Part shown: piece by piece, positions 1 through 64,000 of the stretch
Layout of the letters: every line of letters begins with the position of its first letter
How positions within the stretch are numbered: the stretch's first letter is position 1
Origin: Gammaproteobacteria bacterium
GTDB lineage: Bacteria > Pseudomonadota > Gammaproteobacteria > VBWC01
Direction of reading: 5' to 3'
DNA: 64,000 nucleotides
Assembly (NCBI GenBank): GCA_006218035.1
Contig: VBWC01000014.1
Coordinates: 1 to 64,000 of the forward strand
The notes under the pieces: generated by a model
What the model saw: only the letters and a program-made list of their open reading frames with translations
The model's database searches: none
What the model was told of the DNA's origin: nothing
Translations under genes and position numbers: made by a program

Positions 1-1
1 T

Positions 2-1563
2 GTTTCAATCCTCGCGCGCTCAATCGAGCGCGCGCAACGGCAAGATCCTCTATAAAGTCCGTGATGACTTTGGTTTCAATCCTCGCGCGCTCAATCGAGC
101 GCGCGCAACAGCCGGGCCTGATTATTGGGTGGAGAACGGACTGGAGTTTCAATCCTCGCGCGCTCAATCGAGCGCGCGCAACAACGGCCGGCCGTTGACG
201 ATGGCGTGGGCCATCGCGTTTCAATCCTCGCGCGCTCAATCGAGCGCGCGCAACCGGCAGCCCGGTATCGGGGTGGATGTGGTAGGCGACGTTTCAATCC
301 TCGCGCGCTCAATCGAGCGCGCGCAACCGCTTATACTCCGGCCATGTTGAGGAATTATCTGGTTTCAATCCTCGCGCGCTCAATCGAGCGCGCGCAACCG
401 GCGCTCTCTACGGCGTTGTCGATCTGCTCGTTCAGTTTCAATCCTCGCGCGCTCAATCGAGCGCGCGCAACTCAGGCTGAGTGCGGTGATAGCGGTAGTG
501 CAGTCTGTTTCAATCCTCGCGCGCTCAATCGAGCGCGCGCAACAGTGAGGTACCCGATCGCGCGGCGTTGCGGATCGTTTCAATCCTCGCGCGCTCAATC
601 GAGCGCGCGCAACAAGTGCTGAAGCGTGCCTATCGCGCCGCGGGGATGTTTCAATCCTCGCGCGCTCAATCGAGCGCGCGCAACTGCGGGCGGAAACTGG
701 CGCACAAGCAAATCCGGCAGTTTCAATCCTCGCGCGCTCAATCGAGCGCGCGCAACATTGTGATGCTCGTATAATCAACCATTTACGCCAGTTTCAATCC
801 TCGCGCGCTCAATCGAGCGCGCGCAACATGCAGCCATGCCGTTGACATGTCCATGACACCGGGTTTCAATCCTCGCGCGCTCAATCGAGCGCGCGCAACT
901 TCTGGCCTTTCGCTCATGCGTACACCCCCTCCTCGTTTCAATCCTCGCGCGCTCAATCGAGCGCGCGCAACCCTGCACCACGGTTCGTACGCCATGCGCA
1001 TCAACGGTTTCAATCCTCGCGCGCTCAATCGAGCGCGCGCAACGAGGAGGTGGACTTAGTAACACACCTGCATCAGGTCGTTTCAATCCTCGCGCGCTCA
1101 ATCGAGCGCGCGCAACGGGCGCCATACGCGCCGCTGGCGGCGCGCAAGTGGTTTCAATCCTCGCGCGCTCAATCGAGCGCGCGCAACGTGTTGTCATGCA
1201 GCGAGGGCGACGTCAGCCGCGAGTTTCAATCCTCGCGCGCTCAATCGAGCGCGCGCAACTAATAATCAATAGGTTGCAGCGCGCTGCCAGACGCGTTTCA
1301 ATCCTCGCGCGCTCAATCGAGCGCGCGCAACAAGCAACCTACCGCAATTTATCCAGCAATCGGCGGTTTCAATCCTCGCGCGCTCAATCGAGCGCGCGCA
1401 ACCAATCGAGCGCGCGCAACCATTCGCGCAATTGGCGCACGACTTGCGGGATGTGTTTCAATCCTCGCGCGCTCAATCGAGCGCGCGCAACTTGATCTCC
1501 AGCAGGCGCGCGATATCGGCACTGGCGTTTCAATCCTCGCGCGCTCAATCGAGCGCGCGCAAC
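2..1563 (-). CRISPR. Type I-C CRISPR array, 22 repeats, truncated by the left window edge
   Basis: There are twenty-two identical 37-bp repeats, starting at 2, 73, 146, 218, 291, 362, 435, 507, 577, 648, 720, 791, 863, 935, 1007, 1080, 1151, 1223, 1295, 1366, 1455 and 1527. On the plus strand each begins GTTTCAATCC and ends GCGCGCAAC. Inside lies a near-perfect hairpin with arms CGCGCGCTC and GAGCGCGCG around an AATC loop. Spacers are 33-36 bp, except the interval 1403-1454, which is 52 bp because it contains a partial repeat. Read on the minus strand the repeat ends GGATTGAAAC, the usual crRNA 5'-handle side in type I-C, so transcription should run from the leader at about 1744 toward position 1. 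Spacers near 1563 are then the newest. Position 1 is already spacer, so the array continues outside the window. All repeats are perfect, so no degenerate trailer end is visible. Confidence 0.98.
1403..1420 (-). repeat. 18-bp tandem partial copy of the CRISPR repeat
   Basis: Directly after the repeat 1366-1402, its last 18 plus-strand bases (CAATCGAGCGCGCGCAAC) are repeated once more. A normal 34-bp spacer (1421-1454) follows. In the crRNA sense this is a second copy of the 5' half of the repeat, placed just before a full repeat. It could come from replication slippage in the palindrome or from an aberrant integration event. It lengthens one crRNA unit by 18 nt. Confidence 0.93.
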
Positions 1564-1744
1564 TGTCGTGCTGCAAGTGCTGATAATACCAGACGTTCCC
1601 GACACGAACGCGCGAACCCCCTCAAAACTTGCCACGATCTAACCGGTACAAGAAATTTTCTTCCGGGTATTTTTATGTTCATCAACATGTTATTTCCGGC
1701 GCGAACTCCCCGCCCCTTTTCCCATTGCTTGGGGTTCGCGCGAC
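1564..1744 (-). promoter_or_regulatory. CRISPR leader between cas2 and the array
   Basis: This non-coding stretch separates the cas2 stop from the first (leader-proximal) repeat, the expected place for the leader and array promoter. It has an AT-rich core around 1640-1695. A minus-strand -10-like TATTAT (plus ATAATA at 1583-1588) lies about 20 bases before the first repeat; no good -35 was found. A perfect 12-bp inverted repeat, CGCGCGAACCCC (1609-1620) and GGGGTTCGCGCG (1731-1742), brackets most of the leader. That the leader lies on this side is inferred from repeat orientation and cas2 position. Confidence 0.75.
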
Positions 1745-2035
1745 TCATACCACCAGGGGCCCTTCAAAATCCACTGCACGAAATTTTCCGTATTCTTTCA
1801 CGTTACGATCCAACGGTTCAGTCAGGCGGTACAGCCGCAGGTTATCTTCCTTCTCATTGATCTCCGCAAGCAGTTCGCGCTCTAGTTGCTCGCACTTTGC
1901 CAAATCCACCTTGCACTCAAACACGGACTTCTGCACACGTTGCCCGTGGCTCTCGCATACCCTGGCGACGCGGCGCAGCCGTTTTCGACCAGCCCTGGTT
2001 TCAGTAGAGACATCATAGGAAACAAGAATCAACAT
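1745..2035 (-). CDS. cas2: CRISPR-associated endonuclease Cas2
   Basis: The product is 96 aa, the normal Cas2 size, and begins [12 protein letters not shown], the ferredoxin-like first strand with the conserved Asp (VSYDV) of the family. Cas2 dimers bridge two Cas1 dimers in the spacer-integration complex. The gene starts 2 bp after the cas1 stop, so the two are almost certainly translated from one message. It is the last cas gene before the leader, the usual I-C arrangement. The family and position are clear; nuclease activity of this copy cannot be judged from sequence. Confidence 0.97.
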
Positions 2036-2037
2036 GG

Positions 2038-3072
2038 TTACTTATACAGAAACGGCACGTACCCCTCCATCTCGCCGCGAATTGTGCGTGCGAGAAAACG
2101 CGCCTGTAATTGCGGCAGAAGACCAATGGGCACCTTGGTTTCCAGCAGCGGGTGCGAGACTTCTTCCTGTTTACGTTCTTGATAGGCAACCACCACCGCC
2201 TTGCGCGCATCGTCGTGCAGATACACCGCTCCGCCCGGCCGTTCGTCGAAATCTTTGGCGCTCACCTGGGCACGATTGATGAGCGTCAGGGCCAAACGGT
2301 CAGCGATTACGGCGCGGAACTCTTCCATCAAGTCCAATGCAAGCGCGGCGCGGCCTGGACGCACAGCGTGCAGAAAGCCTAATTGCGGATCAAGACCAAC
2401 GCTCTCAATCGCTGAACGGCAGTCGTTCATCACCATGGCATAGAGGAATGACAGCAGCGCATTGAACCTGTCCTGCGGCGGACGGCGTGTCCGGCCATCC
2501 ATCTGAAACATTTCACGCTGCTCCCATCGCACGACATGGTTGATCGCTGAAAAATAGTTCTTCGCCGCGTCTCCTTCGACACCTCTCAAGGTATCGAGAT
2601 CGTTCACACGAGGCAGATTACGCACAGAGATCGCCAGCGCCTCCGCGCCCACTGTCAGTCGCTTCTGGTCTTCTTCGTTTGCCGCTTCACGTGCGCCACG
2701 CAGCAGCACCTGGCGCGCGTTGCGCAACTTTCCGGCGATCACTGCCTTGGCTATGTCAACAGCGAACACCGGATCCTCCGCTTTTCGGAATTGCGCCTGA
2801 CGCAACAGAATGTTACCGCTGACAGGACCCTCCACGCGCGCCTTGAACCGGCCGTTCCGATCCAATAACACGATGCTGCGCCCGTCCTCCGCGCAACGAT
2901 GCATCGCACCGGGCGACATCATGACATCGCCGAAACATACCACGGAGCCGATATGATGCAGCGGTACCTGCATCTTCTTCTCCCGCTCCACCTCAATTCG
3001 CAACGTGTCATTTTCCAAATGCACATAGGCATTCGGCGTCATGACGTACAGCGTATTAAGGAGTTGGCGCAT
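2038..3072 (-). CDS. cas1: CRISPR-associated endonuclease Cas1, subtype I-C
   Basis: The 344-aa integrase integrates new spacers at the leader end of the array, together with Cas2. The three metal-binding positions are recognisable: Glu166 in [13 protein letters not shown], His235 in [11 protein letters not shown] and the acidic Asp247 in ALDLMEEF. Length and motifs match Cas1 of type I-C. The start is an ATG 11 bp after the stop of the embedded RelE/ParE-like gene, with no strong Shine-Dalgarno sequence, so translation may depend on coupling to that upstream toxin gene. Confidence 0.97.
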
Positions 3073-3083
3073 TTTGTGGGCTA

Positions 3084-3392
3084 CTACACCCTATGACGTC
3101 GTTTCCAATAGTCTGGCTTGCGATGCAGGTGCGCAACGGCAATAACCAGTATGCTGTTTCCGGAATATTGATAGATAATCCCATAGGGAAACCGTTTTAA
3201 AAGGCAGCGCCGGGTTCTGGTTGAAAATTGAGGCCATGCTTCAGGAAAGGCGGCTATCCGATCCAGCGCGCGCAAGACCTCGATCAAAAACTCATCGCCC
3301 AAACTATGGCGCTCACGGTTGTAATACTCAATCGCACCATCTAACTCGCCCTGGGCTGTTTCCAGAAATGCAATTTGCATCGATCCTGTCAT
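3084..3392 (-). CDS. RelE/ParE-family toxin embedded in the cas operon
   Basis: The 102-aa product resembles the RelE/ParE (plasmid stabilisation) superfamily. It has the N-terminal ELDGAIEYYNRER helix, a central FPYGIIYQY strand, and the C-terminal VIAVAHLHRKPDYWKRR typical of the fold. The ATG overlaps the stop of the preceding antitoxin gene as ATGA, so the pair is translationally coupled; an alternative ATG lies four codons downstream. The family includes mRNA interferases and gyrase poisons, and which applies here cannot be told. The pair sits between cas4 and cas1, which are adjacent in standard I-C operons. The toxin stop is only 11 bp from cas1. Confidence 0.85.
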   Translation of the reverse strand: MTGSMQIAFLETAQGELDGAIEYYNRERHSLGDEFLIEVLRALDRIAAFPEAWPQFSTRTRRCLLKRFPYGIIYQYSGNSILVIAVAHLHRKPDYWKRRHRV

Positions 3393-3601
3393 TTGTATTT
3401 CTGGAGCACTTCCCCAATCTTCAATGCCCTTACTTCACCGCGCTCATAGGCATCGATACGGCCTTTAATCTCATCCATCCATAACTGATCGATTTCCCTG
3501 TCAGGAGAATCGAGGCTTGCCAACAAATAATCGACAAGTTCGGCTTTGCCACTCGGCGGTAACGCCAATGCCTCTTCCAGAACTTTTTTTGGTACGCTCA
3601 T
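3389..3601 (-). CDS. Antitoxin, addiction-module component family
   Basis: The 70-aa product starts MSVPKKVLEEALALPPSGKA and contains AELVDYLLASLDSP, the pattern of the short 'putative addiction module component' antitoxins that pair with RelE/ParE-type toxins. The start at 3601 was chosen over upstream codons because GAGGTG lies a few bases before this ATG and the family is about 70-75 aa. A 66-bp gap separates it from the cas4 stop, enough for a private promoter, although none is convincing. Its stop overlaps the toxin start. It probably neutralises the toxin directly; autoregulation is typical of the class but not shown here. Confidence 0.83.
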   Translation of the reverse strand: MSVPKKVLEEALALPPSGKAELVDYLLASLDSPDREIDQLWMDEIKGRIDAYERGEVRALKIGEVLQKYK

Positions 3602-3667
3602 GGTGCACCTCATGTCATCTCGTTGCCCTGAATGGCAGCAGAATAGCGATTTTAACCGTTTCATACC

Positions 3668-4303
3668 TCACAATGCGGCATCAGGATCAAAAAGCTTACT
3701 ACGTAATACATGAATCTTACCGACTTTTCCCAATGTCTGCGGCTGACAAATCTCGCTGAGCGAACAATGACGGCAACGTTCGTCGTTCACCGGTGGCGGC
3801 AATACGCCTGATTTGAGCAGCGCACGCACGGCCATCACGGTTTCCTCGACTTTCTTGCGCAACTCGTCCGTAATCTCCACCTCGCGCCGCCGCCGCGAGC
3901 TGTGGTGATAAATCGCACCGTGCGTGACTTTCTTGCCGGTCATTTCTTCGAGACACATGGCTTGGGCGGCGAGTTGCAGGTCGTCGTGTTCTTTCGAACG
4001 ACGTGGGCCGTGTTTGTATTCCACCGGATAAGGCACGTCACCCGCGTGGAATTCCACCACGTCCGCCTTGCCGGCCAAGCCGAGTCGTGCGCAGAACAAA
4101 GGCAACGCGCGTTCCACGCGCACGCCGTCTTCGAGTTGTGAGTCCGGCTCGTCCACGCGCTCATGCACTGCGCGACCGCGCAGCGTGTACACGTTCTCGC
4201 TGAACACTTGCTCGACGTGAATCAACGCGCACTGTCGCGGACAATAGCTGTAGTGCTGCAAGGCGGAGATCATGATGGGATCGTCCGCCTCCTGCTGTGC
4301 CAT
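3668..4303 (-). CDS. cas4: CRISPR-associated exonuclease Cas4
   Basis: The 211-aa RecB-like nuclease trims prespacers and helps select PAM and orientation during adaptation. Iron-sulfur cysteines are visible at the N-terminus (YCPRQC, residues 20-25) and the C-terminus (RCRHCSLSEIC). Nuclease motifs are GKADVVEF and PVEYKHG (the E-x-K pair), followed by QLAAQAMCLEE. The ATG at 4303 lies 2 bp after the cas7 stop and was preferred to an upstream in-frame start inside cas7. Downstream comes a toxin-antitoxin pair rather than cas1 directly. Confidence 0.96.
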   Translation of the reverse strand: MAQQEADDPIMISALQHYSYCPRQCALIHVEQVFSENVYTLRGRAVHERVDEPDSQLEDGVRVERALPLFCARLGLAGKADVVEFHAGDVPYPVEYKHGPRRSKEHDDLQLAAQAMCLEEMTGKKVTHGAIYHHSSRRRREVEITDELRKKVEETVMAVRALLKSGVLPPPVNDERCRHCSLSEICQPQTLGKVGKIHVLRSKLFDPDAAL

Positions 4304-4305
4304 TG

Positions 4306-5205
4306 CTAACCCACCTTGCGTTCCAACGTTACGCCTTTTGGCCACTCGTGGTCGTTGATTTTCACCGTGTAGTCACTGAAATCACGCGGCACGTTCACGC
4401 CTCTCACGCCTTCATTGAGCTTCGGCTCAACGCGCGCGAACAGGCTGTGTGCATGCGCGTTGCCCAATTGCGAATCGTGCTTGAACACGTAGAGTCCGCG
4501 CGTCGCCATCTCGCCGCGCGCGGCGGAGCGGTCATGCTCAAACATGTTTTCGAGAGCTTCCCATAGCAGGATCAAGTCGTCTTCGGAAAAAGTGGTTTGT
4601 GCTGCGAGGTGCGAAGACACGAAACCGTGCGCTACGTAAAGACCATAAGGCACAGTGTGTTTTCGGCCCATGGTGCGGTTATCGCCACCTTGTTTCTCGG
4701 CTTCCGCTTCGGTAGCCACAGCCATGCGCGTGATGGAATGTTCTTGCGCCACGATGGGATCGACTGAGCGCGCGAAGGTCAGTTGCACCGGACCGCGGAC
4801 TTGACCGCAATTCACACCGGTAGACATGACCGCGCCGAAGGTGCGCACGTCGAAAAAGTTCTTGCACATCCACGCGCGCGCTTCATCCACCTTGTCGCCA
4901 CCTTTGCGTTTTTTGTCCTCGCTTTTTAGCAAATCTCCCGCGCCAATAGCTTCATAGGCGCGCTCGTGCTGCTTATTTAGGATTGCCTTCTCCTTGACGT
5001 AAATCTCATAGTGCGGCTGTTCCTTTTTTACCATACCAACGTAGTTGCGTACTTTACGTTTCAAACACACATCCGTGACCAACCCGCGCGCGGTCTCCGC
5101 ATCCACACGCGGCAAATTACCCGCGTCTGGGTCGCCGTTAGGGTTGCCGTCTTTTACGTCGAACAACAACACAAAGTCGTACCGGTTTTGAATCGTCATG
5201 GTCAT
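4306..5205 (-). CDS. cas7: Type I-C Cascade backbone protein Cas7 (Csd2)
   Basis: The 299-aa protein has the Csd2/Cas7c signature near its start ([19 protein letters not shown]) and [13 protein letters not shown] in the middle. It forms the helical filament that coats crRNA in the I-C surveillance complex. Its ATG overlaps the cas8c stop as ATGA. Full length and no anomalies were seen. Confidence 0.97.
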
Positions 5206-5573
5206 GCTCCCTCGATTGATGTGTCATGCTTTTTGAAGAAATTTTGCCGCTGGTGGTAGTAGCCAATGGCGAAGCGGCCTTGATCCGCCAGCGGCAATTG
5301 CGCCGGGAAATCACCGATGTCGTCCAAAATCTCGCCAATACGCTTTTCCAGATTCACCGCGCGGCCGCGATTGTCCAGTTTGGCGATGTGGTGGTTCTTC
5401 AATTTCAGCAGCGTCGAAAATACCGTCACCGGCGTGCTCGATGCCGCGCCATAAAAACGGTCACGAATGGTGGCATTGATGCCGGGGCTGGCTTCTTCTT
5501 GAATCTTTTCCAGCACGGCAAACAAGCGCCCGAGTCGGTAACCGGCGTTGGTGTTGCTTTCATCTAAGGACAC
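5202..5573 (-). CDS. cas11c: Cas11c small subunit, internal translation product of cas8c
   Basis: Inside cas8c and in the same frame lies AAGGAGG (plus-strand complement 5582-5588), then 8 bases, then a GTG at 5573-5571. Starting there gives a 123-aa protein beginning [18 protein letters not shown] and ending at the cas8c stop. Type I-B, I-C and I-D systems are known to make the Cas11 small subunit by internal translation of the large-subunit gene, and the size fits. The optimally spaced Shine-Dalgarno in mid-gene makes this more than a guess, but expression is inferred. The ATG at 5591 six codons upstream has no good ribosome binding site. Confidence 0.8.
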
Positions 5574-6929
5574 TTTAAGTTCCTCCTTCATGGTGGAATT
5601 GGAATAGCGTGTGGCCCGATTGATACAGGCCTTAATCAGAGCGGCGCGTACATACGTCACTTCGTGCTCGGCACGAATGCGCCGCACCACCGCAGCCAGC
5701 AAGGTTTGCGGATAAGGCAAGCCCGCGAGAACGCTGCGCATCAACTCGCCGCTGAGATTCGGCGGGATATTTTCCGCCTTGCCTTGCATGGCCACGGATA
5801 CGAGCAAGCGAAATAAGGTCGGATACGGCGGGTCAAACTCCGCACGCACAATCGCAAGGTCATCGAAATGCTGCCGAACACACGCCGCCATTTCCGCAAC
5901 CGTCGTGTTGTGCCAAAAGCGTATGGCGATGCGCGCCGCGTTGGGCGCCAAGCCCAGCACGAAGAATCGGGTCTTACCTTCGTCTTTCTCGATCAACCCG
6001 TTGTCGATGGACTTGTAGAGGCTTGCGACAGCGCGCACGTTGCGGTCGGGATCATCCTTAGGTGACTCGCCGAAAATATCGACGATGCCTGTTTCCAGAT
6101 CGGTGGGCTTATCGGCCCAAAATACCGTGCTGGAGTCTCCCACCTGCAGGCGCTGCGTCGAGTCTTTCCGGAGCAGGTGATTGAGCGCCGTGGTATAGCC
6201 GAATGCGGCGTGCTTGCCGACTGGCGCATTTGTGCCCTGTGTTTTCCCGTAGGAGTTAAACGCATCGAGATTGAACGAAACGATGTTGGCGCCCGATGTC
6301 TGGGCACCCCACACGCCTTTGATCGCCGTATGCAGCCGCTCGATCTCTTCATTCTCTCCGGTCACCAAACAAAAACCGTCTTTGCTCTCCACGCTACCTT
6401 CTGACTTTATGGCCTCCACGACTACGGGACGCTGACATGCCAATTCGAGATCGCCATGCAGACGAAAAGTGAGGTTCGGATTGGTCTCAATAATTTCTTG
6501 CCACACGGCGTATTGCGACAGTGCGCTCAAATCGGCGCGCTTCAGGAAACGCAGCACCGCTTGCACGCCCCCATCGGATAGTGCCGATGCAGGCAGCGAC
6601 TCAATCCGCGCGACGAATGCCTGATGCTGTTCCACAACGCGTTCCGGCTTTCCCTTCGTATCGACACCCAACACATATTCCGTGTTATCCCAGAAAAGAT
6701 TGGCAACGACACCGGAGGTTTTCTTGACACCCTGCGGAACTAGATAGGCGTGCGCTCGTTTTTTCCTACCGTCACCCTCGCGTGTGTCTTCTATCTGTAC
6801 TGGATTTCCCTGTGCATCGATTTCGATAATGAAAGGAATCTCTTTCCACTCGAAACCCGGCGGCGCCATGTGCGCACCCGGGTCGGTGCTCTTGCGTTGG
6901 TAATAGTCGTACAGCGCGTGCAATATCAT
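5202..6929 (-). CDS. cas8c: Type I-C Cascade large subunit Cas8c (Csd1)
   Basis: The 575-aa protein begins [12 protein letters not shown], as Csd1 proteins do, and contains the family's [10 protein letters not shown] and [19 protein letters not shown] segments. Cas8c recognises the PAM and recruits Cas3. The last 123 residues double as Cas11c through an internal start. ATG overlaps the cas5 stop (ATGA) and the TGA overlaps the cas7 start, so cas5-cas8c-cas7 are translationally coupled. The length is in the usual 550-620 range. Confidence 0.97.
5582..5588 (-). promoter_or_regulatory. Internal ribosome binding site for cas11c
   Basis: The minus strand reads AAGGAGG, near-perfect complementarity to the 16S rRNA tail, spaced 8 nt from an in-frame GTG inside cas8c. 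The codons it occupies encode Lys-Glu-Glu of Cas8c. Confidence 0.8.
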
Positions 6930-7654
6930 CCGCGCACCTCCTCGCTATCCAATGCCGGAACATCCAACACGCCGTTCACAAGTTGTGCGCGAAAAAAGCG
7001 TGGCTTTGGGTCAGCGGCATCGCTATAGTCCAGATCGTAGAGCATGTAGCCCAAGTCGCGGGTTTCGAGAACCGCTTCCGGCGATGCTGCGTTCGTATCC
7101 ACCAGACTGAAATGCGCCGCAAACTCGCGGCATCCCAGATAGGGCTGATTGATGCATTGTCCTTTCGCGGCGCGGCGTTCGAACATGCTCATGAACTTCA
7201 CCGCAGCGTTCGGCTCGACATCGGAGTCGCTTTCGTCGCCGATCTTGCGTTTGCTCAGATGGGGGTAGTTGGGCTTGTGGAAACTCGGATCGCGCAACTC
7301 GAAGTGCGCATGGATGCGGTATCTCACGTCGCGCAGAAACAGCCCCGCCCGTTGCTGGCGCTCGTCCTCGACAAATATTCCGAGCTGCCCCGTACTCGAC
7401 TTCATCGCGGCTTCAATGTTGCGCGTCGAAGCCACGCAACCGACTTCGTTACGCCGCAGGTTGATCCACTTGATGGGATGTAGCACTTCGATCTTGCTCA
7501 CCTGCCAGCGGATGGCTGGCTTCCACAGAATGGCCTCGAACACCGCACGCGCGGCTGATGGCGTTATCACGTCGTAGCTCACGCGTTCCACTTTCATCTC
7601 CGGCCGCGTGAAGCAGGCAAAATCGCCGCTGACTTCCAAACAAAAGTTTTTCAT
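6926..7654 (-). CDS. cas5: Cas5c (Cas5d), pre-crRNA endoribonuclease of type I-C
   Basis: The 242-aa protein shows the Cas5 pattern GDFACFTRPEMKVERVSYDVITPSA near the N-terminus (in part: CFTRPEMKVERVSYDV), then ILWKPAIRW, and PYLGCREF late in the sequence. In I-C systems, which lack Cas6, Cas5c cuts within the repeat and stays on the crRNA 5' handle. Start at 7654 was chosen because GGGGAGA precedes it and upstream codons lie within cas3. It starts 10 bp after the cas3 stop. Confidence 0.95.
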   Translation of the reverse strand: MKNFCLEVSGDFACFTRPEMKVERVSYDVITPSAARAVFEAILWKPAIRWQVSKIEVLHPIKWINLRRNEVGCVASTRNIEAAMKSSTGQLGIFVEDERQQRAGLFLRDVRYRIHAHFELRDPSFHKPNYPHLSKRKIGDESDSDVEPNAAVKFMSMFERRAAKGQCINQPYLGCREFAAHFSLVDTNAASPEAVLETRDLGYMLYDLDYSDAADPKPRFFRAQLVNGVLDVPALDSEEVRG

Positions 7655-7664
7655 CGTTTCTCCC

Positions 7665-9956
7665 CTACCCAACCAAGGCATTTGGATCAAGGTTCGTATC
7701 GCCCACCAACACACCCAGTTCGGGATGATAAAGCGCATCCGACGTTTGTGCGTACATGTCCGGATATTCCTCGCGCACATCGCCGTTGCCCAGCAGTTTC
7801 TTGAATTGGTATTCCGGCAGCGACACCGTGTAACGCTGAAGCTTGCGCATGAGCCAGCGTTCCGGGCCTCCTTTCTTTAATCTGCCGATCAACGCGGGGC
7901 TGTCGCCGTAGCGCACGATTACGCTGCGATAGCCGGATTCGTCGATCAACTGGAAGCGTTGCGCGGCAGTACGGAATTGCACTTTCAATTGATCGTCGCC
8001 TTGCCCATCAGGTTTCAACAAGCCTTCAATACCCTGCTTATCCAGCGATGGCGCTTTCCAATAGAGTTGCTCGAAGTAGCTTTGAAATAATTCCCGCCGC
8101 AGCGGATTCTCGTGTGACTCAAACAGCAAAGACACGGTTGTTTCCGCCGCACGGCGTAAATGGCCCGGCGGTGCCGGCTTGGGCGGTACGAACACGAACA
8201 CCTCACCGCGTTCCAGGTTGCCCTCGCGGTTGCACCGGCCCGCCGCCTGCGCGATGGAGTCGAGACCGGCCAACGCGCGGTATACCACCGGGAAGTCCAC
8301 ATCCACGCCCGCCTCGACAAGCTGCGTGCTCACCACGCGCACGACCTCGCCCGTGCTCAATCGCCGTTTGATGTCGACAATGACGCGCGAGCGATGTTCG
8401 CCGCACATCAGCGCCGACAAGTGCACCGAGCCTTTGGGCAGGCGGTGATGCAGCTCACGCGCGTCAGCACGGGAGTTAACCACTGTCAACACGGATTCGT
8501 GTGCTTGCATGCGCTCTGCAATCTCATCCCAACTTTTTGTCTGGTGCAGGTCTTCGGGTAACTCGACAGTCACTCGCTCCAAATCGCGGTAGAGCGAATC
8601 GGGGTCGCGGACAATTTCGCGCACACCGTCCAGCCCCTTGAAGGTCCAGCCAAAACCGCTGCGACTATTCAGGGCGGGCTGCGTCGCCGTGGAAAGAACG
8701 AACGTCACACCATAATGCTGCGCGAGAAGATTCATCACCGTCAGAATGGGTTGCAAGAATTCGGGTGGCAATAATTGCGCCTCATCTAGAACCACCACGC
8801 TGTTGACGATGTTGTGCAGCTTTCGGCAACGGCTGGTTCTGGCCGCGAACAAGGACTCGAAGAACTGCACGTTGGTAGTAACGATGATGGGCGCGTCCCA
8901 GTTTTCGGTCGCTAGGCGGCTCTTCACGGTTTCTTTGTCCGGATCGAGGTTGCTGTGATGTTCCACCACCGCGTCGGGAAAGATCGCGCGGAATATATTG
9001 GCCGTCTGTTCGATAATGCTGGTGTACGGAATGACATAAATCACGCGACGTTTCTTCACAGAAAGTTTGCTGTGGTGCTCAGCACGCTCTAAAGCCACCG
9101 CATGTTCTAGCGCGAACGCCAGACTGGACAGCGTCTTGCCACCGCCGGTCGGAACAGTCAGCGAGAACATGCCGGGCGCATCGTTCGCTTTTTCGCGACA
9201 CTGGCGCAACACCTCGGCGCGGATGCGGTTCACTTGGGTGGGTGCGGCGCCGGAAAAATTCTCGTTCATGTGAGAATTGAATCGCCGTAACAACTCTTCA
9301 ACCGCCGGATACCCGACGCGTTGTGACGCCTTGTCCTCATCCATGAACGTTTCGGTATCGAGAAAATCTGCGTCCACTAAACACGAAAACAGCATCCGCA
9401 CCCAAAGTGCAAATCCGTCAGATTTGCCCACGGGCGGGCTAGCCGGTTTGGTTTGCGCGAGAATCGCTTGCGGTATCGGCTGACTGAGCGCGCGTTCCAA
9501 GTGACTTTTATCGCCCAGCCGTGCATTCAATGCCGCACCGCCGGTTTCGCCCGAATGCCAATCTGGCAATCCCGCATGATGCCCGGCGATGAGGTACGCC
9601 AAGATGCGGCCATGCACACCGAATTGCCCCACCGCGTGCACTGCCCCGGCGGTGGAGTGGTCCACACGGCCGACCGGACCTTCAAGATGCGCGTCGGGGT
9701 CGTAGCCGCTGACGGATTTGATGCGCCGCTGGAATTCCTTGCTGTATTTCCCGAGGTCATGCCACAACCCAGCAACGTGTGCCCAGTCTGCGCTGCCAAA
9801 GACTTGTCCAAACTCAGCGGCTAACCGGGCGACATGTTGGAGATGATCGCGCAAGTCGTGTATCACGAATTCATCGGCTTCGCTCAGGCGTACATGCGCG
9901 ATAAACGGTTCGGCGCCGCCGCACGTTGAGCTTTCGTCGCCCGGCTGAGGGTCCAT
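7665..9956 (-). CDS. cas3: CRISPR helicase-nuclease Cas3 (HD plus SF2 helicase)
   Basis: The 763-aa effector nicks and degrades target DNA after recruitment by Cascade. The HD nuclease domain comes first: HDLGK at residues 66-70 and AGHHAGL around 124-130. Then come Walker A PTGGGKT (269-275), DEAQ (391-394) and the motif VI region DSIAQAAGRCNREG. The ATG has AAGGACGG about 8 bases upstream. It is the first cas gene of the operon. The 83-bp gap to the WYL gene upstream has no obvious sigma-70 promoter, so co-transcription with the regulator is possible. Confidence 0.97.
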   Translation of the reverse strand: MDPQPGDESSTCGGAEPFIAHVRLSEADEFVIHDLRDHLQHVARLAAEFGQVFGSADWAHVAGLWHDLGKYSKEFQRRIKSVSGYDPDAHLEGPVGRVDHSTAGAVHAVGQFGVHGRILAYLIAGHHAGLPDWHSGETGGAALNARLGDKSHLERALSQPIPQAILAQTKPASPPVGKSDGFALWVRMLFSCLVDADFLDTETFMDEDKASQRVGYPAVEELLRRFNSHMNENFSGAAPTQVNRIRAEVLRQCREKANDAPGMFSLTVPTGGGKTLSSLAFALEHAVALERAEHHSKLSVKKRRVIYVIPYTSIIEQTANIFRAIFPDAVVEHHSNLDPDKETVKSRLATENWDAPIIVTTNVQFFESLFAARTSRCRKLHNIVNSVVVLDEAQLLPPEFLQPILTVMNLLAQHYGVTFVLSTATQPALNSRSGFGWTFKGLDGVREIVRDPDSLYRDLERVTVELPEDLHQTKSWDEIAERMQAHESVLTVVNSRADARELHHRLPKGSVHLSALMCGEHRSRVIVDIKRRLSTGEVVRVVSTQLVEAGVDVDFPVVYRALAGLDSIAQAAGRCNREGNLERGEVFVFVPPKPAPPGHLRRAAETTVSLLFESHENPLRRELFQSYFEQLYWKAPSLDKQGIEGLLKPDGQGDDQLKVQFRTAAQRFQLIDESGYRSVIVRYGDSPALIGRLKKGGPERWLMRKLQRYTVSLPEYQFKKLLGNGDVREEYPDMYAQTSDALYHPELGVLVGDTNLDPNALVG

Positions 9957-10039
9957 CGGGTTACCGTCCTTAACTTTGGTGGAAACAGACTTCTACCACA
10001 CCAACCCGGTCAAAACGTGACCAGGCGCAATTGTGTTTC

Positions 10040-11011
10040 TTATCCCGAGTAAACCGCTGCGGTTTCTTTCGCCAGATTACTCACGTGAGTGCGCAGGGTT
10101 TTGGGGCCGATGACTTCTACCTCGGGCCCGTAGCGTAAAATGTCGCCGGCGAGTTCGCGCGGGTCGCTGTAGGGCACGCGCAGTTCGTAGCCGCCGCTCT
10201 TCAGCACCTTGCCGTGTTGTTGCGGGTGCCACTGCTCGTCGGCGACCCAGCGCGCGGCCGATGGCGTGAAGCGCAGCACGGCGGTCGCCTTGGGCGCGCC
10301 GGCGAAGATGCCGTACGACGAGGCGACGTGGCCGTCCAGTCGCTGGTCGCTGATGTCTTTTGCCGCGTCGTCGAGTATGACGACGGGATGCAACCGGTCC
10401 AGCGAGAACGTGCGCAATCCGTTGCTGTTATGACACCACGCGTCGAGATACCAGTTGGCGCGGTAGTACACGAGGCGCTGCGGCGAGACGGTGCGCTCCG
10501 TGGTCTGGTCACGCGCGCGGCCGTGATAGAGCAGGCGCAGGCGCTTTCGTTCGAGCAGGGCTGACGTGATCTTGCGGAAGTGCTCGATGTTCACCGGCCG
10601 CGCGGCCATCTGCACGATGCGCACGCGCCGGTCGAGTTCGGGATGGCCGATCGGTTCTTTCGCGATCAGCGCGGCGACGCGCTGGCGGATCGGTTCGATG
10701 TATTCATCGAGCACGCCGGGTTGCAGGTCCGAAAGCAGCCGGTAGGAAACCATTAGCGCGTAGAGTTCGTCGACGGAAAACCACAGACCGGGCAGTTCGC
10801 AGAGGTTGTCGTCATCCTTGCGGCATAGCCAGCCACGGCGTTTGATGTCGTATTCCAGCGGCATGTGCATCCGGTCGCGTAAAACGTTGATCGTCCGGCG
10901 CACGGTTTTTTCGGAGCATTCCAGTTCTTCCCTGATTCGCTTTAACGGTACCGGCTGGCGCGCCCGGCGCAGCAGGTGGTCGAGCGCGATAACGCGATCA
11001 ACTTTTTTCAT
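10040..11011 (-). CDS. WYL-domain transcriptional regulator, likely controlling the cas operon
   Basis: The 323-aa product has an N-terminal winged helix-turn-helix (PLKRIRELECSEKTVRR-like region, residues about 20-60) followed by the WYL ligand-binding domain (VYYRANWYLDAWCHNSNGLR with FSLDRLHPV). WYL proteins often sit beside CRISPR and other defence operons and act as repressors or activators that sense nucleic-acid ligands. It is upstream of cas3 and on the same strand. The ATG at 11011 was chosen because the frame further upstream offers only a TTG. Regulation of the cas genes is inferred from position. Confidence 0.88.
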   Translation of the reverse strand: MKKVDRVIALDHLLRRARQPVPLKRIREELECSEKTVRRTINVLRDRMHMPLEYDIKRRGWLCRKDDDNLCELPGLWFSVDELYALMVSYRLLSDLQPGVLDEYIEPIRQRVAALIAKEPIGHPELDRRVRIVQMAARPVNIEHFRKITSALLERKRLRLLYHGRARDQTTERTVSPQRLVYYRANWYLDAWCHNSNGLRTFSLDRLHPVVILDDAAKDISDQRLDGHVASSYGIFAGAPKATAVLRFTPSAARWVADEQWHPQQHGKVLKSGGYELRVPYSDPRELAGDILRYGPEVEVIGPKTLRTHVSNLAKETAAVYSG

Positions 11012-11152
11012 GAGCAGCCCCGGCGCAGGATTACCATGCACAGGCAACTGTACCGATGATGGTCTGCACTCGCTGAAACGGGTTCGCGAACAGGTTTCTT
11101 CATCTTCGCCTTTCCCTCGGCTGTACTGCTTTTAAAAAAGCTCTGATGTGTC

Positions 11153-11255
11153 GTCATTCCGGGCGGAGCGTAGCGGAGACCCGGAATCCAGTGCTTTTGA
11201 AACAGTGTGTTACTGGATTCCCGCGAAGTTTATGCCCGGAGGGTGCGGGAATGAC
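11153..11255 (+). repeat. Dispersed palindromic intergenic element, copy A
   Basis: The element runs from GTCATTCCGGGCGGAGCG to GCGGGAATGAC. Its GTCATTCC/GGAATGAC ends and ACCCGGAATCCAG / CTGGATTCCCGCG internal arms form two nested inverted repeats. A near-identical copy in opposite orientation is at 32487-32583. It looks like a REP/MITE-type non-coding repeat. Confidence 0.85.
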
Positions 11256-11286
11256 AACAAGGGAGACTCTGAATAAGAGGTTTCTT

Positions 11287-11374
11287 GTCATTTCGACCGT
11301 AGGGAGAAATCTCGATGTGATTGAACGGCCTCGCGTCTTTGACCGAGAAGATTTCTCGCTTCGCTCGAAATGAC
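11287..11374. repeat. Second palindromic element, GTCATTTCGA type
   Basis: The 88-bp element is bounded by GTCATTTCGA and TCGAAATGAC with inner arms GAGAAATCT and AGATTTCTC. It resembles, but differs from, the neighbouring GTCATTCC element. It is non-coding, and no second copy was found in the window. Confidence 0.75.
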
Positions 11375-11586
11375 ACTTGATCAGAGCCTCCCAAGATGAT
11401 TAATCAGAGTTTCCTTAAGCATTGTATGCACTCGCATGGCTGCCGGGAAAGGATTTGCCGGGGATGCATGGCAAACCGGTGCGGGCGGTACGCACCGCGG
11501 ACGGCGCTCAACCGCGCCGGGCATCTTTCGGACATAATGCGCCATGGTATGGAGACGCCACATGGTCGCACGATTTTCCCGCCGGC

Positions 11587-12123
11587 CTACGGGTCGCGGC
11601 GTTCGTACTGCTTCTTGGTATCGAAGGTTTTCGTCAGATCGCTTTTGATTTCCGGATTGCGGTTCCGGGCCCGCCGATCTTTGCTGCGCCGCTTGAAGAC
11701 AGCGAATACCAGTAACACCAAGGCCATCGCCAGCAACACGCACCCGGCGCCGGCCAGCGCCAGCGCCGGCCATATCAGCAACCAGTAGCGGCTGACGCGG
11801 GCGCCCTCGGCATAACCCGCGTGGTAAACCACCGGCGTGTTCTGCCCGACATCGAACAGCGATTCAAAGTAGCCGATGCCCTCGGCAATCATCTGTTCGC
11901 CATCCGGGCCGACAAAACGCACCATGATAAAACCCTGCGCGGGAGGCGCCAGCGGCACGCCCGGCCACAGGCCTTTCCTGTCCGGATTGTTATCCAGACT
12001 CTTGGCAACGATGACGCCGATGGCACGCTCGCCGGTAAACAGCAATCCGAGCTCCTCGCGCGACACGATCGCTGCCGCAACTATCAGCGCAAAACCGATT
12101 AACCCCACGATACGGTGCATCAT
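11587..12123 (-). CDS. DUF3592-like membrane protein
   Basis: The 178-aa product has an N-terminal membrane segment (residues about 4-20), an extracytoplasmic middle with NTPVVYHAGYAEGARVSRYW, a second hydrophobic stretch (about 112-143) and a basic C-terminal tail rich in Lys and Arg. The VVY..GY...ARV pattern before a membrane helix is that of DUF3592 proteins, whose function is unknown. It is a single gene between palindromic elements. GGACAGG precedes the ATG. Confidence 0.65.
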   Translation of the reverse strand: MMHRIVGLIGFALIVAAAIVSREELGLLFTGERAIGVIVAKSLDNNPDRKGLWPGVPLAPPAQGFIMVRFVGPDGEQMIAEGIGYFESLFDVGQNTPVVYHAGYAEGARVSRYWLLIWPALALAGAGCVLLAMALVLLVFAVFKRRSKDRRARNRNPEIKSDLTKTFDTKKQYERRDP

Positions 12124-12195
12124 GAAACCTGTCCCTCAATAACGCGCCTGCCGACGGGCGCGCATGCGGATTCGGCGAAATCCCCGCCAGGGAAG

Positions 12196-12260
12196 CTCTG
12201 ATTAATTTCTTGTTCGTCATTCCCGCGCAGGCGGGGGGCCGGAATGACGACATATCAGAG
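12196..12260. repeat. Short palindromic element bounded by CTCTGAT / ATCAGAG
   Basis: A hairpin, GTCATTCCCGCGCAGG to GGAATGAC (12216-12248), lies between terminal inverted CTCTGAT (12196-12202) and ATCAGAG (12254-12260). The ends GTCATTCC/GGAATGAC are shared with elements at 11153 and 32487, so this is a short relative of the same family. Confidence 0.75.
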
Positions 12261-12308
12261 GCACCCTAGAATCTGCCACAAAAAGTCCTGTTGTTGCACG
12301 GAAATTTG

Positions 12309-12337
12309 TTGACTTCACCTGAGCGGCGAACTCTAAT
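12309..12337 (+). promoter_or_regulatory. Sigma-70-type promoter for the mamC-like gene
   Basis: TTGACT (12309-12314), a 17-bp spacer, then TCTAAT (12332-12337). It lies about 105 bp before the only plus-strand gene in this stretch. Confidence 0.6.
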
Positions 12338-12442
12338 GGCGGGCATACTCGAAATAACCTGCAGTGTGGCACTACCGGCACGCGCGTCCAGCAGTTGCGC
12401 ACTTGATCGACAAATTCTCTAGGACCAAGAAGGGGAATCAGC

Positions 12443-12805
12443 ATGGCATTTCAACTAGCTCCATTTCTTGCACAGTCTGTTCCAGGCGTCGGTCTTCTCG
12501 GCGCGATCGTTGGCGGATCGGCGGCGCTGGCAAAGAATTACAAGGACTATAAAAAGGGCACGGTAGACGCGAAGCACGCCTCGGTGGATGTCGGCAAGGA
12601 AACTGCGGGCGCCGGCATGGCGACGGCGGTCAGTGCCGCGGCAGTCGGCGTGGTCGGCGGCGGGCTGGCGGTGTCACTGGTCACCGCACTGGCGGTTGCA
12701 ACGGGCGCCAAATATGTCTGGGACCGCTCGATGGAACAGGTCGATGTGATCGCCGCAAAACACAAAAAAGAAGATCCCTTCGAAGAAGCGCTGGACGTCG
12801 AATAG
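12443..12805 (+). CDS. MamC (Mms13)-like magnetosome protein homologue, orphan
   Basis: The 120-aa protein matches the MamC layout. It opens MAFQLAPFLAQSVPGVG, has a first hydrophobic helix (LLGAIVGGSAALAKN), a charged loop (about residues 32-55, ending DVGKETAGAG), a second hydrophobic helix (VGVVGGGLAVSLVTALAVATGAKYVW), and an acidic tail. In magnetotactic bacteria MamC is an abundant magnetosome-membrane protein whose loop contacts magnetite. The acidic pair reported as important there is spaced i, i+4; here the first position appears to be His and the second (Asp) is kept. AAGGGG precedes the ATG. Its own promoter and terminator make it monocistronic. No other mam or mms gene is in the window. 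Homology is clear; a role in biomineralisation is not. Confidence 0.85.
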   Translation: MAFQLAPFLAQSVPGVGLLGAIVGGSAALAKNYKDYKKGTVDAKHASVDVGKETAGAGMATAVSAAAVGVVGGGLAVSLVTALAVATGAKYVWDRSMEQVDVIAAKHKKEDPFEEALDVE

Positions 12806-12846
12806 TCCAGACCCGGCAGTCAACTCGGCCGGTCAGTGATCACGCC

Positions 12847-12888
12847 AACGCCCGGTCGCGCACCTCTGCTGCCGGGCGTTTTGTTTTT
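12847..12888 (+). terminator. Rho-independent terminator after the mamC-like gene
   Basis: Stem AACGCCCGG (12847-12855) pairs with CCGGGCGTT (12872-12880), followed by TTGTTTTT. It lies 42 bp after the stop codon. Confidence 0.85.
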
Positions 12889-12920
12889 AATCCACGACGT
12901 GTCGCGTACGCGATATCGAT

Positions 12921-15824
12921 TCAATGCACCGGCGGACAGTCCAGCGTGCGCATCGGGTGCTTGCTTGCCCAAATGTCGACTGCTTCCGCCGGCAACGGAC
13001 CACTGATGGCATAGCCCTGCGCCTCGTCGCAGCCTTCGTCGCGTAATATGTCGAGGACGGCGCGGGACTCGACGCCCTCGGCGACCACGCGCAAGCCGAG
13101 ATTGTGCGCCAGATTGATCGTGGATCTGACAATAATCGCGTCCTGCTCGCTTTCCAGCATACTGGAAACAAACGTCAGATCAATCTTGATGGTCTGTATC
13201 GGCAGCTGCTTGAGATAGGCGAGCGACGAATAGCCCGTACCGAAATCGTCGATCGTCAGCCTGATGCCCATCGCGTTTATCCGTTTCAATATTTCGAGCG
13301 CGCGTATCGGCTCGCTGATAAAGGCGCTCTCGGTGATTTCGAGTTCCAGGTGTTCCGGTGCCACGCCGTGTTTGTCGAGCAACCGCTCCAGTTCATCCAC
13401 GCAGCTTTCGTCGATGAGATTACGCACGGAAAGATTGACTGCGACGGGCACCACCACGCCGGCCGAGCGCCATCTGTTGAATTCCGCCAGCGCGTTATCC
13501 AGCACCCAGAACGTCAGCGGCCGGATCAGCTCGCCCATTTCTGCCAACGGCACGAAGTGGCCTGGTAAGAACAGCCCGTGCACGGGGTGCTGCCACCGCA
13601 CCAACGCCTCGAAACCGGCGACACGACCGAGCGACAGATCGAGCTTCGGCTGGAAATGGAGTACCAGCTGGTTTTCACGTATCGCATTGCTCAGCTCGGT
13701 AAACAGCGCCAAACGACGTGGCGAATGCGGGTCATAATCGGGCGAATACACCGCACAACCGGCGACATTCTGTTTCGCCCAGTACATGGCAACATCCGCG
13801 CACCGCAGCAATGAGCTGGCGTTTTCGCCATGCTCGGGGAAAACCGCGATGCCGATGCTGGCGCCGGTCTCGATCTTGAATCCGTCCAGATCAAACGGCT
13901 GCCTGACCACCTCCGCCACTATGTCCGCCAGTCGATACAGATCGGTTCCCTGGTGGATACCGGTAAGCAGTATCGCGAACTCGTCACCGCCCAGCCGCGC
14001 TACCTGCACCGGCCAGTTATCGAGCATGTCGTTGAGACGCGGACCGACCTGTTTGAGCAGCACGTCGCCCGCGTGGTGGCCCAGCGTATCGTTGATTTCC
14101 TTGAAACGGTCAAGATCAAGCAGAAACAGCGCGACCCGTGTCTGCGTCTGTTGTGCCGCGGCAATCGCGGCGTCGATGCTCGTGTAAAGGAGTTGCCGAT
14201 TCGGCAGATTCGTCAGGGAATCGTGGGTGGCCTGGTACTCGAGCGCCTCGACGTGGGCCCTCCGATCGGTAATATCCCGGCTGCTGACCGTCAGCGCAAT
14301 CACCTTGCCGTCCCGCAGCACCGGGCCAACATGATTCTCATAACTGATGCTGTGGCTGTTGACGAGGTAATCAATCTCAAAGAATCCCGGCTGACCGGTG
14401 TTGACCACGTCCTGATAGCATTGCTGCATCAGCGGACGCTGCGCAGGGCTGACCCAGTCGTACACGGAGGTACCGACCACCTGTTCGACGGTCAGGTCCG
14501 GGACGGTGTGATTGATAAACAGGATTTGGCCGCTGGTATCCAGCAACATCACATGATCCGGCGTACTCTGCGTGATCGAGCGCCATTTCGCCTCCGAAAC
14601 GCGCAGCGCGTTTTCCGCGATCTTGCGCTCGGTGATATCCATGACGACGCCGACCATCCGGACCGGCTTGCCGTGTTCGTTACGGTGCACCTCACCCTTG
14701 CCCATCAACCAGTGCACCGCGCCGTCCGGCCAGTGGATACGATGCTCGACACCATAGGGCTCGCCGCGCTCGAGCGCCGCGACAAGTGCCGCATCGAGCA
14801 CCGGTAGATCGTCCGGCACGATCAGCGCGCGATACGCGGCATAGGTACCGTTGAAACTTCCCGGCGCCATGCCGAACACCGCGGCGACACCGTCCGACCA
14901 CTGCACGCCGTTCGTTTCGATATTCCATTCCCACGTGCCCATGCCGGCCGCGTTCAGGGCCGTGCGCAGCAACTGTTCGCTGTGCCGCAGCGCGTCACCG
15001 GCCGTTTTGCGCTCGGTAACGTCCTGAACCGTGCCGAACATCCCGACGGTGTCCCCGGCTTCGTTACGAATGAACTCGCCCTCCGCCCAGACCGTCCGTA
15101 TCGCACCGTCCGGCCAGACGATGCGATATTCAAGCGGCGCGACCCGACGTTCGGCAAGCACCGCGTATTGCGCATCGAGAATCTTGTCGCGATCGTCCGG
15201 GTGAACGGCCTTTTCGAGCACGCACTCGACGGTGCCGTCGAATTCATCCTTCGGCAGCCGATGAATCCGGTGCATTTCGTCCGACCAGGTGAAGGTATCG
15301 GTCGCGAAGTCCCACCACCAGCTGCCGATATGCGCCAGCGCCTGCGAACGTGCCAGAATTGCTTCGTTGCGTATCAGCGCGTCTTCGGCGGCTTTCCGGT
15401 CGTGAATATCGCGGCCAACCGATTGCAGCTCGATGATTTCGCCGTGGTCGTTGAAAAAGGCGCGATCGGCCCATTGCTGCCAGCGCCATTCGCCATGGGC
15501 ATTGATGGCCTGATGCTCGTCGACGGCCACCGGGTTCTGCGGCGTCAGTGCCGCCAGCTTCTGGCGCAGACGCTGCTGATGTTCCGGCAGGATCAGTGGA
15601 AAAAAACTGGTGCCGATCACCTTGTCACGGCGGATGCCGAAGTACCGGCAATAACTTTCGTTGACGAAGGTACGGGTACCGTCCGGTAGCCAGCGCACAA
15701 TGAACTCCGTCTGGTCTTCGACGATTGACCGGTAGCGCGCTTCATCGGACAAGGAGTTATCGTCCGCGGCACGGCGCGTACGGGCTTTCGGCTTGCTGCG
15801 TGTCGTGGTCTTCCGCTTGGGCAT
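12921..15824 (-). CDS. Multi-PAS GGDEF-EAL protein (c-di-GMP turnover)
   Basis: The 967-aa cytoplasmic protein has a basic N-terminus (KRKTTTRSKPKARTRR) and four PAS/PAC units (about 27-150, 160-285, 285-410, 415-540). A GGDEF domain follows with an intact GGDEF near residue 609, then an EAL domain with FEALVRW near 737 and DDFGTGYSS downstream. Both catalytic signatures look intact, so synthesis, hydrolysis or both are possible. No membrane segment is visible, so the PAS domains probably sense an intracellular cue. It is transcribed alone, toward the mamC-like gene, with weak start context. Confidence 0.93.
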   Translation of the reverse strand: MPKRKTTTRSKPKARTRRAADDNSLSDEARYRSIVEDQTEFIVRWLPDGTRTFVNESYCRYFGIRRDKVIGTSFFPLILPEHQQRLRQKLAALTPQNPVAVDEHQAINAHGEWRWQQWADRAFFNDHGEIIELQSVGRDIHDRKAAEDALIRNEAILARSQALAHIGSWWWDFATDTFTWSDEMHRIHRLPKDEFDGTVECVLEKAVHPDDRDKILDAQYAVLAERRVAPLEYRIVWPDGAIRTVWAEGEFIRNEAGDTVGMFGTVQDVTERKTAGDALRHSEQLLRTALNAAGMGTWEWNIETNGVQWSDGVAAVFGMAPGSFNGTYAAYRALIVPDDLPVLDAALVAALERGEPYGVEHRIHWPDGAVHWLMGKGEVHRNEHGKPVRMVGVVMDITERKIAENALRVSEAKWRSITQSTPDHVMLLDTSGQILFINHTVPDLTVEQVVGTSVYDWVSPAQRPLMQQCYQDVVNTGQPGFFEIDYLVNSHSISYENHVGPVLRDGKVIALTVSSRDITDRRAHVEALEYQATHDSLTNLPNRQLLYTSIDAAIAAAQQTQTRVALFLLDLDRFKEINDTLGHHAGDVLLKQVGPRLNDMLDNWPVQVARLGGDEFAILLTGIHQGTDLYRLADIVAEVVRQPFDLDGFKIETGASIGIAVFPEHGENASSLLRCADVAMYWAKQNVAGCAVYSPDYDPHSPRRLALFTELSNAIRENQLVLHFQPKLDLSLGRVAGFEALVRWQHPVHGLFLPGHFVPLAEMGELIRPLTFWVLDNALAEFNRWRSAGVVVPVAVNLSVRNLIDESCVDELERLLDKHGVAPEHLELEITESAFISEPIRALEILKRINAMGIRLTIDDFGTGYSSLAYLKQLPIQTIKIDLTFVSSMLESEQDAIIVRSTINLAHNLGLRVVAEGVESRAVLDILRDEGCDEAQGYAISGPLPAEAVDIWASKHPMRTLDCPPVH

Positions 15825-16006
15825 CAGGTATCAGACGGGAAACATACAAGAGACGCAGTATAGGGGTAAATTACGCGCGCTGCCAAGGCGTCGGCGGTCA
15901 CTGGTAGCAGCAGTAAAATCCCGACGAAATTGATCAACCGATGGGAAGAACGGAGCGTAACAAATTTACCAATGAACAGCATCCAACCGGGACAGTAATC
16001 GGTTGC

Positions 16007-16330
16007 TCAGACGTTAAAGCTTTCGCCACAGCCACACTCGTCCTTGACGTTCGGATTCTTGAACGTGAAGCGTTCATTCAAACCATCCCGGGTAAAATCC
16101 AGCACCGTACCGTCAATATAGGTCAGCGCCTGCTTGTCGACGATTACCTTCACACCGTGGTTTTCATAGACGAGATCTTCCGCGCCGATCTCGTCGGCGT
16201 AATCAAGCACGTAGGCGAAGCCTGCGCATCCGACGGTCTTCACGCCAACGCGCAGACCGGCACCCTTGCCGCGCCGGGCCAGTACTTTCTGCACATGCTG
16301 CGCCGCCGCAGCTGTTATCGTTACCGCCAT
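16007..16330 (-). CDS. iscA: A-type iron-sulfur carrier IscA
   Basis: The 107-aa protein has the three cluster-binding cysteines Cys35 (VGCAGF), Cys99 and Cys101 (DECGCGESF), at the same positions and length as E. coli IscA; the ending [12 protein letters not shown] separates it from ErpA and SufA. It carries or inserts Fe-S clusters. It lies 19 bp after iscS as the last gene of the short isc operon; no iscU follows iscS. The next gene downstream is a c-di-GMP protein. Confidence 0.93.
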
Positions 16331-16349
16331 AATCCTCTCCTCGTTCGCA

Positions 16350-17498
16350 TCACCGCATTACACTCGCGCCAAACACGCGCCTCTGCTCCGTCAGCGCCTG
16401 CAGCGCGGCTATCAGCCTGTCTATATCGGCAATCGTGGTGTATTTGCCCAGACTGATGCGTAACGAGCTGCCGGCCAGCGCCGCGTCGATCTTCATCGCC
16501 AGCAACACGTGGCTGGTGTCGGTCCTGGCGCTGGAACATGCGGAGCCGCTGGAAACCGCGATCCCGTGCTCATCGAGATACATCAGCATCGTTTCACCGG
16601 CAATGCCGGGCACGGCAACCGGCACGGTGTTCGACAAGCGTTGCGCCGTGCCGCCGAGGATCACCACCTCCGGTAACCGGCCGAGCTGCAGCTCGAGGTA
16701 ATCCCGCAAGCTCTGCAAATAGTGCCGGCGTTGATCGAGCTCGTGGCGCGCCAGCTCGGCCGCCTTGCCGAATCCGACGATGCCCGCGACATTTTCGGTG
16801 CCGCTGCGATACCCCATCTCATGACCGCCACCGTGCAATAACGGCTCGATCTCCAGCGCCTTGTCCACCACCAGTGCCCCGACGCCCTTGGGACCGTAAA
16901 TCTTGTGCGCCGAGAGACTCAACATATGAACGCCTGCGCTGGCGAAATCGATCTCTGTCTTGCCGGCCGCCTGTACCGCGTCGGTATGCATGATCGCACC
17001 ACGTTGCCGCACGCGCGCTGCGAGGGACGCAATGTCCTGCACGACCCCCGTTTCATTGTTCGCCCACATGACGGACACCAGGTCCGGATTTCCGGACAAC
17101 GCCTGCTCGAGAGCGCCAGCGGTGACCGTACCGTTGCGATCAACGTCGATCAGCTCGACCGTCCAACCGTAGCGCGCCATCGATTGCGCCGTTTTGAGCA
17201 CCGACGAGTGTTCGATCGCGCTGACCGCCATCCGGCCGGGCGGCCGGCGGGCGGTCGCCCCCTTTAACGCCAGATTATTGGCTTCGGTACCGCCGCTGGT
17301 GAATACCACCTGGGACGGATGCGCATTGACGAGCGACGCCACCTGCCCACGCGCAGTATCAATGGCCGCCCGCGCAATCCTGCCCTTTTGATGGATACTC
17401 GACGGATTGCCGAACTGATCGAGCAGAAAAGGCAACATCGCCTCCCGCACGTCTTCGTCGAGGGGCGTTGTCGCGTTATTGTCGAGGTATACCGTCAC
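16350..17498 (-). CDS. iscS: Cysteine desulfurase, IscS/NifS family
   Basis: The 382-aa PLP enzyme takes sulfur from cysteine for Fe-S cluster assembly. It starts with [15 protein letters not shown] Lys199 lies in [12 protein letters not shown] and the catalytic Cys321 in [15 protein letters not shown]. It is about 20 residues shorter than E. coli IscS, closer to NifS-type lengths, but its place between iscR and iscA supports iscS. The start is GTG at 17498; a stop lies just upstream in frame, so no longer start is available. Confidence 0.93.
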
Positions 17499-17535
17499 AA
17501 CTCATTGCGGTGAACCCGCACCACTCGCGGAACTG

Positions 17536-18024
17536 CTAGCGTACGATCGAACCCGCGCCGGCGATACGGGTAACCTTCGTTTCCGCTGTGGCGCGCTCCT
17601 GGCGCGCGGAAACGTCCCGGACATGCTGACGCTCGATCAACTGCCCGAGGCTGATGCCCTGCAGGAATTCGTAGATACGACTGCTAAGATCCATCCAGAG
17701 CTCGTGCGTCAAACAGGGATCCCCATCCTGACAATTCGCCTTGCGATCGCAGTTGGTCATCTCGATATTTTCATCGATAGCCTTCAGCACCTCGACCACG
17801 GCGATTTGACCCGCCGGCCGGGCCAACCGATAGCCGCCGCCCGGACCCCTGGCGCTTTCCACCAGACCGCCTTTACGCAGACGAGAAAACAATTGCTCAA
17901 GATACGACAGCGAGACACCCTGCCGATGCGAAATATCGGCCAATGGTACCGGCCGGGAGTGCGCGTGGATGGCGAGATCAAGCATTGCAGTAACAGCGTA
18001 GCGACCTTTGGTTGTCAGTTTCAT
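17536..18024 (-). CDS. iscR: Fe-S cluster-sensing regulator IscR
   Basis: The 162-aa Rrf2-family regulator has an N-terminal winged helix and the [2Fe-2S] ligands Cys92, Cys98, Cys104 and His107 ([20 protein letters not shown]), matching E. coli IscR numbering. The holo form should repress the operon through the type 1 box just upstream at 18073-18097. It is the first gene of iscR-iscS-iscA. Confidence 0.96.
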
Positions 18025-18072
18025 TGCTGCCCCGTTTCCTTATTCTCTGATAATCACAAGGGAAATCCTCTC

Positions 18073-18097
18073 AAACCCGACTATTTTAGTCAAGTTA
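18073..18097 (-). promoter_or_regulatory. IscR type 1 box and iscR promoter
   Basis: The minus strand reads TAACTTGACTAAAATAGTCG followed by GGTTT, an imperfect palindrome centred on GACT-AAAAT-AGTC. It fits the published IscR type 1 consensus with few mismatches. TTGACT inside it serves as the -35, with a weak -10 (GAGGAT) 17 bp on. The site overlaps the cysE stop codon (18090-18092), so the operator is partly coding. Confidence 0.75.
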
Positions 18098-18908
18098 TAT
18101 TTTTCACCGCTTTATCTGTGCCCTTGGCGCCTGATTTCGCTGACTGATCATCGTCGGGCAAAGACGAATCGAGTTCGCGCGCCTTCAGCTCGGGCAACGG
18201 TAGCGTATCCACCTTGCCGCCCAGCTGCTCGACGCTGTGGCTGATTTCCGCCATGCGTGTGTCGACGGCATGGATATGATCCAGCATCTTGTTGATCGCC
18301 TGCGCCACGGGATCGGACATATTCTGTGTCACTCCATAGGCATCGAAACCGATTTTCTGCGCATAGGCCGCCCGCTGCTGGTCGGTTTCCGGTGCCTCGG
18401 TCCGCACGACATGACCGGGCACGCCGACCACGGTGACACCCGGCGGGACATCCTTGAGGACAACCGCATTGGAGCCGATCCGGCTGCCGTCGCCAAGCAC
18501 GATCGGGCCGAGCACCTTCGCGCCGGCGCCCACAACAACATCATTGCCCAGCGTCGGATGCCGCTTGCCTTTGTTCCAGCTGGTGCCACCGAGCGTAACG
18601 CCGTGATAAAGCGTGCAGTCGTTACCGATCTCGGCCGTCTCGCCGATAACGACGCCCATGCCGTGATCGATAAAAAAGCGGCTGCCGATCTTTGCAGCCG
18701 GATGAATTTCGACGCCCGTGAACCAGCGCGCCAGCGACGATAGCATACGCGCCGGCCATTTCAGGCCGACGTTCCATAAGCGGTGATTGAACCGGTAGAA
18801 AATGACGGCATGCACGCCGGGATAGGTCGTCAGCACCTCGAAGGTGTTGCGCGCCGCGGGATCGCGGTCGAACACACAGCGCACATCTTCGCGTATTCGG
18901 TCAAACAT
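18090..18908 (-). CDS. cysE: Serine O-acetyltransferase CysE
   Basis: The 272-aa enzyme makes O-acetylserine for cysteine synthesis. It has the left-handed beta-helix hexapeptide repeats ([20 protein letters not shown], then [14 protein letters not shown]) and the [20 protein letters not shown] segment. The start at 18908 (MFDRIRED) was preferred to an upstream TTG. A C-terminal tail of about 60 residues, partly coiled-coil-like and charged, extends beyond the catalytic fold and does not end in the Gly-Ile-type peptide that docks into cysteine synthase. The trmJ-cysE-iscR order links sulfur supply with Fe-S assembly. Confidence 0.93.
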
Positions 18909-18995
18909 GGGGCTTTCCCGGGTCAATAGCAAACATCAGTATACGCGAGCGGGGCGACCGATTATCCATGCAAGCGGCGGCACGCGAAATTCCCG

Positions 18996-19730
18996 CTACA
19001 TCCCGCCGGAGCCGCGGGCCCGGTTGACACCCTCCACTGCCGTCAATATACCGCGCAGTATGTTGATTTCCGTCTTGTCAGGTCGTGCCCGGTTAAACAG
19101 CAGTTTGAGTCGCCGCATCAGCTGACGCGGACTGTCCGGATCGAGAAATCCAATATCCAGCACTACGCGGTGCAAATGATCATAGAAGTTGCTCAGCTCG
19201 GTTGCCGTCGCCAGATCCTCGCCGGTCGTCTCGCCGGCGACCCGATTCGCAGTTTGCGTCATCATCAATTCGTACGCGACTACCTGCACGGCCGCGGCAA
19301 GATTCAGCGAGGAGTAGCCGGGGTTCGCCGGTATGTTCATCAGGTAATGGCAACGCTCAAGCTCGTCGTTCGTCAACCCGGAATGTTCCCGGCCGAAGAC
19401 GAAGGCGACATCGGCTTCCGGCTGGCGCGCCACCATCGCCGCCGCCTCACGCACATCGATCTGCGGCCAGCGCAGATTGCGCACACGGGCGCTGGCACCG
19501 ATGACCAGACGGCAACTTTCAATCGCTGCATCCAGTGTGTCGCATACGCGGGCACGGGCCAGCAGGTCATCGGCTCCGGAGGCCAGCGCGGTGGCCTCGG
19601 CACTCGGAAACAGGCGGGGCTGTACCAGGACCAACCGCTCCAGACACATCACCTTCATCGCGCGCGCCGCCGCCCCGATGTTGCCCGGGTGGGTCGGATT
19701 CACCAGCACGATTCTCACATTGGCCAACAT
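18996..19730 (-). CDS. trmJ: tRNA (cytidine/uridine-2'-O-)-methyltransferase TrmJ
   Basis: The 244-aa SPOUT-class enzyme methylates position 32 of the tRNA anticodon loop. Motifs are IVLVNPTHPGNIGAAARAMK at the N-terminus, VFGREHSGLTNDEL and IPANPGYSSLNLAAAV in the SAM-binding knot, followed by the helical C-terminal extension of the TrmJ subfamily. The start at 19730 has AGGGGG just upstream; the longer open frame is not supported. Divergent from suhB, as in many gammaproteobacteria. Confidence 0.95.
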   Translation of the reverse strand: MLANVRIVLVNPTHPGNIGAAARAMKVMCLERLVLVQPRLFPSAEATALASGADDLLARARVCDTLDAAIESCRLVIGASARVRNLRWPQIDVREAAAMVARQPEADVAFVFGREHSGLTNDELERCHYLMNIPANPGYSSLNLAAAVQVVAYELMMTQTANRVAGETTGEDLATATELSNFYDHLHRVVLDIGFLDPDSPRQLMRRLKLLFNRARPDKTEINILRGILTAVEGVNRARGSGGM

Positions 19731-19866
19731 TCGCCCCCCTGTTATCTGCGACAATACCTGTGTACGCGGCGCATTATAGCCGCACCGCAACCAACGGATC
19801 AGCGGTATCTCTGGTATGCTAGGCGCCGTTTTCGGCAACCATAGCGCCCGCGGCTGGATTTTCGTC

Positions 19867-20664
19867 ATGCACCCCATTGTAAATATCGCGGTTCGCGCCG
19901 CACGGCGCGCGGGAGACATCATCATGCGGTCTGCCGACCGGATCGATACCGTCAGCGTCGTGACCAAGGGCAAGAACGATTTTGCCAGCGACGTCGATAA
20001 ACGCGCTGAAGCGGAAATCATCAAAATCATCCGCAAGGCCTACCCCGGCCACGGCATTCTTGCCGAGGAAAGCGGTGGCGACAGCTCCGCCGACACGCTG
20101 TGGATCATCGACCCGCTCGACGGCACGACCAATTACCTCCATGGCCTGCCCCACTATGCGGTGTCGATCGCGATGCAGCATCGCGGCAAACTCGAACATG
20201 CCGTTGTTTACGATCCGGTCCGCCAGGAATTGTTCACCGCGAGCCGCGGCGCGGGGGCGCAGCTGAACGAGAGGCGCATCCGCGTCGCCCCGGCAAAAGA
20301 CCTCTCCGGCACCCTGCTGGGTACCGGCTTTCCGTTCCGGTCCGAGCAGCACATCGACGCCTATCTGGGCATGTTCAAGGCCCTGTTCCAGCACGCGGCC
20401 GATATCCGCCGGCCGGGATCGGCGGCGCTTGATCTGGCCTACGTCGCGGCCGGCCGCCTCGACGGCTTCTGGGAAATCGGCCTCAGTAAATGGGACATCG
20501 CCGGCGGCGCGTTGCTCGTTCGCGAGGCCGGCGGGCTGGTCGGTGATTTCGCCGGCGGCGAAAACTTCATGGAGTCCGGCAACCTGGTCGCCGCCAATCC
20601 GCGTGTTTTCAAGGAGATCCTGCGGACGATTCGGCCGCACCTCACGCCGGACCTGCAAAAATAG
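19867..20664 (+). CDS. suhB: Inositol-1-monophosphatase family protein SuhB
   Basis: The 265-aa protein has metal-binding Glu67 (LAEESGG) and the DPLDGTTNY motif at 82-90, plus WDIAGGALLVREAGG at the C-terminal end. SuhB is both a phosphatase and, in E. coli, a partner of the rRNA antitermination complex. The start at 19867 (MHPIVNIAVRAARRAG) is the family start; 17 upstream codons are ignored. Divergent trmJ shares the 136-bp promoter region. Confidence 0.95.
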   Translation: MHPIVNIAVRAARRAGDIIMRSADRIDTVSVVTKGKNDFASDVDKRAEAEIIKIIRKAYPGHGILAEESGGDSSADTLWIIDPLDGTTNYLHGLPHYAVSIAMQHRGKLEHAVVYDPVRQELFTASRGAGAQLNERRIRVAPAKDLSGTLLGTGFPFRSEQHIDAYLGMFKALFQHAADIRRPGSAALDLAYVAAGRLDGFWEIGLSKWDIAGGALLVREAGGLVGDFAGGENFMESGNLVAANPRVFKEILRTIRPHLTPDLQK

Positions 20665-20822
20665 GCCCGCCGATCGTAAAGCCGGGCAGCGCCACAGTCG
20701 GCAAACCTAACGCTGTTCGCACACCGTCGGGCCGGTCGCACCGCGAAATATAGGCCGGCCCGGACTTAAGTTTTGCCGCCAACTTCCGACATAAAACGTG
20801 TTACTCAGGGGAACACTTCACG

Positions 20823-21068
20823 ATGTTGGACGACAAAAAAAAACGTGTTTTTGGCAGCAAGGCCCAGGAAATGTTGATGCAGGACATCCTTGAAAATGCG
20901 CAGGAGCTGGCGCACTTGCTTGGCTACCAATGCTCGCCCTGCGACTTCGAAATTATCGCGATAGAAAAGCCGGACGACGAGCCACTGCGCAATACTTCTG
21001 CCGACCCTTCGAACATCGTTTGTTATCACACTGAAAAACAACGGCGCGTCCTCAAACGCCGGGCGTAA
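20823..21068 (+). CDS. Small conserved-looking hypothetical protein
   Basis: The 81-aa product is not recognised. AGGGGAAC is well placed before the ATG. It is charged, with a helical first half (SKAQEMLMQDILENAQELAH) and a CSPC pair near residue 37-40 that could bind metal or form a disulfide; it ends in a basic KQRRVLKRRA. It is probably soluble and cytoplasmic. It stands alone between suhB and the sulfurtransferase gene. Confidence 0.6.
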   Translation: MLDDKKKRVFGSKAQEMLMQDILENAQELAHLLGYQCSPCDFEIIAIEKPDDEPLRNTSADPSNIVCYHTEKQRRVLKRRA

Positions 21069-21294
21069 ACTCAGTCGTTCCGCGCGCCTTTCGGCGCTAG
21101 AATTTACGGTCGTGAACTGATAGAGTGCAAACTCGTTACTGCTGTATTTTGTTTAGCTCCCGTAGTTGCCTGGCTGGGATCGTCATGATCGTCGCGCCGT
21201 GCTGGCTGGCGCAACACCGCCTCGGGATGGCCGTCTGAGCACGCGGGCAACTTCGGGACGAAACCGTTATGAACTACGCCGTCAAGGAGCATGA

Positions 21295-22107
21295 ATGAGC
21301 CGGCCAGAGCTACCACTGGTGGTGGAACCCGACGCGCTGCAGCAGCATATCGGCGACCCCGCGATACTGATCGTTGATCTGTCGAAACCGGGGGTATATG
21401 CCCAATACCATATTCCTGGCGCCGTACATCTCGACTACGCCGAAATCATCACCGCCCGTCCGCCGGTCATGGGGCTGTTGCCAGACGCCGCGGCGCTCGG
21501 CAAAACGCTGTCCACGCTCGGCATCACACCGAACCACCATGTCGTCGCGTATGACGAAGAGGGCGGCGCCAAGGCGTGCCGGTTCCTGTGGACGCTCGAT
21601 GTAGTCGGCCATCCGCACCACTCGTTGCTCAACGGCGGACTGCACGCCTGGCTCAACGAACACCATGTGACCAACAATCAGGAGCCCGCGACGAATTCGT
21701 CCAGCTATACGGTAGCCATCACCGCGGCAGCACAGGTCGACAAGGCCTACATTCTTGCCAACCTGGACAACCCGTCGCTGGTGTTGCTCGATACGCGCAG
21801 CGAGGCCGAATACAACGGCACCGATAAACGGGCGAACCGCGGCGGCCACATTCCGGGCGCGATCAACGTGGACTGGGCCCGCACCACCGACCGCAACAAC
21901 ATGCGCCTGCGTCCCGAGGCCGAACTACGCTCCATGTACGAGGTGCTGGGCGTGACCCGTGACAAGGAAATCATTGCCTACTGCCAGACGCATCACCGCT
22001 CGTCGCACACCTACTGGGTGCTGCGGTCGCTCGGTTACCCGAACGTGAAAGGCTATCCCGGCGCGTGGTCCGAGTGGGGCAACAGCCCGGACACACCGGT
22101 CGAATAG
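21295..22107 (+). CDS. Two-domain rhodanese-type sulfurtransferase
   Basis: The 270-aa protein has two rhodanese domains: an N-terminal inactive one (about 8-130) and a C-terminal one (about 145-265) with catalytic Cys in IIAYCQTHHRSSHTY. The CQTHHRS loop differs from classical thiosulfate sulfurtransferase and mercaptopyruvate loops, so the donor is uncertain. The CRxDx-like feature RSEAEYNGTDKRANRGGHIPG is canonical. AAGGAG precedes the ATG. A 9-codon reading frame from 21269 ends at a TGA overlapping this start and might couple translation. Confidence 0.88.
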   Translation: MSRPELPLVVEPDALQQHIGDPAILIVDLSKPGVYAQYHIPGAVHLDYAEIITARPPVMGLLPDAAALGKTLSTLGITPNHHVVAYDEEGGAKACRFLWTLDVVGHPHHSLLNGGLHAWLNEHHVTNNQEPATNSSSYTVAITAAAQVDKAYILANLDNPSLVLLDTRSEAEYNGTDKRANRGGHIPGAINVDWARTTDRNNMRLRPEAELRSMYEVLGVTRDKEIIAYCQTHHRSSHTYWVLRSLGYPNVKGYPGAWSEWGNSPDTPVE

Positions 22108-22162
22108 ACTCATAAACTGACGGACGATACTGATCGGGATCCATGGCACGCGTCCTGAACCC

Positions 22163-24805
22163 ATGACTTCCTCGCCACAACCTGCTGTCGGCCGGCAACC
22201 GTCGGTGTCGATGTTTTTCGAGGAACCGCCCGCGGAACATCACGCCGATCCATTGTCGAACGCGCCGTCGTCCCATACGCCGATGATGCAGCAGTACCTG
22301 CGCATCAAGGCACAGCATCCGGACATGCTGGTGTTTTATCGCATGGGCGATTTTTACGAACTGTTCTTCGATGACGCGCGCAAGGCGGCGAAGCTGCTGG
22401 ATATCACGCTGACCGCACGGGGCCAGTCGGCCGGATCACCGATTCCGATGGCCGGCATACCGCACCATGCGGCGGATGGCTATCTCGCCAAGCTGTTGCG
22501 GGCGGGTGAGTCCGTCGCCATCTGCGAACAGATCGGCGATCCGGCCACAGCGAAAGGTCCGGTCGAACGCGAGGTGGTGCGCATCGTCACGCCCGGCACC
22601 GTCACCGACGAGTCACTGCTGGAAAATAATCGCGACAATCTACTGAGCGCGGCACACCAACAGGACGAGGCATGGGGGATCGCGACACTGGATATCGGCA
22701 GCGGCCGGCTGACGGTACTGGAAGTGCACGGCGTTGATGCGCTGCGGGATGAACTGGATCGTCTGAAACCTGCGGAACTGCTGATCAGCGAGGAATCGGC
22801 ACTGATTGCGCTGCTCGGCGCGCGGCGCGGTGTCACCCGGCGCGCGCCGTGGCATTTCGATCACCCGAGCGCCGTGACCCAGTTAACGCGCCAGTTCGGT
22901 ACGCGTGACCTCGGCGGATTTGGTTGCGACGCGCTACCGGCAGCGGTTTGCGCCGCCGGCAGTCTGCTGCAGTACGCGCGCGAAACCCAGCGCGCCACCT
23001 TGCCGCATATCCGCGGCATCATCGTCGAGAGCCGCGACGACGCGATCATTCTGGACAGCGTCAGCCGGCGGAATCTCGAGCTGGACACCAATATTTCGGG
23101 CGGCACCGACAATACGCTCGCCGCCCTGCTCGACCGGACGATGACCGCCATGGGCAGCCGGCAACTGCGCCGCTGGCTGCACCGGCCATTGCGCGATCGG
23201 GATACGCTGCGCCTGCGCTACCACAGTGTCGAGGCGCTCGGCGAAAACCACTTCTTCGAGGACCTCCGGAAGATTCTTCACGGCATCGGCGACGTCGAAC
23301 GTATCCTCGCCCGCGTCGCGCTGAAGTCGGCGCGGCCGCGCGATCTGACGCAGCTGCGTCACGCGCTGGGCAGCCTGCCCGGCCTGCGTACCATCCTGGC
23401 TCGCCTTGATTCCCCGCGCATCGGACAGCTGCACGAGGCGACGGGCGAATTCCCGGCGCTGCATCGATTGCTGGTGAGCGCGATCATCGACAACCCGCCG
23501 ATGTTGATCCGCGACGGCGGCGTGATCGCGCCCGGTTACGATGCCGAACTCGACGAGTTACGGGCGCTCAGCGAAAACGCCGGCCAGTACCTGATCGATC
23601 TCGAGGCGCGCGAGCGCGCACGCACGGCCATAAACACGCTCAAGGTCGGCTACAACCGGGTTCATGGTTATTACATCGAGGTCAGCCGCGCACAGTCGGG
23701 CGGTGTACCGGATGACTACATCCGCCGCCAGACGCTCAAAAACGCCGAGCGCTACATCACGCCTGAATTGAAGCTGTTCGAGGACAAGGTATTGAGCGCG
23801 CGGGAACGGGCGCTCAGCCGCGAGAAGTCGTTATATGACCAATTGCTGGAGCAACTGCTGCCGTCGCTACCCCAGCTGCAACAATCCGCGGCGGCGCTTG
23901 CCGAGCTCGATGTGCTGGCGACCTTCGCCGAGCGCGCCGATGCGCTCGATTTTTCCCGGCCCGAACTGGGCGACGCCCCCGGCATTTGGATCGAGGCCGG
24001 ACGTCATCCGGTGGTCGAGCAATGTCTCGACGAGCCATTTATCGCCAACGACACGCGGCTCGACGCAGACCGGCGCATGCTGATCATTACCGGGCCGAAC
24101 ATGGGGGGCAAGTCGACCTATATGCGCCAGACGGCGCTGATCGTGTTGCTCGCGCATATCGGCAGCTTCGTACCGGCGGAACGCGCGGTACTCGGGCCGG
24201 TGGACCGGATATTCACGCGCATCGGCGCGGCCGACGATCTGGCCGGCGGGCGTTCGACATTCATGGTGGAGATGACCGAGGCGGCGAATATCCTGCACAA
24301 TGCCACACCGCACAGCCTGGTGCTGATGGACGAGATCGGCCGCGGCACCAGCACCTTCGACGGCATGTCGCTGGCCTGGGCCTGCGCCGATCACCTGGCA
24401 AGACACATACGCGCGTTCACGTTGTTCGCGACGCATTACTTCGAACTCACCGCGCTGCCGGATTCCTGTGATGGCGCCGTCAACGTGCACCTGGATGCGA
24501 TCGAGCACAACGACCGCATTGTCTTCATGCACGCCGTCAAGGACGGCCCGGCCAGCCGAAGCTACGGCCTGCAGGTGGCGGCGCTGGCGGGCGTGCCGCG
24601 CGAGGTGATCGACAGCGCCGGACGTTACCTCGCGCAACTGGAAAACAAACCGCTGACACGCGATGCCGCCGCCGGCAACCCCCAGCCGTCGCTGTTTCCG
24701 CCGCCTGCGCATCCCGCGATTGCCGCTCTCGAGGCGACTCGTCCCGATGAACTGAGTCCACGCCAGGCACTGGACACACTATACAAATTGCAGGAATTAC
24801 TTTAA
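22163..24805 (+). CDS. mutS: DNA mismatch repair ATPase MutS
   Basis: The 880-aa protein shows the mismatch-binding [11 protein letters not shown] (Phe-x-Glu wedge) after a 40-residue extension, and the ABC-type ATPase with Walker [14 protein letters not shown] near residue 645 and [16 protein letters not shown]. It recognises mismatches and recruits MutL. An internal MMQQYL start would remove the extension, so the first codons are uncertain. fdxA follows, the usual gammaproteobacterial neighbour. Confidence 0.97.
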
Positions 24806-24901
24806 AAACGTCGGGTTAAAAAACAGTACCGGGGCCTGTTCCAGATCACTATAATATGGCGCTTTGCTGCATGGCCAGGCGGAGAACTTGCGGAGAACCC
24901 A

Positions 24902-25225
24902 ATGACGTATGTTGTTACCGAGAACTGCATAAAGTGCAAATACACCGACTGTGTCGAGGTGTGCCCCGTGGATTGCTTTTACGAGGGGCCGAACTTTCTC
25001 GCCATCGACCCGGAGGAATGCATCGACTGCAGCCTGTGTGAACCGGAGTGCCCGGTGGAAGCAATATTTGCCGAGGACGACTGCCCGGAAGACCAGCGTC
25101 ACATGCTCGAGCTGAACGCCGAACTGTGCAAGGTGTGGACGGTCATTACCGAGAAAAAAGACGCCCCGCCGGATGCTGACGAATGGAACGGGGTAACCGA
25201 CAAACTCAAGTATCTTGAACGCTGA
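24902..25225 (+). CDS. fdxA: Seven-iron ferredoxin FdxA
   Basis: The 107-aa protein has Cys9-x2-Cys12-x4-Cys17-x3-Cys21-x3-Cys25 and Cys40-x2-Cys43-x2-Cys46-x3-Cys50, ligands for a [3Fe-4S] and a [4Fe-4S] cluster. It has the long C-terminal extension of the Azotobacter FdI type. It follows mutS by about 100 bp, and its stop overlaps the proposed start of the nuclease gene. Confidence 0.96.
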
Positions 25226-28202
25226 TCCCGCATCGCCGGCCAACGCCTCTCACTCGTCACTCGTTATCGTGCATTATGCCGAGGACCCGCTCGCGGTCCT
25301 CGGTAACCTTATCCTCGACCGACACGCCGCATCGCTGCCCGACCTGAGCGGCGCGGTGGTCCTGCTGCCCGACATGCAGACTGCGCCGCGGTTGCGCCGC
25401 CTGCTGCTTGGCGGCGCGCGGCAACGTGGCCACGAGGCGTTGCTCGGCCCGGCGATCACCACGCCGCGCTTGTGGCTGCGGCAACAGCGTCCCGCGACGC
25501 GGCGCTTGCTCAGCATCCCGGCACGCGAGCTGTTGCTGGTCGAGGCACTGCACGATCATCCGGTATTGCTGCGTCACGGCAGCCCGTGGACACTGGCGGA
25601 AAATCTGATCGCGCTGTTCGATGAATTGACGCTGCAGGAAACCGTCCTGCCGCGCGACGGCGACGAGTTTCTACGACAACTGGCCGACGCCTACGGCGTG
25701 CCGCCCGGATTAACGCAGGCATTGTCGAACGAGGCCCGGCTCGTGCATACGCTCTGGCACGCCTATCACCGCCAGCTGAGCGAGGCAGACGCCAGCGATG
25801 ACAACAGCGCCTACCGCAGCGGACTCGAGACGGGACCAGACACCGTCCCCGCCGGGATGCACTGCTACCTCGCCGGCGTCGACCGGCTGTTCCGGACCGA
25901 GACGGCGTGGGCGAAAAAACTGATCGATGCGCGACGGCTGACGGTGATCGTCCACGGACGATCGGACACCGCCGCTGGCGCAAACGGCCACGCGGATGCG
26001 CCGATCGCGCGACTCTGTCGTGACCTGCAGGTGGCACCGGACGCGACCAGGCCCGGGCCGCGCGACAGTTTCACAAGGTTTCTCGACACCGCATTCGCCA
26101 CGCCGGAAGATGACGCCGGCAATGACGCGTATGCGCCGCTGGCGCTGCGGGCGCAACGATTCGCGGCCGGGGATCCTGACAGCCCGGCGACGACGCGCCT
26201 GTTTGCCTTCGCGGCCGACAGCGCCGAACGCGAGGCGCAGGCGATCGATCTGCAGGTGCGCCGCTGGTGGCTGGCCGGTCACCGCGACATCGGTATCGTC
26301 ACCGAGGACCGGCGGCTGGCGCGCCGCGTGCGCGCGCTGCTGGAACGCGCCGGCATCCGCTTGCAGGACGCCTCCGGCTGGGCGCTGTCGACGACCAGCG
26401 CCGGCGCTGCACTGGAACGCTGGCTGGAATCCGTCGAGGAGGATTTCGCGCACCTGCCGCTACTCGACCTGCTCAAATCGGCGTTCGTGTTTCCACAGCG
26501 CGATAGCGCGTGGTTGCAAGGCGCGACGTTTCGTCTGGAACAGGACATCATGCTGCACGAGAACGTCGGCCGCGGGATCGAGCGATACCGGCGACATCTG
26601 CAATTCCGCCGGCAGCGTCTCGGCTGGCCGGACACCGGCGTCGATGAACTGCTCGACGCGCTGCAATCCGCGGCGGCGCCGCTGACGGCCCTGGTCAATC
26701 TCAAAACGCATGCGCCAGCAACACTGCTAGACGCGCTGGAATCCAGCCTGGCGAAGATCGGCATGACGCAGCGATTCGCCACCGATCCGGCCGGCACGCT
26801 GATACTCGAACAGATCAGCCGCATGCGCGCCGCGCTCGACGGTTGCCGGTTGCGAATGACCTGGCGCGAGTTTCGCGCCTGGCTGGGACGACAGCTCGAA
26901 ACCAGCAACTTCCGGCCACATACCGCCGCCGACGGCGTCCAGTTGCTCGGCCTGGCGCAAAGCCGATTGTGCCGGTTCGATGCGCTGGTCATCGGCGGCG
27001 CCGATCGCGAGCACCTGCCGCGACACCGGCAGGATTCGCCGTTTTTCAACGATGCCGTCCGGCACGAATTGAACCTCACGACGGGCCACGAGCATGTGCA
27101 ACTGCAGCTGCACCACTTCCGCCGCTTGCTGGAGGCCGCGCCAACCGTTCTGATCACGCATTGCGGTACGCGCGACGGCAACGAACAATTGCCCGGCCCG
27201 TGGGTACAGTTGTTGTCGTCCTTTCACCGGCTGGCGTACGGCCGTGATTTTTCGGACAACGACCTGGGCGTGCTGGCCGGCCGCCACGATACCATGATCG
27301 CCGACCGCCAGACCGACCTGCCCGCACCGCGCGGCATGCCTGCGCCGGCAATGCCGATGTCGTTACTGCCGGACGCGATCTCGGCGTCGTCGTATCAGCA
27401 GCTGGTGAATTGCCCGTATCAGTTCTTCGCCGCGGCCGGGCTGAAACTGCGCCCGGCAGACGCGGTGCGGGAGGCGCTGCAGAAGGACGATTACGGCGAA
27501 AAAGTCCATCGCATACTGCAGGCGTTTCACGGCGGACACGCGCGCCTGCCGGGTCCGTATACGGGCACGTTCACCGAGGCCGGCCGTGTTGCGGCGAGCG
27601 AACTGCTGGAGCAGATATCCCGCCAGGAATTCGCTGCGAACGTCGAAGACAATTTTCTGCACCGCAGCTGGTTAACGCAGTGGCTGGCCGTGATCCCCGC
27701 CTACATCGACTGGCAGATCGAGCGCGCGCCACAGTGGCGTGTGCTGCGCGTTGAGGCGGAGCAGAAACGCAAGCCGCTGGGCGACACACTGACGATTGCC
27801 GGCCGTATCGACCGCATCGACACGGGACCGGACGGCATCGCGATCATCGATTACAAGACCGGCAACACCCCGACCAGGGACGACGTGCTGAACGGCGAGT
27901 CGGTGCAACTGCCGTTCTACGGGTTGCTGGCGGATGTCGTCCCGCACCGCGCGGAATTCCTGAAACTCGGTGATGACAGGAACGGGGTCAAAAGCGCCAC
28001 CTCGCTCGAAGGCGCGGAACTCGACGACACTGTCCGCCACCACAAACAGCGCCTGACCGACACCTGGCAGGCGCTGCAGGCCGGCGCGCCGCTGCCGGCA
28101 TGGGGCGACGACCGCACCTGCGCCTGGTGCGCCATGCAGGGCGTCTGCCGCCGGCAGGCCTGGACCACCGCGTCGCGGGATGCCGCACCGGCACCGACAT
28201 GA
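25215..28202 (+). CDS. AddB-like PD-(D/E)XK nuclease of a double-strand break repair pair
   Basis: The 995-aa protein is of the AddB-like 'probable DNA repair protein' family. A degenerate helicase fold fills most of the length. The C-terminal RecB nuclease domain shows GRIDRID and [10 protein letters not shown] (about residues 865-885). Four cysteines, one in VNCPYQFF and three in [11 protein letters not shown], suggest the iron-sulfur staple of AddB nucleases. The start is unusual: TTG at 25215, overlapping fdxA; no ATG occurs before about codon 54, and a GTG near codon 19 is the alternative. It pairs with the following helicase gene. Confidence 0.85.
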
Positions 28203-28231
28203 CCACCCTGACGCGCGCATGATGCCTCCAC

Positions 28232-31200
28232 ATGACTGAACACAACGACACCACCGATCCCGCAACGAGCGCCGCGGTCGTTGCCTCCGCGGGTACCGGC
28301 AAGACCTGGCTGCTGGTGACACGCCTGGTTCGTCTGTTGCTCGACGGCACGACACCGGACGCGATTCTGGCCATCACCTTCACGCGCAAGGCCGCTGCGG
28401 AAATGCAGACACGTCTGCTGGATCGGCTGTATGCGCTGGCCTCGGCCGGGGATGACGCGCTGCACGCGCAACTGTCGGCGCTCGGGGTCGCGCCGTCGCC
28501 GCCCACCTGCCACACCGCGCGGCACCTCTATGAGCAGGTGCTGCGCAGCATCCGGCCGGTCCGGTTCTACACGTTTCACGCGTTTTGCCAGGACATCCTG
28601 CGGCGTTTTCCGCTGGAGGCCGACGTGCCACCGGGATTTGAACTGATCGAGGACACCGGACTGCTCGAGGCCGAGGCCTGGGACGCGCTGGCCGCCGAAA
28701 CTACCGCGCACCCCGACGGCGAGACGGCGCAGATGCTGACGGCGTTGCTCGATGCGTGCCGTGGTCTGCCGAACACGCGCGACGCGATCGCCGCGTTTTT
28801 CTCCCATCGCGGCGACTGGTGGGCCTACACGGCGGAAACAGAGGAACCCGTGTTGTGGGCGACCGATCGCCTGGCGCGGCAGCTGGACATCGCACCGGAT
28901 GAACAACCTGCCACCGGGTTTTTCGACAAAACCAATACCGCAGCGCTGCGCGAATTCCAGTTGCTGCTGAACCAGCATGCGACCGCCACCAACCTGAAGT
29001 TCAGCGACGTGCTCGATCAGGCGCTGGACACGGTCACCGACATTGGCGCGCGGTTCGCACGCGCTGCCGACGTTTTCATCACCGCCGACGGCAAACAGCG
29101 CGCATGCAGCTCGACCAAAGCACGCATCAAGCAAATGGGAGCGGACGGCGATCAGCGCTTTGTCGCGTTACACGAGCAGCTCGGCGCGCAGATACTGTCG
29201 TGTATCGACCGGATAAAAAAACAAAACACGCTCAACGCCAACCGCGCGTGGTATCACACCGGCACACGGTTTCTGGCGCACTATCAGCGCCTGAAGCTGG
29301 AGCGGCGGCAACTCGATTTCACCGATCTCGAGTGGAAGGCCTGCCAGTTGCTGAACGAATCCAACAACGCCCACTGGGTGCAGTACAAACTGGATCAGCG
29401 CATCGACCACGTGCTGGTCGACGAATTCCAGGACACCAACCCGACACAGTGGCGCCTGCTGCTGCCGCTGCTCGAAGAACTCGCGGCCGGTTCCACCGAG
29501 CGCCGCCGCAGCGTGTTTCTGGTCGGGGACAACAAACAGTCGATCTATCGTTTCCGGCGGGCCGATCCGCGGTTGTTTGATAACGCGCGCCGCTGGATTG
29601 CCGACCGCCTGAACGCGGTCGACGGCACGCTGACGTCGTCGTATCGCTCGTCGCCGGCGATCATCGCGTTCGTCAACCGCGTATTCGACGCCGGCAGACT
29701 CAAGACGATGCTGCCGGCGTTCACCGCTCACGACACCTATCGCGATGAACTGCCCGGCACGGTGGAGATTCTGCCGCTGGTGGCGCGGGACGAGCCCATG
29801 GACGCTGAAGTAGCGTCATTCCGCCGGCCGTTGCAGGCTCCGCGCGTGCTGGCCGAGGACCGGCGCTACTATCACGAGGGCGCGATGATCGCGGCGCGGA
29901 TACGCGAGCTGATCGACAACCATGTGCTGTTGGGCGGAGGACCGGACGCACGACCGGCCGGGTACGGCGACATCATCATCCTGGTACGCAACCGCACCCA
30001 TGTACACGCGTACGAACAGGCGTTGCGCGATGCCGCTGTTCCATATATCGGACAGACGCGCGGCACGTTGATGGAATGCCTGGAGGTGCAGGACATGACG
30101 CACCTGCTGCGGCTGCTGGTTGCGCCCTACGACAATCTGGCACTCGCGTCGGTACTGCGCGCACCGCTGTTCGATTGCAGCGATGCCGAGCTGATCGACC
30201 TGGCACTGGCGGACAGCGGCGACGACGCGAAGGCCGAACTGTGGATCAACCGCCTGGAGCGCGTCGCCGCCGACCGGCCCGAGGCTTCCCCGCTGCGGCG
30301 CGCCTGGCAACAGATCAACCGGTGGCGGGGACTGGCCAACACCCTGCCGGTGCACGATCTGCTGGACCGGATCTACCACGACGCGAATGTCCTGGAGCGC
30401 TATGACGCCGCGTTTCCGCTGCATCTGCGCGCCAGGGCACGCGCCAACCTGACGCGCTTTATCGAACTGGCGCTGGAGGTCGACAGCGGCCGTTATCCGA
30501 GCCTGCCGCACTTCCTCAACCGCCTGGAACAACTCAGGACCCACAGCGCGACACTCGACGAGGCGCCCATCGCCAGTCCCGACGGCAGCGTGCGCATCAT
30601 GACCATCCACGGCGCAAAAGGCCTGGAGGCGGGGGTGGTGTTTCTCGCGGATACCGCCAACACAGGCAGCCCGGCCAACGCCTATGGTGCGCTGGTCGAC
30701 TGGCCGCCGGCGGAAAACCGGCCCGGCACGTTCCTGCTCACCGGCAAGAAAGAGATGCTGGACAGTTTTTCAAAAGACCGGATCGAGGAACGCAACATCG
30801 CTGACCGTCGCGAGGAAATCAATCTGCTGTATGTCGCCCTCACACGCGCTCGCCAGATGCTGTTTATATCCGCCAGCGCGTCCGCCAGGACCAGCGATTT
30901 CAACTGGTACCAACTGATTGCCGAAAGCCTGGCGCCGGATGACATCCGTGCGATCGCGGGCGGCTGGCGAGATTCTTATGGCGCGACCACGACGCAACCC
31001 GCGATAACTCCGGCCAACCCGGTGCTCCCGCTGCCTGAAATCACGCCCGCGCTATCCACGCCGCTGCAGGTCACGACGCGTCACCGCGAAATCGCACCGA
31101 GCCTGACGGCAGACTCTGCAATCACGCCACACGCTGTTGACGACAACGCGCGCCTGCGCGGCACCGTGATACACCGTATGCTGGAGTGGCAGGCAAAATA

Positions 31201-31624
31201 TCCGGAATACCGTGACGACACAGCCCCGGATCCACTGGTTAACGAATTCGCGGCCGAAACCAGCGTCGCCAATCTGTCAGCCTGGTGGCGGGAAGCCCGC
31301 CAAGTTGCACTGGCGCCGGAGTTTCGGGATCTGTTCGATGCCAGTCGCTACCTGCGCGCCTATAACGAAATCGCGATCCAGTACTGGCTGGACGGGAACA
31401 TCGTGCACGGCGTCATCGATCGACTGGTCGTCGCCGAAAACGGGGTGACTATCATCGATTACAAGACACATCGCGACGTGACCGCCGGCAACCTCGCCGA
31501 ACTCGCGCAGCACTATGCGGAACAGATGCGGCTTTATCGCACCGGCGTCGAGCGGCTGTGGCCCGGCAAGCCGGTCAGGGCGCTATTGCTGTTTACCGCA
31601 TGCGCGGCCACGGTGGCTGTATAG
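28232..31624 (+). CDS. AddA/RecB-like UvrD-family helicase-nuclease
   Basis: The 1130-aa protein has Walker A ASAGTGKTW at about residues 18-26, ITFTRKAAAEMQ, the DEFQDTNPTQW Walker B region, GDNKQSIYRFRRA and TIHGAKGLE helicase motifs, and a C-terminal nuclease motif VIDRL with TIIDYKTH near 1070. It starts 29 bp after the AddB-like gene, forming a two-gene AddAB-type end-resection complex that may replace RecBCD in this organism. It is full length. Confidence 0.9.
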   Translation: MTEHNDTTDPATSAAVVASAGTGKTWLLVTRLVRLLLDGTTPDAILAITFTRKAAAEMQTRLLDRLYALASAGDDALHAQLSALGVAPSPPTCHTARHLYEQVLRSIRPVRFYTFHAFCQDILRRFPLEADVPPGFELIEDTGLLEAEAWDALAAETTAHPDGETAQMLTALLDACRGLPNTRDAIAAFFSHRGDWWAYTAETEEPVLWATDRLARQLDIAPDEQPATGFFDKTNTAALREFQLLLNQHATATNLKFSDVLDQALDTVTDIGARFARAADVFITADGKQRACSSTKARIKQMGADGDQRFVALHEQLGAQILSCIDRIKKQNTLNANRAWYHTGTRFLAHYQRLKLERRQLDFTDLEWKACQLLNESNNAHWVQYKLDQRIDHVLVDEFQDTNPTQWRLLLPLLEELAAGSTERRRSVFLVGDNKQSIYRFRRADPRLFDNARRWIADRLNAVDGTLTSSYRSSPAIIAFVNRVFDAGRLKTMLPAFTAHDTYRDELPGTVEILPLVARDEPMDAEVASFRRPLQAPRVLAEDRRYYHEGAMIAARIRELIDNHVLLGGGPDARPAGYGDIIILVRNRTHVHAYEQALRDAAVPYIGQTRGTLMECLEVQDMTHLLRLLVAPYDNLALASVLRAPLFDCSDAELIDLALADSGDDAKAELWINRLERVAADRPEASPLRRAWQQINRWRGLANTLPVHDLLDRIYHDANVLERYDAAFPLHLRARARANLTRFIELALEVDSGRYPSLPHFLNRLEQLRTHSATLDEAPIASPDGSVRIMTIHGAKGLEAGVVFLADTANTGSPANAYGALVDWPPAENRPGTFLLTGKKEMLDSFSKDRIEERNIADRREEINLLYVALTRARQMLFISASASARTSDFNWYQLIAESLAPDDIRAIAGGWRDSYGATTTQPAITPANPVLPLPEITPALSTPLQVTTRHREIAPSLTADSAITPHAVDDNARLRGTVIHRMLEWQAKYPEYRDDTAPDPLVNEFAAETSVANLSAWWREARQVALAPEFRDLFDASRYLRAYNEIAIQYWLDGNIVHGVIDRLVVAENGVTIIDYKTHRDVTAGNLAELAQHYAEQMRLYRTGVERLWPGKPVRALLLFTACAATVAV

Positions 31625-31664
31625 CGGTTCGCGGAAAATCGGCCTGTCCGGCATGCGGCTGGCG

Positions 31665-32381
31665 TCACTGGTGCGATTGCGCAAGAAAACCGGCGAGGCG
31701 CTTCGGTTCGACATAGCCCGGCAGCACGGTGCCGTCGGCCAGCACCAGCGTCGGCGTGCCGGTCAGCCCGATCTTCGCCGCCGCCGCCATATGATCGGCG
31801 ACCGGGTTCCTGCATTTCTTCACCTCCGGAATTTCACCGGTCTTGGCGAGCGTCATCGCCGCGCTCCGGTCCGCGGCACACCACACGGACACCGCCTTTT
31901 CGGCCGACGGCGTGTTGAGTCCGCTGCGCGGGTAGGCGAGATAGCGCACCGTGATACCTTCCCGATTGTAGTCCGCCATCTCGCGATGCATTTTGCGGCA
32001 ATAGGTGCAATCGACGTCGGTAAATACCGTGACCACATATTTTTCCGTCGGCGCACGAAATACGATCATCGTTGACTCGTCAATCGCCGCGATCAATTCG
32101 CGCCGGCCAACGGACCGGGTCTTTTCGGTCAGATTATCCATCCGGTCCTTGACGTCAAAGACGTCGCCCTGCACCACGTACCGGCCGTTCCTGGTGATGT
32201 AGAAAATCTCCGGACCGAAAGCGACCTCATATAAACCGGGAATCGGCGACTCGGTGATGCGATCCGGTTTTTCGCCGGGCATCATTTTCGCCAGCTGCTG
32301 CTCGATTGCAGCCAGCTCCGGGGCGTCGGCATACAGGCCGGACGAGGCCAGAAACATAATCAACAGAATCGCTATTCGCAC
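31665..32381 (-). CDS. dsbC: Periplasmic disulfide isomerase DsbC
   Basis: The 238-aa secreted protein has a short signal peptide (IAILLIMFLASSGLYA), a DsbC dimerisation domain and a thioredoxin domain with catalytic Cys125-Thr-Tyr-Cys128 (DVDCTYCRKMH), the cis-Pro TGTPTLVLADG and a second cysteine pair (WCAADRS, KKCRNP). The start was set at the GTG at 32381 because GAGGTG sits 6 bases before it and the signal peptide then starts correctly. It lies downstream of xerD, a common order, with a palindromic element between. Confidence 0.93.
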   Translation of the reverse strand: MRIAILLIMFLASSGLYADAPELAAIEQQLAKMMPGEKPDRITESPIPGLYEVAFGPEIFYITRNGRYVVQGDVFDVKDRMDNLTEKTRSVGRRELIAAIDESTMIVFRAPTEKYVVTVFTDVDCTYCRKMHREMADYNREGITVRYLAYPRSGLNTPSAEKAVSVWCAADRSAAMTLAKTGEIPEVKKCRNPVADHMAAAAKIGLTGTPTLVLADGTVLPGYVEPKRLAGFLAQSHQ

Positions 32382-32486
32382 AGGGTACACCTCATGTAAG
32401 TCGGCCGTCCGGACGGCGAACGGATATCGTCGCCATTCAGCCATATCTATTGAGAATTACCTATAAGCCTGACACGTCCAACGGCT

Positions 32487-32583
32487 GTCATTCCCGTACC
32501 CTCCGGGTATAAACTTCGCGGGAATCCAGTGCCGTTCACAACCACTGGATTCCGGGTCTTCGCTGCGCTCCGCCCGGCATGAC
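32487..32583 (-). repeat. Dispersed palindromic intergenic element, copy B
   Basis: This is the inverted, near-identical copy of the element at 11153-11255: from the minus strand it reads GTCATGCCGGGCGGAGCG to GGGAATGAC, with ACCCGGAATCCAGTG and CACTGGATTCCCGCG arms. It sits between xerD and dsbC, where it could act as an attenuator or mRNA-stability hairpin. Confidence 0.85.
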
Positions 32584-32662
32584 GGTCGCGATGTGTTGTC
32601 ACGTAATTTGGTAATTCTCGATAATATGCCTATTCTACCTTTCGACCATCCATGCGCCTAAT

Positions 32663-33601
32663 TTATCCGCGCGGGTGATGCCTGGCGTGCAGGTCCTTGA
32701 GGCGCTCGCGGGCGACATGCGTATAGATCTGGGTCGTCGACAGGTCGCTATGGCCAAGCAGCATCTGCAACACTCGCAAATCCGCCCCGTGATTGAGCAA
32801 ATGGGTCGCGAATGCGTGACGCAGCGTGTGCGGCGACAAATGCCGGGTGATACCACCCTGCCGTGCGTAACGCTTGATCAGATACCAGAATGCCTGGCGC
32901 GTCATGCCGCTCCCCCGCTGTGTCACAAACAGCGTGTCCGACATGGCGCCTTTGAGTATCTGCGGTCGCGCGTCATCCAGATACCGTTCCAGCCAATGCA
33001 GGGCCTCGTCACCCAGTGGCACCAGCCGCTCCTTACCCCCCTTGCCGCGGACATGGACGACACCCTGACGGTAATTTACCTGACTGACGCCGAGTGTCAC
33101 CAGTTCTGACACGCGCAAACCCGACGCGTACAGAACCTCGAGCATGGCGCGATCGCGCAGTCCCAGCGGCAACTGCGTCGGCGGCGTATTGATCAGACGC
33201 TCGACCTCCTCCTCAGTCAACGACCTCGGCAGCGAGCGCTCCAGCCTGGGCGCGTCGATACGGGCGGTCGGGTCGGCGGTGATGACGCCCTCGCGTACCA
33301 GATACTGATACAGACGCCGCATGCTCGATAACAGCCGCGCCGTGGAGCGCGCGCTCAAGCCACGCTGCACCTGGTTTGCCAGATATTCGAGCAGATCGCT
33401 GCGCTGCGCGGCCATCAGCGTACATGAGCGTCGTGTCAGCCACACCGCAAGCCCGTGAAGATCGGTGCGATAGGCGACCAGCGTCGCTACACGCAGGCCG
33501 CGCTCCATCCACAATGCATCAAGAAACCGTTCGATTGTATGGCGATTCGCGTCCCCGGGAGGCGACTCCGTCCCGCCCGGCACGTTACTGACCGCGTTCA
33601 T
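32663..33601 (-). CDS. xerD: Site-specific tyrosine recombinase XerD
   Basis: The 312-aa recombinase resolves chromosome dimers at dif with XerC. All catalytic residues are present: Arg163, Lys187, His258, Arg261, His284 and nucleophile Tyr293 (HTLRHAFATHLL, LLGHSDLSTTQIYTH). The ATG at 33601 overlaps the end of ogt by 17 bp; upstream codons in this frame belong to ogt and were excluded. Its dsbC neighbour supports XerD rather than XerC or an integrase. Confidence 0.93.
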   Translation of the reverse strand: MNAVSNVPGGTESPPGDANRHTIERFLDALWMERGLRVATLVAYRTDLHGLAVWLTRRSCTLMAAQRSDLLEYLANQVQRGLSARSTARLLSSMRRLYQYLVREGVITADPTARIDAPRLERSLPRSLTEEEVERLINTPPTQLPLGLRDRAMLEVLYASGLRVSELVTLGVSQVNYRQGVVHVRGKGGKERLVPLGDEALHWLERYLDDARPQILKGAMSDTLFVTQRGSGMTRQAFWYLIKRYARQGGITRHLSPHTLRHAFATHLLNHGADLRVLQMLLGHSDLSTTQIYTHVARERLKDLHARHHPRG

Positions 33602-34112
33602 GCGCAAGCAGTCTGGCCTTGAGCTCCAGCATCGGACCGTTGGTCTGTCCGCAGAATCCGCCCAAAGCCGATGACGATACAACGCGGTGGCACGGAATGA
33701 TGATCGGCACCGGATTATGCCGACAGGCGCCGCCTACCGCACGGGCTGAGGTTGTCAGTCGGCGCGCCAGGTCCCCGTAGGAGCAGACGCTGCCCGCGGG
33801 TATGTCGCGCATGGCGCGCCACACGCGTTGCTGGAAGGCCGTGCCGCGCGGTGCAAGCGGCACCGTGAACTGGAATGCGGGATCGCGAAAATACCGGCGT
33901 ATTTGATCTACGGCGACACGGCCGGCAACCGTGGCCGGGTTAAGCAGTTGCGCATCGCCAGCCAGGAAATTGATCGCGGTAATTCGACCGCTGGCCAGCT
34001 CCACGCCCACCCGGAGCGTCTCGAACGGCGACCGCAATACAGCGGCGTCTGTGTCGGCGGGACTGGCCCGCCGACGACTTTTTGTATAACTGCCGGTGCC
34101 GCTGTTGAGCAT
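33585..34112 (-). CDS. ogt: Methylated-DNA-[protein]-cysteine S-methyltransferase (Ogt/MGMT)
   Basis: The 175-aa suicide repair protein removes O6-alkyl groups from guanine. The acceptor is Cys141 in IIPCHRVV; the helix-turn-helix region YGDLARRL and the Arg-finger segment VGGACRHNPVPI are present. The ATG at 34112 was taken; a GTG three codons earlier is possible. Its end overlaps xerD. Confidence 0.93.
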   Translation of the reverse strand: MLNSGTGSYTKSRRRASPADTDAAVLRSPFETLRVGVELASGRITAINFLAGDAQLLNPATVAGRVAVDQIRRYFRDPAFQFTVPLAPRGTAFQQRVWRAMRDIPAGSVCSYGDLARRLTTSARAVGGACRHNPVPIIIPCHRVVSSSALGGFCGQTNGPMLELKARLLAHERGQ

Positions 34113-34149
34113 AATCAGCACAACGCTCGCCGTGAAACCGCCCCAGTAT

Positions 34150-34186
34150 AAAAAAACGGGTGTTATGTCACCATAACACCCGTTCT
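34150..34186 (-). terminator. Rho-independent terminator of the rpsP-rplS operon
   Basis: On the minus strand a 12-bp perfect stem ACGGGTGTTATG / CATAACACCCGT with a 4-base loop is followed by TTTTTTT. It lies 27 bp after the rplS stop. Confidence 0.92.
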
Positions 34187-34212
34187 CTCATCCCCGGAAA
34201 ATTACAGGTGCG

Positions 34213-34560
34213 TTACAGCTTTTCCTTGATACGCGCCGCCTTGCCCTGCAAATCACGCAGGTAATACAGCTTGGCCCGGCGGACGTCACCGCGGCGCTTG
34301 ACGGTGATACCGCTGATGATCGGGCTATGTGTCTGGAAAACGCGTTCCACGCCGTCACCGCGCGCCATCTTGCGAACGGTGAACGAAGAATTCAGGCCGC
34401 GGTTCTTTTTCGCAATGACGATGCCCTCATAGGTTTGCAGGCGCTCCCGCGTGCCCTCGACAACCTTCACCTGCACGCTGACGGTATCGCCCGGCGCGAA
34501 TTCAGGGATGTCCTGCTTCATCTGGGCGGCTTCTATCTGTTCAATTATGTTGCTCATCAC
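34213..34560 (-). CDS. rplS: 50S ribosomal protein L19
   Basis: The 115-aa protein shows the L19 pattern: [36 protein letters not shown] and [25 protein letters not shown] (for example [18 protein letters not shown]). It lies at the 30S-50S interface. It is the last gene of rpsP-rimM-trmD-rplS and is followed by a strong terminator. Confidence 0.98.
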
Positions 34561-34588
34561 TATATTTCCTGGTTACGTAATCCTGTTG

Positions 34589-35332
34589 TCAATCCTGCCC
34601 GGTTTCTTGCCGAATAAACTCGTTGAGCAACGCTCGTTGACCTTCCGTCAGTGCCGCATGTTCCAGCAGGTCGGGGCGCTTCCGCCACGTGTTTGCGAGC
34701 ATCTCCTTCTCGCGCCACGCGCCGATCGCCGCGTGATCACCGCTCAATAATACCTCGGGCACCCGCAGTCCGTCGATTTCTTCCGGCCGGGTATAGTGCG
34801 GATAGTCCAGCAACCCGGTCGCAAACGAGTCCTGCGATGCCGACTGATCGTGCCCCAGCGCTCCGGGAATCGTCCGCACCAGCGCGTCAATCACGACCAT
34901 CGCGGCGAGTTCGCCGCCGGTCAACACGTAATCCCCGATCGACCATTCCTCGTCGATCTCCGTGGCAACAACGCGCTCATCGATCCCTTCGTAGCGCCCC
35001 GCCACCAGCACCAGACCTGGTTGCGCCGCCAGTCGGTTGACGCCCTCCTGATCGAGACGCCTGCCTTGCGGCGTCAGATAAATCACCGTACTACCGCCCG
35101 CGTCTTTTCGAGCCGCGCGGATCGCGGCGCGCAACGGCTCGACTCGCATCACCATGCCGGGGCCCCCGCCGTAGGGCCGATCATCCACCGTACGGTGACG
35201 ATCATGCGTATAATCACGCGGGTCCCAGCACTTCAGTGTCAACAGGCCGCGATCTGTCGCACGCCCGGTAACGCCAAACTTCATCACGGCGTCAAACATC
35301 GGCGGAAACAACGTGACGACATCAATACGCAC
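34589..35332 (-). CDS. trmD: tRNA (guanine-37-N1)-methyltransferase TrmD
   Basis: The 247-aa SPOUT enzyme has [14 protein letters not shown] at the start, the SAM-binding trefoil knot ([29 protein letters not shown]) and [11 protein letters not shown]. It makes m1G37 to prevent frameshifting. It sits in the standard operon, 28 bp before rplS. Confidence 0.98.
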
Positions 35333-35343
35333 GGCACCGTTTC

Positions 35344-35829
35344 CTAGAAGTCGGGGTCCCAGTCGACCGTGATAACACCCCCCGCCAGATCCACATCCAC
35401 CACGACATCGCCGCGAATGAAAGGTATCAGACGCTCGCGGTCACCCTGCACGATCATTACCGCGTTGGCGCCGGTGTCGAACAGCCGGGCGACGAATCCG
35501 AAATCTGCTCCGGACCGGGTAACGACCCGCAGGTTTTCCAGATCGGCCCAGTAATATTCGCCTTCGGGCAACTCCGGAAACTGATGCCGCGTTACCGCAA
35601 TTTCGGCACCCACCAGCTTGCTCGCTGTATCGCGATCATCAGAACCGACAGGATGGACGACCAATCCCTTGCCATGCGGCTTGCGCTGCGTTACCTCGAA
35701 AACTTGCCAGCCGCTATCGCGCTTGAGCAACCACGGTGTATACATCAGTATTTCGGTCGCGGGCACGGTGTAAGATGCCACCTTGACCCAACCCTTTACA
35801 CCATAGATTCCGGCAATCCGGGCCACCAC
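35344..35829 (-). CDS. rimM: Ribosome maturation factor RimM
   Basis: The 161-aa protein has [13 protein letters not shown] at the N-terminus and a PRC-barrel with [12 protein letters not shown] and [15 protein letters not shown]. It assists 30S assembly by binding S19. The start is a GTG at 35829 or the next codon, also GTG. The frame stays open back toward rpsP but has no other start codon there and no clear Shine-Dalgarno, so translation is perhaps coupled to rpsP. Confidence 0.95.
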
Positions 35830-35915
35830 GATACGGCGCGCTTGATCGTCTTGCGTCGCGCCGGCGGCACTATCGCCTCCGCCAGAGCCTGGCTCGCCTT
35901 TGCCGTTAACCGAAC

Positions 35916-36158
35916 TCAGGCTTTGTACTGCGCGATCAACTGGGCGACGCGATCGGAGGCCTTCGCGCCCTGCGCCAGCCAGTGATTGACCCGCTCGGAA
36001 TTAATGCTAAGACCCTGTTCGCCCGCCACGGCAATCGGGTTATAGAAACCGAGCCGCTCAATATAACGTCCGTCACGCGAGTTACGGCTGTCCGTCACCA
36101 CGATGTGATAAAACGGACGCTTCTTCGCGCCATGACGGGACATACGAATTGTTACCAT
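35916..36158 (-). CDS. rpsP: 30S ribosomal protein S16
   Basis: The 80-aa protein starts [20 protein letters not shown], the S16 N-terminus, with [11 protein letters not shown] following. The ATG at 36158 has GGAGGG about 11 bases upstream. It is the first gene of the operon behind the promoter at 36229-36256. Confidence 0.98.
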
Positions 36159-36188
36159 GTGGCTTACACCCTCCTGCAACGACTACAT

Positions 36189-36211
36189 GGGTGCCGACGT
36201 ATGTCGCACCC
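36189..36211 (-). promoter_or_regulatory. Hairpin in the rpsP 5' untranslated leader
   Basis: GGGTGCCGAC and GTCGCACCC (plus strand) can pair around a short loop, with one bulge. It lies between the promoter and the ribosome binding site, so it could tune translation, but no run of U follows. Confidence 0.45.
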
Positions 36212-36228
36212 AATTAGGAAAACGCGAT

Positions 36229-36256
36229 ATTTTACGCGAATTTAGCGAACTGGCAA
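36229..36256 (-). promoter_or_regulatory. Sigma-70 promoter for rpsP-rimM-trmD-rplS
   Basis: On the minus strand TTGCCA (36256-36251), a 16-bp spacer and TAAAAT (36234-36229) lie about 70 bp before the rpsP ATG. Confidence 0.6.
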
Positions 36257-36332
36257 GGCCGATTCACTGACACCGGCGCGGCGCGGCTAAAATTGTAACT
36301 TGCTGTATTAACGAGGCAATACCTGGGAACGC

Positions 36333-37682
36333 CTAAAATGGCGTGGCGCCGCCCTTGAAGTTTCTCAGCAGTTTGGCCATGCCACCCTTTGAAAACTGCT
36401 TCATCATGCGCTGCATCTGGGTGAATTGTTTCAACAGCCGGTTGACGTCCTGAACCTGCGTACCGGACCCGGCGGCAATGCGCCGCTTGCGCGATCCCTT
36501 GATCACGTCCGGAAAATGCCGTTCGTGGGGCGTCATCGAATCAAGCATCGCTTCCATTCTCCGCGTCTCTTTGTCGTTGACCTGGTTTTTCGCCTCCTTG
36601 GGTATCGAGGCGATCCCCGGCAACTTATCGAGCAGCCCGGCGATGCCGCCCATCTGGCGCATCTGCTTCAGCTGGTCACGAAAATCCTCGAGATCGAAAC
36701 CCTTGCCCTTCTTGAGCTTCTTCGCCAGTTTGTCGGCCTTGTCCCGGTCAATCTTATGCTCGGCTTCCTCGACCAGGCTGAGGACATCGCCCATATCGAG
36801 GATGCGCGACGCGATACGGTCCGGATGGAACGGCTCCAGTGCGGCAATCTTTTCACCGACGCCGAGAAACTTGATCGGTTTGCCGGTCACCTGACGTATT
36901 GACAACGCCGCACCACCGCGGGCATCGCCGTCGGTCTTGGTAAGAATTACGCCGGTCAACGGCAACGCGTCATTAAACGCCTGCGCGGTGTTGACGGCGT
37001 CCTGGCCGGTCATGCTGTCCACGACAAACAACGTCTCCACCGGGTTGGCCGCGGCGTGGATACGCCTGATTTCATCCATCATGTCGCTATCAACGTGCAG
37101 GCGCCCCGCCGTATCGATAATAACGACGTCGATAAACTGCTTGCGCGCATGATCAATCGCATGGCGCGCAATAGCCACCGGATCGTCGGTATCCCGGCTC
37201 GGGAAAAAATTCACGCCAACGTCGCCGGCGAGTTTTTCGAGCTGGGCGATGGCGGCGGGCCGATAAACATCACCACTCGTCACCAGCACGGTTTTTTTGT
37301 CACGCTCTTTCAGTCGCAGCGCCAGCTTGGCGACCGACGTTGTCTTGCCGGACCCCTGCAGCCCGGCCATTAAAATCACCGCCGGCGGCGTGACGTTCAG
37401 GCGCAGCTCCTCGTTGGCGTCGCCCATCACATGTACCAATTCATCACGGACGATTTTGACCAGCACCTGCCCCGGAGTCAGACTCTGCAACACCTCCTGC
37501 CCGACCGCGCGCTCCTGCACGCGCTTAATGAAATCGCGTACCACGGGTAACGCAACATCGGCCTCGAGCAGCGCCATGCGGACTTCGCGCAGCGCATCCT
37601 TGATATTGTCTTCGGTAAGCCGCCCCTGACCGCGCAGGTTTTTGACCGTGCGGCCGAGACGTTCTGTCAATCCGTCAAACAT
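36333..37682 (-). CDS. ffh: Signal recognition particle protein Ffh
   Basis: The 449-aa GTPase targets nascent inner-membrane proteins. N domain, then G domain with GLQGSGKTT at about 107-115, DTAGRLHVD and TKTDGDARGG; the C-terminal M domain is Met-rich (QMQRMMKQFSKGGMAKLL). The start at 37682 (MFDGLTERLG) is the family start. Adjacent divergent ypjD and corB are classic neighbours. Confidence 0.98.
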   Translation of the reverse strand: MFDGLTERLGRTVKNLRGQGRLTEDNIKDALREVRMALLEADVALPVVRDFIKRVQERAVGQEVLQSLTPGQVLVKIVRDELVHVMGDANEELRLNVTPPAVILMAGLQGSGKTTSVAKLALRLKERDKKTVLVTSGDVYRPAAIAQLEKLAGDVGVNFFPSRDTDDPVAIARHAIDHARKQFIDVVIIDTAGRLHVDSDMMDEIRRIHAAANPVETLFVVDSMTGQDAVNTAQAFNDALPLTGVILTKTDGDARGGAALSIRQVTGKPIKFLGVGEKIAALEPFHPDRIASRILDMGDVLSLVEEAEHKIDRDKADKLAKKLKKGKGFDLEDFRDQLKQMRQMGGIAGLLDKLPGIASIPKEAKNQVNDKETRRMEAMLDSMTPHERHFPDVIKGSRKRRIAAGSGTQVQDVNRLLKQFTQMQRMMKQFSKGGMAKLLRNFKGGATPF

Positions 37683-37766
37683 AGGTAAAATATCCGGAGT
37701 TCTGAGTATCACTGCCCCGGGGGCAGTGGCCATATGTGGCGGACGCGGGGTCTATCTCGATCGGGA

Positions 37767-38531
37767 TTATAGCTCGAAGCACTCGTTACCGGCCAAACCC
37801 CTGACGCGACGATCCGCCAGTGCCACCCGACATTCTTCGAGAATCTTGCCTTCGTCGCCGGGCTTGCGATGAGTAATATAGATATCCGGGTCGTGCCGCA
37901 GTTTTAGCAGATCTTCGGCAAGCAGGCGCGGCGTATAGTGGCGGGCAAGCCTGCCCAGCTCCTCATCTTCGTCGGCGAATGCGGTCTCGACGATCAGGAG
38001 ATCGAGCCGGTCGTGCCTGTTCAGCGCTTCCCACAGAGTGTCGTTGGAGGTGGTGTCACCGCTGAACGCGAATACCCCGTGCTGCCCGGTTACGCGGTAA
38101 CCCGCCCCGGCCACCGCATGATTGACCCGGATCATTTCGATGGTTTTGTCGCCGACAACCACGATTTCGCCCGGTTTCATTTCGACGTAACGCAGTACCG
38201 GACGATCGGGATGTGGCAGGCTCGCGAAGTCCGGCCACATGACACCGTTAAACACATGTGCCTTCAGTGCCACGAGCGTCGGTCGCTGTCCGTGCAATAC
38301 GACCGGCGTGCCGATACGATCAAAAATGCTGTCGAGGAACAGCGGAATGAAGGCGACATGATCCAGATGCGAGTGAGTGACAAAGATATGACGAATGCTC
38401 GCCATTTCATCGAGGGTCAGATCGCCGACGCCGCTACCGGCATCGACGAGCACATCACTGTCGAGCAGAAACGATGTCGTGCGCAACCCCGCGCCGACAC
38501 CACCGCTGCAACCAAGAACGCGCAATTTCAT
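37767..38531 (-). CDS. MBL-fold hydrolase, class II cyclic-nucleotide phosphodiesterase-like
   Basis: The 254-aa protein has the metallo-beta-lactamase metal motif THSHLDH and later FSGDTTSND and ETAFADEDEE. The opening MKLRVLGCSGGVGAGLRTTS resembles class II 3',5'-cyclic-nucleotide phosphodiesterases. The substrate cannot be assigned from sequence. The ATG at 38531 was taken; an in-frame ATG seven codons earlier is possible. It is upstream of and co-oriented with ffh. Confidence 0.8.
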   Translation of the reverse strand: MKLRVLGCSGGVGAGLRTTSFLLDSDVLVDAGSGVGDLTLDEMASIRHIFVTHSHLDHVAFIPLFLDSIFDRIGTPVVLHGQRPTLVALKAHVFNGVMWPDFASLPHPDRPVLRYVEMKPGEIVVVGDKTIEMIRVNHAVAGAGYRVTGQHGVFAFSGDTTSNDTLWEALNRHDRLDLLIVETAFADEDEELGRLARHYTPRLLAEDLLKLRHDPDIYITHRKPGDEGKILEECRVALADRRVRGLAGNECFEL

Positions 38532-38773
38532 TACCCGCTTACCTTCCCCCATGCTGGCGGCTGACTATAACATGGAAAACCTGGTACAGGCCGACACCGC
38601 CCGGCCGGTTTGTTTCACGCCCATTCCATGCCAATCCGCTTTGTGCGATTATTGCCATGGTTTAAGCGCAAATTCCCGGCATAAACGGATACGGTGTTTT
38701 TCCGCACCACTAAATCCGGACTTCGGGGTTGAACGCATGCTTGCCAGTTCAGTGCTAGGGGTCTCTGCATAAA

Positions 38774-39589
38774 ATGATTATGTCTGTGGTCGCGTTCGCG
38801 GCAGGAATACTGTATGTCACGACAGGAGTGTTGCTGGCCTACCGGCTGTCGCGCGGCGCCGCTGCCATACCGCCGCGCGGGGGCATCATCCTTCTGCTCG
38901 GCACGTCCGCTGTCGCACTGCACGCGCTGTTTCTTTCGCTGAACATTCTTACGGCCGACGGACTGAATTTCAGTTTCTTCAATGCGGTCTCGCTGCTTTC
39001 ATGGCTGATCGCCGTGCTGTTTCTGCTGGCGACGCTCACCAGCCCGGTCGAAAACCTTGGCATTGTCATTTTACCGCTCGCAGCGCTCGCGATACTGCTG
39101 GAAACAGTGCTGCCAAGCCAACACACACTGATTCAACATGCCGCTACCGGTATCGGCGTGCATATTCTCATCTCGATCCTGGCCTACAGCCTGCTCGCCA
39201 TCGCGGCTGTTCAGGCGATATTGCTGGCCATACAGGACAGGCATTTGCGTAACCGTCATCCTGGCGGGTTCATCCGGGCGCTGCCGCCGTTGAACACCAT
39301 GGAAACGCTGCTGTTCCAGTTAATTGGTGTTGGGTTCACGCTGCAAAGCGTGTCGCTGGTAACAGGCTTCGTCTATATGGAAAGCATGTTTGCCCAGCAT
39401 CTTGCTCATAAGACTGTGCTGTCCATCATCGCGTGGTCGGTCTTTGCGACGTTGCTCTGGGGCCGCTGGCGTTTCGGCTGGCGCGGCAGGGTTGCCATAC
39501 GCTGGACGTTGAGCGGATTCGTGGCACTGATGCTCGCCTACCTTGGCAGCAAGCTCGTACTCGAACTTATTCTGCAACGCTCGCCATGA
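38774..39589 (+). CDS. ypjD: CcsA/YpjD-family cytochrome c assembly-like membrane protein
   Basis: The 271-aa protein has about eight hydrophobic helices and the family's PLNTMETLLFQLIGVGFTLQ and HKTVLSIIAWSVFATLLWGRW segments. CcsA relatives handle heme for cytochrome c maturation; the role of YpjD itself is unclear. It lies between ffh and corB as in other gammaproteobacteria. Confidence 0.9.
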   Translation: MIMSVVAFAAGILYVTTGVLLAYRLSRGAAAIPPRGGIILLLGTSAVALHALFLSLNILTADGLNFSFFNAVSLLSWLIAVLFLLATLTSPVENLGIVILPLAALAILLETVLPSQHTLIQHAATGIGVHILISILAYSLLAIAAVQAILLAIQDRHLRNRHPGGFIRALPPLNTMETLLFQLIGVGFTLQSVSLVTGFVYMESMFAQHLAHKTVLSIIAWSVFATLLWGRWRFGWRGRVAIRWTLSGFVALMLAYLGSKLVLELILQRSP

Positions 39590-39712
39590 GCGTGGCTGAC
39601 CGGTGACGATTGTTTATTATAGAATGATTGCCACTCCGACTCATCGTTTCATACCGATGCAATATTCAACGGCAGCATCGCCCGCGCATACAATATAAAC
39701 GGTGCCCGACCG

Positions 39713-40993
39713 ATGAGCGACGCGTCTACCGCCACCCTGTTTATCATTCTATTTTTTCTGATTGTGTTGTCGGCTTTTTTCTCGGCATCGGAAACAGCCA
39801 TGCTGAGCCTCAACCGCTATCGCCTGCGGCATTTGAGCAACATGCAACATCGCGGAGCGTTGCGGGCAAGCAGGCTGCTAGACCGGCCCGACCGCCTGAT
39901 TGGCTTGATCCTGCTCGGCAATAATTTTGTCAATATCCTGGCCTCGTCCATCGGAACACTGATTGCCTTGCGTTTTCTCGGCGAAGGTGCAATTGCCATC
40001 GCGGCAGGCGTGCTAACCCTGGTTATCTTGATATTCGGCGAGGTCACTCCGAAAACCCTCGCGGTGCTTCACCCCGAGCGCGTTGCGTTTCCGGCATCCT
40101 TGATTCTGGAACCGCTGCTGAAAATCTCATCGCCGATCGTCTGGCTGGTCAATGTCGTGGCCAATGGCCTGTTGAGAATTATCGGTGTATCGCCGGACGC
40201 CGTGACACGCGAGCATCTCAACGCCGAGGAGTTGCGCACCGTGGTCAGCGAGGCAGCCGCCATGATCCCGCAGCGACATAAATCGATGCTGATCAACATC
40301 CTCGATCTGGAAAAAGTGACAGTCGAGGATATTATGGTGCCGCGCAACGAAATCGTCGGGGTCGATCTCGATAATGACTGGAGCCAGATTCTGCCGCTAC
40401 TCAGCAACAGCCAGCATACGCGTTTGCCGGTCTACCGCGACAATATCGAAAATGTCGTCGGCTTCCTGGACGTCCGCGCGGCGCTGAATCTGTTGAGCAC
40501 CGGCGAGCTGGACAAAGACTCGATCGCTGCTGCGGTCCGTCCGCCTTACTTCATCCCGGAAGGTACGCCGCTAAACACGCAACTGCTGAATTTCCAGCGA
40601 CAGAAACGCCGCGTCGGCCTGGTCGTCGATGAATACGGTGATATCCGCGGCCTGGTCACTCTGGAAGACATCCTTGAAGAAATCGTTGGTGAATTTTCCA
40701 GCGGTGTTTCCGCGACGATTGGTGAGGTCCGTTCCGAGGAAGACGGCAGCTATCTGATCGACGGCAGCGCGAACATTCGCGCGTTGAACCGCACGATGAA
40801 CTGGAATCTGCCCACGGATGGTCCGAAGACGCTGAACGGTTTATTACTGGAATATCTCGAATCCATTCCGGAGCCGGGCACCAGCATTATGATCAGCGGT
40901 TATCCGATCGAGATCGTCCAGACAACGGAAAGCGGGGTCAAGCTTGCACGCATCAATCCGTCACGGGTGAACAGGTCGACAACAGCGGCGTAG
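39713..40993 (+). CDS. corB: CNNM/CorB-type transporter with CBS domains (HlyC/CorC family)
   Basis: The 426-aa protein has a DUF21 membrane domain (about 1-190; FFSASETAMLSLNRYRL, LLGNNFVNILASS, FGEVTPKTLA), a CBS pair (about 205-325; VEDIMVPRNEIVGVD, VVDEYGDIRGLVTLEDILEE) and a C-terminal CorC_HlyC domain. Family members take part in Mg2+ efflux or homeostasis. It is the last gene before the convergent wsp operon; no clear terminator lies in the 27-bp gap. Confidence 0.9.
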   Translation: MSDASTATLFIILFFLIVLSAFFSASETAMLSLNRYRLRHLSNMQHRGALRASRLLDRPDRLIGLILLGNNFVNILASSIGTLIALRFLGEGAIAIAAGVLTLVILIFGEVTPKTLAVLHPERVAFPASLILEPLLKISSPIVWLVNVVANGLLRIIGVSPDAVTREHLNAEELRTVVSEAAAMIPQRHKSMLINILDLEKVTVEDIMVPRNEIVGVDLDNDWSQILPLLSNSQHTRLPVYRDNIENVVGFLDVRAALNLLSTGELDKDSIAAAVRPPYFIPEGTPLNTQLLNFQRQKRRVGLVVDEYGDIRGLVTLEDILEEIVGEFSSGVSATIGEVRSEEDGSYLIDGSANIRALNRTMNWNLPTDGPKTLNGLLLEYLESIPEPGTSIMISGYPIEIVQTTESGVKLARINPSRVNRSTTAA

Positions 40994-41020
40994 AAACCCG
41001 GCAGACGCTTCCAGATCGTC

Positions 41021-42061
41021 TTAGCCCCCGCCGGCAGCCGCCTTGAGTTGCTCGTCGGACGCCACCATGTATCGGTTCCGGCCGCCTTCCTTCGCCGCAT
41101 ACAATGCGGTGTCTGCGGCAACGATCAGCGCGCTCGGCAACATGCCCTGTCGAGGAATAACACTCGCGATCCCGAGGCTGATGGTGACGTGCCTCGCGGC
41201 CTTTGAAAAATCATGCCTGACCTTTTTTGCCTCAATCGCCATGCGCAGCGCCTCGGCTGTCACCATCGCGCCCTTTAAGTCAGTACCGGGAAGCACAGCC
41301 ACAAACTCCTCGCCACCATACCGCGCAACAAAATCGCCCGGCCGGTGCAGGGCGCCGGCCAACGCGCCGGCTACACTACGCAGGCAGTCATCGCCCAGCT
41401 GGTGACCGTAGTTGTCGTTGAACGGCTTGAAGAAATCGACATCGATCAGAATAAGCGACAAGCGCAGGTCTTCACGCATCGCGCGCTTCCACTCCTGATC
41501 CAGCCGTTCATCAAAATTGCGCCTGTTGGCAATGCCGGTCAAGCCGTCCACGGATGACAGGCGCTGCAGTTCCGCGTTGCGGATTTCGAGCTCCTGCTGC
41601 AGTTGGTGCAGCTTCTTGAACGCCAGTTCACGTTCGAGCTGCAACAGATAGCTCTGGGACTGCGCGCGAATACGGGCAATCAACTCTATCCTGTCGGGAA
41701 GCTTGACCAGATAATCATTCGCACCCCGGGCAAAGGCCTCGCTTTTGTCGGCGGGATCTTCCTTGGAGGAAAGCACGATAACCGGAATAGGCGCAGTTCT
41801 TGGATGCCTGCGGTAAAAGTTCAGGAGGGTATAACCGTCGACTTCCGGCATAACAAGATCCTGTAATATGACGGTCGCGGAAACCTCTATCGCCTTGTTG
41901 ATCGCCTGACGTGGATCGCTGCAATAGTGAAACGCGATGTCCGGATCATCGGCAAGCATCTGGCGAATACCTTCAGCAATGATCTGCTGATCGTCGACGA
42001 GCAGCACCACCGGACTCCCCAGATCCTCTGATGCCTTCCCCTTGTCGACGGAGTTTGTCAT
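41021..42061 (-). CDS. wspR: Diguanylate cyclase response regulator WspR
   Basis: The 346-aa output of the Wsp pathway has a receiver domain with phospho-acceptor Asp68 (ILQDLVMPEVDG), a coiled coil (about 138-170) and a GGDEF domain with active GGEEF at 249-253. An RxxD inhibitory site (Arg240-Pro-Gly-Asp243) precedes it by five residues, so product inhibition is expected. Phosphorylation by WspE would drive c-di-GMP synthesis. It is the last gene of the operon, 3 bp after wspF. Confidence 0.95.
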   Translation of the reverse strand: MTNSVDKGKASEDLGSPVVLLVDDQQIIAEGIRQMLADDPDIAFHYCSDPRQAINKAIEVSATVILQDLVMPEVDGYTLLNFYRRHPRTAPIPVIVLSSKEDPADKSEAFARGANDYLVKLPDRIELIARIRAQSQSYLLQLERELAFKKLHQLQQELEIRNAELQRLSSVDGLTGIANRRNFDERLDQEWKRAMREDLRLSLILIDVDFFKPFNDNYGHQLGDDCLRSVAGALAGALHRPGDFVARYGGEEFVAVLPGTDLKGAMVTAEALRMAIEAKKVRHDFSKAARHVTISLGIASVIPRQGMLPSALIVAADTALYAAKEGGRNRYMVASDEQLKAAAGGG

Positions 42062-42064
42062 TCC

Positions 42065-43099
42065 CTATACCGCCCGGCCGAGTCGTTTGCTGAAAATCTG
42101 GCAAATCCGGCCGGCAATCTTGTTTAACGGCAATATCTCCACCGCCGCGTTGAGATCCGCCGCCGCCTTGGGCATGCCGTAGACGGCGCAGCTCTGCTGA
42201 TCCTGCGCAATGGTATGGATGCCCGCGTTGCGCAGTCTCAACATGCCCTCGGACCCGTCGCGGCCCATGCCGGTCAGCAGCACGGCGATGACGTTCTTCG
42301 ACCAGTTGCGTTCGACGCTTTCGAAAAACACGTCCACCGACGGGCGGTAGACGAAATCGCGTGGCACCGGCGTGTAATCGAGCTTTCCGCCGGGTGCGAC
42401 AACCAGATGATCGTTGGTGGCCGCCACCAGCACCTTTCCGGTTTGCGGCCACTCGCCACGGCGGGCGATATCCACGGTGAGACTGGTTTGCTGGCCCAGC
42501 CATTTGGCCATTTCGGCGGAAAACTGTTGATCGACATGCTGGATAATAACTACAGCCGCCGGAAAATTGGCCGGCAACGCGCGTAGCAGCTCGGCAAGCG
42601 CCGCCGGACCGCCAGACGATGAACCGATGGCCAGCAGCAATCCCGACGGGGTCGGCGCATCGCGGTTGCGCAGATACGTCGGCACATCTTCCCGGTTTCT
42701 GCCACGGCGAGTCAGCTTGTCGATGGTGACGATCTTCGTCAGCAGCGCTTCCCTGCCTTCCATCCCTTCCTTTGACAGCAATGTGGGGGTGCTGATCGCG
42801 TCCAGCGCGCCCGCGCCCAGCGCGGCAAATACCATATGCGCATTGGCCTCAACCGAACTGGTCACGATGAGAATCGGGCAGGGCGTTTCCTGCATAATGC
42901 GCCGGGTCGCCTCCACACCGTCCATGACCGGCATAACAAGGTCCATAAGAATCAGGTCGGGCACTTCCTTCGCGCATTTCTCAACGCCTTCCGCACCATC
43001 GCGCGCCATCCAGGCGACTTCATGTCCACGCGCCTCGACGATAATGCGCCGCAAACCCTCGGTAACCATGCCAATGTCGTTGACTATCGCGATTCTCAT
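42065..43099 (-). CDS. wspF: CheB-type methylesterase WspF
   Basis: The 344-aa protein has a receiver with phospho-acceptor Asp53 (LILMDLVMPVMDG) and a C-terminal methylesterase with AIGSSSGGPAAL, VVIIQHVDQQF and LLTGMGRDGSEG carrying the Ser-His-Asp triad. It demethylates the receptor and damps Wsp signalling; loss in Pseudomonas gives wrinkly colonies. Its ATG overlaps the wspE stop (TGATG). Confidence 0.95.
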   Translation of the reverse strand: MRIAIVNDIGMVTEGLRRIIVEARGHEVAWMARDGAEGVEKCAKEVPDLILMDLVMPVMDGVEATRRIMQETPCPILIVTSSVEANAHMVFAALGAGALDAISTPTLLSKEGMEGREALLTKIVTIDKLTRRGRNREDVPTYLRNRDAPTPSGLLLAIGSSSGGPAALAELLRALPANFPAAVVIIQHVDQQFSAEMAKWLGQQTSLTVDIARRGEWPQTGKVLVAATNDHLVVAPGGKLDYTPVPRDFVYRPSVDVFFESVERNWSKNVIAVLLTGMGRDGSEGMLRLRNAGIHTIAQDQQSCAVYGMPKAAADLNAAVEILPLNKIAGRICQIFSKRLGRAV

Positions 43100-45383
43100 C
43101 ACAGCGCCTCGCCGATCAGATCAATCACCGCTTCACGCAGGGTTTCGTCATGAAAACTCCCTTTCGTCAGATAATAGTCCGCCCCCGCCGAAAGCCCCCG
43201 TCGACGATCCTCCTCCCGATCCTTGTAAGACACGATCATCACCGGCACCGCCTTGTACTTGTCGTCACCCTTCATTTTAGTGACCAGCGAAATGCCATCC
43301 ATGCGCGGCATATCAATGTCTGTTATCACCAGGTTGAACATGCCGCTGCGCACGGCGTTCCAGCCATCCATACCGTCGACGGCGACTTCAACATCGTAAC
43401 CGCATGCCTTTAGCAGGTTGCGTTCGACCTCGCGTACCGTGATCGAGTCGTCTACAACCAGAATTCGCTTGCGCGACGCCGTCGTCGTCGTGTAGTCGCT
43501 ATCCACCTTCCTGAGCTGCGCCTCATTAACCAGTTTGTCGATCGAGCGCACGACGTCATCGATATCCGCGATGAGCGTTGGAGCACCATCTTCGAGCAAT
43601 GCCGCGGCGCTGACGTCCTTGACCTTGCCGAGACGCGAATCGAGCACCTGGACTGCCAGCTCACGCTCACCGATAAATTCGTCCACCACCAGCCCGAAAC
43701 GTCCGTTCCGATCCGCCACCACGATTACCGGCAGTTCTTTCGGCTTTTTCTCCGGCGCACGCTTGCCGAACACCTGGCAACCAGATACCAACCCGATATG
43801 ATCGCCTTGCAGCGTGAAATACTGCTGATTCTCCAGCATCTCGATCGAACTCCGCGGGAGTTTTAATATACGATCGATACGGGCCAACGGAAACGCATAG
43901 CTTTCCCCGCCTATCTTGACCAGCAACGCTCGCAGCACCGACAACGTCAGCGGCAACTGCATCTGGATACGCATTCCCTTGCCCAGCACGGACGTCGCCC
44001 GTACCATGCCGCCCATTTCCTTGACCGTATCGTGGACCACATCCATGCCGACACCGCGGCCGGACATGTCGGTCACCGAGTCACGCGTGCTGAAACTCGG
44101 CAGGAACAGGAATTCGAGCAATTCGGAATCGCTCAAGTGCCCCGCCATCTCCTGATTCACCAATCCTTTGGCGACGATCTTGTCACGCAGCCTGTCGAGA
44201 TCGACGCCACGACCATCATCCGCCATAACGATGGACAGCATCCCGGCGTTGTGAAACGCCTCCAGTCGAATGGAGCCAACCTCAGGCTTGCCGAGCAGCG
44301 CCCGCTCCTCCGCCGTATCGATGCCGTGATCCAGGGCATTCCGGATCATATGGTCCAAAGGCGCCTTGATTTTTTCCAGAACGTCGCGATCGACCTGGGT
44401 ATTGGCACCATGGATATCGAGCTTCGCCTTTTTACCCAGTTGCCGCGCGAGGTCACGTACCAGGCGTTGCAATCCCTGCACGCCATCCGAGAAAGGCCGC
44501 ATGCGGCTCGCTATCGCCTCGTGATGCAGGTTGTTGGCGATATTGCTGGTACGCCGATCAAACTGTTCCAGGTCGGTCATGCGCTCGGAGAGCATGCTGC
44601 GGCATTCGTTTGCCTTATGTTCAACGTCCTTGAAGAGAGAGGCGGCGTAGTCGCTCACCGTTACGCCGCTAAGCGATTCGCGCAGATTATCCAGTGCCGC
44701 TATCAACTCACCCTGCCGGCGCTTCACGCGGTTCATGGAGGTGGCGAACGGTGTCAACCAGCGCGACTCGACCAGCGTCTCGCCGGCAAGACCCATCAAC
44801 CGGTCAAGGCGCGATGCATTGATGCGCAGCATGCGATCCTTGCCCGCACTGGCGCCATCCTTCTGCAGCGGGCCGGCGGCGGCCTTGTCGTGGTCCCGCT
44901 CAACGGGTGGAGCGGCCGCCCGCAGGGGCGCCTGTTGTGTTGGTTTCTCGACGGGCTTCCCGGCTGGTTTATTCTCCGTCGCGGGCGGCGGTGCTGTCTT
45001 GACCGGTATTCCGGCCGCCGGTCCGTCGGCGGACAAGATGCCACGTAACGACGCCACCAGTGCGTCGAGCTCGGCTGCGTGGCTCTCCGCTTGGCGATCT
45101 GCGATACCGTGTCAATCGCCTTCAGCAGGATATCCGTATCGTCCGCGCTCAGCACCAGCTTGCCTTTCTGGGCCGCCACGAAACTGTCTTCCATCACGTG
45201 CGCGATGCTCACCACTGACGTCACGTCCACCATCCGCGCGGCGCCCTTGATCGAGTGCGCCGCGCGCATCAGTTCTTCCAGTGTGCCGGCCGAGGTCGGG
45301 TCGCTCTCCAGCGCCAGCAGCCCGTCCATCACTACTGCCGCCTTCTCCTCCACCTCGACACGGAACAGACAATAAATCACCAT
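43099..45383 (-). pseudogene. wspE: CheA-type hybrid kinase WspE, frameshifted
   Basis: The N-terminal HPt domain (45383 to about 45090; His43 in LMRAAHSIKGAARMVD) and the rest of the kinase (about 45090 to 43099) lie in different frames. The remainder is HATPase, CheW-like and a C-terminal receiver with VITDIDMPRMDG. At 45085-45095 the minus strand reads ATCGCCAAGCGGAGAGCC; adding one G after AAG would join IAK to AESHAAELDAL and give a protein of about 760 aa, normal for WspE. No homopolymer is present, so slippage is unlikely. The N-terminus also seems trimmed: the family expects extra residues before LFRVEVEE, and the only start is the ATG at 45383 inside the end of wspD. Either a real inactivating mutation or a sequencing/assembly error. 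Confidence 0.8.
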
Positions 45384-46014
45384 CCAGGCAACCGGCGTGG
45401 CTGCCTTTCCATCGGAACACGCCCGTCAGATAGGTACCACTGGAGTCCGCCAGCGTGGCCGGCACACCGTGCAGTTCGTTGGCGTGATAACGATGCACCC
45501 CGTGAATCTCGGTAACCGGTAATACGTAACGCTCGCCGCCTTTCGCCAGCACGATAGATCGTACCGTTCTGGTTTTGTCTTCCAGGTCGATGGCATCCTC
45601 GGCCGATTCGATACGCAGCAACCCCTCCAGCGACACGCACAACTGCATTTCGCCGCGAATATTCACAACACCCTTCAGCACGTTGTAGTTCCGATGCGGA
45701 ATTCGGTGGACTGCTTTGATATCGGTCACTTCCTGCACCAGGCGCGTTGGTACCGCTAGCCACTCTTCCTGCACGCGAAATACCACCACCGACATCCGGC
45801 CGATGACGCGCTCTTCCTTTTTCAATGCCAGCCGCTGCGCCCATTCGTGGGCATATTCCGCCGGTGACTCTCTCTCAAGCAGGCGCCTGCCGGCGGCGGT
45901 ATACACATCACAGTTGCGGCAATGGTAGACCTCTTCAAGACGCGGGCAGCGTGGCCGCTGCTGCCCCCACACGCCGATAGTCGACCAGCAACTGGCGGTT
46001 TCCTGTTTATTCAT
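45112..46014 (-). CDS. wspD: CheW-type adaptor WspD with lost stop and read-through tail
   Basis: Residues 1 to about 210 (46014 to about 45385) are a good WspD: Cys-rich N-terminus (CWSTIGVWGQQRPRCPRLEEV, with YHCRNCDVYTAAGRRLLER in part) and a CheW domain (VNIRGEMQLCVSLEGLL, VLPVTEIHGVHRY, YLTGVFRWKGSHAGCLDGDL). The frame then runs on about 90 codons out of phase through the wspE HPt region, giving a Gly/Arg-rich tail with no homology. The normal last residues, the stop and the first codons of wspE appear to be missing, as if a small deletion fused the genes. It starts with an ATG overlapping the wspC end. Confidence 0.75.
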   Translation of the reverse strand: MNKQETASCWSTIGVWGQQRPRCPRLEEVYHCRNCDVYTAAGRRLLERESPAEYAHEWAQRLALKKEERVIGRMSVVVFRVQEEWLAVPTRLVQEVTDIKAVHRIPHRNYNVLKGVVNIRGEMQLCVSLEGLLRIESAEDAIDLEDKTRTVRSIVLAKGGERYVLPVTEIHGVHRYHANELHGVPATLADSSGTYLTGVFRWKGSHAGCLDGDLLSVPCRGGGEGGSSDGRAAGAGERPDLGRHTGRTDARGALDQGRRADGGRDVSGEHRARDGRQFRGGPERQAGAERGRYGYPAEGD

Positions 46015-47329
46015 AGCGCGTGCCGCCATCCTGATCACCTGACTTTGCCCGGGCCGCCCGCTCGGCACGTTGCTTCAGTACATCAGCGGCCGCGCGATTG
46101 CCTTCCGCCTCCGCCTGCAGGGCAAGGTGAATCAGTGCTTCGTAGTGATTTTGATCAAGGTATAACGCCTTGCGAAACAGCTCTCCCGCGCTTTTATGGT
46201 CGCCAAGCGCCTCCCGCACGACGCCCAACAGGAAGTACGCATCGACACAGGCCTCGTCAGCCTTCAGCCGCGCCTCGCACAGTGTCGCGGCCTCATCGAG
46301 AAATCCTTCGTTGGCGAGCTTATAAGCCCTTTGCAACGGCACGTCGTCAACGCTCGCTGCTAACGGGGCCGCGACCGGGATCGGCAGTTCCGCTTTCACT
46401 CGCAGTGGCAGTTGCTGCTGCGCTGCCCTTTCCGACAATCGGTCTTTCGACGGATCGACCTGGATCGTCGAGCATCGATCCTCGATCACCTGCATCAGAT
46501 CCCGCTTGCGGTAGCCGAAGGAACCGCGACCTTCCAGTGGCTGAAAGTAGTCGCGGGGGATAATACTGGCCTCGGAGTGGCCTACGAATAGCAGACCGTT
46601 TGTTTTCAGCAGGCTATATAACTTCCGAACGACGTTCCGCTGGGTTTCACGGTCGAAGTAAATAAACAGATTCCGGCAAAAAATCACGTCATAGGGCTCA
46701 CGGCTCACGACAAACGAGTTGCTCAGTATGTTGCCTTGCGCAAACCGCACCATAGTACTGACTGCGCTATCCAGCTCATAACCCTGCTCTGTCTGGCGAA
46801 AGTACTTGTCGCGGAAACTTGTGTCCGGATTGCGAAATGAGTTTTTCGTGTAGATCGCCCGCTTTGCCTTCGCTAACGCGCTGGAGCTCACATCAATAGC
46901 GTCGATCCGCGCGCGTGCCGGCGGAAGACCGCAGTCGGTGAATACCATGCCGATCGTATACGGCTCTTCGCCCGTAGAACACGGCAGACTTAACACACGC
47001 AACGTGCCGCCCGGATGTGCTGGCATCCAGACGCCCTCCGCATACATACGTAACGCGTCAAATGGCCCCTGGTCGCGGAAAAACCAGGTCTCCGGGACGA
47101 CAACCTCCTCGATAAGCGCTCTCAGCTCCTGCTCGGAAGAATTGAGCGTGGTGAGATAGCTTTCCGCATCTGGAATGCCGGTCTGGCGAAGACGGTGATC
47201 GATAGCACGCTTGATAGAACCCTGGCCGATGGTGGACACATCGAGCCCGATCATTTTTTTTAGCAGACTATTGATGGTCCCATGGGACATACGTGTAACT
47301 TTAGTATCTCCATCATCTTTCTTGGCCAT
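46007..47329 (-). CDS. wspC: CheR-type methyltransferase WspC with TPR tail
   Basis: The 440-aa protein has an N-terminal CheR helical domain, a SAM-binding domain (LRVLSLPCSTGEEPYTIGM, DVIFCRNLFIYFD, LLFVGHSEA) and, after a linker, tetratricopeptide repeats (about 330-420: AYFLLGVVREALGDHKSAGE). It methylates WspA. Start taken at ATG 47329; a GTG upstream and an ATG at 47290 are possible. It overlaps wspD by a few bases. Confidence 0.92.
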   Translation of the reverse strand: MAKKDDGDTKVTRMSHGTINSLLKKMIGLDVSTIGQGSIKRAIDHRLRQTGIPDAESYLTTLNSSEQELRALIEEVVVPETWFFRDQGPFDALRMYAEGVWMPAHPGGTLRVLSLPCSTGEEPYTIGMVFTDCGLPPARARIDAIDVSSSALAKAKRAIYTKNSFRNPDTSFRDKYFRQTEQGYELDSAVSTMVRFAQGNILSNSFVVSREPYDVIFCRNLFIYFDRETQRNVVRKLYSLLKTNGLLFVGHSEASIIPRDYFQPLEGRGSFGYRKRDLMQVIEDRCSTIQVDPSKDRLSERAAQQQLPLRVKAELPIPVAAPLAASVDDVPLQRAYKLANEGFLDEAATLCEARLKADEACVDAYFLLGVVREALGDHKSAGELFRKALYLDQNHYEALIHLALQAEAEGNRAAADVLKQRAERAARAKSGDQDGGTRYE

Positions 47330-47383
47330 GGCGGTATGCCGCACTCCCGCTGCCACGTCAAACCGCCGTCGACGACGTCCGCA

Positions 47384-47830
47384 TTAGCGGAAAATAACGT
47401 CCCGGACGTTTTCCGGCAGCAGTCCATTCAGTTCGACACGGTGGATCATGCCGTCCGGATCAATCGCCACACGGCGGCAACACGTAATATCTTTACCGCT
47501 AACACCCGACTCGACAAAATCCTTGCTTTCCAACGTCACCATTTCCGTCGCGCGCTCTGCAACCAGCCCCAGCAGGCGATCCGTCCCGTCCTTTAGCTGA
47601 TAATGCACCATGATGACGCGCGTGCTCATGTGCCGGTTCGCAGAACGGTTTTCAATCACGCGGCACAAATCGATGATCGGCACGGGCGCGCCACGGTAGT
47701 TACACAATCCCGCGATGTAACTCGGCGCTTGTGGAATTTTCTTCAACTGCACCACCGGCACGACTTCAACCACCTCCTGTGCGGCCAGCGCGTACCGTTG
47801 CTCTCCCAGATAGAAAATCAGAAACAGCAT
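47384..47830 (-). CDS. wspB: CheW-type adaptor WspB
   Basis: The 148-aa CheW-domain protein (LIFYLGEQRYALAAQEVVEV, YIAGLCNYRGAPVPIIDL, DGMIHRVELNGLLPENV) should link receptor WspA to kinase WspE. It sits 20 bp after wspA. Confidence 0.93.
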   Translation of the reverse strand: MLFLIFYLGEQRYALAAQEVVEVVPVVQLKKIPQAPSYIAGLCNYRGAPVPIIDLCRVIENRSANRHMSTRVIMVHYQLKDGTDRLLGLVAERATEMVTLESKDFVESGVSGKDITCCRRVAIDPDGMIHRVELNGLLPENVRDVIFR

Positions 47831-47850
47831 GGCAATCCGTCACCGGGCGC

Positions 47851-49839
47851 TCACCTTGACACCTTGAACAGCGAAACACCGCTCTGGAGCCCGTGAGCAG
47901 CATCATCCAGCCGCTCGATCGCCGACGTCGACTGCCGCAGGGATTCCAGCGTCTGCTGCGCAGACTCGTTCAACTGAACGATGGTCTGCTTGATTTGCTC
48001 GGCACCACCGGCCTGGAACTGCATTCCCTGGTGAACACTTTCAAAGCGCGGCGTCAGCTTCTGGACCTGATCAATGATCTCGGCCAATTGCGTCGTTGCC
48101 TGCCGGACATCGCTGACGCTGGAGCGGACTTCCTCCGAGAATTTATCCACACCCATGACACCGGCGGATACCGCCGACTGCATCTCCTTGACCATTTGCT
48201 CGATATCCAGTGTAGCGACCGCCGTCTGGTCGGCAAGGCGCCTGATCTCGGTGGACACCACCGCGAATCCAACGCCGTACTCGCCGGCCTTTTCCGCTTC
48301 AATTGCCGCATTCAGCGACAGCAGATTGGTCTGGTCCGCGATCTTCGTAATTGTCGTGACGACGCTGTTAATGTTGCTGGCCTTTTCACTGAGAATTTCC
48401 AGCTTGGAGGCGATGCTCTGTGACGCCTCGACAACGCGATGCATCGTACCCTCCATCTTGGTCAGGCCGGCATGCCCCTCCGCCGCAGACACCGCGGTGG
48501 CTTCCGCCACTTGAGCAACTTCGTCCATCGTGTTCACGAGCTCTTTTGACGTTGCCGAGATTTCGGTGGCCGTCGCGACGATCTCGTTGACCGTTGACGC
48601 CTGTTGCGCCACGGTCGCCTCCTGTTCCTTCGCGGTTGCCGCGATTTCCGTCGCGGACGACGTTACCTGAATGCCGGACTGCTGGACCTGAGACACCAGC
48701 CCGTTGAGTTTGCCCATCATGCGCTGTACGCCTTGCGCGAGCTGGCCGATGGCGTCCTCGCCGGTAATCGTGACGCGACCGGTCAGATCACCTTCCGCCG
48801 CCATGGACACGACCCCCAGGATCGCGTCGACCTTATGCTGCATCTCTTCCATGGCCTTGCGCCGCTCCTCCATCAGCGAGCGCAGATCGTCCACCATGGC
48901 CTGCAGCCCTTTGCCGAGCTGTCCGACGGTGTCGTCCGAGTGGAAGGTCACTTTGCCGGTCAAATCACCCTTGGCTGCCTTTTTGACGACATCAAGCATG
49001 ATGTCGACTTTCTCGCGAAGCTCCTTCGACGCCTTGCTCTCACGCGCGTCTGATTCGTTAATCTTGTCCGCCATGGTATTGAATGCGGTCGCAAGCTTGC
49101 CAATTTCGTCGTGCGCACCGACTTCGACACGCGCATTCACATCGCCGGACGAACGGGCCGTGATCACGTCGATGAAATCGCGCAGACGACGCGTAATCCA
49201 CAGGCGCAGGAAATAGTTGGCGAGTATCAATCCGATACCCAGCAGTATCAGGTTGCCGCCGACCTGGGCCCAGAAACTCTCGTGCAGGGCCTTGTCAATA
49301 TCCTTGATGGAATAGGCAATACGGACCGCGCCGTTCACCGTTCCTGACGGCACGGTATGGCAGGCAAGGCAGTTCACCTCATTGGTATTTTCTGTCGCGA
49401 TGGCGGGGGTGATCGCCGTTACGACACGGCCGTCCTTGCCATTCGATAACTCAAGTATCTTCTCCCCCTTAAGCGCGCGCAGATCCAGGTCATCGACAGC
49501 CTTTTCTTCCGGCAACCCGGGACCAAACTGCTTGCTGACCAGTTCGCCGCGAACGACCCGCGCTTCCAGGATGTTTGGACGCCGCAAGAACTTGCCGCGA
49601 AGAATCGAGCGCTGATCCATGGTGCCCGTGAGCATCATCGTGTTCAGACTGTCAAAATACGACGTGGTCATATCCTGCGTCTGGTGTTCCACCAGTTCGA
49701 GCATGCGCTCCTGGTTCCGCTCGGCGGTGAACAACGTCACAGCCACAACGACCGTGATGAAAATCGTACCGACCATCAGGCTGACTTTGGCAGCCAGCGA
49801 CAGTCGGGAAAGCAATTGAATGCGGTTTGTTGGCGACAT
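47851..49839 (-). CDS. wspA: Methyl-accepting receptor WspA with a heme-c binding motif
   Basis: The 662-aa receptor has a membrane helix (about 18-38), a periplasmic domain (about 40-185), a second helix (about 186-208), several HAMP modules in tandem (about 210-400) and a cytoplasmic signalling hairpin with EAEKAGEYGVGFAVVSTEIR at its tip. The periplasmic domain contains Cys157-Leu-Ala-Cys160-His161 followed by VPSGTVNGAVRIAYS, a c-type heme attachment motif of the kind seen in heme-PAS chemosensors; Pseudomonas WspA, a surface sensor, is not known to bind heme. GAGAGGG precedes the ATG. It is the first gene of the operon. Confidence 0.92.
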   Translation of the reverse strand: MSPTNRIQLLSRLSLAAKVSLMVGTIFITVVVAVTLFTAERNQERMLELVEHQTQDMTTSYFDSLNTMMLTGTMDQRSILRGKFLRRPNILEARVVRGELVSKQFGPGLPEEKAVDDLDLRALKGEKILELSNGKDGRVVTAITPAIATENTNEVNCLACHTVPSGTVNGAVRIAYSIKDIDKALHESFWAQVGGNLILLGIGLILANYFLRLWITRRLRDFIDVITARSSGDVNARVEVGAHDEIGKLATAFNTMADKINESDARESKASKELREKVDIMLDVVKKAAKGDLTGKVTFHSDDTVGQLGKGLQAMVDDLRSLMEERRKAMEEMQHKVDAILGVVSMAAEGDLTGRVTITGEDAIGQLAQGVQRMMGKLNGLVSQVQQSGIQVTSSATEIAATAKEQEATVAQQASTVNEIVATATEISATSKELVNTMDEVAQVAEATAVSAAEGHAGLTKMEGTMHRVVEASQSIASKLEILSEKASNINSVVTTITKIADQTNLLSLNAAIEAEKAGEYGVGFAVVSTEIRRLADQTAVATLDIEQMVKEMQSAVSAGVMGVDKFSEEVRSSVSDVRQATTQLAEIIDQVQKLTPRFESVHQGMQFQAGGAEQIKQTIVQLNESAQQTLESLRQSTSAIERLDDAAHGLQSGVSLFKVSR

Positions 49840-50164
49840 TACAAATTTCCCTCTCCGTATGTCTTCGCGTCTTGTCCGGGTACTTATATGTTATTGATAA
49901 AACAATTATATTTCCGACAGCCGGTATACACGCACGTTGCCGTCCCCAATGCGGTTATAGAGACTCAGTGCCTAGAACGGCAAAATCGGCAGAAACTTTA
50001 GATACGTGGCGTTACATGTGCTCGCGTTCTTCCGCGCCGTGGTAACGACAGATGCGGCACGCATTGACCGCGATAACGATTAATCTGGCGCTCTCCGACA
50101 GATAGGCGGTAAGGTTGTGACGTAAGGTAAGTTAGGGTTATTCTCTCGGTTCCCTGATAGAGCG
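49840..50164. other. Divergent regulatory region between wspA and the GGDEF-EAL gene
   Basis: The 325-bp region holds the wspA ribosome binding site and an AT-rich stretch at 49885-49915. A perfect minus-strand -10 TATAAT (plus ATTATA at 49905-49910) lies about 70 bp before wspA but lacks a good -35. No c-di-GMP riboswitch, small RNA or gene was recognised. Confidence 0.5.
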
Positions 50165-52732
50165 ATGCCGTTTCTTATGAACATTGCTGCGCCGGCGGAT
50201 AGTTACAGCCAGATCACCGGGAAAGACGTGCGCATCCTCCTGGTGAACGACGACACGGATACCCGTGTACTTTTGCGAAGGATTCTGCTCCGTGCGGGTT
50301 TCATCAACCTGATCGAGGCGGACAGCGGCCATAGCGCTGTTCGCCTGCTGCGCTCCGACAAGGTTAACTTCCTTATTACCGACATCCATATGCCCGACCT
50401 TGACGGCTGGCGTCTCGCCCGCATGGTCCGTTCCGGCGTCTTCAGATGCCCGTCCGACATCCCGATCATTGCGGTTTCGGCGACCTACCGCGATCGCATT
50501 GCGGAATCAACAGCCAGAGAACACGAGATAAATTATTTCCTTTCCTTACCATTTGAAAATCATGATGTCCTGCTGGACGCCGTGCGACGCTGTGATCGCT
50601 ATGCCAAACCATCGCGCAAACCGACGTTGCTCATCGTAGAAGATGATGACGACACGGCGATGCTGGCCGAGCGCGTTCTGCAACGGCGTTTTGACACCGA
50701 GATCGCCCGTGACGGGAACGCCGGGCTGGAAGCGTGGCGTATGCGCCGCCATAATCTCGTGCTCCTCGACGTGATGTTACCGGGCATGGCTGGTCCGGAA
50801 GTGCTGGAAAATATTCTTGCGGAAAAACCGTCCCAGTCAGTCGTTATCATGACTGCCGACGGAACCATGGACCGGTCCGAAGCCCTGATGCTCGATGGCG
50901 CCACCGATTTTATTGCCAAGCCTTTCAAGGCGGATCATCTTCGCCAGACCTGCGAGATCGCCGTTCGCCGCGCCGATTACATGACGATTAATCACGAATT
51001 TCTTGAGCGGGTAGCAGCCCAACGGACCAGCGAAGACAACTACCAGAAATTATCACGCCTACACGACCATATGCTGGACAACCTCGGATCAGTCGTGTTC
51101 AAGCTCGACGGTACCGGACAGCTCCGTTTTCTAAACAGGGCCTGGGAAAACATCTCTCACTATAAGATAGCCGACTCGCTGAATATGCCGTTCCTCGGTT
51201 TTCTCCACCCGGAGGAACACCGCCGTTTTCAGTCGGTGCTCAAACTAATGGCCAGCGGCGGCGTGTCACGCTACAAACAGGAAGTACGCCTGATCAACAG
51301 CAGCGGCGAGCCGGTTTGGGTCGAGATCTCAATGGACGCACGCAAGGACGAACAAAATGACCTCGAGGCTATTTACGGGCACTTAATTGATATTTCCGAA
51401 CAGAAGATAGCGCGCCGGCAACTTGAGCACCTGGCAATGCATGACGTCGTCACCGGCTTGTTCAACCGCCGCTATTTTGAGATCAGTCTGGAGCAACTCG
51501 CCGCGAGCAGTATGCGTGGCGGCACGAAACACGCGCTACTGTATATTGATCTCGATCACTTCAAGATCGTTAATGACAACTTGAGCCACCGGGACGGCGA
51601 TATCGTTTTGAAGGAAATATCGGAGATCCTTGTGAACCGCACCCGCGAAGCCGATCTGCTATGCCGCATCGGCGGTGATGAATTCGCCATGCTCCTCATG
51701 AACACACACAAAACTCAGGCAACCGCACTGGCTCAGGACATCCTCGACCGCTTGCGCAATTATCACTACGGTCGCGACGGCCTGCAGTTTTCGGTTAGTT
51801 GCAGTATCGGGGTGAGCATTATCGACGGTGCTCTTCCATCCGCGGCCGAATACCTCGTCCAGGCCGATAAAGCAAGTTTTGTCGCGAAAAATCGCGGCAG
51901 AAGCCGGGTTCACGCCTACGACCCCGAAGATACCGAAGCCGATGATCTATGGCAAAGCGTCGACTGGGCGAACCGACTCCGCGAAGCCATCGCCGATAAC
52001 CGGCTGGATATCTTTGTGCAACCGATCGTGGATCTCGAAACACGCGAGATTAATCATTACGAGGCGCTGCTACGCTTGTTTCTGCCGGAAAGCGGCGGAA
52101 TTGTATTGCCGGATGTCTTCATCCCTGCGGTAGAGCGCGCCGGCCATATTCATACCCTGGATCGATGGGTTGTCGATCGCGCCCTCAGTACGTTGGCGAC
52201 GAATCCTCACATTGGCAATCTGGCCATCAACCTGTCGGGCCATGCGTTCGAGGACCCCGATTTGATGTCGCTGATCAAAGACTCCCTTGGAAAGTACGGC
52301 GTATTGCCAACGCGAGTCATTTTTGAAATCACCGAAACTGCCAGCGTATCGAATATTGGCAACACACGCCGGATGATTAACCAACTAAGAAGCCTGGGTT
52401 GCCGGTTCGCGCTTGATGACTTCGGCGCCGGTTTCTGCTCGTTTAACTACCTCAAACACCTGCCGGCCGACTACATCAAACTGGACGGCTCCTATATTAA
52501 AAATATCGTCACCGACGACCTGGACATGGCTATGGTCCGCTCGATGAACGATATCGCCCACGTCCTGGGCAAAAAGACCATCGCTGAATGCGTTGAAGAC
52601 GCTCCGGCGCTGGATATCCTGAGACACATCGGGGTTGATTACGTCCAGGGATTCTCCGTCGGGAGACCCACCCCGGTGGCAATGCTTGGAATTGCCGGCG
52701 ACGCCCGCACTTTTTCCGCTGGAGTACCGTAG
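50165..52732 (+). CDS. REC-REC-PAS-GGDEF-EAL response regulator
   Basis: The 855-aa protein begins with two receivers. The first has Asp73 but its switch lysine position reads LSLPF instead of KPF, so it is probably degenerate. The second is canonical (VEDDDD, Asp202, FIAKPFKADHL). A PAS domain (about 300-410), GGDEF (CRIGGDEFAML near residue 503) and EAL (HYEALLRL near 632; DDFGAGFCSFNYL) follow with intact catalytic signatures. It is divergent from wspA, so it may feed into or counteract the Wsp output. No membrane segment. Confidence 0.92.
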   Translation: MPFLMNIAAPADSYSQITGKDVRILLVNDDTDTRVLLRRILLRAGFINLIEADSGHSAVRLLRSDKVNFLITDIHMPDLDGWRLARMVRSGVFRCPSDIPIIAVSATYRDRIAESTAREHEINYFLSLPFENHDVLLDAVRRCDRYAKPSRKPTLLIVEDDDDTAMLAERVLQRRFDTEIARDGNAGLEAWRMRRHNLVLLDVMLPGMAGPEVLENILAEKPSQSVVIMTADGTMDRSEALMLDGATDFIAKPFKADHLRQTCEIAVRRADYMTINHEFLERVAAQRTSEDNYQKLSRLHDHMLDNLGSVVFKLDGTGQLRFLNRAWENISHYKIADSLNMPFLGFLHPEEHRRFQSVLKLMASGGVSRYKQEVRLINSSGEPVWVEISMDARKDEQNDLEAIYGHLIDISEQKIARRQLEHLAMHDVVTGLFNRRYFEISLEQLAASSMRGGTKHALLYIDLDHFKIVNDNLSHRDGDIVLKEISEILVNRTREADLLCRIGGDEFAMLLMNTHKTQATALAQDILDRLRNYHYGRDGLQFSVSCSIGVSIIDGALPSAAEYLVQADKASFVAKNRGRSRVHAYDPEDTEADDLWQSVDWANRLREAIADNRLDIFVQPIVDLETREINHYEALLRLFLPESGGIVLPDVFIPAVERAGHIHTLDRWVVDRALSTLATNPHIGNLAINLSGHAFEDPDLMSLIKDSLGKYGVLPTRVIFEITETASVSNIGNTRRMINQLRSLGCRFALDDFGAGFCSFNYLKHLPADYIKLDGSYIKNIVTDDLDMAMVRSMNDIAHVLGKKTIAECVEDAPALDILRHIGVDYVQGFSVGRPTPVAMLGIAGDARTFSAGVP

Positions 52733-52866
52733 CAAATTAAATTATCGCGTTAGACAGTACACGTCAGCTCCCCTCTTAATACTGTGTTGCAAGTTACTCT
52801 TTTTTTGGGTAATGTCGTTCGTGCAGTTGGACCCAGATATAAGTAGAACAATACGGGGGGCTGACC

Positions 52867-54816
52867 ATGACTTCATCTGGAACGACCAGAGGAGTACATG
52901 AAGATCGCATGGATGCCCCGGTGCGGCAGGACGCCAGCGATCTGATCATAAGTTACCTCGAGCAGCTTGGCGTCGAGTACGTTTTCGGCATACCCGGCGG
53001 CGCCATCGAACCCCTTTATAACGCTCTTGCCCGCAGCCAACGACGCGGCACCGTACGCCCCATTGTGGCACGCCATGAATCCGGCGCGGCCTTTATGGCG
53101 GACGGATACGCCCGCGAAACCGGCAAGCTCGGGGTCTGTTGCGCCACCACCGGACCAGGCGCCACCAACATGATTACCGGCGTCGCGTCGGCATATCAGG
53201 ATCGTATTCCGTTATTGGTGATAACGGCGCAAACCGCGCTGAATACGTTCGGGAAAGGGGCATTCCAGGAATCGTCGTGCACGGCGATCAATACCGTAGG
53301 CATGTACGAACACTGCACGCGCTTTAACTCTCTGGTGTCTCATGCCGACCAGCTCGAGACAAAATTGACCAGCGCGATCATGACAGCGTTCCATCATCCG
53401 CGAGGCCCCGTCCACCTTAGCATTCCACTCGATATTCTCCGGACGCCGTTACCGGCGCGTACACGAGGCACCAAGCTCAATGCCTTGCTGGACAACGCCG
53501 GTCCGGCCAACCACAACGTTCCTGAAGCCTTGTATACAACGATCGAAAAGGCCAGGCGGATTGTCATACTGGTTGGCGAAGGCTGTGATGAATCGATCGG
53601 GGTGCTGTATGAATTGGCGGCGCAATTGCATGCCGTAGTTATTGCGACGCCGCAGGCCAAAGGCATAACAAACCCCTACAATCCGACGTTTCGCGGCATA
53701 TGCGGTGTTTCCGGGCACCGGGAAGCCAAAGCTTTACTTGCCAGCCCGACAATCGATCTGATCATCGCGATCGGCACAGGCATGGACCAGCAAGTCACTC
53801 CCGGCGGCGACAGTACAAACATAAAGAGCAAAAAGTTTGTACACATAGACGCCGTTGCCGAGAATCTTATGCGTTCACCAAACGCCGACCTGCACATTCT
53901 TGGCAACATTCGCGGAATTTCCGAGACGCTGCTGCGATATTTCAAGTCACCACCTTCCGGTACGTCCGCAAAGAAGCCGAATCTTGCTCTGTGGCCCCAC
54001 CGCCATGGCCCGTCAGTAATCCAGTTTGAACGCCGGAAGATACTCAGACGGGCCAGGTCACGGCGCGCGAAGGAGAACCGCGGCTCCGTAACTACGCTCG
54101 AGAGTGAGCGTAGGCTCCACGACCGACGGACCACGGAACTGCAAATGCCGATGCTCTCCCGTTATTTCAAAATGGACAATGAAACAAAATATCTAAGCAA
54201 CGCCACGCCGATAAAGCCGCAGCGTCTAATGTATGACCTGTCACGATTGTTTCCGCCTAACACAAGATTTCTGGCCGATATAGGAAACAGCTTTTTCTGG
54301 GCGATGCACTACCTGCACCCATACAACCGGCGCGTTGCGGGCCAACGATCGGCTACCGAAAGCGTCTTCAGGGCGAGCATGGGATTCGGTTCGATGGGGT
54401 GGGCGATAGGAGCCGCCGTCGGAACGGCACTAGCCAATCCAAAAGTCGCCGTTGTATGTATTGTAGGAGACGGGAGCATGCTGATGAGCGGGCAGGAAAT
54501 CACTGTCGCCGTAACCGAACAGTTACCAGTCATCTATGTCGTTCTGAACGACAGCGCACTGGGAACAATTAAGCATGGTCAGCGCCTTAGTGGTGCCGAG
54601 CCGATAGGATTTGAACTTCCGGCAATAGATTTTGCGGCGTTTGCGCGATTGTTGGGCGCTAACACACACACCGTAAATTCTCCGGCAGACTTTGCAAAAA
54701 TTGATATAGGCACAGCATCTAACTCACGAGGCCCAACCTTGATCGATGTGCATATAGATGCCGAAGAGACACCGCCAATATACGACCGAGTCGATATGCT
54801 TACTGGTATGCCATAA
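52867..54816 (+). CDS. Acetolactate synthase-family thiamine-diphosphate enzyme
   Basis: The 649-aa protein has an N-terminal ThDP domain with catalytic Glu71 (RHESGAAFMADGYAR), FGKGAFQESS where acetolactate synthases have the GxDAFQE motif, and a C-terminal ThDP-binding VGDGSMLMSGQE...LND motif. Between the central and C-terminal domains (about residues 385-460) lies an Arg-rich insert (RRKILRRARSRRAKENRG, ESERRLHDRRTTE) that normal family members lack; total length exceeds the usual 550-600 aa. No regulatory subunit gene follows. Operon with two citrate-synthase-fold genes and a TonB receptor suggests a special carboligation or decarboxylation, not branched-chain amino acid synthesis. The last part is AT-richer than surrounding genes. 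GGGGGG precedes the ATG. Confidence 0.8.
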   Translation: MTSSGTTRGVHEDRMDAPVRQDASDLIISYLEQLGVEYVFGIPGGAIEPLYNALARSQRRGTVRPIVARHESGAAFMADGYARETGKLGVCCATTGPGATNMITGVASAYQDRIPLLVITAQTALNTFGKGAFQESSCTAINTVGMYEHCTRFNSLVSHADQLETKLTSAIMTAFHHPRGPVHLSIPLDILRTPLPARTRGTKLNALLDNAGPANHNVPEALYTTIEKARRIVILVGEGCDESIGVLYELAAQLHAVVIATPQAKGITNPYNPTFRGICGVSGHREAKALLASPTIDLIIAIGTGMDQQVTPGGDSTNIKSKKFVHIDAVAENLMRSPNADLHILGNIRGISETLLRYFKSPPSGTSAKKPNLALWPHRHGPSVIQFERRKILRRARSRRAKENRGSVTTLESERRLHDRRTTELQMPMLSRYFKMDNETKYLSNATPIKPQRLMYDLSRLFPPNTRFLADIGNSFFWAMHYLHPYNRRVAGQRSATESVFRASMGFGSMGWAIGAAVGTALANPKVAVVCIVGDGSMLMSGQEITVAVTEQLPVIYVVLNDSALGTIKHGQRLSGAEPIGFELPAIDFAAFARLLGANTHTVNSPADFAKIDIGTASNSRGPTLIDVHIDAEETPPIYDRVDMLTGMP

Positions 54817-54831
54817 CTTGAGCGACACTTG

Positions 54832-55665
54832 ATGTCACGCATAAGCGCCGAAACAGAAGTTGTACGAACCAAGATATGGCTCGAGACTCCGCAATTGGAT
54901 GACCCGTTCTCTGCATCGAAGTGCTATTGCTATGGCTACGATGTTTATGGCGATCTTCTCCACAAGGCAAGCTGGACAGAGTACGTATTCCTAATGTTTT
55001 CTGGGGAGGCGCCGTCGCCAGCGCAAATTCTCCTGCTAGATAGCTTGGCGGTAGCCATAGCGAATCCCGGAATCAGGGACCATAGCGTGAGAGCAGCAAT
55101 GAACGGTGGCGTCGGCGGTTCGCCGAATGCTGCGTGCCTTATCGCGGCACTGTCAGTTGGCGCCGGAGGACTTGGCGGTGCACATGAAGTCGCTGCCGCA
55201 ATGGAACTATGGACAAGGTGTGGCGCCGATCTAAACGAATGGAAAAAACGAATTCAAACCCCACATGATCGCCAACCCATAGATACATGGCCCCCCATCG
55301 AGCACGTGCCTGGATTCAACCCGCATGGCGTGTCTTGCCCGAAACCACTGTTAGAGACATTGCATCACCTTGCGAATTGCAGTCCCGGCGAGGCCCTTCC
55401 GTGGCTAGAAACAAATCGTGCTAATTTGGAACAGATAACCAAATGCCCGTTAGCGATGCCTGGAATCGCTGCTGCGGCATTTGCGGACCTAGGCTTCTCT
55501 TCCGCACAAGCGGAAATGTTGTATTTGATAATGCGCTTGCCCGGTGCGGCTGTTCACGCATTGGAGCAACAGAGACTCGGCTGGAGAAAATATCCATTTT
55601 TCAAGAACGGATTACACCTTGAAAATGACCCTGGGCCATTTCGTATCAACCAAGATTCCCTGTGA
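54832..55665 (+). CDS. Citrate-synthase/citryl-CoA lyase-fold protein, first of a pair
   Basis: The 277-aa protein is the size of citryl-CoA lyases rather than citrate synthase. Recognisable fold features: RDHSVRAAMNGG (Asp83-His84), GGLGGAHEVAAAMELW (112-119 region) where citrate synthase has LHGGANEA, so the catalytic His before GGA appears to be Leu, and PGFNPHG (160-166) in place of GFGHPLH. ATG at 54832 follows the ThDP gene by 15 bp. It may act as a heteromer with the next protein. Function unknown; an altered substrate or a non-lyase role is possible. Codon use (ATA, AGA, TTA) is unlike flanking genes. Confidence 0.65.
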   Translation: MSRISAETEVVRTKIWLETPQLDDPFSASKCYCYGYDVYGDLLHKASWTEYVFLMFSGEAPSPAQILLLDSLAVAIANPGIRDHSVRAAMNGGVGGSPNAACLIAALSVGAGGLGGAHEVAAAMELWTRCGADLNEWKKRIQTPHDRQPIDTWPPIEHVPGFNPHGVSCPKPLLETLHHLANCSPGEALPWLETNRANLEQITKCPLAMPGIAAAAFADLGFSSAQAEMLYLIMRLPGAAVHALEQQRLGWRKYPFFKNGLHLENDPGPFRINQDSL

Positions 55666-55672
55666 TTCCGTC

Positions 55673-56500
55673 ATGAAAACACCTGTGGCCCTTGAACAGC
55701 ACGAAGATAATTGGAAAACGAGCATGGGAGCTTGGTTTCCGGGTGATCGTGTCGTGTTCCGCGGCAAGGATCTCTTAAACGAACTTAAAGATATAAGTTG
55801 GGTTGGGCTTCTTCTGTTTGGTATTACCGGTAGATTTTTCAACGAAAAGCAGGTGCGATTATTTGAGGGATTGTGGTCACTGTCCGCGAGCTTCCCGGAC
55901 CCACGATTGTGGAATAATCGCGTTGCGGCTCTTGCTGCCACCGCGCGCAGCACCGGCAATCTAGCTGTTAGTGGGGCGGTTGCAGTCTCCGAAGCGCGTA
56001 TTTACGGGCGGGGAGCAGACATTCGCGCAATAGATTTTCTCTTGAGAACAAAATCCAAGATAGATGCGGAGGAAGACCTCGGGGAAATTATAAGAGAGGA
56101 ACTTCGCGAACGACGCGTAATACCTGGTTACGGGCGACCAATTACAAATAAAGACGAGCGAATCGTACCCGTCAAGCGCCTAGCTGAAGAACTTGGATTC
56201 TTACACGGAACATATGTCGACCTAGCTTTCAATATAGAACAACAACTAGCGCGCGGACGCTGGAGGATGCGCATGAACATAGCGGCATTATGTGCGGCGC
56301 TGGCGGCTGATCAAGGACTCTCTAGGCAGGAATACTACTACATAAGCATCCCCTCTTTTATTGCAGGTATTTTACCATGCTTTATTGATTCGACTCAAAA
56401 ACCAGAAGGTTCCTTTCTACCCTTGCGCTGCCAAAGAGTACTGTATGAAGGGAAATTACCGCGTACGTGGAACAACCAACAAAAGCTGCCAGTCGCGTAA
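55673..56500 (+). CDS. Citrate-synthase-fold protein, second of a pair
   Basis: The 275-aa protein has the family's helical core (WVGLLLFGITGRFF, NNRVAALAATARSTGNLAVSG, GRGADIRAIDFL) and PGYGRPITNKDERI where citrate synthases and lyases have GFGHRVYK/DPR, so the catalytic His position is Arg (152-157). The late part VDLAFNIEQQLARGRW fits the acyl-CoA-binding small domain. It starts 7 bp after the first protein and is similarly sized, so the two probably arose by duplication and form one complex. Activity is uncertain. Longer in-frame starts overlap the preceding gene and were not used. Confidence 0.6.
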   Translation: MKTPVALEQHEDNWKTSMGAWFPGDRVVFRGKDLLNELKDISWVGLLLFGITGRFFNEKQVRLFEGLWSLSASFPDPRLWNNRVAALAATARSTGNLAVSGAVAVSEARIYGRGADIRAIDFLLRTKSKIDAEEDLGEIIREELRERRVIPGYGRPITNKDERIVPVKRLAEELGFLHGTYVDLAFNIEQQLARGRWRMRMNIAALCAALAADQGLSRQEYYYISIPSFIAGILPCFIDSTQKPEGSFLPLRCQRVLYEGKLPRTWNNQQKLPVA

Positions 56501-56578
56501 CCTTCGCCTTTAAAAAAATGCGGGTACGTTATGCAATCGGAATATTACAGCTTCAGATCAATATTTGAGCCTCTCGCC

Positions 56579-58672
56579 ATGAAAAAATTGAGCATTGTAT
56601 TAATTCCATTTTTGCTCTTATCGATCAGCCCCTCTGCGCTGGCACAGCCGAACGAAGAAGATGACCTGGCATTGATATACGGCGACGAGGAATTTGTCAG
56701 CATTGCTACTGGACGCAAGCAGCCTATCGCTCGCGCTCCGTCAGTCGCCAGTGTTATTACATCGGAGGACATTACCGCTATCGGAGCGACCGACCTCGAT
56801 CAAATTATAGATACCGTCCCGGGATTTCATGTTTCGAATTCCGCTGGCGGCCTTAATCCCGTTTACATAGCGCGAGGCATCCACTCTCAATTTAATCCGC
56901 AAGTTCTCGTGCTGATTAATGGGATCCCCATCACCAACCAGTTTCTGGGCAATAGAAGCCAAATTTGGGGAGGGATGCCGATAAAAGACATCTCGCGCAT
57001 CGAAATTATACGTGGCCCGGGTTCTGCGTTATATGGGGCGGATGCCTTTGCAGGAGTGATCAACATTATCACCAAGTCTGCTGAGGACATTGACGGAACC
57101 GAGGTCGGAGGGCGTGTCGGGACATACCATACAAGCGATGCGTGGTTATTGCACGGTAGAAATTCCGGCGACCTTGCCGTGGCGCTATCACTGCAAATCC
57201 ACGACACCGACGGATACAGGAAACCTGTTGTCGCGGATGTTCAATCTGGACTTGATGGGCTGTTCGGAACCAGCGCCTCCTTGGCGCCGAGTTCAGTCAA
57301 TACCGATCGAAATAATATTGATGCGCGCTTAGACATTGGGTATGCCGATACGCAACTTCGAATTGGTTATCAAGGGAGAAATAATGCGGGAACAGGTGAT
57401 GGCGGTAGTCAAGCCTTAGATCCGATTGGAAGCAATGACAGCGACCGCTACAACTTGGATCTCACTCACCATAAACTTGCGATAACACCGAACTGGGATC
57501 TGACAACTCAAATTAGCCTATTTAATACCAGCGCGAAATCAGATCTTGTGTTGCTACCACCGGGGCACACGAACCCGTTCGGCGCATTCCCAGATGGCGT
57601 AATTGGGAACCCATATATTTTCGAACGTCATAGTCGCCTGGGAGTCACTGGAGCTTACACTGGAAGTACGCCGCACCAGATACTAGTCGGAGCGGGCTTC
57701 AACTACATCGACATGTATAAAGTCCGTGAATCCAAGAACTTTTCTACTGGCCCGGGCGGTCTCCCAATACCGCTCGGCTCTGTTGTTGATGCTAGCAACG
57801 ACCCTAGCCTCGTGTTTATTCAGCCGCATGATCGCGAGGTGTACTATGTCTTCGCTCAGGATGAATGGTCTTTTGCGCCCGACTGGAGCTTCACTGCTGG
57901 CGTCAGATACGACGATTATTCGGACTTCGGAAATACGGTGAACCCGCGGTTAGCGCTGGTATGGCAAACAAGGTTCGATTTGACCAGCAAATTGCTTTAT
58001 GGTCGCGCGTTCAGGCCACCCTCGTTCGCAGAGCTTTATAACATCAACAACCCTATCGCGCTCGGCAATCCTGATCTGGATGCAGAAACAATCGACACAG
58101 TAGAAATCTCGTTTGATCTGCGTTCGACAAATGGACTACGTAATAATCTTTCGCTATTCCGATACGAGATGAACGATATTATTCGCTTCGTCGCGGATCC
58201 CTCCCCAGCCATCACATCGACAGCGCGCAACGCCGGCGAACAATCTGGCTACGGACTGGAATGGGAATCGGCCTGGCAATATAATAACGACCTGACGTTG
58301 CGCGGGAACTATGCCTTTCAACGCGCCAAGGATCGATCCACGAATAGCGATGCTGGACACGCTCCGCACCATCAAATTTACCTCCGTGCGGATCAACGCC
58401 TGAGACCAGATCTGCTTTTTAATACCCAATTGAACTGGGTGATTGACCGTGATCGCGTCGCGGGGGACGCGAGGCCGCCGGTAGAAGATTACGTTACGGC
58501 CGATGTCACTATACGGCATCGCCGGCCGAAAAGCTCGCTGGAATTGGCCGCATCGATCCGCAACCTTTTTGACGAGGACGCGTTCGAACCAAGCCCTGCA
58601 CCGGGGTTGATTCCAAACGATTTACCATTGCCGGGCCGTAGTTTCATTTTAGAAGCGAGCTATCGTTTATAA
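56579..58672 (+). CDS. TonB-dependent outer-membrane receptor
   Basis: The 697-aa protein has a signal peptide (MKKLSIVLIPFLLLSISPSALA), a plug domain (about 45-165; SVITSEDITAIGATDLDQII, RGPGSALYGADAFAGVINIIT) and a 22-strand-type barrel ending in SFILEASYRL, with a terminal Leu instead of the usual Phe. Family members import siderophores, vitamin B12, metals or sugars. It lies 78 bp after the citrate-synthase-like pair on the same strand, suggesting that the small molecule made by the operon, or a metal complex of it, is imported here. The substrate is unknown. Confidence 0.9.
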   Translation: MKKLSIVLIPFLLLSISPSALAQPNEEDDLALIYGDEEFVSIATGRKQPIARAPSVASVITSEDITAIGATDLDQIIDTVPGFHVSNSAGGLNPVYIARGIHSQFNPQVLVLINGIPITNQFLGNRSQIWGGMPIKDISRIEIIRGPGSALYGADAFAGVINIITKSAEDIDGTEVGGRVGTYHTSDAWLLHGRNSGDLAVALSLQIHDTDGYRKPVVADVQSGLDGLFGTSASLAPSSVNTDRNNIDARLDIGYADTQLRIGYQGRNNAGTGDGGSQALDPIGSNDSDRYNLDLTHHKLAITPNWDLTTQISLFNTSAKSDLVLLPPGHTNPFGAFPDGVIGNPYIFERHSRLGVTGAYTGSTPHQILVGAGFNYIDMYKVRESKNFSTGPGGLPIPLGSVVDASNDPSLVFIQPHDREVYYVFAQDEWSFAPDWSFTAGVRYDDYSDFGNTVNPRLALVWQTRFDLTSKLLYGRAFRPPSFAELYNINNPIALGNPDLDAETIDTVEISFDLRSTNGLRNNLSLFRYEMNDIIRFVADPSPAITSTARNAGEQSGYGLEWESAWQYNNDLTLRGNYAFQRAKDRSTNSDAGHAPHHQIYLRADQRLRPDLLFNTQLNWVIDRDRVAGDARPPVEDYVTADVTIRHRRPKSSLELAASIRNLFDEDAFEPSPAPGLIPNDLPLPGRSFILEASYRL

Positions 58673-58685
58673 ACGGCCACTGTTT

Positions 58686-60302
58686 CTATATCCCCAAGTC
58701 TCGTTGCGGCGATGCCCCGTCGAATGACTGACGTTCCATATGCTCGTTATTCTCGGCAATCGGCAACGGGATGTACACGGTAAATCGGGTCCCCTTGCCC
58801 GGCGTACTATCCAGATCTATCCGGCCACCCATCATGGCGCAGAAACGCTGGCTGATCGTTAATCCAAGCCCGGTACCGCCGAAATGGCGTGTGGTACTCA
58901 TATCGGCCTGGCGAAACGCCTCGAATACTCTCGCCTGCTGCGCGACATCCATGCCGATGCCGGTATCACGGACAGCCACCTTCAGTTCGTGACGTGCATG
59001 CGCAACGTCGAGCACTACAGTTCCATTGGTGGTGAACTTGGCGGCATTACTCAGCAGATTCAGCAGGATTTGCTGAAGCTTTGCCGAGTCTACCGCCAAT
59101 ATATCAGCGTCTTGTTTGATCTCGATCCGGAACTCGTTGTTGTTCTTTTTCATTAGAGGCCTGACGGTATCAGCTACCTGATCTATAAGTTCATGAAGGT
59201 TGACCGGATCAATAAAAATATCCATCCGGCCAGATTCAATCTTTGCGAGGTCAAGAATGCCGTTTATCAATGAAAGCAAATGATTCGCGGAATTCTGTAC
59301 CCTTTTGAGATCCGAGATACTTTCCGCCTGGCCGATAGCCTCCAGCTCCTCCATCACCATTTCCGTGTAACCAAGAATCGAGTTCATCGGCGTGCGTAGC
59401 TCGTGACTCATGTTCGCCAGAAATTCGGACTTATGACGGCTGGCTGCTATTGCCTCATCCCGCGCCTGGACGAGCTCCAGTGTGCGCAATGCGACTTCAC
59501 GCTCCAGGCCATCACGCTGTTCACGCAACCGCTGGTCGCGATCCTCCAGTGCCGTCATCATTTTGTTGAAGGCATGCGCCATATGAACCACCTCGGCGGG
59601 CCCTTGTTCGGCAGCACGCAACGCGGTTTCCCCCGCTTCGGATCGCGTCATGATCTGCGAAAGATCCTGTATCGGCGTGGTCATGCGCCCGACAATGCGA
59701 CGAAGAAACACGAGCAATACGACCGTGATCGACAAGGAAATAACAACGTTTTGTGCAAAAATAAGCTTCTGCTCAAGCAGCAATGCCTCTTTTGTCATGG
59801 TGATACGGACAAACCCGATCAACTCCGGCTCCACGGCGGTCGCCTCAAATGGCGATACGTCCGCATCCGATCTCCCGGTGAAAACCGGCGCGATGAAATG
59901 AATCAAGCGATCGGTCTCATGCGAAAGCAACTGACCTTCATGTCTTGGTAGCGCGTCGATGGCCGGCTCCCAGTCTACGACGGCGCCTTCTCTGAGCAGA
60001 ACGTCGCCGCCCAGGTCATAAATCTCCACGTGATACACATCAGGAAAAGCGAGCGTCGCATGAGCCGAATCAACGGCATTCTCCTCCGCACCGACCAGCA
60101 GCGCCAGTCGGCTCTGATCTGCAAAGTTCTGCGCAACCTGGGTGCCTTGCTGTACAAGCTGACCGTGCGCGCTGGTGCTGGCAAGCCATGCCGTCGTCAG
60201 CGACGATGCCAGCGCCAGAAAAACGATTCCGATCGAAACGGTCATCAGCAACTGTTTCTGGAAGCTGGATCGGGGCGACACGATTTTCTTGAGAAACTTC
60301 AT
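58686..60302 (-). CDS. Membrane sensor histidine kinase
   Basis: The 538-aa protein has membrane helices at about 19-41 and 183-203 flanking a periplasmic sensor, a HAMP domain (204-258), a coiled coil, HisKA with His300 (NMSHELRTPMNSI) and a HATPase domain (NLLSNAAKF, DTGIGM, GGTGLGLTIS). It has no receiver and no response regulator gene is adjacent. It is convergent with the TonB receptor and follows the binding-protein gene by 7 bp, so that protein may present its ligand to the kinase. Confidence 0.92.
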   Translation of the reverse strand: MKFLKKIVSPRSSFQKQLLMTVSIGIVFLALASSLTTAWLASTSAHGQLVQQGTQVAQNFADQSRLALLVGAEENAVDSAHATLAFPDVYHVEIYDLGGDVLLREGAVVDWEPAIDALPRHEGQLLSHETDRLIHFIAPVFTGRSDADVSPFEATAVEPELIGFVRITMTKEALLLEQKLIFAQNVVISLSITVVLLVFLRRIVGRMTTPIQDLSQIMTRSEAGETALRAAEQGPAEVVHMAHAFNKMMTALEDRDQRLREQRDGLEREVALRTLELVQARDEAIAASRHKSEFLANMSHELRTPMNSILGYTEMVMEELEAIGQAESISDLKRVQNSANHLLSLINGILDLAKIESGRMDIFIDPVNLHELIDQVADTVRPLMKKNNNEFRIEIKQDADILAVDSAKLQQILLNLLSNAAKFTTNGTVVLDVAHARHELKVAVRDTGIGMDVAQQARVFEAFRQADMSTTRHFGGTGLGLTISQRFCAMMGGRIDLDSTPGKGTRFTVYIPLPIAENNEHMERQSFDGASPQRDLGI

Positions 60303-60309
60303 ACGGTCT

Positions 60310-61269
60310 TCAGGGCGCCGGAAACATCAGATCAAATTTCTGCTGCTGTTCCCTTGTTATGCTGATGCCGAGATGATCCGCCGTGCGGCGATTAACGGCT
60401 ATCCTCACATCACGCAGTGGAAAAATTACCGGATCAAACCGCGCACCGTCGGAAATACTCTGTTCGGCCATGGCGGCCAGCCTTCTTCCCAGTGCGACGT
60501 TGTCTGGATAAAACGAGAAGAGGGCACCTCTCTTTGCATGCGCTGGATTACTTGAAAATACCAGTAGGCTGCGGTCCCACGATTCCTTGAGGACCAATGG
60601 CAATATGACCTTTTCATCAACCGTTGCGGCATCCACTGGAATCCATAATGCAGAATTACGGGGGTCCGCTTTTTCAAGCACGTCCCGATACAATCTCGCG
60701 GACTGCTTCATGCTTTCCGCCGGGTACGCGGACAGCTCAAGGCCGTGGTGACGCGCCGCGATTCTGGCAAGGTCAATCAACCACGCGCTGGCTTGCGGGT
60801 CATAAATAACATGCACGCGTTGAATACCTGGAGCAAGCATCTTGAGTTGTCTGAACAGTATCTCAGGATCGGTATCCAGACTGATTCCGGATTCCTGCTT
60901 TCCATCTGGGTCGGGCGTTAATAACAGCGCTCCCGCGATGACTGGAAGCAGGTCAGCGACGGATGCAGCGACATTAACGCCACTGCGACCCAGCGCAATA
61001 ATTGCTCCAATGTTATTGTTGGTGAGCCAGGCCTCCAGTGCCTTCTGCTCGTATTCACGGGATAGCACATACGTCTTGACTTGACGCGCCGACTGCTCAT
61101 CTACCCCGGCGATGATTTCCTGAAAAACGCTTTGATATGGTTCCCGAACATCAGGGTAAATCACCGCCAACGATCTTTCGTTAGAAAAACCCGGCCATGG
61201 CAACAACGCGAGTAAAATGCTGGCTACCAGGCAGCGAAATGTTTTCCCAGCTATAGACTCTGTTCTCAT
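60310..61269 (-). CDS. Periplasmic ABC-type substrate-binding protein (PF04392-like)
   Basis: The 319-aa protein has a signal peptide (LVASILLALLPWPGFSNE) and a two-lobe fold with GAIIALGRSGVNVAAS and RVHVIYDPQASAWLI, as in ABC substrate-binding proteins of PF04392. No permease or ATPase gene is near, so sensing with the downstream kinase is more likely than transport. ATG at 61269 was chosen over a TTG. Confidence 0.8.
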   Translation of the reverse strand: MRTESIAGKTFRCLVASILLALLPWPGFSNERSLAVIYPDVREPYQSVFQEIIAGVDEQSARQVKTYVLSREYEQKALEAWLTNNNIGAIIALGRSGVNVAASVADLLPVIAGALLLTPDPDGKQESGISLDTDPEILFRQLKMLAPGIQRVHVIYDPQASAWLIDLARIAARHHGLELSAYPAESMKQSARLYRDVLEKADPRNSALWIPVDAATVDEKVILPLVLKESWDRSLLVFSSNPAHAKRGALFSFYPDNVALGRRLAAMAEQSISDGARFDPVIFPLRDVRIAVNRRTADHLGISITREQQQKFDLMFPAP

Positions 61270-61510
61270 TTTTCCGGGGAACAAGATCGCCAAAACAACG
61301 CATGGATTCGCAGACTGCTATTATTTTCGGACTATACAGCCACGCTGAATTCTAGGTTATTTACTGAAAACTTAACAGCAACGGAATGCGGTAAGCCCGC
61401 CGGACGGGGCCAGCACCGACAAGACACGTTAAAAAGGCCGCGCGACCAAAACGCCCAGTGCGCCGCGGGCGACAGTACTTCAACAAACCCTGCCCGGCAT
61501 TCAGTCGCGT

Positions 61511-62380
61511 TCAAAGCCGATACTCGACCTGGAAGCCAAATACGTCCATCTCACTTTTTGGCTGCAGCACCAGCACCGGCGTACCCCCGATCGATGTCGA
61601 AACGGGCGCCGACTTACTGAAACGGTAACTTTCGTAATAAAGGGTTAGCCCAAGCCTGGATGACGGGGCAGCATGGCCGAACGTGTACTTGGCAAACATC
61701 GACCATTCCCGGCCCGGCGAAAGCGTGACAGGGCCGTCAAAAATTGCTACCCCCTCGCGCGTTTGAAATGGCTTCCTCGCACCCACCTGCAGATAGTTCG
61801 TGCTTTCACCGCGCTGGCCCATCAGCCCGATACCAAACTCAGAAAAAGAAACGTCGTAATTTTCCTTGATGCCGAGCGCCTTGACACCGGAGGCGGTCAC
61901 GCCATCTTCGATGTCTCTTGTCCAATTCTCTATGCCAAGGCCACCCAAGACATCAACCATGTTTATAAACGGCCATGTTTCAAAACGGGCCCTTCCGCCT
62001 AGTGCGACTCTCAGCTGGTTCCCCTGATAGGCGACGTCGGTTTCCAGGGGCTGTCCACTTTGCGTCTGCCCGTCGTAGATCAGATCGCCAAAATAATTTC
62101 TTAATTGAACCTCATAGAGAGGTCCGGCAGTGCGCCGGTCCAGGTTGTTCTTCGAAACCCCAAGCGTATACCGTACACCGGTTTCCTGTAACAAGCGCCT
62201 GTCAGCATCGTTAAATTCCTCCCAAATAAAGACCTCCGCACCAACGACAATATCAGGGCCCGACCGAACATCGGACTCACCGGCGTACACGGACGATTCT
62301 ATCTGACAGACGGATATCAACAGGAGAAAAAGGAACGGCGCATAGCGATTCCGATGACAGCGGGGCACGTGCGCCTCCAT
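61511..62380 (-). CDS. Predicted outer-membrane beta-barrel protein
   Basis: The 289-aa protein has a signal peptide (RYAPFLFLLLISVCQIESS, then VYAGES) followed by alternating amphipathic strands (QLRVALGGRARFETW, WSMFAKYTFGHAAPSSRLGL, MDVFGFQVEYRL) ending in a barrel-like VEYRL. No family was recognised. ATG at 62380 has GGTGGA upstream. It is the first gene of the minus-strand group with the binding protein and kinase, 241 bp further on. Confidence 0.65.
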   Translation of the reverse strand: MEAHVPRCHRNRYAPFLFLLLISVCQIESSVYAGESDVRSGPDIVVGAEVFIWEEFNDADRRLLQETGVRYTLGVSKNNLDRRTAGPLYEVQLRNYFGDLIYDGQTQSGQPLETDVAYQGNQLRVALGGRARFETWPFINMVDVLGGLGIENWTRDIEDGVTASGVKALGIKENYDVSFSEFGIGLMGQRGESTNYLQVGARKPFQTREGVAIFDGPVTLSPGREWSMFAKYTFGHAAPSSRLGLTLYYESYRFSKSAPVSTSIGGTPVLVLQPKSEMDVFGFQVEYRL

Positions 62381-62681
62381 GCGATTATCCACCAACCAAA
62401 CCATAATGACGGGAGGGTCCCGGAAGACTTATTCACCCGGGTTAGACCCGCAGTTGTTATTAGTCTTATTTACGCGCTACGGGCTACGACATTTGTCGGC
62501 TATAGTAGCAGGTTCTTTAGCATGCCGGGCGTTCCCGACCGATCAACGAGGGCGCGTATAAGATCGACGCGAGCCACCAAGGGAAACACTGTGTAGACCG
62601 CTGCGGGAAAGATGCGCAGCGGCTTAACTTCTGCGGCGGTACAGCGCTAGCAACGCTGCTTAACGGGTAAGCGAAAATTCT
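62381..62681. other. Intergenic region, nothing firm recognised
   Basis: The 301 bp between the barrel gene and the small protein gene contain an AT-rich stretch (62440-62520) and a small hairpin GCTGCGGGAAAGATGCGCAGC (62600-62622, one base over the paired arms). No gene or RNA was identified. Confidence 0.4.
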
Positions 62682-62876
62682 TTAGTCCTGATCGTCCACG
62701 GTACGAAAATCCATATCCCCAAAGTCAGCCATGTCATCCCACTCGTTGCGCCATTTGTCGAACAAAATACTCTTGACAGACTTTTGCTGATACTCCTGCA
62801 TATAGAGTGGATCTTCCGTGACTTCCATCAACCGAAGATGCGTGTCATATCCGCTTTGCTGGGTGGGCTTTTTCAT
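62682..62876 (-). CDS. Small acidic hypothetical protein
   Basis: The 64-aa product is not recognised. GGAGG lies 9 bases before the ATG at 62876. It is hydrophilic, with basic N-terminus (MKKPTQQ) and an Asp-rich tail (EWDDMADFGDMDFRTVDDQD). No membrane or metal motif. A longer in-frame start upstream is possible but less supported. Confidence 0.6.
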   Translation of the reverse strand: MKKPTQQSGYDTHLRLMEVTEDPLYMQEYQQKSVKSILFDKWRNEWDDMADFGDMDFRTVDDQD

Positions 62877-63209
62877 GGCTTTAACCTCCGGGTTGTTCCT
62901 TGCTACAGAAGGAATCAGATCGCCTGTAACGCCCTGCACCTGGTAGCGCCTGCGACATCAGTCGCCGCTGACGCGCCTTACCTATAATATCGGCGCTGAA
63001 TTTCGATGACTTTAGCGGAATATTCCGGCGCGACCCCTGACCCGCCGTTGGTGACCAGGGGCCACGACGACCATTACAGTCTTTGTACCTGTATGGTTTA
63101 CTAGAATACGTCGCCAGGGAAGAAAGCCCGGCGTGAACTGCAATCAAAGAAGGGTGATTGTGGAGATACTGAACAAGTCACTATCGGCGGCGAAAAAGCT
63201 CCCGCAAGA
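62877..63209. other. 333-bp intergenic region with no recognised feature
   Basis: Neither coding frames of convincing composition nor tRNA, riboswitch or other RNA was seen. A small RNA or leader cannot be excluded. Confidence 0.4.
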
Positions 63210-63656
63210 TCAGGCTTTCGTATCGTAAATTCGAAGGAATCGATCGGTCCGGCGCAGACAGAAATCCAACAGCCTCGAGAGAAACTCGTTCAAACGCCGT
63301 TTCTCAAACCGACTGTACATAGCAGCGTTGGGATACGGGTATAGCGGCGCATGAGGCGACCGGCTCTGGTAACTGATAACCTCTGCGGCGCGGGCATCAT
63401 GGTAGATACGCAGCGTCATCGACGGATCAGTCACCCAACGGCTGTTAATCTTGAGGCGAAGTATCAGCGCGATTGTCGTCGTATATTTTGCGCTATCGAC
63501 CACGCGAATCTGCAGCTCAAGGTCGCGTGGATTTCTGAAAACGAGGGCATTCCCCAGTTGATCGATGTCTGGCACCAACGCGATCAACTTGTCATAATTC
63601 TCGTCATACAGCTCCAACGGCCGGTAGGTGACAATTTTTTTCGGAAATGTCTGCAT
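63210..63656 (-). CDS. DUF1249 (YqiB-like) protein
   Basis: The 148-aa protein resembles E. coli YqiB: SKYTTTIALI-like region (VDSAKYTTTIALILRL), WVTDPSMTLRIYHDARAAEVISYQ and YPYPNAAMYSRFEKRRLNEFLSRLL (in part YPYPNAAMYSRFEKRRLNEF). Function unknown; homologues often lie near cpdA/nudF. ATG at 63656 is the only good start. Confidence 0.85.
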   Translation of the reverse strand: MQTFPKKIVTYRPLELYDENYDKLIALVPDIDQLGNALVFRNPRDLELQIRVVDSAKYTTTIALILRLKINSRWVTDPSMTLRIYHDARAAEVISYQSRSPHAPLYPYPNAAMYSRFEKRRLNEFLSRLLDFCLRRTDRFLRIYDTKA

Positions 63657-63763
63657 ACATTGTCATTGTCGATGTTTTTATTGTTATCGGCAATAACCTT
63701 CCCGTATTTATCGAATCTTCCGTAACTGCCCCGGCAATCGGTCTACCGTCTTTCCCATGAAAC

Positions 63764-64000
63764 TTACGGATTTTTTTTGGCGAAGTCCTCGATAACTTTC
63801 TGCAAAGGCGAGATCAAATCCATTGGCAACGGGAAAACGATGGTATTGGTTTTGTTGCCGGCTATCTCCGTCAAGGTCTGCAGATAACGTAACTGGATCG
63901 AACGTGGGTCCTGTGACAGCACACGCGACGCCTCCAGCAAATGCTGCGAGGCCTGAAACTCGCCCTCGGCATGAATGACCTTTGCACGACGCTCGCGTTC
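63764..64000 (-). CDS. Slipin/stomatin (SPFH-domain) protein, C-terminal part only
   Basis: Translating the minus strand from the window edge gives 78 codons plus stop: ERERRAKVIHAEGEFQASQH, then LEASRVLSQDPRSIQLRYLQ, and NTIVFPLPMDLI. This is the end of the SPFH helix and the C-terminus of slipins (stomatin-like membrane microdomain proteins). The 5' part lies outside the window, so length and start are unknown. Confidence 0.88.
   Translation of the reverse strand, partial: ERERRAKVIHAEGEFQASQHLLEASRVLSQDPRSIQLRYLQTLTEIAGNKTNTIVFPLPMDLISPLQKVIEDFAKKNP

Follow-up and report, generated by a model that had tools for sequence, protein, structure and literature searches.

A mamC gene apart from the main magnetosome cluster of a probably magnetotactic gammaproteobacterium

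The mamC locus

The window, by which we mean the whole 64-kb stretch of DNA analysed (positions 1-64000 of contig C26), belongs to a 3.0 Mb draft genome of 62 contigs, listed as 100% complete with 0.03% contamination. An open reading frame of this stretch encodes a protein that had been annotated initially as similar to the magnetosome protein MamC. The following features were identified, with comparisons referring to a second species of the same genus (G001):

12187-12265, no strand assigned: 79-nt palindromic repeat, an insertion present here and absent from the second species (pairwise alignment)
12309-12337, plus strand: promoter-like site, TTGACT-17-TCTAAT, identical in the second species
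12429-12436 (approximate), plus strand: ribosome binding site of the AGAAGGGG type, identical in the second species
12443-12805, plus strand: mamC, start codon ATG, for a predicted magnetosome membrane protein of 120 aa
12533-12607, plus strand: loop between the two predicted helices (residues 31-55) with Asp42, His45 and Asp49, judged by alignment columns and loop charge
about 12849-12890, plus strand: terminator-like, GC-rich inverted repeat with a long loop, then a T run, TTTTGTTTTT, kept in the second species except for changes in the loop

In a profile search the protein matched the NCBIfam MamC equivalog model NF038051 over all of its positions (1-97 of 97) with 132.4 bits (E 5e-39), the curated cut-off being 100 bits. 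No Pfam family scored above its cut-off, and a phmmer comparison with solved structures gave no relevant match. The MamC-like identity proposed initially is borne out by this match over the whole model. Used as sole query against the genome contigs, the protein matched a Mariprofundus locus only. Like MamC/Mms13, as defined by NF038051 and known from the Magnetospirillum mamGFDC operon, it has the opening motif, two hydrophobic segments, a charged loop and the GKET-AGAG segment. Hydropathy places the hydrophobic segments at about residues 5-31 and 54-93. Since the AlphaFold model, calculated from a three-sequence alignment, is helical with low confidence (pLDDT 54), we base the two-helix fold on hydropathy and homology. 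By its family profile, the open reading frame is a genuine mamC; in magnetotactic bacteria, genes of this type encode a small membrane protein of the magnetic organelles.

The gene had also been credited with its own promoter and terminator, and both predicted elements can be seen in the sequence and recur in the second species. The promoter-like boxes lie at 12309-12314 (TTGACT) and 12332-12337 (TCTAAT). An automatic scan missed them because the -10 box has C at position 2; likewise, the terminator went unreported by a short-loop scan because of its strict rules. Upstream of mamC, the noncoding stretches of the two species differ mainly by the palindromic insertion, which leaves the promoter intact.

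In the second species mamC (C13:1356-1718) has the same neighbourhood, with neighbours 92-98% identical between the two genomes. The MamC proteins are 100% identical, their genes differing by three synonymous changes (dN 0, dS 0.033); for the next gene the values are dN 0.016 and dS 0.114. The gene order nearby is suhB-cysE-iscR-iscS, which we take to be reminiscent of Gammaproteobacteria. Within this large class, the order of the genome apparently consists of this genus alone among the genomes compared. Its phylum also includes Mariprofundus.

The window also carries a type I-C CRISPR system (2-10000). Its 22 repeats were found at 2-1586, followed by a cas2-like open reading frame (1745-2035) and by cas1c, cas4c, cas7c, cas8c, cas5c and cas3c, which are encoded on the minus strand and reach to 9956. 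Cas4 and cas1 are separated by a toxin-antitoxin-like pair (3084-3392 and 3389-3664), for which a weak match to TIGR02574 was obtained.

Magnetosome genes elsewhere in the genome

With our query set, no other magnetosome gene was matched within the 64-kb window, in agreement with the initial annotation. Targeted searches and scans of selected stretches of the genome located mamA, B, E, K, M, O and P on contig C14, in a magnetosome cluster of mamH, a D/mms6-like gene, mamS, B, Q, P, O, N, M, K, E, I and A. NCBIfam scores were above cut-off for MamK (479), MamO (830), MamB (457), MamM (444), MamN (560), MamH (670) and MamI (82). MamQ (243, cut-off 250), MamS (190, 200), MamP (284, 300), MamA (183, 200) and MamE (597, 800) stayed under their curated cut-offs, yet are clear best matches and lie inside the cluster. 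Eight genes that were reported from all magnetotactic strains inspected (PMC9840458), namely A, B, E, I, K, M, P and Q, are present in this set without exception. The same scan placed a third cation transporter among the cluster genes. Two further proteins of this contig were noted. A small open reading frame (L041:1106-1429), named by no model, resembles MmsF/MamF, and sequences matching it occur within magnetosome loci elsewhere among the genomes compared. Between mamK and mamE, L031:6443-8026 encodes a Lys/Ala/Pro-rich protein of 527 aa, 83% identical in the sister species and without a match in Pfam or NCBIfam.

MamD is encoded away from the main cluster as well (contig C31, L038:580-1794; NF040916, 210 bits, cut-off 100), and also occurs in the sister species, whose magnetosome cluster lies on C35. 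The distances to the contig ends, 12.4 kb on C26 and about 70 kb on C14, add up to a minimum separation of about 82 kb between mamC and the cluster. Thus, it looks orphaned because it lies far from a complete cluster in the same genome: the label of an orphan fits the 64-kb window and fails for the genome. Linkage to mamD, mamF and mamG or to the mamAB cluster is absent; such linkage is typical of mamC and does not define it. A comparison of the upstream regions revealed no motif or operator, above chance, that mamC and mamD have in common with the main cluster, which we count against a functional mamC.

Each of the two genomes has a divergent second MamC-like copy below the cut-off: on C48 (L002:1498-1875, 76 bits) in the present genome, and on C11 (L036, about 9900-10200, 51 bits) in the sister species. 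The two copies group together in the tree, one of them on a very long branch, and blastp found no shared genes between their neighbourhoods. The copy on C48 keeps Glu/Asp in the loop.

Loop substitution, relatives and history

Among 398 genomes drawn evenly from the phylum, 14 (the present one included) encode a MamC above the cut-off. Alignment of the proteins of this genus with 13 other above-cut-off MamCs showed that position 45, His in this genus, is Glu in 12 and Asp in one of the others, and that the Asp at position 49 of our protein occurs in all 13. In strain AMB-1 a possible template for magnetite faces has been proposed in the spacing of Glu66 and Asp70 (PMC6584501). This Glu66 corresponds to His45 of our protein, an equivalence drawn through alignment to relatives rather than directly to AMB-1. 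Of the acidic i, i+4 loop pair, then, the Asp is kept and the Glu replaced, as had been read from the sequence at the outset (His followed by Asp). The pair is a functional proposal and not part of the MamC family definition; a His at a residue proposed as important is counted against a functional mamC. Asp42, which just one of the 13 (G058) also has, might make up for the loss of the loop Glu.

Two very weak MamC-like proteins from the same class were noted in this survey (L072 in G384, 33 bits; L073 in G292, 29 bits). They are about 27% identical to MamC, no queried mam genes lie near them, and the likeness may reflect a distant family relation or chance.

Could MamC have been recruited to work elsewhere than in the magnetosome, acting as a membrane protein that carries a putative His/Asp metal site? 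The His for Glu replacement, seen in this genus and in none of the other above-cut-off MamCs that were sampled, would suit such a role, as would the separate location of the gene with its own promoter and the divergent second copy in each genome. Against it stands the conservation of the rest of the loop and of the GKET segment. Moreover, all 15 MamC carriers examined (the sister species and a Mariprofundus genome included) encode a MamM above the cut-off. Thirteen of them gave a strong MamO match, and the other two are incomplete genomes (80% and 71%). The MamC tree also follows the cluster. MamC, MamM and MamO trees have the same deep split, with this genus and Mariprofundus (G056), joined by G153 where present, on one side and all other carriers on the other (support 99/100, 100/100 and 100/100, respectively). 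All in all, we regard a new role as improbable.

In these trees, MamC, MamM and MamO of this genus group with Zetaproteobacteria-type sequences. Since the three trees agree, mamC appears to share the history of its cluster, and it was probably moved rather than separately acquired. Separate acquisition of mamC and the cluster was put to the test in the three trees, which gave it no support.

The initial annotation had left three options: a cryptic remnant, a part of an unlinked cluster, or a protein with another role. The cluster on C14 speaks for the second. If mamC were a cryptic leftover from a magnetosome island since lost, the absence of other magnetosome genes from the 64-kb window would fit. 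However, this reading is very unlikely because a full cluster is present in the same genome, because the gene is conserved in two species (dN 0, with promoter, ribosome site and terminator kept), and because it shares the history of the cluster. That C26 was binned from a different organism than the cluster, as a draft in 62 contigs might allow, is hardly credible given the same mamC neighbourhood and a cluster in the separately assembled sister genome, the listed contamination of 0.03%, and a tetranucleotide correlation between C26 and C14 of 0.95 (0.39-0.63 for the other genomes compared), which argues against misbinning.

Proposed function and comparison with known systems

We therefore favour the view that this mamC is functional, belongs to a magnetotactic bacterium, lies apart from its cluster and encodes a membrane protein with a role in crystal size; we hold this to be very likely, location and role being assigned by analogy with other species. 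Judged by its gene content, the source organism is probably magnetotactic. Magnetotactic, carbonate-forming members are known from the gammaproteobacterial order CAIRSR01, which comprises one family (PMC11773610); as a conjecture, the genus might belong there. The mamC gene on C26 and the mamD gene on C31 would be accessory crystal-shaping genes apart from the main mamAB-type cluster on C14. MamC would insert into the magnetosome membrane through its two hydrophobic helices, and its charged loop would face the growing crystal and help to set crystal size. In other species MamC is a two-helix protein of the magnetosome membrane, and the mamCD operon controls crystal size (PMC3905215, review); its role here is most likely the same. 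This role may be subtle, since single deletion of mamC in M. gryphiswaldense caused no clear defect in crystal size or shape (PMC3905215).

Tentatively, and with more doubt than confidence, the protein can be seen as a natural MamC variant in which a His replaces the conserved acidic loop residue, unchanged across two species, and which would be a natural test of the Glu/Asp spacing in magnetite templating. Crystals of different size or shape might accompany the substitution, with Asp42 perhaps taking over. With this variant, the model in which MamC templates the growth of magnetite could be put to a concrete test.

More generally, an apparently orphan magnetosome gene can mark a magnetotactic bacterium. 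Both mamC and mamD can lie at a great distance from the cluster and still have a history in common with it, and searches restricted to linked clusters would overlook such detached genes.

In contrast to the Magnetospirillum mamGFDC operon, the mamC described here forms no operon with mamD, mamF or mamG. The closest sequence found, MamC of a Mariprofundus metagenome-assembled genome (JAUZRH010000020.1, L003), is 71% identical over 97 aa and lies on the same branch in all three trees. Its gene, unlike ours, adjoins mamX-Z-feoB-T-A-P-O, and its loop Glu is present. The arrangement in two other carriers (G153 and G146) is closer to the present one: mamC and the mamM/mamO cluster are on different contigs, and no other queried mam gene lies within about 10 kb of mamC. 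These genomes belong to other families, however, and keep the loop Glu. For the genes of mms6, mamCDFG and other accessory clusters, the usual location in magnetotactic bacteria is either within the mamAB cluster or at dispersed sites beyond it (PMC9840458). Thus, together with the unlinked mamC genes of these two carriers, the detachment of mamC has precedent: the literature already describes mamC genes located away from the main cluster, and the present gene adds another case, with a substitution in the loop.
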